Source: a virus
DNA length: 25,891 nt
IMG/VR virus record: IMGVR_UViG_3300044729_003961
Location: 1 to 25,891 of that record
Reading direction: 5' to 3' (one strand)
Both the position numbers and the translations under genes were made by a program. Each line of letters begins with the position of its first letter. Positions within the stretch are counted from its first letter, which is position 1. The notes beneath the pieces are model-generated. The model was not told the origin of the DNA, searched no databases, and was given only the letters and a program-made list of their open reading frames with translations. Positions 1 through 25,891 of the stretch are shown here, in pieces.

Positions 1-96
1 TTATCGGGTGAAAGGTTCAACAATCTCGAACAGCTAAAACAGATCAAAAGAGTTGATTGGAATGCCGTGTTTGCGGCGGACCTTATTAGGGTCTGA
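1..96 (+). CDS. C-terminal end of an unknown virion-region gene (partial)
   Basis: The reading frame is open from the left edge and ends at TGA 94-96, giving the last 31 residues, which finish in DWNAVFAADLIRV. The start lies outside the window and no family can be named from this fragment. A strong hairpin with a T-run follows 20 bases later. The last nine residues, VFAADLIRV, recur exactly in a second copy at 622-651, beyond the HNH gene that lies between them, but with mostly different codons. The location upstream of muralytic and virion genes suggests a structural gene. This is inference from context only. Confidence 0.75.
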   Translation, partial: LSGERFNNLEQLKQIKRVDWNAVFAADLIRV

Positions 97-116
97 GGTT
101 AATCTTGCACTTCAAT

Positions 117-143
117 AAAGAGGGATTTCAATCCCTCTTTTTT
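117..143. terminator. Bidirectional intrinsic terminator
   Basis: A perfect 11-bp inverted repeat (AAAGAGGGATT / AATCCCTCTTT) is followed by six Ts on the plus strand. On the minus strand it is followed by TTTATT. It sits between two converging genes: the gene ending at 96 and the HNH gene whose stop codon lies inside the hairpin at 128-130. It can end transcripts from both. Confidence 0.85.
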
Positions 144-571
144 ATTAACTCTTCAAATAGCTTGGGATTGCGAGTTTTTATGTGGTGACAAGTGCCGCAT
201 AAAACTTGACATTTTTTGATTTCTTTTTCAAGACGTCTTCTGCTCATTGTGCCTCCTCTTCCTACATTAAACTTTTTGTCATAAAGATGGTCGAAATCAA
301 GACCTTCCGGATGAGTGTTGTAGCCGCAACAAGCGCAACCCGCAGTTGTTTTTAGGTCATTCATCCATTGTTTGTTTTCTTTCGAGATGCGCGTACAACG
401 TTTTTTATCATATGCTTTTTTCTTCGCAAGTTGATTAGGGCTGGTCCAAACTTCAAGAAAAGTGCCGTCTTGTTTAATTTTTTTGCGGTTATAACCAATA
501 AACATGAAACCATCGTCCCTAGGGTCTCCATATTTAAAAGGTTCCCCTGTGCAAGGATTGATCCTTTCCAT
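128..571 (-). CDS. HNH homing-type endonuclease
   Basis: A 147-residue protein with a zinc-binding HNH core in its C-terminal half. It has a Cys cluster CACC at residues 79-82, the catalytic-type DFDH at 92-95, and CQVLCGTCHH at 121-130, which supplies the second Cys pair and the final His. The N-terminal part (about 1-75) is rich in Lys and Arg and probably contacts DNA. HNH proteins of this kind cut or nick double-stranded DNA at long sites and spread their own gene. The gene points against its neighbours and fills nearly all of the space between two copies of the 3' end of the upstream gene (46-96 and 610-651). That marks it as a mobile insertion. There is too little non-coding sequence around it for a self-splicing intron core. 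Target specificity is unknown. Confidence 0.85.
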   Translation of the reverse strand: MERINPCTGEPFKYGDPRDDGFMFIGYNRKKIKQDGTFLEVWTSPNQLAKKKAYDKKRCTRISKENKQWMNDLKTTAGCACCGYNTHPEGLDFDHLYDKKFNVGRGGTMSRRRLEKEIKKCQVLCGTCHHIKTRNPKLFEELIKKRD

Positions 572-609
572 GTTTGTCTTCTAAAGATAAAACTATAGCA
601 GATCAATCG

Positions 610-651
610 TTTTATTGCGGCGTCTTTGCCGCTGACTTAATCCGTGTATAA
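610..651 (+). pseudogene. Displaced second copy of the 3' end of the upstream gene
   Basis: Read in frame, this segment encodes FYCGVFAADLIRV followed by TAA. The last nine residues are identical to the end of the gene at 1-96, but seven of nine codons and the stop codon differ. The frame is open only from about 598 and has no start, so it is not an independent gene. It sits directly before its own terminator (673-697), as a native gene end would. I infer it is the original 3' end, cut off from its gene when the HNH module arrived. It could instead be the relic of a tandem paralogue. Confidence 0.7.
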
Positions 652-672
652 CTAACTCCTTCTGTAGATACG

Positions 673-697
673 CCCCTGGGAAACCGGGGGTTTTTAT
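673..697 (+). terminator. Intrinsic terminator after the displaced gene end
   Basis: A GC-rich hairpin CCCCTGG-GAAA-CCGGGGG with a tetraloop is followed by TTTTTATTTT. It lies 21 bases after the stop codon of the displaced gene end and about 30 bases before the next start codon. Confidence 0.8.
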
Positions 698-728
698 TTT
701 AGAATGAAGGATAAAAGATCATCGTGAT

Positions 729-1394
729 ATGGCTGGTATTACGTTTAAAGGACGTGTTGGCTCTACTGGCAGATCAACTGGGCCGCATTTGCACGTTGAA
801 GTACAAGATCTTGCAACGGGCGCTTTCTTAAATCCTGAAACAATTCGCACTCCTTTGAGTGGATTACGAATTGGTGAGAAGAGAATTCCAGCATTAATCC
901 AAACGCCAGAAGGAAAATTTACATTTAATCCTGAGGCCGGCATTACCATTACGTCTAAATACGGTCCCCGTGGAGGAAGGCAACACAAAGGTGAGGACTG
1001 GGCTTTACCAGAGGGTACTCCAATCTTTTATGAAGGTGCCGGTAAATACGTTCCGTTAGCTAATCAAGGAGCTTACGGAAACCTTTCTACGTTCACTACG
1101 GGAGACAACAAATATCAAATTCGCTTAGGGCACATGCAATCCCTGGGAGAGGCGGCAGATCTTTCTCAAGGTGCATCCACTGCTAACACCAGCGCATCAA
1201 ATCCTTCTGATTTCCAAGGGATGCTATCTGGTTATCTCCTCGGTTCTTTACTGAGAGGTGAACCAAAAGAAGATCCAAAAACACAAATGATGCGCGGGTT
1301 TGTTAAAGAGCTAGTACAACCGCAACAAAATGATATGGCTGGTGCTTTGTTCCAGCAGTTGTTGTCATCTTCTACAGGTGGACTGTTTGGTTAA
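729..1394 (+). CDS. Virion-associated M23-type peptidase with motifs in permuted order
   Basis: A 221-residue protein carrying all hallmark residues of M23 (LytM-type) zinc endopeptidases, which cleave peptidoglycan cross-bridges. The order is unusual. The HLH motif within GRSTGPHLHVEV (His20, His22) comes first, then the HxxxD zinc motif (His86, Asp90), then the GHM active-site motif (His135). In ordinary M23 domains HLH comes last. An in-frame stop at 705-707 with no intervening ATG argues against a longer N-terminus carrying a missing half. Residues about 165-221 form a separate tail that resembles the tail of the GH104 muramidase at 3566. The role is probably local cell-wall digestion during DNA entry. 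The Shine-Dalgarno match (AGG at 708-710) is distant, so the start is not well supported. Confidence 0.7.
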   Translation: MAGITFKGRVGSTGRSTGPHLHVEVQDLATGAFLNPETIRTPLSGLRIGEKRIPALIQTPEGKFTFNPEAGITITSKYGPRGGRQHKGEDWALPEGTPIFYEGAGKYVPLANQGAYGNLSTFTTGDNKYQIRLGHMQSLGEAADLSQGASTANTSASNPSDFQGMLSGYLLGSLLRGEPKEDPKTQMMRGFVKELVQPQQNDMAGALFQQLLSSSTGGLFG

Positions 1395-1405
1395 TTCAGT
1401 TCATC

Positions 1406-1411
1406 TATAAT
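1406..1411 (+). promoter_or_regulatory. Candidate phage promoter -10 box (TATAAT)
   Basis: TATAAT lies 23 bases before the GTG start of the next gene. A near-identical context (TATAAT then a short A-rich run ending in ACA) occurs at 4288 and 15248, also before non-ATG starts. No convincing -35 box is visible, as would suit a phage-modified polymerase. This is inferred from sequence similarity only. Confidence 0.45.
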
Positions 1412-1433
1412 TGAGAACATACGGAAGTAAGCT

Positions 1434-1895
1434 GTGCAGCTCAGCGATTTTGACAAGAGTAGAGTCCGGTATCATCTGGGCTACTTCACGGTTTCCGTGC
1501 CGGCGGGTGACTTTGCCCGTTTAGAAGAAGCTATGAACACCGTTCCGGATTCATACTTCTACGACAAAATCGTTATTCAGATTGGTCGTTGTGATACGGC
1601 CGAAAAGAAAACAGAAGTTGCAACATCGCCTTCCACTCGGTTAGAAAGCATCGTTGGTGATGTGGACCGTACGATTCGGTCTAGTAATGCCAAAGAAGCT
1701 CTCAAGGTTTGGGATGAGATTTATCTCTACGAGACCAACCGTTTAGCCGGTATCCTTTACGTACCTAACTACAAGGATCCGTTCCAAGCTCGTTACCGTT
1801 ACGAGCGTTCAGGCGCTGAGTTTATTCAAAGCCTCCCAGGCCCTGCAGATGTTTCGGTTGGCACCAGGCTTTACCTCAACATTAATTGGCGCTAG
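1434..1895 (+). CDS. Unknown virion or assembly protein
   Basis: A 153-residue protein starting at GTG 1434 with GGAAG eight bases upstream. It has no membrane segment. The N-terminal part (LGYFTVSVPAGDFARLEEAM) looks like mixed alpha/beta sequence, and the middle contains a Tyr- and Arg-rich stretch ending in DPFQARYRYERSG. I do not recognise the family. Its position between muralytic and structural genes suggests a connector, completion or assembly protein. Its last 18 residues (GPADVSVGTRLYLNINWR) are matched by a second, diverged copy at 2445-2507 beyond the neighbouring HNH gene. The present 3' end is therefore probably an acquired replacement. Confidence 0.7.
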   Translation: MQLSDFDKSRVRYHLGYFTVSVPAGDFARLEEAMNTVPDSYFYDKIVIQIGRCDTAEKKTEVATSPSTRLESIVGDVDRTIRSSNAKEALKVWDEIYLYETNRLAGILYVPNYKDPFQARYRYERSGAEFIQSLPGPADVSVGTRLYLNINWR

Positions 1896-1920
1896 CATAG
1901 CACTTTCTTGTGCTGACGAG

Positions 1921-2433
1921 ATGCCTCGCCCTTGGGAGCCTCTGCCTTCTTTTCAAGAACTCAACACATTTTATTCCTACGAACCTGATACAGGACAAGT
2001 TTACTTGAAAAAGAAACGATGCAATTCTGATGCTAAGCGCGTTGGTAAGCCAGTAGGCAATTTAAGAAGGCGTGGAAAACGCTTAGTATGGACTTTAACT
2101 CATAAAGGAGCAAATCTTTATCTCAGTAGAGTCATCTGGGTTTTAATGACAAAGACAGACCCTGGTCCCATGCACGTTGAACACAAGAATAGAGATTCGA
2201 CCGACAACAGTTGGGTTAATTTACGACTTGCAACTCCTGCTCAAAATGGTTGGAATCAAGTTTCTCTTGGGTTTAGCAAGAGAGCTGATTCGGGCAAGTA
2301 CAGAGCAAGGATTACCGTCGAGAATAAACGTATTAACCTTGGTTGCTTTGACACACAAGAAGAAGCAAAAAATGCTGTGAATGAGGCTCGCAAGAAGTAC
2401 CACCAAGAGTATGCGTGCCTTGAGTTAGAATAG
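1921..2433 (+). CDS. HNH endonuclease with C-terminal AP2 DNA-binding domain
   Basis: A 170-residue protein from ATG 1921. Residues 16-75 resemble the N-terminal part of HNH_3 proteins. The nuclease core follows, with HVEHKNRD at 85-92 and WVNLRLATPAQN at 98-109. Residues 113-164 form an AP2-type module (SGKYRARI, then LGCFDTQEEA). HNH-AP2 proteins are free-standing mobile nucleases common in phages. The frame stays open upstream to an ATG at 1849, but that lies inside the preceding gene and encodes nothing family-like, so 1921 is preferred. The gene starts 25 bases after the stop of the gene at 1434, and a second copy of that gene's end begins 11 bases after its own stop. That arrangement points to a compact insertion. 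Confidence 0.85.
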   Translation: MPRPWEPLPSFQELNTFYSYEPDTGQVYLKKKRCNSDAKRVGKPVGNLRRRGKRLVWTLTHKGANLYLSRVIWVLMTKTDPGPMHVEHKNRDSTDNSWVNLRLATPAQNGWNQVSLGFSKRADSGKYRARITVENKRINLGCFDTQEEAKNAVNEARKKYHQEYACLELE

Positions 2434-2444
2434 CTTTAGCAGTT

Positions 2445-2507
2445 ATGAAAAGCCCGGCTGATACGGCTGTGGGTTCTCGCATCTATTTACATGAGGTTTG
2501 GAGGTAA
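2445..2507 (+). pseudogene. Displaced second copy of the 3' end of the gene at 1434
   Basis: In frame this encodes MKSPADTAVGSRIYLHEVWR and then TAA. It aligns with the end of the 1434 gene (GPADVSVGTRLYLNINWR), sharing PAD, VG, R, YL and WR. Codons differ almost throughout. Its final codons TGG AGG TAA include the GGAGG Shine-Dalgarno site of the next gene (start 2510), so this copy is integrated with the downstream gene, as an original gene end would be. The copy at 1840-1895 has no such site. I infer that this one is ancestral and was cut off by the HNH insertion. Confidence 0.7.
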
Positions 2508-2509
2508 CT

Positions 2510-3352
2510 ATGAATCGTAAACCAACTACGAGCGCTGCTGCACAGCAACGTGCAAGGGAGCAACAAGCAGTTCTCGACAGGCTTCGTTCTGGTGGGGCAA
2601 TTACGGGTGCTAAGCCTGCTAACCCTTTTATTGGCGGAATACAATCCCTTTTTGGCGGTGCAGGTGCAGGAACCATTCCTGCACTCAATGCAGCACAGCT
2701 TGGAGGACAAGAGGTTTTAATGAATAGAGGCGGCTGGAGCACTAATGTCGCTGGTAGCGGTCCGATTAATGTAGGCGGACAAACTTGGTATCCAGCTCAA
2801 AGCGGAAGGGATTTAGTCTATAAACGTGCTTCTGGTAACGTTGGCGGTCAATACGGAAGTGTTTTTTCAAAAGATCAGTTTGCAGTTCCGCCTGCACCAG
2901 TGTTACCTGGAGCCGAAGAACGCGCATATCAGCAAGAAAAATCCCGCGTTGCTCAGTTAACTGCTCAAGATCCAGAGCTTCAACGCTATGAGGCTGCTCG
3001 TCTAAAAGCCGTAGCACCTGGCGCAACAGCAGAACAAGTGCAATCTGCAGAAGATATTGGTATGCAGATGTGGGCAAAAGCAAATCCAACTCTTGCTGCC
3101 AAAGTTAAGCCCGGTCAATCCGGTTACGATGCCATTCAAGGATCCATGGCAGGGCAAGCTGCTTCTCAGGGATTTGGCTATCAGTTGCCTCAGCAGATGA
3201 TCTTCACGCCTCCTCCTGGCGTCAATACGCCCCAAGGTTTACCTGCTGTGGAATCCATTGGACCTTCCGCTACCTATGGCGCTCAAGGCATTGATATTGA
3301 TCCCGAGATGCAGAAGAAGTTCCAAGCTTTACTTAATCAAGCAAAGTCTTGA
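2510..3352 (+). CDS. Ala/Gln/Gly-rich unknown virion protein
   Basis: A 280-residue protein. ATG 2510 is preferred because GGAGG at 2500-2504 stands five bases upstream. The N-terminus is an Ala/Gln/Arg-rich helix, followed by a glycine-rich low-complexity part (about 30-110). A helical stretch from about residue 130 to 165 contains RVAQLTAQDPELQRYE and looks able to form a coiled coil. The C-terminal third is rich in Pro, Gly and Gln. There is no signal peptide or enzyme motif. Its place in a virion and muralytic gene run suggests an internal or tail-associated structural protein. The family is not recognised. Confidence 0.7.
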   Translation: MNRKPTTSAAAQQRAREQQAVLDRLRSGGAITGAKPANPFIGGIQSLFGGAGAGTIPALNAAQLGGQEVLMNRGGWSTNVAGSGPINVGGQTWYPAQSGRDLVYKRASGNVGGQYGSVFSKDQFAVPPAPVLPGAEERAYQQEKSRVAQLTAQDPELQRYEAARLKAVAPGATAEQVQSAEDIGMQMWAKANPTLAAKVKPGQSGYDAIQGSMAGQAASQGFGYQLPQQMIFTPPPGVNTPQGLPAVESIGPSATYGAQGIDIDPEMQKKFQALLNQAKS

Positions 3353-3555
3353 TTCATTGGCATTGCGTTGCATGTAAGCCCAATCCAACTGGACACGAAT
3401 CTTTGATTCACGGGGGCCAGTGTTGTTGCTTTAGACCCATGATTCTCTGCCCTAATTTTGTTAAACGCCTTACGACCAAGCTCAGCCTTGTTGTTGCATT
3501 ACAAGCTGTTTTTATTCCTGGTCTCAAAGCGAGTTCAAATTGGGTAGGAGAATGA
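3349..3555 (+). CDS. Possible small Cys-rich protein (doubtful)
   Basis: An open frame of 68 codons starts at a TTG overlapping the previous stop and ends 10 bases before the next gene's ATG. That spacing would suit translational coupling. The product has Cys residues near the N-terminus (HCVAC, QCCC) and a short hydrophobic stretch (LSLVVALQAVFIPGL). Against it are the weak start codon, the lack of any family likeness, and Leu/Cys-rich content typical of a chance frame. The 213-base gap otherwise contains only the GAGG ribosome-binding site for the gene at 3566. Confidence 0.2.
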   Translation: MIHWHCVACKPNPTGHESLIHGGQCCCFRPMILCPNFVKRLTTKLSLVVALQAVFIPGLKASSNWVGE

Positions 3556-3565
3556 GGCAATAAAA

Positions 3566-4273
3566 ATGACAGAGCGCGAACTACTACAGAGTTACGTATC
3601 AAAACCAGCTATTCAGAATGCATTGCGTGTTATACGTTTTGCGGAAGGTACTGAACGTGGCGGTCCTGACTCGTACCGCGTGATGTTTGGTGGCGGTCTT
3701 GCACCCGACTTAAAACGCCATCCAGATAAAGTCATTAAAGGCGGTAAATACGCAAGCGCTGCAGCAGGCGCTTATCAGTTCATGCCGCCTACTTGGGAAG
3801 CTCAGGCAAAAGCTTTAGGACTGACTGATTTTGGCCAACAAAGTCAAGATCTTGCGGCAGTGCGGCTCATGCGTAATCGCTTGATGCCGATTGGTGGTTT
3901 ATCCGTTTTAGAAAAAGAAGGCTTTAGTCCTCGTGTTTCTGCTGCCCTGGCACCAGAATGGGCTTCTCTGCCAACAGAAAAAGGTGTAAGTTACTACGGA
4001 CAGCCGGTTAAGAAACTTTCTGATCTTCAAAAAGTTTATAGCCAGCCTTCTAATGACCAAGCACAAACAACAACTACGGGGCAAGAGACATCTTCTACCG
4101 GTTTCCTCCAAGGGTTTTTATCGGCAATGTCCGGCAGTAATACCAAGGAAGTGTCCATGAAAGATCTCTTGGCACAGGAAGTGAAAGGCGAATTTATGAA
4201 GCAACTACTTGCCCCTCAGACCATGGCAGGTCCCCTTGATTTTCTGTCAAGCTACCTTAATCCGTACGCTTGA
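3566..4273 (+). CDS. GH104 (lambda R-type) lytic transglycosylase, virion-associated
   Basis: A 235-residue protein. Residues 15-155 match the lambda endolysin (gpR) family. It has the catalytic glutamate in RFAEGTERGG (Glu27), then YRVMFGG, HPDKV, AAGAYQFMPPTW (66-77), QSQDLAAVRL and EWASLP. These enzymes cleave the glycan strand of peptidoglycan to give 1,6-anhydro-muramic ends. Lambda gpR is about 158 residues long. Here an extra tail of about 75 residues follows a Thr/Gln linker (about 160-178) and resembles the tail of the M23-type protein at 729. No signal peptide is present. With two other lysis enzymes further on, I infer this one is packaged in the virion for entry. AGG at 3555-3557 precedes ATG 3566. 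Confidence 0.85.
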   Translation: MTERELLQSYVSKPAIQNALRVIRFAEGTERGGPDSYRVMFGGGLAPDLKRHPDKVIKGGKYASAAAGAYQFMPPTWEAQAKALGLTDFGQQSQDLAAVRLMRNRLMPIGGLSVLEKEGFSPRVSAALAPEWASLPTEKGVSYYGQPVKKLSDLQKVYSQPSNDQAQTTTTGQETSSTGFLQGFLSAMSGSNTKEVSMKDLLAQEVKGEFMKQLLAPQTMAGPLDFLSSYLNPYA

Positions 4274-4287
4274 TTGGAAACAAGCTT

Positions 4288-4293
4288 TATAAT
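4288..4293 (+). promoter_or_regulatory. Candidate phage promoter -10 box (TATAAT)
   Basis: A perfect TATAAT stands 24 bases before the TTG start at 4317, followed by GTAAACA and an AGGAAGTAG ribosome-binding segment. The layout matches 1406 and 15248. No -35 box at the usual distance is evident. Confidence 0.45.
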
Positions 4294-4316
4294 GTAAACA
4301 AGTAGGAAGTAGAACA

Positions 4317-5099
4317 TTGTCGTCATCCGCAACGAACAAGCAGCCACTGTTAATCGATCGTCCGTTATTCGATTCGGTTCGAGTAACCACACAGACGGTT
4401 GGTAGCTCTACTGCTAACACACTCTTTGTTCAAGGTGGACAAGCGCCGTCGATCCTGGTTGACATGGATGCCGCTATCCAGGAGGACAACAACAATGGTG
4501 GCGTTGTTGATTCGATCACCATCAGCCGCAACGACTTCTATCGTGCACCTGACTACACCATCAATGCCTCTACGTCGGGCACTGTCATCTCCCTGGTCAG
4601 TGGACAAATTGTTTACGTAACAACCACAGGCGTCATCACTGCAACCACTCCGGCCAGTGGCGTTGGTTACTACACCTATACCGGTGCAACGACCTTGACG
4701 GGCGTCAATACCGCTCTGCACTACTCAGGTGGTACATCGAGTGGTTTCACATATAACGGTGTTGCTTACGGCTACCAGCCTGCTGTCACCTTCGTGTTCT
4801 ACCACACCCGTGGAACGACAGTACCCATTCCTGCGTCAGGTGACTACCGTGTTCTGTTCGCCAAAACGGTCCCTGCCAATAGCGGTACGGTTGATTGTTC
4901 GGATCTGATGCCCCAACTGGCAGCTCCTGTGGCACAAGCGGGCAATACTGCTGGCCTTGGCTCCACAGCTCCTCTGCGCAACAAAGGCATCTACCTGGAA
5001 AAAGGCGACCGTATTTACGTCGGCGTGTTTCCGGATGGTCCTAATGCATCTGGTTATATCCCAGGGGCTCATATCATTGCGCAAGGTGGTCTCTTCTAA
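4317..5099 (+). CDS. Probable abundant virion protein (Thr/Ser/Gly-rich beta protein)
   Basis: A 260-residue protein from TTG 4317 with GGAAG upstream. The sequence is dominated by Thr, Ser, Gly and Val, with alternating polar and hydrophobic residues typical of beta-sheet virion proteins (for example TINASTSGTVISLVSGQIVYV). It has no catalytic motif, membrane span or signal peptide. Codon use differs from its neighbours: C-ending codons such as ACC, GTC, GGC and TAC are favoured, as often seen in heavily translated capsid or decoration genes. It has its own promoter-like box and is followed two bases later by the gene at 5102. Head decoration, tail or baseplate protein are all possible. The family is not identified. 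Confidence 0.7.
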   Translation: MSSSATNKQPLLIDRPLFDSVRVTTQTVGSSTANTLFVQGGQAPSILVDMDAAIQEDNNNGGVVDSITISRNDFYRAPDYTINASTSGTVISLVSGQIVYVTTTGVITATTPASGVGYYTYTGATTLTGVNTALHYSGGTSSGFTYNGVAYGYQPAVTFVFYHTRGTTVPIPASGDYRVLFAKTVPANSGTVDCSDLMPQLAAPVAQAGNTAGLGSTAPLRNKGIYLEKGDRIYVGVFPDGPNASGYIPGAHIIAQGGLF

Positions 5100-5101
5100 A
5101 T

Positions 5102-6652
5102 ATGGCTAGAAAGAGTGGAAGCTCTTTTGGTAATTTTGATCAGTCAATCGTAAAACCTCCAAATGGTGTAAAACCAATTACGACTGAGTTTTCAAAAGGT
5201 TCCGTCCCAGACTCGTTATATACCATTAACAGAGAATCAGCTTGGTCTCGCTGGAGGCGAGGCTATGAGTTAGCAACGGCAACAACGCATAGTAACGATT
5301 ACCTATATCAGTTTGACTATGAAATACCAAATTCTTCTTCCACAGGAAATCCTGCAATTGTAATCTCGGGCGCTTTCGCTGGTTATCCAACGATAAGCAA
5401 AGAGTTTGGTATGCATTGGGCTATTTGGCGTTACGCTGGATCGGTTCGTTGCGATCAATTGACAGATCCAGTCAGTGGTCAAAAACTTTTTATTGAATCT
5501 GTTACGGAAGATGCCAGCTATTGGTATGTAAAGCTAGCGGGCACCTGGAGTTCATCCAACCCCCTTCCAGCACCTTTTTACATTCCGGTTCCAGGAGAAC
5601 CAGATGGTTTGAAACCAGCCAATACAGAGATTTTTGAAGACCGCATCATTACGGTTGATGGTCCAATTATTGACAAAGACACCATAAACCCACAGACTCA
5701 AACGCGATACGGCTACGTACAAGCAGTCGTTATTGCTATTAATCAAGACACAGGTGTCCTTACATTCAAAAAAGATGGTTCAGTACAGGTGACGCCTGAT
5801 GGTATTCTTACTACACCGTCATCTATCGGCTTTACTCCAGGACGTTATCTAATCACTGGATCAAGATACTGCTGTACTTGTCAAGACTTTACACGTCGTG
5901 ATTATTCATTCTTGGCGGCAAGTACAACTAGCAATAAACGGCAGTTTCCTCGTTCAGGTGTGACAAGCATTAAGCCCGGTCGTTTTGAATTGACAAAACG
6001 CGATGGGATTTTAGATAACAGCGCAATGACAAGACCTGGACAAGATCGAACATTAGATGTTGTTTCACCAGAGGGTTTTGAACTCGGTTACGACGTCACC
6101 GATAACAGCGTTGGCAGTCGTAAAGCAACAAGAGACAATCCAGGTGTATTCAGAGATTTTGGTTCTACTTACGTCAGAAGTACAACCGATATCGCAATTA
6201 CAGGCTCTAGGCCTGATGGCCTCCCTGGCTACCAGGATTATTCTTCTGTTGTTGTAAATACAGATACGGACTCTATTCCACAAGTTACAATCACAGCCGT
6301 TGATGACTCCTGGACACCATTGTTAGATGAACTAAGATACTGCAAACATATCTATGCACTTAAATTTAAAGATCGAGTATTTCCTCCTGAACCGTCTGAT
6401 TTTCCGGTGGGTGCAGGCAGCATGGCAGACTGGGAGCAAACTCTTGTTGCTAAATCACAAAAAGAAAAAGAAAGCATTGTGGAATTTTTACAGACACAAA
6501 GAGCGTTGTCATTGATGGATGTGCCGCCTTACAACTGTCAATCTCCAATGATTTTTCCGATGTTGCAACGTATTTTTAACTTTGCTACAGATAAAATCTT
6601 GATTGAAAACTTTACGATGTTCGACAAAGATGGCAGGCCATACAAGCCATAA
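5102..6652 (+). CDS. Large virion structural protein, unknown family
   Basis: A 516-residue protein beginning two bases after the previous stop, so co-transcribed with it. It is rich in aromatic residues and beta-type sequence (SAWSRWRRGYELATATT, HWAIWRYAG). Near residue 260 it has a conspicuous Cys motif RYCCTCQDFTRRDYSF that could bind a metal or form disulphides. The C-terminal part (about 430-516) is helical and ends in a Cys- and Met-rich segment. No enzyme signature is recognised. A strong terminator follows directly. Order and length suggest a tail or baseplate component. This is inference. Confidence 0.7.
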   Translation: MARKSGSSFGNFDQSIVKPPNGVKPITTEFSKGSVPDSLYTINRESAWSRWRRGYELATATTHSNDYLYQFDYEIPNSSSTGNPAIVISGAFAGYPTISKEFGMHWAIWRYAGSVRCDQLTDPVSGQKLFIESVTEDASYWYVKLAGTWSSSNPLPAPFYIPVPGEPDGLKPANTEIFEDRIITVDGPIIDKDTINPQTQTRYGYVQAVVIAINQDTGVLTFKKDGSVQVTPDGILTTPSSIGFTPGRYLITGSRYCCTCQDFTRRDYSFLAASTTSNKRQFPRSGVTSIKPGRFELTKRDGILDNSAMTRPGQDRTLDVVSPEGFELGYDVTDNSVGSRKATRDNPGVFRDFGSTYVRSTTDIAITGSRPDGLPGYQDYSSVVVNTDTDSIPQVTITAVDDSWTPLLDELRYCKHIYALKFKDRVFPPEPSDFPVGAGSMADWEQTLVAKSQKEKESIVEFLQTQRALSLMDVPPYNCQSPMIFPMLQRIFNFATDKILIENFTMFDKDGRPYKP

Positions 6653-6688
6653 AAAACGGCCCCATCACTGACAGGACCGTTTCTTTTC
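6653..6688 (+). terminator. Intrinsic terminator after the structural gene
   Basis: AAACGG at 6654-6659 pairs with CCGTTT at 6677-6682, with CC/GG pairs inside the stem after one mismatch. The tail is TTTCTTTT. It starts at the stop codon of the gene ending at 6652. Confidence 0.7.
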
Positions 6689-6701
6689 CCCCGGCCGTCC
6701 C

Positions 6702-6953
6702 CTAGGCGGCCATTGGCATCATACCAGCTTTTGTGAGTTGCTTGCGTACTGCCGCCACGTTCCAGCGGTAGCTGTCCCTGGAGCGGGTCTCAGGGAATGC
6801 CGCATAATGGGGGCCGAGCTTCAGCGTACCGTCATCGCGGAACTTGAAGAGTGTCTTACGGTCAATGCCAAGAAGCTCTTCTAGCTTCTGAGCAGAAACC
6901 CAACCAGGATGCGAGGCCATGCAGGCAGTAGTAGCAACCCCCTTACCATACAC
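6702..6953 (-). CDS. Small winged-helix/HTH DNA-binding protein
   Basis: An 83-residue protein whose centre reads WVSAQKLEELLGIDRKTLFKFRDDGTLKLGP. This is the helix-turn-helix plus wing pattern of excisionase/MerR-like small DNA-binding proteins. A WNVAAVRKQL helix near the C-terminus completes the module. ATG 6953 is the longest start, and an internal Met at 6920 (MASHPGWV) would also fit. Neither has a clear Shine-Dalgarno site. The gene stands alone on the minus strand, divergent from the HNH gene at 7047, and is somewhat more GC-rich than its neighbours. It could be a regulator of the adjacent genes or an excisionase-like factor. No integrase is present in this window. Confidence 0.65.
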   Translation of the reverse strand: MYGKGVATTACMASHPGWVSAQKLEELLGIDRKTLFKFRDDGTLKLGPHYAAFPETRSRDSYRWNVAAVRKQLTKAGMMPMAA

Positions 6954-7046
6954 AAGATCAGTGCGAAGTCAAGGGTCTTAACCTAAAATTTATCTTTACG
7001 CCTAAACCTGTAACAGTGTGGACAACTTAAAATGAATTAACGGCAA

Positions 7047-7412
7047 TTGAAGAGCATGTTTTGCAGCCAGCACGAGCCTCTCGCCCTGCTAGTTGAAATA
7101 ACTCCAAAACTTGCCAAGAAACGTTTCAGAGAAAGTATATATCAAGCCTGGGACTACAAATGCGGTTATTGCGGCAAGGACGCCACAAGTCTTGACCATG
7201 TGATCCCACGGTTTAAATCAGGGTGTTCTAATCGACACAACTTGATCCCAGCTTGTTGCCGTTGCAATGCAAACAAAGCTTCGTCACACATGGAAACCTG
7301 GTACAAACAACAAGAGTTTTTTGAACAAGCTAGGTTGGATGCAATAAAAGCCTGGGTGCAACCAGGGAATGTAAACTTAATTGATATGCAAGAATATAAA
7401 GCGGCATCATGA
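7047..7412 (+). CDS. HNH endonuclease (McrA-like zinc finger type)
   Basis: A 121-residue protein with a textbook HNH core: CGYCG (Cys39, Cys42), SLDHVIPRFKSG (Asp50, His51), NRHNLIPAC (Asn65) and CRCNANK (Cys71, Cys73). The start is TTG 7047, with ATG 7056 as the alternative. The stop codon overlaps the next start in an ATGA junction at 7409-7412, so translation of the 745-residue downstream protein is probably coupled to this gene. Unlike the HNH genes at 128 and 1921, no duplicated neighbouring gene end is visible. It may be an older, settled homing gene, or a nuclease with a role in packaging or virion biology. Confidence 0.8.
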   Translation: MKSMFCSQHEPLALLVEITPKLAKKRFRESIYQAWDYKCGYCGKDATSLDHVIPRFKSGCSNRHNLIPACCRCNANKASSHMETWYKQQEFFEQARLDAIKAWVQPGNVNLIDMQEYKAAS

Positions 7413-9646
7413 TTCGTTTTACTGTATCCAATGGGCGCTTGACTCCTGCCTTTGCGGAAGATGTAACCTCGCAAGAAAAAGAAGCCGCAGAGCTTATTGC
7501 TGCACGTTTAAATGCTTTTCAAGGATCGGCGGGAAACTATAGAACATTAATGGAGGGGATTGATAGAGATCTCCAAACCAAAGGTGTTGTACCTAAAGAC
7601 ATCATCGACGCAGATACCATTGGCGCTATCGAATCTTTTTACGAAAAAGCAGCAGGCATAAAACCCTGGGACTCAACTAAACAAGGCAAGAATCTTACTG
7701 ACTTTGATGCAAAGTTTTACGCTGGTTTAGTTCCAGATAAAGCTAAGACCTGGAAGGAAGCAAGTAAAGCAGTTACCTTTGCAGGGCAAAAGATTGCAGA
7801 CGTTGATATCACCAAACAATATCCCGACTTAGACAGTTACCTTCACGCAGACTATAGCTTTGTTGGATCGCCTGCTGGCTTACCTGGTAAACAACGACAA
7901 CTTACGGATTACCAAGAGACTCTTCGCCCTCCAACCGACAGAGAACGTCAGATCTTACGAGAAACTTTATTAGGTACCTCAACTGAGCAGCCAACTTCTT
8001 TGGTTGAGCTTTCTACGCAGCAATACGTTGACCGTCAAGGGGAGCAAACCTTTGGCGCTCTCTCCGCTGACGTACTCAAGCAAACCCTGGATCAGTACTC
8101 AAAAACGCTTAAGCAGGAACAAGTAAGCGCCCTGTTCCAAGGAATGGGCATGCCTGATGTTAATGGCTTTAAGCAAGACATCAAGAACTCTATTATTGGT
8201 GATCTGGGCGGCGGTGGATTTGCAAGCTTTGGTCAAGGTCTTTCCAAGTCTCTTGAAAAGAGTTTAGGAATTGGATCCTCTGTTAAATACAACTGGCAAA
8301 AGTGGTTTGACGAAACACTTGCTGAGCGTTATCGCAATATGCAAGAAATTAAAGACCCAAAAGATGCAGCAACAACGTACAAAATTGAACAAGAATTTGC
8401 GAACAAATTTATCAACGATTACTTGAAGCCACGTTTTGATACCTCAAAGTCAATTACTGAATTTGTCAGCTACATGGATGTGGCTGAAAATGATCAAAAC
8501 GTTTTGCAGACGCAGCTTGCATCAAGTGCATTAAAAGATTTTGCCAACAAACAAGCCAATAATTATCTAAGTGACCTTGCAACAAAAACAACAAGCAAAG
8601 CATTTGACCCTAAGTTTTATTTGAATCCCGAATTATTGAGTGGTACAGATGCCACAAGCAAGGCAAATCTATATGCTCAACAGAAAGCAAGCGTTAACGG
8701 AGCATGGGAAAATAGAGCCTCTATTAATGCTGTAAAAGACGGAAAAACATGGGCGCAATGGGCCTATGAATACGGACTAGACGTCAACAACAAAGATGAT
8801 TTCGCAAGACTGCATTACGAATTGGTGGGTAAACCTCAGGGATATGATCCAGTAGCGGACTCTTATACACGAGATGATCTTGCTTCTTTCATTCAAAAGG
8901 ATTTAGCAACAGCACTTCAAAACCAAAAAGCTTCGTACAGTAATCCGGTGTTTTTGGATTTTGTGTCGGCAGAGACAAAGACACAAGAGCTGGTTGACAA
9001 GTTAAATCTAAAAGACCTGCCAAAGGAGTACTTAGATCAGCTAAAAGGTGTTGGCCTGGATCCAGATGAAACACCATCTGAACAAGTCAAGGCTTATCTT
9101 TCTGAATTCTTACGAACAGAACCTGCTTCTGAGATACGTGAAAAAATTCGCATTCTCAATGAACAACAAATTAAACCTACACAAGAACAATTGGGTGCTG
9201 GATATATTCAGCGAGACACTGATGAAAAACCAAAAGCTCCTGCCGGGGGTACAGCTTTATTTAACATCTTTAAAAAAGGCGGATACAACGGAACCGAGTC
9301 TGAGTTCTATCGTGATTTCTTTCCAGACGCAACAGAGGAAGATAAGAACCTTGCAAAAGTAGACGGCAAGTTATCTACTAAAGGAGGTGTGCAAGGTTTG
9401 TTTGGTTTCTCCATGCCTGACATGTCTGATCCCTTTGCCGCCATGTCATCTATCGGTAGCATGTTTGAAGACAGCAGTGCAAAAGAACCTGAGTTACCTA
9501 CGAAAAAAAGTTATTTTAGCATCTTTACAGACGAGAAGGATGAAGGTGCGCCCTCATACTTTAAAATAGGAAGTAGCAAGACAACAGTTAACAAATCTCC
9601 GTCTGCTCAAGATTTTCTTGGTAGCTTTGGCTCTTTCTTCGGTTAA
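7409..9646 (+). CDS. Large helical virion-type protein, unknown family
   Basis: A 745-residue, highly charged, mostly helical protein with no membrane span, signal peptide or recognised catalytic motif. It is rich in Lys, Asp, Gln and Ala through about residue 620 (for example KFINDYLKPRF, WAQWAYEYGLDV). It then changes to a Phe-, Ser- and Met-rich low-complexity tail with DMSDPFAAMSSIGSMF and a final LGSFGSFFG. The Gly-Phe ending recalls the LFG end of the M23-type protein at 729. The start overlaps the HNH gene by four bases (ATGA). Size and composition suit an internal virion, tail-hub or ejected protein. This is a guess from position. Confidence 0.75.
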   Translation: MIRFTVSNGRLTPAFAEDVTSQEKEAAELIAARLNAFQGSAGNYRTLMEGIDRDLQTKGVVPKDIIDADTIGAIESFYEKAAGIKPWDSTKQGKNLTDFDAKFYAGLVPDKAKTWKEASKAVTFAGQKIADVDITKQYPDLDSYLHADYSFVGSPAGLPGKQRQLTDYQETLRPPTDRERQILRETLLGTSTEQPTSLVELSTQQYVDRQGEQTFGALSADVLKQTLDQYSKTLKQEQVSALFQGMGMPDVNGFKQDIKNSIIGDLGGGGFASFGQGLSKSLEKSLGIGSSVKYNWQKWFDETLAERYRNMQEIKDPKDAATTYKIEQEFANKFINDYLKPRFDTSKSITEFVSYMDVAENDQNVLQTQLASSALKDFANKQANNYLSDLATKTTSKAFDPKFYLNPELLSGTDATSKANLYAQQKASVNGAWENRASINAVKDGKTWAQWAYEYGLDVNNKDDFARLHYELVGKPQGYDPVADSYTRDDLASFIQKDLATALQNQKASYSNPVFLDFVSAETKTQELVDKLNLKDLPKEYLDQLKGVGLDPDETPSEQVKAYLSEFLRTEPASEIREKIRILNEQQIKPTQEQLGAGYIQRDTDEKPKAPAGGTALFNIFKKGGYNGTESEFYRDFFPDATEEDKNLAKVDGKLSTKGGVQGLFGFSMPDMSDPFAAMSSIGSMFEDSSAKEPELPTKKSYFSIFTDEKDEGAPSYFKIGSSKTTVNKSPSAQDFLGSFGSFFG

Positions 9647-9652
9647 TAACAT

Positions 9653-9952
9653 ATGTCAGATAAACGGAAAAAAGCAGCAAAAGCCGCTAAGCTTGCAAAG
9701 GATTCAATGCCTTGCAACAAACCACAACGCACCCCTGGGCACAAGACTAAATCTCATGTGGTCAAAGCCTGTGAAGGAGGAGAAGAGAAAATTATTCGTT
9801 TTGGTCAGCAAGGCGTAGAAGGCGCAGGTAAAAATCCTCAAACCGCTAAAGACAAAGCGCGTAAGAAATCTTATTACGCTAGGCATAATGCCCAGGATCC
9901 TAACCCTGACAAAATGTCAGCAAGGTACTGGAGCCATAAGGTGAAGTGGTAA
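9653..9952 (+). CDS. Small basic conserved phage protein
   Basis: A 99-residue, strongly basic protein. The N-terminus is a Lys/Ala-rich helix (KRKKAAKAAKLAK). The conserved-looking core runs TPGHKTKSHVVKACEGG, IRFGQQG, GAGKNPQTAKDKARKKSYYARH and a C-terminal YWSHKVKW. I recognise this pattern, from memory and not from a search, as a small protein common in marine and freshwater tailed phages, without an assigned function. Basic charge and position after virion genes suit a DNA-binding or internal virion role. The TAA stop overlaps the next ATG by one base. Confidence 0.75.
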   Translation: MSDKRKKAAKAAKLAKDSMPCNKPQRTPGHKTKSHVVKACEGGEEKIIRFGQQGVEGAGKNPQTAKDKARKKSYYARHNAQDPNPDKMSARYWSHKVKW

Positions 9953-10203
9953 TGAAACTAGCAGGTAAGTATAAACAAATTAGTCAGGGGGCAGTTGATC
10001 CTTTCCTTAGTAGGCGTGATCTTGTTAACCGCCAACAATGGACAGAGTCAACCGATTTGTACACAACTGAACCAGCAATACGTCAAGAGTTAAATAAACT
10101 ACTTGGTTACCTGGAACTTGCTGATCCCGGTTCTCAGCAGGCCCGGCAATTACAAACAAAAATCAATGCATTGCGCGGACGGGCATTCGGTGCCCTAAGC
10201 TGA
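9952..10203 (+). CDS. Small unknown phage protein
   Basis: An 83-residue protein starting at ATG 9952, which shares one base with the previous stop (TAATG), so translation is coupled. The first half is polar (KQISQGAVDPFLSRRDLVNRQQW) and the second half is helical (IRQELNKLLGYLEL, then ARQLQTKINALRGRAF). No motif is recognised. It belongs to the same short transcription unit as the basic protein before it. Confidence 0.65.
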   Translation: MKLAGKYKQISQGAVDPFLSRRDLVNRQQWTESTDLYTTEPAIRQELNKLLGYLELADPGSQQARQLQTKINALRGRAFGALS

Positions 10204-10227
10204 TTCACGTAAGCCATCCTGCTATCC

Positions 10228-10353
10228 ATGGCAAAACCCAAATCCACCACACTTCATATCGAAGGCAAGCCCAAAACCACCTCTATTGGTCAAGGCCAGA
10301 ACAGTCGTCCTCAACGCCGAGGCAAGAAAAAGCTTAGGGGTCAAGGCAAGTAA
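10228..10353 (+). CDS. Very small basic phage protein (41 aa)
   Basis: A 41-residue frame from ATG 10228 to TAA 10351. It begins MAKPKSTTLHIEGKPKTTSI and ends KKLRGQGK, with a run of Arg and Lys in between. The composition and the GQG repeats (IGQGQN, RGQGK) suggest a nucleic-acid-binding peptide. It fits exactly between flanking genes and keeps its frame open with sensible codons. I recall similar short proteins in marine phages, but this was not checked. Confidence 0.55.
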   Translation: MAKPKSTTLHIEGKPKTTSIGQGQNSRPQRRGKKKLRGQGK

Positions 10354-10366
10354 AAATTATGTATAT

Positions 10367-10390
10367 TAGGAGTACTAATTGTTACTCCTA
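10367..10390 (+). promoter_or_regulatory. Inverted repeat abutting the lysozyme start codon
   Basis: TAGGAGTA (10367-10374) and TACTCCTA (10383-10390) form a perfect 8-bp stem with an 8-base loop. The only Shine-Dalgarno-like AGGAG (10368-10372) lies in the 5' arm, 17 bases from the ATG, and the A of the ATG closes the stem. Translation of the lysozyme may be controlled by this structure, or the repeat may be a protein-binding site. Confidence 0.6.
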
Positions 10391-11049
10391 TGTCGGATCT
10401 TTCGCATGCGGTTAACTTAATCCGCAAATACGAAGGGTATAGCGAAAAAGCATACCCCGATCCGACAACTGGTCAAGATCCCTACACCATCGGGTTTGGA
10501 ACTCAGTTCTATCCCGATGGTTCTCCCGTCAAGCGTGGCCAATGCTGTACTCGTGAAAAGGCCCTGGAATACCTCTTCCACGAGATCAATGTCATTGACA
10601 ATCAGCTAGCTAAGCTCAACCTTGGTTTGGACAACAGCATGCGCCAGGCCTTAATCTCATTCATCCATTCGGTCGGCTGGGATCCTTTCCTGTACAGCCA
10701 CGTCATCGACCGCATTGAAGCAGAGGACTTCTGTGGTGCTACACAGGAGATGGGCCATTGGATCTGTGATGAGGAGCACAACGTCATCGGTGGCCTTCTG
10801 GACCGCCGCAGGGAAGAGATCAACCTGTTCCTCCAAGAGGTCGATGCCAATCCCTGGTCCTCCACTGAAGTGCTTCTGACAGCCTTCCGCAACTACAGTG
10901 CTGCTCCCCATGAGGTACGTGCAGTTCGTCAACTGGAAGAACGCATCAGTCCTTACATCCTGTCAGAGTTTGCCAATGCGTTTCGTGTAAACGAAAACAA
11001 GTGGGGCGATTTCCCAGACCAGGAACTTGATTTGCTATTCACTAGCTAG
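10390..11049 (+). CDS. T4-type lysozyme (GH24 muramidase)
   Basis: A 219-residue protein. The first 155 residues are a GH24 lysozyme, which hydrolyses the N-acetylmuramic to N-acetylglucosamine bond. The Glu-Asp-Thr triad is visible as Glu15 in IRKYEGYS, Asp24 in AYPDPTTG and Thr33 in YTIGFGT, matching Glu11, Asp20 and Thr26 of T4 lysozyme. LISFIHSVGW and GGLLDRRREEINLF are the usual later helices. The C-terminal 60 or so residues are an additional region with no recognised fold. There is no signal peptide, so a holin would be needed, and a holin-like gene is at 22531. The start codon adjoins an inverted repeat that masks the nearest AGGAG. Codon use is more GC-rich than in the genes before it. 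Confidence 0.9.
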   Translation: MSDLSHAVNLIRKYEGYSEKAYPDPTTGQDPYTIGFGTQFYPDGSPVKRGQCCTREKALEYLFHEINVIDNQLAKLNLGLDNSMRQALISFIHSVGWDPFLYSHVIDRIEAEDFCGATQEMGHWICDEEHNVIGGLLDRRREEINLFLQEVDANPWSSTEVLLTAFRNYSAAPHEVRAVRQLEERISPYILSEFANAFRVNENKWGDFPDQELDLLFTS

Positions 11050-11073
11050 GATTAGAATAATTGCAACAAGCAA

Positions 11074-11379
11074 ATGCAGAGTGGGATGGAGCGTTCAGTC
11101 GAGCCACGGGAATTTGAACTCCCCCTGGAACTCCAGTTTTCCATGCGTAAAGCAGAGCTTCAATCTCAAGAGATGACTTGGGAAGAGCTGCGTTATGCCC
11201 TGCTTAGTCTCTATCATCAACGCATGATGGAGTGGCACGCCATCAAAGACATCATGGCGTCGGAAAACATTGAGATTGACTGGGATCATCCCACTGATCT
11301 GGAATTAGCCGAACTCGCCGCCGCCTGCATGGATGACGACGAGTACGACGATGATGAAGATGAGCTTCAGCCCTTCTGA
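11074..11379 (+). CDS. nblA: NblA-like phycobilisome degradation protein
   Basis: A 101-residue protein. Residues 14-67 follow the NblA pattern: ELPLELQFSMRKAELQ, then MTWEELRYALLSLYHQRMM, then an IKDIM helix. Compare the family layout LxLEQQFxLRxxExQ, Mxxexaxe.LvelYxQMM. NblA is a small helical adaptor of cyanobacteria that brings phycobilisome proteins to the ClpC protease. Host forms are about 60 residues long. Phage copies are known, for example in Microcystis phage Ma-LMM01. This copy has an added strongly acidic tail (DDDEYDDDEDELQPF). If active, it would release amino acids from light-harvesting antennae and lower absorbed light energy during infection. No clear Shine-Dalgarno site is seen. 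The 3' end overlaps the convergent DUF3310 gene by 13 bases. Confidence 0.8.
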   Translation: MQSGMERSVEPREFELPLELQFSMRKAELQSQEMTWEELRYALLSLYHQRMMEWHAIKDIMASENIEIDWDHPTDLELAELAAACMDDDEYDDDEDELQPF

Positions 11380-11657
11380 GCTTCATCAAGTTGAATAAGG
11401 CGCTCCAGATACCACTGTGCTTTTTTCAGTGATTCTGTACCGCCTTTATACCGTTCGCGCCAGCAATACTTTTGGATATTACCTTTTAGGTAGCCACGAT
11501 ACTCTTCAGTTGTAAGAGATGATTCGATGGCTTCGATACATTCCACACCACCACCTTCCGTGTAATGCGGAGGATGGTTTACTACATCTGGAAGAACGGC
11601 AGGTGCTTCTTCCTTGACTGCCCAGGGTACCGGGCAGACGCCATCCTTGCATTCCAT
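11367..11657 (-). CDS. DUF3310 family protein
   Basis: From ATG 11657 this is a 96-residue protein. Residues about 25-90 match the DUF3310 signature: VVNHPPHYTEGGGVECIEAIE, then YLKGNIQKYCWRERYKGG, then SLKKAQWYLERLI. The domain is common in phages, sometimes labelled as a nucleotide kinase, but its function is not firmly known. The frame remains open to ATG 11885. That would add a Gly/Ser-rich segment overlapping most of the upstream gene (11690-12034), so the shorter start is preferred. The distance from the upstream stop is then 33 bases. Confidence 0.8.
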   Translation of the reverse strand: MECKDGVCPVPWAVKEEAPAVLPDVVNHPPHYTEGGGVECIEAIESSLTTEEYRGYLKGNIQKYCWRERYKGGTESLKKAQWYLERLIQLDEAQKG

Positions 11658-11689
11658 CACGGGCTGGTTCTCTGGTGCAGAATCGACTT

Positions 11690-12034
11690 TTATCGGATCA
11701 AACCACGACGTTTTGCCGACAGCATCTGTTCCTCCTCGTCCGGTTCCTCCAGCTCCAGTACTAGAGCCTTGGGTTTCGGAGAGGCTCCCATTGCCAAGCC
11801 CTGCTCCATCGAAGGGATATAGCCCGTCATTCCAGGACGTGCCCCCTCGAGATTCAACGGATTCCTTTCTAGCCCCTGTTCGCATGCGACCAAGCCTCGG
11901 TTGTACATGTCATATAAGGGTACATCATTTTGCTCGTTATCGAGAGGTGCACCAAAGTCTTCTTCATCTAAACAACGACACTTGACTTCATCTTGCACAA
12001 ATGCGTCAAGAAAGCTTGCGGCGGAATGCATCAC
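11690..12034 (-). CDS. Unknown small acidic protein
   Basis: A 114-residue protein beginning MMHSAASFLDAFVQDEVKCR. It has a CRCLDEEDFG segment, a middle part with YDMYNRGL and GMTGYIPSMEQGL, and an acidic stretch (LELEEPDEEEQ) before a basic C-terminus (KRRGLIR). No family is recognised. It precedes DUF3310 in the same direction and is divergent from the gene at 12070. An alternative long frame of the DUF3310 gene overlaps its last third, so one of the two readings must be partly wrong. The ordered composition here favours this gene. Confidence 0.5.
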   Translation of the reverse strand: MMHSAASFLDAFVQDEVKCRCLDEEDFGAPLDNEQNDVPLYDMYNRGLVACEQGLERNPLNLEGARPGMTGYIPSMEQGLAMGASPKPKALVLELEEPDEEEQMLSAKRRGLIR

Positions 12035-12057
12035 GGGATTAATTGATTCACTTCTCC

Positions 12058-12063
12058 TACAAT
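12058..12063 (+). promoter_or_regulatory. Candidate -10 box (TACAAT) at a near-leaderless start
   Basis: TACAAT lies seven bases before ATG 12070. If it is used, transcription would start at or next to the A of the start codon, giving a leaderless or nearly leaderless message. There is no Shine-Dalgarno site in the gap. The 35-base region also has to serve the divergent gene starting at 12034. Confidence 0.35.
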
Positions 12064-12069
12064 GTTAAT

Positions 12070-12396
12070 ATGGCCAACAGATTTAAACCTACATACGATC
12101 CAGGCATCAACTCCGGTACCTCTGGAGCTGAAGTCTCAGACTTGCGCCCTGAGCAGGCCTATGACACAGACTTACGTCGAGTAGATGCTGGCGATAGGCG
12201 TGCAGCGGCTTCTGTCAACAGCAATCAAGATCGAGTTGCAAAGTTTATGCGTGCTGCCCGTAGTGCTGGCGAGTACCAAAAACGTGCTTTAGTTCGTGAA
12301 CCAACGAGCGCAACCTTGGGAGATTCAGGTGGGCGTGCCGGTTCCGTTGGCTACGCCCGTAAACCTAAAGAGCAGTTTGGTAAACCCTTCGGTTAG
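12070..12396 (+). CDS. Small Arg/Ala/Gly-rich unknown phage protein
   Basis: A 108-residue protein from ATG 12070 (an upstream in-frame TTG at 12043 is less likely). The sequence is hydrophilic, rich in Arg, Ala, Ser and Gly, and largely without predicted hydrophobic core (for example DLRRVDAGDRRAAASVN and ARSAGEYQKRALV). It ends FGKPFG. Such sequences are often small virion or scaffold-like proteins. No family is recognised. Its stop overlaps the end of the convergent dCTP deaminase gene by four bases. Confidence 0.6.
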   Translation: MANRFKPTYDPGINSGTSGAEVSDLRPEQAYDTDLRRVDAGDRRAAASVNSNQDRVAKFMRAARSAGEYQKRALVREPTSATLGDSGGRAGSVGYARKPKEQFGKPFG

Positions 12397-12980
12397 ACCT
12401 GAGAAAAGACTACATTATTAGGCTGGTCTTGATACTTGCCTTTCCGGTCTTGGTACGTGGTATGACAAGGGTTGCCACGGTAGAACAACAATTGCGTGAT
12501 CCCTTCATTTGCGTAGATTCGGTTGAAGAGCCCAGTGCAGTTACTGATCTCCAACGTCAAGTAACCCTCCCATCCACTTTCAGCAGGCGTAATGTTGACC
12601 AGGATTCCTGAACGTGCGTAGGTTGATTTACCTACGGCAACAACAGTGACATCTCTGGGAAGCTTCAGGCGTTCTTGGGCAACGCCAAGACAGTATCCGT
12701 ACGGAGGAAGCAAGAAGTATTGACCGCGTTCATCCTCCAAGAGATCAGCAGGCTTCAGAATGTCAGGATCGAAATTCTTCGGATCGCAATCACCAGCTTG
12801 TACCTTGCCAAAAATCAGGCATTGGGAAGGGGATAGCCGAATGTCGTAACCGTATGAGCTGAGACCATAGCTCAAGAGCTTGCGGCCATCTTCCTTGCTG
12901 ACCAAGTGATCAACAAAAGGGGCGATCATCTCCTCTTCTTCAGCAAGTTTTTTGATTTCCCAATCGGCCAGGACGCTCAT
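12393..12980 (-). CDS. dcd: dCTP deaminase
   Basis: A 195-residue protein, the usual length for bacterial Dcd (193 in E. coli). Key motifs are SYGYDIRLS near residue 42, GKSTYARSGILVNITPAESGWEGYLTLEISN at about 117-147 with the nucleotide-binding KSTYAR and the catalytic Glu144, and IYANEGITQLLFY. Dcd deaminates dCTP to dUTP in the cytoplasm, feeding dUMP and dTTP synthesis for phage replication. It is the last gene of a minus-strand operon that begins at 14866, separated by 33 bases from the gene before it. No dUTPase or thymidylate synthase gene occurs in this window. Confidence 0.92.
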   Translation of the reverse strand: MSVLADWEIKKLAEEEEMIAPFVDHLVSKEDGRKLLSYGLSSYGYDIRLSPSQCLIFGKVQAGDCDPKNFDPDILKPADLLEDERGQYFLLPPYGYCLGVAQERLKLPRDVTVVAVGKSTYARSGILVNITPAESGWEGYLTLEISNCTGLFNRIYANEGITQLLFYRGNPCHTTYQDRKGKYQDQPNNVVFSQV

Positions 12981-13013
12981 AGATCCTTGTAATCGTCCTT
13001 CAGTATACAGAGA

Positions 13014-13610
13014 TCAGATGAGAATATGCCCGCGATCTTCGTAGATATTTTTAAAACGTTGGGTAGCATCATCCGTTAAATCGGTGGGGGGTAAGTAGAC
13101 GACAAATGAAGTGCACGTCTGGCGACGCGAAAATTTCTTTCCGTCATACTCCTGCAGCACTGGTCGTGTACGCAAGATGCACATTGGAAAACTAAAGATT
13201 TTAGGTTCGTAACGAATCATGTCAGGACAGTTACTGAAATACAGGCCCTGCTCTATCTCACCAGAGATCCAGGCATGGTACATCCGCCGAAACCATACGG
13301 CATGGGACGATGTCAGCGATACAGCAGAAGCCCTTGTTTTTTTCCAGCGTCCATTCTTCTTATCCCAGAAGTACATGCCCGCAGGTGGAAACAAGTAAGC
13401 CTTGCCGTACCACTGTTGGGCATTCAGTCCATCATCCGCTGGTGTGTAAAAGTTTTCGGCGCCAACATATTCATTGGCTACCTTGGAACTGGCCACATCC
13501 AGTGTGATGCCACCCATTAGTTCGTTTGCAGCAATGATCAGATCTGAGCTTGTGATCAGCTCAATACCTTCTCGTCGGTTGGACGTACGTTGAAGCCCTT
13601 CGTTACTCAT
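13014..13610 (-). CDS. Dam-family (phage N6-adenine methyltransferase) homologue, probably inactive
   Basis: A 198-residue protein that resembles the phage Dam-type adenine methyltransferase family (Pfam Dam). It has SSDLIIAANELMGGITLDVASS (22-42), matching the SAM-binding region, and ENFYTPADDGLNAQQWYGKAYLF (52-74). Where active enzymes carry D/NPPY/F, this protein has LFPPAG (73-78). The catalytic Asp/Asn and the aromatic residue are both missing. The C-terminal half (SSHAVWFRRMYHAW, GLYFSNCPDMIRYEP, FPMCILRTRP) is well ordered, so it is not a decaying gene. It may bind DNA or SAM without methylating. It overlaps the gene at 13607-13990 by four bases, indicating coupling. Confidence 0.65.
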   Translation of the reverse strand: MSNEGLQRTSNRREGIELITSSDLIIAANELMGGITLDVASSKVANEYVGAENFYTPADDGLNAQQWYGKAYLFPPAGMYFWDKKNGRWKKTRASAVSLTSSHAVWFRRMYHAWISGEIEQGLYFSNCPDMIRYEPKIFSFPMCILRTRPVLQEYDGKKFSRRQTCTSFVVYLPPTDLTDDATQRFKNIYEDRGHILI

Positions 13611-13990
13611 TGCTCCGACACTTTGTTATAGTCCACCTCACAGTACCGAATACCGGCACCATCATTGATTAAATACCCAGCCTTTTCCTGTGGGTCAATT
13701 TTTTGAGCGGCAGATAAAATACGCCTAAAAGTTTCAGCAAGATCGCCGTTGTTATTGCGTTCTTCTTCTTCCTGTGCCGCGTGTAGTTCTTTGAGTGTCA
13801 AGAAGAACATCGTGCGTTCAGCCGTGGGTTGAAAACACATCACGCCAGGGCCTTCTGCCTCCCACATCTTGACGTAGTACTCGCCCATATCACCAAGCAT
13901 CAACTTGACTGTTGCATCAAGCATCCTGGCTTTTGTTTCGTCCATCTCTGGGCCGATCACAGAAGCAATTAATTTTTCACGTCGGTTCAT
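13607..13990 (-). CDS. Unknown protein of the minus-strand operon
   Basis: A 127-residue, mostly helical protein. The N-terminal half contains ETKARMLDATVKLMLGDMGEYYVKMWEAEGPGVMCF and the middle contains ELHAAQEEEERNNN. The C-terminus ends YLINDGAGIRYCEVDYNKVSEQ. No enzyme motif, membrane span or known family is apparent. Both ends overlap neighbours by four bases (ATGA type), so the genes from 14445 to 13014 are translated as a coupled set. A role linked to DNA processing or replication is suggested only by its neighbours. Confidence 0.65.
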   Translation of the reverse strand: MNRREKLIASVIGPEMDETKARMLDATVKLMLGDMGEYYVKMWEAEGPGVMCFQPTAERTMFFLTLKELHAAQEEEERNNNGDLAETFRRILSAAQKIDPQEKAGYLINDGAGIRYCEVDYNKVSEQ

Positions 13991-14445
13991 TTCTGCAGCA
14001 ATCCTTGTCGGTTTAAAGATTCTAAAAGCTTTGGCGTTGGTTGGTACATAACAACCAGCTTGCCAAGCACACCGCGTTTTTTGACAAGCTTACCAAAGTC
14101 ATCCCTTACCTTATCAAATTCTCCAGAGCGGATTAAATACTCGGCAACGCAACGGAGTCTCCTCTTGAGAGGCAATTCAGCTTGAGGGAATTTACCGCAG
14201 ATCGTATCTGCTTGTAAATCACAGAAAGCAAGACGCAATCTGTTGGCAAGAGTCATACCAGAATTAGCGTCTTCTTCTTCATAATTTTTTAAGTTTTCCA
14301 AGTAACGACGTAGGCACCCATCATCAAAGGAACCACTAGGCGGCAAAAACATCTCTACTTGTCTAACCAAGGATTCCGGAAGCAGGTCCGCATGGTTCTC
14401 TACGGTCACTGCATCGATATCAATACCATTAAAACGGTGCGCCAT
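13987..14445 (-). CDS. Unknown helical protein of the minus-strand operon
   Basis: A 152-residue protein from ATG 14445, which overlaps the upstream gene by 17 bases. A longer frame to 14511 adds a segment that looks like chance sequence and is not preferred. The product is helical and charged, with CLRRYLENLKNYEEED, ANRLRLAFCDLQADTICGKFP, LKRRLRCVAEYLIRSGEFDKVR and a basic segment KLVKKRGVLGKLV. No family is recognised. The pattern would suit a replication accessory or loader-type protein, but nothing in the sequence proves that. Confidence 0.6.
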   Translation of the reverse strand: MAHRFNGIDIDAVTVENHADLLPESLVRQVEMFLPPSGSFDDGCLRRYLENLKNYEEEDANSGMTLANRLRLAFCDLQADTICGKFPQAELPLKRRLRCVAEYLIRSGEFDKVRDDFGKLVKKRGVLGKLVVMYQPTPKLLESLNRQGLLQK

Positions 14446-14866
14446 TCTCAGCAGGATCCCACGTTTTCTGGTACATTGGTTTGCGATCTTGACGTTGAGG
14501 GTTAAGATCAACCGTCAAAACCTCTGGGTTTTTAGAAAAGGATTGAATCAGTTGGTTCCAAGGGATTCGTAAGACTGCTTTCTTTTTTGGATCAGGAGAA
14601 ACATTCACATAATGGATACCTTCTACCCAGCCCTTTCCTGGTTGCTTCCTGCCAATGGACATCCAGTTACGGATGGTTTGATCTGAGACACCAAGCCGTC
14701 TGCCACACTCTTCTGTCGAGATGTACTCATCGGCAAAAGCCTGGGGACTCAAGACGTCTGTCTCCCCATTTGAATAACGGGAGTGCCACATAGAACCAAG
14801 GATATTTCTGATTCCTTTTAGTTCATGCGCAATGTCTTCTAAACTTTTACGAAGTCCGTACTGCAT
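14429..14866 (-). CDS. HTH/winged-helix DNA-binding protein
   Basis: A 145-residue protein. Residues about 48-105 contain a MerR/excisionase-like helix-turn-helix (EYISTEECGRRLGVSDQTIRNW) followed by a wing region (GKGWVEGIHYVNV, then VLRIPWNQLIQSF). The N-terminal 40 residues form an amphipathic helix (LRKSLEDIAHELKGIRNIL) that could mediate dimer formation. It is the first gene of the minus-strand operon leading to dCTP deaminase and lies 31 bases from the divergent gene at 14898. That makes it a candidate local regulator. No clear operator is visible in the short gap. Confidence 0.7.
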   Translation of the reverse strand: MQYGLRKSLEDIAHELKGIRNILGSMWHSRYSNGETDVLSPQAFADEYISTEECGRRLGVSDQTIRNWMSIGRKQPGKGWVEGIHYVNVSPDPKKKAVLRIPWNQLIQSFSKNPEVLTVDLNPQRQDRKPMYQKTWDPAENGAPF

Positions 14867-14897
14867 ACCTTCACACGCTTTGTTTAGATGCTAATCT

Positions 14898-15236
14898 GTG
14901 AGAAAACAATTTGTGACCATGGAAGAGCAAATTCCTACCAGTCAACCGCCAATGTCAATGCCTCCGCAGATGGAGAATCAAATCACGCCTGAACAATTGG
15001 CTGAATTGAAGGCTCGTGCTAGGGAACTTGCCATTCAACAAACCATTGCTCAGCAGGCAGCCATCCAACAACAGCAGCAGCCTCAACCGCCGCAAGTCAT
15101 TTATTTGCGTCGTAATCTGACCGTCGCAGAAGTCCTTTTGGTACTGTTGCTTTCCTGTGGAATTGTAACAGGAATTCAATGGACTTGGAACGCATTATCC
15201 AATGTTTTGCCCCGTGTTGAGATTAAGATGCGCTAA
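14898..15236 (+). CDS. Small Gln/Pro-rich protein with one C-terminal membrane segment
   Basis: A 112-residue protein from GTG 14898 (ATG 14919 is an equally plausible start, and neither has a good Shine-Dalgarno site). The first 70 residues are rich in Gln, Pro and Met, with a short helix EQLAELKARARELAIQQTIAQQ and a Gln run. Residues about 76-99 (VAEVLLVLLLSCGIVTGIQW) form a single hydrophobic membrane segment preceded by YLRRN, and a short basic tail follows. The topology suggests a C-terminal anchor with the N-terminus in the cytoplasm. Possible roles are spanin-like, holin-like or virion membrane-contact. It is directly upstream of the tail fibre genes. Confidence 0.6.
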   Translation: MRKQFVTMEEQIPTSQPPMSMPPQMENQITPEQLAELKARARELAIQQTIAQQAAIQQQQQPQPPQVIYLRRNLTVAEVLLVLLLSCGIVTGIQWTWNALSNVLPRVEIKMR

Positions 15237-15247
15237 ATAAGCAGACC

Positions 15248-15253
15248 TATAAT
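15248..15253 (+). promoter_or_regulatory. Candidate phage promoter -10 box (TATAAT)
   Basis: TATAAT followed by TGATACA stands 29 bases before the GTG start of the first tail fibre. It repeats the context seen at 1406 and 4288. No -35 box is visible at the expected distance. Confidence 0.45.
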
Positions 15254-15281
15254 TGATACAAAGGATTGCGCAGTAAAGTAG

Positions 15282-16970
15282 GTGTCAAACCGTAGGATTT
15301 CAGAATTTCCCGCCATTAGCGGGATTGATATTGACGAGCAGGATCTACTTACTTTGGTTCACGTTTTTGAGGTGGACCCAACACTGCGCAACAAAAAAAT
15401 TACCTTTACGCAGTTTCGTTCATATCTTGATCAGTACTACGCAAATATCAGCGGTGAAACCATCAGTGGCAACATTGACATTGCTGGTAACTTATCTGTC
15501 TCTGGTAGTAGCACTTTCAATACCGTAACAGCGTCTGGCGCTGGAACGTTCAGTGGCATCATCGTTCAAAATAATGCAACAGTCAGTGGCACCATCAGTG
15601 GAGCCACAATTACAGGCAATGCTCTTCAAGGCACAACAGTTAATGCAACTACCGTAACCATAGAGACTGCAACAGGTACAACAGCACTATTTACCAGTGG
15701 CCGTTACCAAGCCTTATCTGGCGCAACAATCACAGGAACCACTGTGTCTGCAACCAGTGGTGTTTTTACCGCTTTAAGCGGCGCAACAATTACTGGTAAC
15801 ACTGTTTCCGCAACGACAGGTACATTCCAAGCTCTTGGTACTCCCATTCTTAATGTCAGTGGCAACCTCTCTGTTGCAAGCGGATTAACTGTCACTGGCG
15901 TCGGTCAATTTGCAAGTGGTGTTCAAGTCACCGGCACGCTTTCTGGAACAACGGTTACAGGAACTACGGCTCAATTTACAACTGTTACTGGCGTATCTGG
16001 AGTTTATACAACGCAGCTTTCGGGTGCGACAATTACCGGAAACACAGGACTTTTTTCAAACATCACTGGTGCATCCGGTACGTTTACCTCCAGGGTTTCG
16101 GGCGCAACTGTAACAGGAAATACGGGCGCTTTTGGTAACGTCTCTGGTATTTCAGGTGTTTTTACTGAGCTTTTGTCAGGGAAAACCATTACAGGAGACA
16201 CCGGAAAATACACAATAATTTCAGGTGTTTCTGGAGTCTATACAACACAGCTTTCTGGGGCGACCATTACCGGAAACAATGTCAATGCAACATTTGTGTC
16301 TGGTGTATCTGGTGTTTTTACTAGCAATATATCTGGCTTAACTATTACAGGTGCTTCAGGTTTATTTAGCATCGTCAATGGAATTAGCGGTACATTTACT
16401 ACTCAAGTAAGTGGGGCTACCGTCACCGGTGCCACGGGTGCGTTTGGTTCGCTTACCGGCGTTACTGGTGTTTTTACAACTTCTATATCAGGGCAATTAA
16501 TTAGCGGTAATACCGGTCAATTTACAAATTTAACAGGTCAACAAGGAGTTTTCACAACAAGTATTTCTGGGGCAACAGTCACAGGTAATACGATCCAGGG
16601 TACGTCTGGTATTTATACATCTCTTAGCGGTTCTACGTACACAGGCACAACAATCAATGTAACAACAGGTGTTTTTCAGACTCTTTCGGCAACTAACCTT
16701 GCCTTCACAAATACTACTGTTTCTGGTAACTTTAGCGTCCTTGGTTCCAGTACGTTTACCTCAGGTGTACAAGTAACTGGCACCCTAAGTGGCACAACAA
16801 TTACAGGGACCACAATCCAAGCAACAACCGGTGTATTTAATTCGATTACTGGAAGCACACTAGCGATTACAACAGCATCTGGCGCAACACCTGCTTTTGT
16901 GTGTTCTGGTGTTGTTTCCGGTGATGCAAGCGGTTTTATTATTAAAGGTCCATTGATTATCCTGCCTTAA
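15282..16970 (+). CDS. Repetitive tail fibre protein
   Basis: A 562-residue protein from GTG 15282. Residues 1-55 (ISEFPAISGIDIDEQDLL, then NKKITFTQFRSYLDQYY) form a conserved-looking N-terminal domain of the kind that attaches fibres to the virion. The rest is a Thr/Ser/Gly/Val-rich repeat fibre built on SGATITGNT-type units. Eight consecutive 26-residue repeats occupy residues 221-428, flanked by shorter 20-residue units (for example residues 146-185 and 429-468). Such sequences form trimeric beta-structured shafts. There is no clear receptor-binding domain. The last 25 residues (CSGVVSGDASGFIIKGPLII) may pack against the next fibre. The gene precedes a second fibre at 17007 by 36 bases, so the two probably form one host-recognition apparatus. 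Confidence 0.85.
   Translation: MSNRRISEFPAISGIDIDEQDLLTLVHVFEVDPTLRNKKITFTQFRSYLDQYYANISGETISGNIDIAGNLSVSGSSTFNTVTASGAGTFSGIIVQNNATVSGTISGATITGNALQGTTVNATTVTIETATGTTALFTSGRYQALSGATITGTTVSATSGVFTALSGATITGNTVSATTGTFQALGTPILNVSGNLSVASGLTVTGVGQFASGVQVTGTLSGTTVTGTTAQFTTVTGVSGVYTTQLSGATITGNTGLFSNITGASGTFTSRVSGATVTGNTGAFGNVSGISGVFTELLSGKTITGDTGKYTIISGVSGVYTTQLSGATITGNNVNATFVSGVSGVFTSNISGLTITGASGLFSIVNGISGTFTTQVSGATVTGATGAFGSLTGVTGVFTTSISGQLISGNTGQFTNLTGQQGVFTTSISGATVTGNTIQGTSGIYTSLSGSTYTGTTINVTTGVFQTLSATNLAFTNTTVSGNFSVLGSSTFTSGVQVTGTLSGTTITGTTIQATTGVFNSITGSTLAITTASGATPAFVCSGVVSGDASGFIIKGPLIILP
15942..16565 (+). repeat. Eight in-frame 78-bp repeats (26 residues each)
   Basis: Units start at fibre residues 221, 247, 273, 299, 325, 351, 377 and 403. 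Each begins SG.T(I/V)(T/S)G and ends near GVFTT or GTFTS. The pattern is kept at the protein level while the codons vary, which argues against a very recent tandem expansion. Confidence 0.85.
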
Positions 16971-17006
16971 TTCTTTCAGTTAAAATAGACAAAAAGAGAC
17001 AACAAA

Positions 17007-18929
17007 ATGGCGTACGGCACTATCAAGGTTGATACAATTACCTTTACCAATGCTGGTATTGATAAAAGCGTTACAATTTCTGGTTTAGTCCAAAATCCAA
17101 CCTTTACAGGAAACGTAACGGTAACCGGTACTGTTTCTGGCGCAACTGCTAATTTTGTATCCGGTGTTTTTACTACTCAAATTTCAGGTGCTACTGTCAC
17201 TGGTGGAAACGCAAACTTTACTAGCGGCACTTTTACCAATATCAGCGGTGGTGTCTATACCATTACATCGGGTGTTTTTGCATTAGGTACTTCAGGAACT
17301 CCATCGATTAGTTTTGCTTCAGATCCCAACACCGGCATTTACTCCCCCGGCGCAGACCAAGTAGCCATCTCGACTAGTGGCACTGGGCGTTTAATTGTTG
17401 GGAGCACTGGTACGGTCAACATTGTCGGCGCTGGCACTGCAGGTTCCACTCAAGCTGTCAGTTTTAACGGCAGTGCACCAGTTGATAGCCTGGTGATGCT
17501 TGCTGACGGGAAAGTAGGTCTGGGGACTAGTAGCCCTACTACCAACTATAAGTTGGATGTGGCTGGCGCCCTGCTGTCATCTAGTAATTCGTCAGAGATT
17601 GCAATCGTAAATAGAGCAACTAATGCAGCAGAATGGGCTTTTTATTCGCAAAATGGTGAGTTTAATATCTACCAATGGAGCGCGGCCGCCAGCCGATTGG
17701 TAATTGATACCTCAGGACGTGTAGGGATTGGCACTACTAGCCCTGAACAAAGCCTTTCAATCGTAGCCCCTAGCACTGCGCAAGCTATTGGTGTTTGGAA
17801 TCGTGCGTCTGACAATATATATGGTGGTATCTACTTTAAAACAAATAACGGAGCCACTGACCAAAGCTCGATTTTAAATGAACGTGCAGGCACCAACGGC
17901 GCAAGTCTTCTTTTTTACACCAAGCCTGACGGAGGATCAACTACTGAACGCGCCCGCATCGACAGCTCCGGCAGGTTGTTAGTTGGCACGTCTACTGGTC
18001 CTGCCAGTTCGACTCTTGTTCTGCAGGGAAATAGCGACAACGCCTCTTTTAATTCTGTTTTGCGCATGTTGCGCAACGTAACCGATCCAGCCGCAAATAC
18101 TGTTCTGGGCACTGTTGCTTTTGGTACTAGTGGAAAAGATAGCGCTTTTATTGAGGCTTATTCAGATGCGCAGTGGGGGGCGAATGACTATCCAGGCCGC
18201 CTAGTGTTCTCCGTTACTGCCGATGGAGCAAGCAGCCCAACGGAGCGGATGAGGATTGCCCAGAATGGAATAATGGCGGTAGGAAAAACTAGTGGCTTGG
18301 GCAGCATTGACACCGCTGGAGCGGAGCTGGGACCAGACGGTTACATAATTTGCTCTAGAGCTTTGGCATCTGCCTCGGTCGATTCGGTTGTTTATGTAAA
18401 CAGGCAAACAACAGATGGAGATTTAATTCAATTCTTTCAAGCCAATGCGCAAGAAGGAGCCATTTCCGTTTCTGGCACCACCGTCACCTATGGCGGTGGC
18501 CACCTAGCTCGCTGGTCCCAACTCCCCAACGAAGAAAATCCTTCCGGCATCCTCAAAGGCACCGTCATGTCCAACTTGGACGAGATGTGTGAGTGGGGCG
18601 AAGAAGACAACGAACAGCTCAATAAAACCAAAGTGAGCGACGTTGAAGGTGACCCCAACGTGGCTGGCGTGTTCGTCTCTACATCGTTCTCTGATGATGG
18701 TCCGCTTGACTTTTTCGTCGCAATGACGGGTGACATGATCATCCGCATTGCCGAAGGCGTCACGGTGCAACGCGGTGACCTGCTGATGTCCGCTGGCGAT
18801 GGCACGGCCAAGCCCCAAGACGACGACATCATCCGCAGCAAGACCATTGCCAAGGTGACTTCCAATTACGTCACCTGCACTTACGACGATGGCAGCTACT
18901 GCGTGCCCTGCGTGCTGATGGCTTGCTAG
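17007..18929 (+). CDS. Tail fibre or spike with C-terminal peptidase G2-like autoprocessing domain
   Basis: A 640-residue protein. Residues 1-90 (MAYGTIKVDTITFTNAGIDK, then SGATV-type repeats like the previous fibre) form the attachment part and shaft. Residues about 95-480 are a Gly/Ser-rich beta region with repeated (R/K)VGIGT(T/S)SP- and GRLLVGT-like motifs. Residues about 483-640 match the peptidase G2/IMC-type intramolecular chaperone and autocleavage domain: GHLARWSQL, LKGTVMSNLDEMCEW, NEQLNKTKVSDVEGDPNVAGVF, MTGDMIIRIAEGVTVQRGDLLMSAGDGTAKPQ and CTYDDGSYCVPCVLMAC. Such domains assist trimer folding and are then cut off. Sequence from about 18475 onward is visibly more GC-rich than the rest of the gene, suggesting module exchange. 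ATG 17007 follows a purine-rich leader. Confidence 0.85.
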   Translation: MAYGTIKVDTITFTNAGIDKSVTISGLVQNPTFTGNVTVTGTVSGATANFVSGVFTTQISGATVTGGNANFTSGTFTNISGGVYTITSGVFALGTSGTPSISFASDPNTGIYSPGADQVAISTSGTGRLIVGSTGTVNIVGAGTAGSTQAVSFNGSAPVDSLVMLADGKVGLGTSSPTTNYKLDVAGALLSSSNSSEIAIVNRATNAAEWAFYSQNGEFNIYQWSAAASRLVIDTSGRVGIGTTSPEQSLSIVAPSTAQAIGVWNRASDNIYGGIYFKTNNGATDQSSILNERAGTNGASLLFYTKPDGGSTTERARIDSSGRLLVGTSTGPASSTLVLQGNSDNASFNSVLRMLRNVTDPAANTVLGTVAFGTSGKDSAFIEAYSDAQWGANDYPGRLVFSVTADGASSPTERMRIAQNGIMAVGKTSGLGSIDTAGAELGPDGYIICSRALASASVDSVVYVNRQTTDGDLIQFFQANAQEGAISVSGTTVTYGGGHLARWSQLPNEENPSGILKGTVMSNLDEMCEWGEEDNEQLNKTKVSDVEGDPNVAGVFVSTSFSDDGPLDFFVAMTGDMIIRIAEGVTVQRGDLLMSAGDGTAKPQDDDIIRSKTIAKVTSNYVTCTYDDGSYCVPCVLMAC

Positions 18930-18974
18930 AGCGAGTAACCCTACTCCCTACCGCCCCTGAAGCCGTATAGTGGT

Positions 18975-19002
18975 GGGGCAGCGAGTTTGCACCTCCTGCC
19001 CC
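18975..19002 (+). repeat. GGGGCAG/CTGCCCC inverted repeat in the gap after the fibre gene
   Basis: A perfect 7-bp inverted repeat with a 14-base loop lies in the 95-base gap between the fibre and the 57-residue gene. It has no T-run, so it is not a standard terminator. A TATAGT box (18965-18970) stands just upstream and could be a promoter for the following small genes. Confidence 0.4.
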
Positions 19003-19024
19003 TGGCCACGATCCCCTGGAGACC

Positions 19025-19198
19025 ATGACCACAAAATGGTACTGCGTTACGCCCCACACGCCTTGGGCTAAAGACGGAAAGGTCTTTCTGTCCAACGACG
19101 AAGACAGTTTTTACACACAAGAGTTCCAGAGCCGCGAAGAGCTGGATATCTTTATTGAGAAGCTACGCGCCGTGGCTGATGAAGCCTGGCCAAACTGA
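19025..19198 (+). CDS. Small unknown protein (57 aa)
   Basis: A 57-residue frame from ATG 19025, preceded by GGAGA with three bases of spacing. It begins MTTKWYCVTPHTPWAKDGKV and continues with an acidic segment (SNDEDSFYTQEFQSREEL) and a helix ending IEKLRAVADEAWPN. The good ribosome-binding site and ordered composition support a real gene. Codon use is GC-rich, like the end of the fibre gene and the next small gene. No family is recognised. Confidence 0.6.
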   Translation: MTTKWYCVTPHTPWAKDGKVFLSNDEDSFYTQEFQSREELDIFIEKLRAVADEAWPN

Positions 19199-19216
19199 GT
19201 AACCATTACCACTTCT

Positions 19217-19462
19217 ATGTCTGAACTTTCACCCGCTGCGAATGCAGTCCTAGATGCCTACATGGATAACTGTGGCTGGCTGGATGGCCCTCTACAAAAG
19301 GATTATCAATGCGTTGCCGCCGTCTTGCGATCTGCTGCGGATCAAGTGCTGCCGGAAGAGCCGCTTTACGGGGGTGATCAGCGCTGGATGTTTGAGCGCG
19401 ATGCCCGCCAGGCTTGCCGCAAGAAACTCCTCGCTATCGCTGACAAGCTTGAAGCCCAGTAG
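19217..19462 (+). CDS. Small helical protein of cyanobacterial/cyanophage type
   Basis: An 81-residue helical protein with SPAANAVLDAYMDNCGW, VAAVLRSAADQVLPEE and ARQACRKKLLAIADKLEAQ. I recognise the ADQVLPEE and LLAIADKLEA layout as typical of short unknown proteins in picocyanobacteria and their phages, from memory only. The function is unknown. It is GC-rich compared with most of the window, which may mean a host origin. It follows the 57-residue gene by 18 bases and is closed by the terminator at 19491. Confidence 0.65.
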   Translation: MSELSPAANAVLDAYMDNCGWLDGPLQKDYQCVAAVLRSAADQVLPEEPLYGGDQRWMFERDARQACRKKLLAIADKLEAQ

Positions 19463-19490
19463 TCACCTTCTTTAACCACACTTAAAAAGA

Positions 19491-19516
19491 AAGCCCCTTA
19501 TGGGGCCTTTTTTTAT
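19491..19516. terminator. Bidirectional intrinsic terminator
   Basis: GCCCC-TTAT-GGGGC is followed by eight Ts on the plus strand and preceded by an A-rich run that gives Ts on the minus strand. It serves the small gene ending at 19462 and the convergent KilA-N gene, whose stop codon is at 19513-19515. Confidence 0.85.
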
Positions 19517-20268
19517 TTTCCAATAATAGAAAGGGTTTTAATTAACCAATTTTTTTGGTAGCTTTTTACTTTCCTTGGAGCCCCATCAACATATTGAATA
19601 CGTGTTGGCGGCTCTTGATTAAACTCTTTACGGTACTCATTTGCCACATTTTTTCCAATAGCACTGGACTTGTTACGGGCAAGGCGTTCTTGAAAAACTT
19701 CTAAATACGCATCGCTAATCGTCATTTCTTCATTTCCTGGAGGAAGAAGAAAATCAGAATTAACACGCATAGCATTGTTGCGTGCTAAATCAGAGAACAG
19801 AATTTTATCGCGATCATCAAAGCAACCAAGATCCCTGATAAAGTCAACCGACTCTTTCAGTAGGTTTAGTATGTTAGTACCAGAGATTTGCGGTTGCGGC
19901 GGTTGGAATTCCGGTTTTTGTTGGGCTTGACGTTCCAATTCTTCCAGAAGCCAGCCGTCCATCCAGACTGCAAACGGAGGGCTGATCCAACGGGCAAGAT
20001 CCACGGACACACGCGGATGAACCCAAGTTCCTTGGTTGGCGCCTCCCTTTGTTGACTGACACAGGCTGGAAACGGGAATTCCCGTTTCGACCGAAAGTGC
20101 CTCCAAATACTCTGTTGCCCGTTCGGTGCGCCAATAATCATTCCATTGTTTCCCATTGGCTTTGCACATGGCAGTTGCGTTGACGTAGCCATCAATACTG
20201 CGCCGTGCAATGGGCGTGTCATTCCAGGTGCGAACGACAAGCGAGTCCCCTGGTGCTAAGCTATCCAT
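19513..20268 (-). CDS. KilA-N domain protein
   Basis: A 251-residue protein. Residues about 10-115 are a KilA-N DNA-binding domain: ARRSIDGYVNATAMCKANGKQWNDYWRTERATEYLEAL, then GTWVHPRVSVDLARWISPPFAVWM. The C-terminal part (about 135-251) is helical with KESVDFIRDLGCFDDRDKILF and DAYLEVFQERLARNKSSAIGK, possibly a partner-binding or second DNA-binding part. KilA-N proteins are common in phages, large viruses and bacteria, often as regulators or antirepressors. It is a single-gene unit on the minus strand amid plus-strand genes. An inverted repeat sits in its 5' leader and two GGTGACC copies lie further upstream. Confidence 0.88.
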   Translation of the reverse strand: MDSLAPGDSLVVRTWNDTPIARRSIDGYVNATAMCKANGKQWNDYWRTERATEYLEALSVETGIPVSSLCQSTKGGANQGTWVHPRVSVDLARWISPPFAVWMDGWLLEELERQAQQKPEFQPPQPQISGTNILNLLKESVDFIRDLGCFDDRDKILFSDLARNNAMRVNSDFLLPPGNEEMTISDAYLEVFQERLARNKSSAIGKNVANEYRKEFNQEPPTRIQYVDGAPRKVKSYQKNWLIKTLSIIGK

Positions 20269-20278
20269 GTTTGGTGTG

Positions 20279-20305
20279 AAGGGCGGGTAACGACCGCCCT
20301 TTTTT
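20279..20305 (+). terminator. Plus-strand terminator inside the KilA-N leader
   Basis: AAGGGCGG (20279-20286) and CCGCCCTT (20294-20301) form an 8-bp stem with a 7-base loop, followed by a run of six Ts on the plus strand. Upstream on that strand is only the antisense of the KilA-N gene, so it would stop antisense transcription. In KilA-N mRNA the same hairpin would lie just upstream of the start codon. Confidence 0.6.
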
Positions 20306-20322
20306 CATGGTATCAGATCAAA

Positions 20323-20338
20323 GGTGACCTGGGTGACC
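20323..20338. promoter_or_regulatory. Two GGTGACC direct repeats, candidate operator
   Basis: GGTGACC occurs at 20323-20329 and again at 20332-20338, a 9-base period. The pair lies between the divergent KilA-N gene and the gene at 20380, about 40 bases before the latter and just upstream of a TAAAAT box near 20354. The placement suits binding of a regulator controlling either gene. No experimental or family support. Confidence 0.35.
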
Positions 20339-20379
20339 AAAACACCTAAGTTGTAAAATAAGAAAAAATATCATTGATC

Positions 20380-20703
20380 ATGGCTAATACTATTTGGGAT
20401 ATTGTCAACCTTGAACGTCATCTTCCTGATGGTGACACATGCCCTGATGGCGTTGTATACACCGTCCATTGGACTGCATCCTTGGAAGAAGACGGTGAAA
20501 CTGCCGGTTGTTATGGCAGTGTTGGTCTTGGTGAGCCTGACCCTAATAATTTCACTCCTTTCAGTGAACTCACCAAAGAAGAAGTGGTGAACTGGACCCT
20601 GGCAGCACTTGGTGTTGATCAAGTTGTTTCAATTGAAGAAGCACTGCACAATCAAATTCAAGCCAAACTGCACCCAACTTCTTCTGCTGGTGTCCCCTGG
20701 TGA
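20380..20703 (+). CDS. Small conserved cyanophage-type protein, paralogue A
   Basis: A 107-residue protein from ATG 20380. It has WDIVNLERHLPDG, VVYTVHWTASLEEDG, YGSVGLGEPDP and FTPFSELTKEEVVNWTLAALGVDQV, and ends LHPTSSAGVPW. I recall the HW(T)-strand, YGSVGL and final G(V)PW layout in many cyanophage small proteins of unknown function. It is clearly homologous to the gene at 20924, which shares NLER.LPD, HW.A, W.P or F.P, ALG.D and LHPT...G.PW. Beta-rich N-terminus and helical C-terminus suggest a small virion or assembly factor. The function is unknown. Confidence 0.7.
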   Translation: MANTIWDIVNLERHLPDGDTCPDGVVYTVHWTASLEEDGETAGCYGSVGLGEPDPNNFTPFSELTKEEVVNWTLAALGVDQVVSIEEALHNQIQAKLHPTSSAGVPW

Positions 20704-20737
20704 TTTTTGTTATACTTTTTGAAGTTATTGCTTCGTT

Positions 20738-20920
20738 ATGGCTTGCACTAAAGCTGAGCTGATCTCCGCTATCAATTCTTTTGGCGCTGCACGTGCTACT
20801 GGTGACGGCAACCTTGTTGCTTTCGCCGGTAACCTCATTGGCCAACTACTCGAAACCCTTGAGTTTTCTACTGAGGAACAAGAAGAAGCTCCTATTACAG
20901 AAACAGAGATTGTTGAATAA
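20738..20920 (+). CDS. Small acidic unknown protein (60 aa)
   Basis: A 60-residue protein starting MACTKAELISAINSFGAARA, with a hydrophobic-rich middle (LVAFAGNLIGQLLETL) and a strongly acidic C-terminus (STEEQEEAPITETEIVE). The hydrophobic stretch is too short and Gly/Asn-broken for a sure membrane segment. It lies between two paralogous genes. A TATACT box about 26 bases upstream of the start is a possible promoter. The stop is three bases before the next ATG. Confidence 0.55.
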   Translation: MACTKAELISAINSFGAARATGDGNLVAFAGNLIGQLLETLEFSTEEQEEAPITETEIVE

Positions 20921-20923
20921 TTT

Positions 20924-21307
20924 ATGACAATAACAAAGTGGGGGATTAAAAATCTAGAAAGGAAGCTACCCGATAGCTTGTCTTACCCTGGTGGAGAAGT
21001 CACGGCTATTCATTGGATTGCTTACCAAGTAGAAGGTAAACACACCGTTAGTGAATCTGGTGTTGTTGAGCTTTCTCCTGCCAAGCCAGAATCTTGGGTT
21101 CCTTATCAGCACATTGACAAGGAAACAGCAAAGGGTTGGTGCCAAGATGCTCTTGGTTCAGATGTTGTTAAAAACATTGAAGCTGAGTTGACGTCTCAAA
21201 TGCAAGAGCTTTTACACCCTACGCGAGAGCTTGGTCTCCCCTGGAAAGTACCCGATCCTCTTCCTCCACTTCCTTATAGCCTTGGTTATGTGACACCAAG
21301 CAAGTAA
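20924..21307 (+). CDS. Small conserved cyanophage-type protein, paralogue B
   Basis: A 127-residue protein homologous to the gene at 20380. Corresponding segments are WGIKNLERKLPDS, VTAIHWIAYQVEG, GVVELSPAKP, WVPYQHIDKETAKGW, DALGSDVVKNIEAEL and LHPTRELGLPW. It differs in carrying an extra Pro-rich tail (VPDPLPPLPYSLGYVTPSK). The YGS motif of paralogue A is replaced here, so the two have diverged considerably. The arrangement A, 60-residue gene, B suggests an old tandem duplication or repeated capture. It precedes the endolysin gene in the same direction. Confidence 0.68.
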   Translation: MTITKWGIKNLERKLPDSLSYPGGEVTAIHWIAYQVEGKHTVSESGVVELSPAKPESWVPYQHIDKETAKGWCQDALGSDVVKNIEAELTSQMQELLHPTRELGLPWKVPDPLPPLPYSLGYVTPSK

Positions 21308-21317
21308 ATAGACCTGC

Positions 21318-21342
21318 CCTAAAGTTGTAACAACGCTTTAGG
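21318..21342 (+). promoter_or_regulatory. Inverted repeat covering the endolysin ribosome-binding site
   Basis: CCTAAAG (21318-21324) and CTTTAGG (21336-21342) form a perfect 7-bp stem with an 11-base loop that itself contains most of a small palindrome, GTTGT-A-ACAAC (21324-21334). The only Shine-Dalgarno-like bases (TAGG, 21339-21342) are in the 3' arm, five bases before ATG 21348. When folded, the site would be hidden. Confidence 0.55.
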
Positions 21343-21347
21343 TCGAT

Positions 21348-22367
21348 ATGTCTATTAAACTCACAGATGCAGCTAAGTTTTTTACCGAAGAACTGCATCA
21401 AATCGAAGCATGGAATTGGCTCCAGGGGACTCTTACGCCAGAGACCCTTGACACTTTTGCGTCTAAGTACAGAACCAAGCCTGAACCTAAACCTTTTTTA
21501 GAAGTAGACAACACTTGGGACGGTGTTTACGCAGCAGCAAAACAAGCTGGCGCCAAATTCCCGGAATGCGTTAGCGCGCAGTGGGCACTTGAATCAGGGT
21601 GGGGTAAGCACACATCGGGTAAAAACAACTACTTTGGGTTGAAAGGATCTGGTACCAGTGTCAACACACAAGAGTTTATCAATGGAAAGTGGATCACAAT
21701 CAAAGCTGGTTTCATTGACTTTCCCGATCTGGAAACCTGTGTCACATACCTTGTAGATCGCTGGTACAAAGACTTTGGTCGCTTCAAAGGTGTTAACCGT
21801 GCGCAGTCACGGAATGAATGTGCGCAACTTTTAGTCAAGGAAGGATACGCAACTGATCCTGACTACGCAACCAAGTTGATCCAGATCATGGATCGTCAGT
21901 TGCAAAATAGTGGCACTAAACAAGATCCCGCTGATCCACACAGCAATAACTTCAATCCTTGGAGCCCTTTCAACTACAAGATCACGCCTAACATTACGTA
22001 TGGTGAGTTGACTCTCAACCAGGAGAAGCGTCGTTTTACCAAGCAATATCAATGTGACACAGCAAAAGAACTTTGCCTATTCCTGGAGAAAGTCCGCAAA
22101 CAATTTGGTAATAAACCACTGATCATCACTAGCGCTTCTCGTCCAGAACCCATCAATACACAAGTAGGTGGCGCCAAAAACAGTGAACACACTTACGATG
22201 CGCCGTCCAAGGGTGCCGTTGATTTCTACATCGAAGGCGCTGGGATCTATGCTGTGCAAGAATGGTGTGACAGAAATTGGCCGTACTCATTAGGCTATGG
22301 AGCACCAAAAGGATTTTGCCACCTTGGAATTCGACCAGGAAAACCTCGCGTCCGATGGGATTACTGA
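21348..22367 (+). CDS. Two-domain endolysin: GH73-type glucosaminidase plus M15 peptidase
   Basis: A 339-residue protein. Residues 55-195 match the GH73 N-acetylglucosaminidase fold: VYAAAKQAGAKFPECVSAQWALESGWG with catalytic-type Glu82, KNNYFGLKG, and YLVDRWYKDF. Residues about 205-339 are a peptidase M15_3-like domain with SASRPEPINTQVGGAKNSEH (His281), GAVDF (Asp292) and GFCHLGIRP (His325) as zinc-ligand candidates. The pair would cut both the glycan strand and the peptide stem. The first 45 residues form a helical leader without a secretion signal, so a holin is needed. A holin-like gene lies on the opposite strand 164 bases beyond the stop. The ribosome-binding site is inside an inverted repeat. 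Confidence 0.85.
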   Translation: MSIKLTDAAKFFTEELHQIEAWNWLQGTLTPETLDTFASKYRTKPEPKPFLEVDNTWDGVYAAAKQAGAKFPECVSAQWALESGWGKHTSGKNNYFGLKGSGTSVNTQEFINGKWITIKAGFIDFPDLETCVTYLVDRWYKDFGRFKGVNRAQSRNECAQLLVKEGYATDPDYATKLIQIMDRQLQNSGTKQDPADPHSNNFNPWSPFNYKITPNITYGELTLNQEKRRFTKQYQCDTAKELCLFLEKVRKQFGNKPLIITSASRPEPINTQVGGAKNSEHTYDAPSKGAVDFYIEGAGIYAVQEWCDRNWPYSLGYGAPKGFCHLGIRPGKPRVRWDY

Positions 22368-22368
22368 C

Positions 22369-22530
22369 GTGAAGAAACACAAGGATAAACCTACGCGCAT
22401 CAACATGTGCTGGCAACTAGGCGACGAAAAAAAATGCGTGACCCTACCAAGAGAACACGCATATGAAACAAGAGATTGGGTGGAAGAACAAGGGGGCGTT
22501 GTGTTCTGGACGCAAGTGCTGCCCGATTGA
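22369..22530 (+). CDS. Small unknown protein following the endolysin
   Basis: A 53-residue protein from GTG 22369, one base after the endolysin stop. It begins MKKHKDKPTRINMCWQLGDE and continues KKCVTLPREHAYETRDWVEEQGGVVFWTQVLPD. The frame is open further upstream (ATG 22297) but that part overlaps the endolysin. The sequence looks like a small beta-alpha-beta fold with two Cys. No family is known to me. Coupling to the endolysin suggests co-expression in late infection. Confidence 0.55.
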   Translation: MKKHKDKPTRINMCWQLGDEKKCVTLPREHAYETRDWVEEQGGVVFWTQVLPD

Positions 22531-22695
22531 TCAGCGTTGCTTGGCGCGACCAATGACAAAGCCTGCAATCTCAATTAATTTATAGAGCTTGCCGACAAGC
22601 TTGTCATCGGAAGGGGTCGGCGTAAGAGCGCAGATCGCAGAAGCTGCTGCATGAATAACAAGCGCAGTTTCAAAGTACTGGTTAAGGTGAGCCAT
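22531..22695 (-). CDS. Holin-like small protein (54 aa)
   Basis: A 54-residue frame from ATG 22695 to TGA 22531-22533. The N-terminal half is hydrophobic and Ala-rich (ETALVIHAAASAICALTPTP). A polar SDDK turn, a second semi-hydrophobic helix (KLYKLIEIAGFVIGRAK) and a basic end follow. Two short helices with a central turn suit a small membrane protein of the holin type. I recall the ALTPTP..D motif in short phage proteins annotated holin-like, unchecked. It directly abuts the stop of the gene ending at 22530 and converges on the endolysin unit. A GAATATAAC box lies just upstream of its start. Confidence 0.55.
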   Translation of the reverse strand: MAHLNQYFETALVIHAAASAICALTPTPSDDKLVGKLYKLIEIAGFVIGRAKQR

Positions 22696-22730
22696 GGTTA
22701 TATTCCATTTCTTGTATTCTAAATTGCCTA

Positions 22731-22862
22731 CTATCGATCAAAGATATTGTCTTCTTGTGCTGCAAAAAAGTCATCCCAATCACGTTGAGTCGCCTCAGTG
22801 ATTCTGGGGTTTTCTTTTAAATCTTTAGATTGTTTTTCGTTTTGCTTTTCTTCAGACGTCAT
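22731..22862 (-). CDS. Very small acidic protein (43 aa)
   Basis: A 43-residue frame from ATG 22862, overlapping the end of the previous gene by 11 bases. It begins with a charged segment (MTSEEKQNEKQSKDLKENP) and ends RDWDDFFAAQEDNIFDR. The ordered aromatic/acidic C-terminus suggests a short binding peptide. It is the last gene of the minus-strand run from 25027. No family is known. Confidence 0.5.
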   Translation of the reverse strand: MTSEEKQNEKQSKDLKENPRITEATQRDWDDFFAAQEDNIFDR

Positions 22863-22974
22863 AGTAACGACACTCAAGGGCACTTGGATTGCTAATACAA
22901 TACTGTGCCCAAGCCAATGCGGGCGAATGTTTTGCTACAGGTTTTTTAAACAGCTTTAACAAAAATTTAATCAT
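22852..22974 (-). CDS. Very small basic/Cys protein (40 aa)
   Basis: A 40-residue frame from ATG 22974, which overlaps the stop of the previous gene in an ATGA junction. It begins MIKFLLKLFKKPVAKHSPAL and ends AWAQYCISNPSALECRYYDV. The N-terminus is an amphipathic basic helix, and the C-terminus has two Cys and a conserved-looking NPSALECR motif. Overlaps on both sides indicate a real, translationally coupled gene. I recall similar short proteins in cyanophages, unchecked. The function is unknown; membrane contact by the N-terminal helix is possible. Confidence 0.55.
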   Translation of the reverse strand: MIKFLLKLFKKPVAKHSPALAWAQYCISNPSALECRYYDV

Positions 22975-23888
22975 GGCCTGTTCGTTAGAGGAACAAAGAG
23001 TTCAGGGAAGCGCTCAGTGTCTTGATGCTCCCTCTCCCATGCATTCTGCCATTCCGACAAGGAGTGATCGTGTATTGTGTCGTAATACGCATCATCGCCT
23101 ACCTCAAGAATAATTTTATAATCATCGAATGTATCACTTGGGATGCGTTCACCGATATACCATGTTGAACCGGCTGATACGGTAACGGTCACACCAGAGT
23201 TAATCGTGCAGCTTGTTTCAGTAAAAGCATTAGCGCCGATAGGAATAAGCGTATTGACGGTTACAGGACTATCAATGTTTGGCGCATCAATTTCGGTTTC
23301 TTGCAAGCAAACGCTGCCATCAAGGTCTTCTAGCTCAAAGAAGGCTTCATCCGTTGGAAACTCAATGACAACACCAAGCTCATACGCAAGTGGTTCATTG
23401 CGTGTTGATGAGACACAGATGAGATAACTACCGGTTTCCAGGGGGTAGTAGCGATCATCACCACGATCAAGCCGTAAACGATCAAACGTGTTGTAAAGAT
23501 CAGATTGAACACTCATCACCGTATCTAAATACGGGATATACATTGTTCCATTGGTTTGCGTTGTAACAGAATCCGCGCCAAAAATAGGATCCCCCTGGAT
23601 CGGAGTCTTATTGAGATCGTATGCGGAAACTTGAATGTACTTAGGGCGCGGCGGCCCTTTTGTCAAGATAATCCAAGCAGGCTCCGTCAAATTAACTTGG
23701 AACCAATGGTTGTAAGTACCGCCGCCAATGCCGCCGTTAGAAATTTGCCGGGTATCAGCACGTCCAATAGGCTTGTATTGAGCGCCAAGCGTCCCCTTCA
23801 AATAGCGCAGCGTAGTCTGGCTAAACGTACCGAGTAGTAATGGGTCGTTTTGGGTGCGTTGCGACTGACTAAGTGCACTCCTCGACAT
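22971..23888 (-). CDS. Unknown beta-rich virion-type protein
   Basis: A 305-residue protein from ATG 23888 (an alternative ATG at 23921 would overlap the previous gene further). The sequence is beta-rich: HWFQVNLTEPAWIILTKGPPRPKYIQV, GSYLICVSSTRNEPLAYELGVVIEFP, then TETSCTINSGVTVTVSAGSTWYIGER. The C-terminus is charged and ends with EREHQDTERFPELFVPLTNRP. No enzyme motif, signal or membrane span is seen. Gly/Pro/Thr composition suggests a virion surface or tail protein. It lies inside a minus-strand unit with small proteins and nuclease-like genes, which is unusual for a structural gene here. Confidence 0.65.
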   Translation of the reverse strand: MSRSALSQSQRTQNDPLLLGTFSQTTLRYLKGTLGAQYKPIGRADTRQISNGGIGGGTYNHWFQVNLTEPAWIILTKGPPRPKYIQVSAYDLNKTPIQGDPIFGADSVTTQTNGTMYIPYLDTVMSVQSDLYNTFDRLRLDRGDDRYYPLETGSYLICVSSTRNEPLAYELGVVIEFPTDEAFFELEDLDGSVCLQETEIDAPNIDSPVTVNTLIPIGANAFTETSCTINSGVTVTVSAGSTWYIGERIPSDTFDDYKIILEVGDDAYYDTIHDHSLSEWQNAWEREHQDTERFPELFVPLTNRP

Positions 23889-24585
23889 ATGGTTCGTAAC
23901 ACATGGCCTTATCTTCATCATAATCCGGGGTATTTTTGTTTACCAACGGATGTTGAATTGTGCTTTTGTATTGTTTTTCTATGATCTGCTCTGGTTTCTC
24001 ACGCATTTGATTCCGTGCTGCGTACATTAGTTTTTCAGGGTTGAACTCATAATCAAACGGATGAATGACCTCCGGTGGGAACGTGCGGTTCCAACTTGAG
24101 ACCATATGGAGAGGGTTGAGACACGCCTTGTTTTTGCACAGACGAGTCACAAACATCTTGCCGACATCCCCCCAGGTGCATTGGTAAATCACCTTGTGGG
24201 CTGAGATGTTATCCGAAAGACGTTTGTCACCCACAGAACGGTACGAAGGGAACCGAATGCGAGCGTTAACAAGAGACGGAGCTTCCCAACAGTCTTCAAA
24301 GTGCCCAACCGAGATCTGCTTCCAGATCATCAGAAGACGTGTCTTGTACGCTGCATGGACGTAATTCAAGTCAAAAGCACAGTTGTTGCTTTGGATCTTG
24401 CGCACGCAGTCATAGCACCAATGCTGGCTGGTATCGCGTATTCGATGGCCATAGACACATGGAAAACCCACGTAATAGCCATGTGCTTCTAGTTGTTGAG
24501 GAGAGAGGCTTTCAATGTTGGGTACATGGCGAAAACCAGAGCGTGATTTAGCAATGTCCAACATGCGATTCAAGTTGTTAGCCAT
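23869..24585 (-). CDS. HNH-type zinc-binding endonuclease-like protein
   Basis: A 238-residue protein from ATG 24585, two bases after the previous stop. Residues 42-62 form a candidate zinc site (PCVYGHRIR, then WCYDC). Residues about 111-162 match the zinc-binding-loop form of HNH homing nucleases: RFPSYRSVGDKRLSDNISAHKVIYQCTWG followed by CKNKACLNPLHM, with His130, Cys150, Cys155 and His160. I recall comparable proteins in many cyanophages. A mobile nuclease is one reading. A settled phage function is another, since no duplicated gene end flanks it. Its end overlaps the gene at 22971 by 20 bases. Confidence 0.65.
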   Translation of the reverse strand: MANNLNRMLDIAKSRSGFRHVPNIESLSPQQLEAHGYYVGFPCVYGHRIRDTSQHWCYDCVRKIQSNNCAFDLNYVHAAYKTRLLMIWKQISVGHFEDCWEAPSLVNARIRFPSYRSVGDKRLSDNISAHKVIYQCTWGDVGKMFVTRLCKNKACLNPLHMVSSWNRTFPPEVIHPFDYEFNPEKLMYAARNQMREKPEQIIEKQYKSTIQHPLVNKNTPDYDEDKAMCYEPYVEECT

Positions 24586-24586
24586 G

Positions 24587-25027
24587 TCATTCCTCGATTT
24601 TGATGCCTTGTTCACGTTCGAGTTGGTGAACTGAAATACCGTCTCGAGCTTGATCGTTATAAACAAGTTGCCCTTCTGCGTTCCGTGTGCGTCTCCGCCA
24701 CTTGGGTGTCGGTTTGGGCTTGCGTTGGAACAAGGTCAATTCAAGGCGGTTGTCACGAGTGGGGTTGTCGGCGCCGTGCATCACGTCAGCAGTGCCAGGG
24801 TCTTCACCTGTGCGTAGGTAGTAGACGATCCGATGCGCTGTGTAGCGGGTGCCCGCCAGGAAGACGTAGTAGTAACGCCCATCTGACCGTTGGGTACCTG
24901 CCATCTCTCCGGGCTTGTGGTAGCGCCCCTCTGAGCGCCACACCAAACCTGACGGGTAGTCGTCTGAGAGTTCCACCTGTTCTTGCAGCCACCAGAGCGG
25001 CAGCATCTCTTGGTAAGTACGGGCCAT
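24587..25027 (-). CDS. HNH_3-like endonuclease
   Basis: A 146-residue protein from ATG 25027. Residues 23-97 follow the HNH_3 pattern: PSGLVWRSEGRY, YYYVFLAGTRYTAHRIVYYLRTGEDP (His65) and DVMHGADNPTRDNRLELTL with His84 and the Asp-Asn-Arg triad at 92-94. The C-terminal third is very basic (QRKPKPTPKWRRRTRNAEG) and may bind DNA. It is the first gene of the minus-strand operon that runs to 22731 and lies next to the inverted-repeat region at 25127-25260. The frame extends to an ATG at 25102, but the added residues (Cys/Leu/Pro-rich) look spurious. Confidence 0.75.
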   Translation of the reverse strand: MARTYQEMLPLWWLQEQVELSDDYPSGLVWRSEGRYHKPGEMAGTQRSDGRYYYVFLAGTRYTAHRIVYYLRTGEDPGTADVMHGADNPTRDNRLELTLFQRKPKPTPKWRRRTRNAEGQLVYNDQARDGISVHQLEREQGIKIEE

Positions 25028-25126
25028 CAATGCCAGGGATGGGGTGTTGACACAGCATAGCAGATGTTGGCACGTAAAACAGGGCGGAAAAAGGACAAAC
25101 ATTGGTGTGGCAAGCGCTCTATTTTT

Positions 25127-25260
25127 CTTATATAAGGTTTTACGACAACTTGTAGAAAGTGTCGCATTAGTTCTGTTGCATCACGTATCCATTGTCTCAT
25201 CCCTTTCTCATCTTGAGAGACTACGACACTTTCGTAAAACTGTCGTATTGCTTATATAGG
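25127..25260. repeat. Large imperfect inverted repeat with TATATAAG and TACGACA boxes
   Basis: The left arm, 25127-25166, holds CTTATATAAG, then TACGACA (25141-25147), then GAAAGTGTCG (25155-25164). The right arm, 25222-25260, holds the same three blocks in reverse complement: CGACACTTTC (25224-25233), TGTCGTA (25241-25247), CTTATATAGG (25251-25260). The arms are about 40 bp long with a 55-base centre. Each arm also contains its own dyad (TACGACA with TGTCGTA or TGTCGCA). The symmetry suits binding of a dimeric regulator over two opposed promoters. Confidence 0.7.
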
Positions 25261-25393
25261 GTTATAGAAGCCTCTTGTCGCACCACATTTTTCGCCCATA
25301 AGAGTGGTTGCATCATCAAAGTCCCCCTCTTCCCTTCTCCCTTGCCGCATGCATCTCGCCTTAGACGCACTCTTGACACCTTTTCAGGCCATA

Positions 25394-25426
25394 AAAAAGC
25401 CCCCACTGACGTGGAGGCCTGGGGCT
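25394..25426 (-). terminator. Intrinsic terminator after the glycosyltransferase
   Basis: On the minus strand AGCCCC and GGGGCT pair around a loop that can itself fold through CCAC/GTGG, followed by TTTTTT and AT. It lies 14 bases past the stop codon of the glycosyltransferase gene. Confidence 0.75.
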
Positions 25427-25439
25427 TGTGACAATCTCA

Positions 25440-25891
25440 TCAATTGTTCAAACTGGCTAATTCTCGTTTGGGACTCTTGCGACGCTTTGGTTTCCGCTTT
25501 GGTTGCTCACCGTTCTCATCTGAGACCGAGTGATCGACTTGATTCATGACGTCCTCGAAGATGCCGCCAAACTGAGACGCAACCGTGTCCCATGAGAACT
25601 GAGGATCTGTTACCCGCTGGTAGCAGGCATCCCCTACTTGTCGCCTACGCTCCGGATCGTGGTACAGGGCATTGAGGATCTCGGTGAGGTGCTCAGCGGA
25701 TGGGCAGGGCATCTCTCGTGCGTAGTTGACGTCCACATCAATGTGTTCAGTTTTAATTAGCTCTCCATAGCCTTCAAAGATTTCTTTGGTACTTGTATGA
25801 TCTGGAACAATTTGAGGCACACCGCACGCTGCATGTTCAAAATTAACAAGCTCCCATCCGCCTCCTTTAGTTGTGTTTACGCCTACGTCGC
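25440..25891 (-). CDS. Family 4 glycosyltransferase (C-terminal part, cut by the window edge)
   Basis: The frame is open to the right edge, giving the last 149 residues. It begins DVGVNTTKGGGWELVNFEHAACGVPQIVPDHTS, matching the GT4 signature EGWGLVxxEAxACGxPxIVPD, with the donor-binding Glu region present as NFEHAACG. Further on is LTEILNALYHDPERRRQVGDACYQRV, the usual helical end of GT-B enzymes, and then a Lys/Arg-rich tail (KRKPKRRKSPKREL) not typical of the family. GT4 enzymes transfer sugars from nucleotide donors. In phages they may modify DNA, virion proteins or host surface glycans. The specificity cannot be told from this part. Confidence 0.85.
   Translation of the reverse strand, partial: DVGVNTTKGGGWELVNFEHAACGVPQIVPDHTSTKEIFEGYGELIKTEHIDVDVNYAREMPCPSAEHLTEILNALYHDPERRRQVGDACYQRVTDPQFSWDTVASQFGGIFEDVMNQVDHSVSDENGEQPKRKPKRRKSPKRELASLNN

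Follow-up and report, generated by a model that had tools for sequence, protein, structure and literature searches.

HNH endonuclease genes beside recoded target-gene ends and orphaned native ends in S-EIV1-like phages

Two nuclease genes and the gene ends around them

The DNA analysed, hereafter the window, is a 25.9-kb fragment of an uncultured virus (IMG/VR record IMGVR_UViG_3300044729_003961, positions 1-25,891). Near its left end lie two HNH endonuclease genes of different families and opposite orientations. The initial annotation proposed that both share one architecture, consisting of a target gene with a foreign, recoded 3' end, the nuclease gene and the orphaned native 3' end of the target. 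This is confirmed. Chance similarity is countered by a flank test, defined as the best same-strand peptide match between the 250-bp flanks of a gene, which gives scores of 44 at site 1 and 62 at site 2 against a null distribution with a median of 27, a 99% level of 39 and a maximum of 42.

The window opens on the 3' end of target gene 1 (positions 1-96, plus strand, ending ...NAVFAADLIRV before the stop codon), which in S-EIV1-like phages lies immediately upstream of the M23 gene. A total of 32 codons of this gene are present, 20 of the body and 12 of the tail. Compared with the empty, near-isogenic locus L009, 0 of the first 20 codons and 11 of the last 12 codons differ, all synonymously, and the imported recoded end is accordingly placed from nucleotide 61 onward. 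The zinc-type HNH endonuclease gene follows on the minus strand (128-571; phrog_3106, 6.7e-24), and its Cys and His residues are invariant across the family alignment. On its far side, the native 3' end of target gene 1 persists as an orphan (VFAADLIRV and a stop codon; 622-651, plus strand), which matches the gene ends at empty sites together with the sequence downstream of them. Module 1 also imports its own terminator hairpin (117-140, plus strand, z -3.05), which overlaps the 3' end of the HNH gene and is therefore probably bidirectional; similar GC-rich hairpins occupy the same position in L036, L041, and L068. The native terminator is left behind the orphan (672-691, plus strand), and the same terminator lies directly 3' of the gene in the empty loci L009, L015, and L016. 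The zinc HNH gene at site 1 is accompanied by an orphan in L036, L038, L041, L054, and L068 as well.

Target gene 2 (1434-1895, plus strand) is whole, and its family match reaches the last residue (phrog_29158, 2.4e-78). In the native body (1434-1826, plus strand), 7 of 131 codons differ from those of the near-isogenic, empty locus L016, all synonymously, while 22 of 23 differ in the recoded 3' end (codons 132-154; 1827-1895, plus strand; Fisher p 1e-19 for body vs tail), which terminates in ...PADVSVGTRLYLNINWR and a stop codon. Against the empty locus L009 the corresponding counts are 2 of 128 and 17 of 23, and in the 33 pairs of empty loci whose bodies differ at 10 codons or fewer, the tail differences do not exceed 13. 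The nuclease gene (1921-2433, plus strand, with the start codon inferred within an open reading frame of 1849-2433) encodes an HNH_3 domain (PF13392, 4.5e-9) followed by an AP2 domain, the latter match being below Pfam's cut-off, and matches phrog_99 (2.9e-49). Beyond it, the native 3' end of target gene 2 is left as an orphan (2451-2507, plus strand; SPADTAVGSRIYLHEVWR and a stop codon; profile score 94), which closes at 2507 with ...PADTAVGSRIYLHEVWR and is 98% identical over 61 nt to the gene end of the empty loci L040 and L067. Positions 2476-2814, which run from within the orphan into the gene behind it, are 98% identical to L016, where they abut the uninterrupted target gene; by this comparison, the gene at 2510-3352 (plus strand) is the one found directly 3' of target gene 2 in empty relatives. 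The codon contrasts with L016 and L009 and the orphan match to L040 and L067 identify the in-gene end as imported and the orphan as native, so that target gene 2 is a chimera, with the foreign and recoded end that the initial annotation had claimed. Ends of the VSVGTR type, like those of the occupied genes, are present in some empty genes, and this type of end is thus not exclusive to module carriers.

Recurrence and inheritance of the units

The set assembled for target 2 comprises 80 homologous IMG/VR loci and the window, 81 in all. The orphan tail is found in 12 of 12 AP2-HNH loci (profile scores 59-94, some of these loci being near-identical) and in 0 of the 69 loci without AP2-HNH, where no score exceeds 37. 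The catalytic histidine has been lost in at least one AP2-HNH copy (L013), and inactive copies are therefore probable. At the 5' end of the same target gene, L041 and L055 carry a zinc HNH gene in the order orphan 5' end, reversed nuclease, full gene, and in L055 the first 30 codons are recoded relative to L028 (23 of 30 differ, vs 8 of 124 in the rest). This mirrored form was unforeseen in the initial annotation.

A wider search with the zinc-HNH alignment located further cases at terL, an essential virion gene. A second version of the last ~20 terL codons follows the nuclease in 26 of 30 occupied loci, the orphan being absent from the other four, and such a repeat is present in 0 of 72 empty loci. 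In the pair L349 and L321, 1 of 125 body codons and 18 of 24 tail codons differ. The description of the targets as essential virion genes suits terL in the relatives, on general knowledge, and is conjectural for the two targets in the window. The right-hand boundary of the units is almost constant in codon position at each site (AVGSR for target 2, LVW for terL, and AADL for target 1), as would be expected for a fixed cut site.

The replacement end and the nuclease are inherited as a unit. Synonymous divergence is lower for the tail and HNH gene than for the body and orphan in all three pairs formed by the window, L002, and L007 (p 0.0007, 0.0002, and 0.004), and the same module is followed by different downstream genes in the window, L002, L007, and L008. 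At terL, once the body is corrected for, the distance between in-gene tails tracks the distance between nucleases (partial r 0.40); the orphan distance shows no such correlation (-0.05).

The initial annotation had proposed a survey that would refute the class if such flanking pairs were no more frequent around HNH genes than around random accessory genes. The class withstood it: 33 of 63 zinc-HNH loci score at least 45 and 12 of 13 AP2-HNH loci at least 57, vs 4 of 1500 control ORFs at 45 or above. A conserved, non-mobile HNH gene of the window (7047-7412) served as the negative control and is rejected as a further module, as only 1 of its 80 loci reaches 38, within the null range. The HNH-like genes at 23869-24666 and 24587-25102 are likewise rejected, their flanks being without duplication. 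The highest of the four high-scoring control ORFs is itself an Endo VII-type nuclease (PF02945, 1e-22), so that an unselected scan brought to light the same architecture in a third family of nucleases. Among its relatives, the 5' end of a DUF5872-like gene (a match below Pfam's cut-off) is repeated in 24 of 30 distinct loci. The arrangement is thus a recurrent class, as anticipated, with AP2-HNH, zinc-HNH, and Endo VII nucleases at several targets.

Outside the window, the Endo VII loci show a further peculiarity. The target frame beside the nuclease is broken by a gap in 32 of 32 distinct loci, of 20, 21, 24, 25, 26, or 30 nt, so that all three frames are covered, and the target genes without the nuclease are continuous (11 of 11). 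The gap begins with TAG right after a TCG codon, ends at the TCG (TCT in L415) that resumes the native body, and contains a TAGCC-GNRA-GGCTA hairpin in 31 of 32 loci. The body after the gap is under purifying selection (pN 0.15, pS 0.82), and the usual start codon is absent from its first 20 codons in 13 of 24 loci. From these features, ribosomal bypass appears the likeliest reading of the gap, a preference that we hold with some reserve; internal initiation or a split gene is possible.

All occupied loci are metagenomic, from uncultured IMG/VR contigs of S-EIV1-like phages, and the modules are found in a group of viruses of freshwater cyanobacteria. Among ~50,700 phage records searched, Synechococcus phage S-EIV1 is the sole isolate that matches the target-2 gene (86% identity), and it is unoccupied at all three sites, terL, target 1, and target 2. 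No flank duplicate above the control range was found around 16 HNH regions of other phage isolates (Enterococcus, Klebsiella KP34-like, T5-like, Gordonia, Roseobacter, Vibrio, and Raoultella phages, and others), and a search of cellular genomes for the zinc HNH gave distant relatives only.

A proposed splice-free homing mechanism and its alternatives

We consider it very likely that each unit is a homing module that operates without an intron or intein and pairs a free-standing nuclease gene with a substitute end for its target gene. In a coinfecting phage, the nuclease would cut close to the end of the native gene, and repair from the module-bearing genome would copy the recoded end and the nuclease gene into the recipient. 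The gene body would serve as the left homology arm, and the leftover native end with the sequence beyond it as the right arm. The recipient protein would remain intact with its new end, which is presumably recoded enough to resist cutting, while the old end would be displaced behind the nuclease as an orphan and would act as the right homology arm at the next move of the module. A similar role was proposed by Coughlan and colleagues for the duplicated FBA1 fragment of the WHO elements (PMC7282813). The mirrored units would act likewise at 5' ends. A wider proposition is that splice-free homing modules form a general class in phages, one that has evolved with three or more nuclease families and at both gene ends; essential genes would be kept whole by end replacement and, in the Endo VII family, also by a ribosome-bypassed gap. 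We see the case for it as evenly balanced.

The alternative that survives best is conventional homing between genes, in which flanking markers are co-converted as for T4 SegF and F-CphI; the orphan would then be an accident of imprecise repair where little downstream homology is shared. Downstream genes do vary between carriers, so the right-hand homology is short, and co-conversion is well known in T4 (PMC2988022); such homing may be the origin of the first module. As an account of the units as they stand, however, it is unlikely, as orphans are near-universal at each site and start at nearly the same codon, they evolve with the gene body and independently of the nuclease, and mirrored 5' forms are present. 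A classical intergenic endonuclease is inserted without pushing aside a native gene end, whereas these units substitute the adjoining end and leave the native one on the far side of the nuclease.

Tandem paralogues, which the initial annotation had named as an origin that would count against the modules, or partly duplicated genes could happen to have a nuclease between them. The flank test does respond to such pairs, as the window genes at 20374-20703 and 20924-21307, ordinary paralogues, score high. The orphans are, however, short gene ends only and are missing from all empty loci, and the foreign copy is the in-gene end rather than the orphan. The excess of high-scoring loci around zinc-HNH and AP2-HNH genes over the control ORFs points the same way, the control scan counting against equally frequent duplicated ends without a nuclease, and we regard this explanation as very improbable.

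HNH genes are often located in group I introns, and one could read the orphan as a downstream exon that the in-gene end, as part of the intron, mimics, or suppose that an intein is involved. Rfam has no group I intron, nor any other RNA family, that matches the site even at E 1; the gene is continuous to its own stop codon with the family match running through the last residue, and in two settings, site 1 and the mirrored units of target 2, the nuclease is encoded on the opposite strand, which leaves an intron or intein with almost no credibility. Chimeric metagenome assembly is just as implausible, for although every case is an uncultured IMG/VR contig, independent contigs from many samples have the same architecture and the same breakpoints.

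Relation to known mobile nucleases

The homing modules proposed here can be compared with several known systems. The T4 Seg and Mob nucleases and F-CphI are likewise encoded by intron-free phage genes with co-conversion of flanks, and they lie between genes or split one gene in two; we found no description of a replacement end with an orphan for them (PMC2988022). In T4 gene 60, a 50-nt bypassed insert adjoins a homing endonuclease (PMC5009743). The gene 60/MobA arrangement resembles the Endo VII unit, and not the window modules, in having a nuclease 5' of the gene and a short, untranslated-looking insert with matched codons on both sides, a stop right after the first, and a hairpin. The Endo VII unit differs in its nuclease and gene, in a length of 20 to 30 nt rather than 50, and in that its bypass is putative.

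Mobile ORFs of fungal mitochondria carry duplicated C-termini, as in Allomyces atp6 and in Glomus atp6, atp9, cox2, and nad3 (PMC3630166). As in the phage modules, an in-frame foreign C-terminus is followed by an endonuclease ORF, with the native C-terminus orphaned behind it, and the differences are mostly synonymous. They depart from the phage modules in their LAGLIDADG or GIY-YIG nucleases, in their organelle genomes, and in that the published cases are at 3' ends only (PMC3630166).

The closest likeness in mechanism is with the WHO elements at FBA1 in the yeasts Torulaspora and Lachancea (Coughlan 2020, PMC7282813). In both, the nuclease adjoins its target, the 3' end is replaced, a native 3' fragment is left behind, and there is no splicing; as in the WHO-type mechanism, the phage target remains whole, its foreign end faces the nuclease, and the orphan lies beyond the nuclease. 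The WHO 3' end is replaced at each integration and confers resistance, making nuclease and end the functional unit (PMC7282813), and in the phage modules resistance is inferred. The WHO elements differ in residing in a yeast nuclear genome, with intein-derived zinc-finger nucleases and one main target, while the phage modules have HNH and Endo VII nucleases, several targets, and both gene ends. No tandem clusters were seen in the phage loci read. The WHO family is marked by an intein-like nuclease with a zinc finger, and the phage nucleases are of the HNH_3/AP2, zinc HNH, and Endonuclease_7 types; the phage modules thus work like WHO elements without being members of that family, their nucleases being of unrelated descent. 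Given the yeast and fungal mitochondrial precedents, the mechanism of end replacement is not categorically new, and the statement in the initial annotation that the arrangement was undescribed has to be limited to phages, for which full-text searches of open-access papers found no precedent of an end-replacing module. What appears new is the abundance in phages, the unrelated nucleases, and the use of both gene ends.

Phages, fungal mitochondria, and yeast thus offer three instances in which unrelated nucleases arrived at the same solution. The modules illustrate a route by which selfish nucleases gain access to essential coding sequence with neither an intron nor an intein, and they explain why phage genomes contain chimeric ends and stray fragments of genes. 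Pairs of empty and occupied loci make cleavage, resistance, and transfer directly testable. In home-and-rescue gene drives the rescue is recoded. Such a drive, like the phage modules, is a nuclease cassette that targets an essential gene and carries its rescue (PMC7968924); the drives being an engineered CRISPR system, it is by analogy only that the modules can be regarded as their natural counterparts.

Module architecture at target gene ends

The module at the 3′ end of target gene 1, whose zinc HNH gene lies at 128-571 of the window, carries its own terminator (117-140), and the native terminator (672-691) remains 3′ of the orphan, the displaced native gene end. Hairpins with different sequences occupy the matching position in relatives. 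The arrangement is mirrored at the 5′ end of target 2 (phrog_29158; 1434-1895 in the window) in two uncultured IMG/VR loci, L055 (3345-4415) and L041 (7809-8876), where the orphan 5′ end of target 2 is followed by a reverse-strand zinc HNH gene and then by a complete target 2 with a recoded 5′ end and a new upstream region.

A zinc HNH gene and a replaced terL 3′ end also occur together in locus L170 (3939-4490) and ~25 further loci. At these replaced ends the stop codon of terL and the start codon of the HNH gene overlap in most cases, and the two genes are likely translationally coupled.

Other HNH genes and duplicates

The window HNH gene at 7047-7412 is conserved among S-EIV1-like phages, and S-EIV1 itself has a gene for an HNH nuclease in a similar position; the window gene shows no sign of mobility and probably serves a core function. 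The AP2-HNH of locus L013 (1420-1929) has VEY for the conserved VEH and is probably a dead nuclease, which fits the expectation for a homing life cycle. Separately, the tandem paralogous genes at window 20374-20703 and 20924-21307 (MANTIWDIVNLERHLPDG and MTITKWGIKNLERKLPDS) are ordinary duplicates without a nuclease.

A bypass-like gap

A DUF5872-like gene adjoining an Endo VII-type nuclease contains a bypass-like gap in L387 (3601-3760) and 31 more loci within L388-L426; the gap is missing in all 11 genes without this nuclease. It spans 20-30 nt, with all three frames represented: a TCG precedes the TAG and a GNRA hairpin, and a second TCG and a conserved body come after them, a layout beside a nuclease that resembles the T4 gene 60/MobA cassette.
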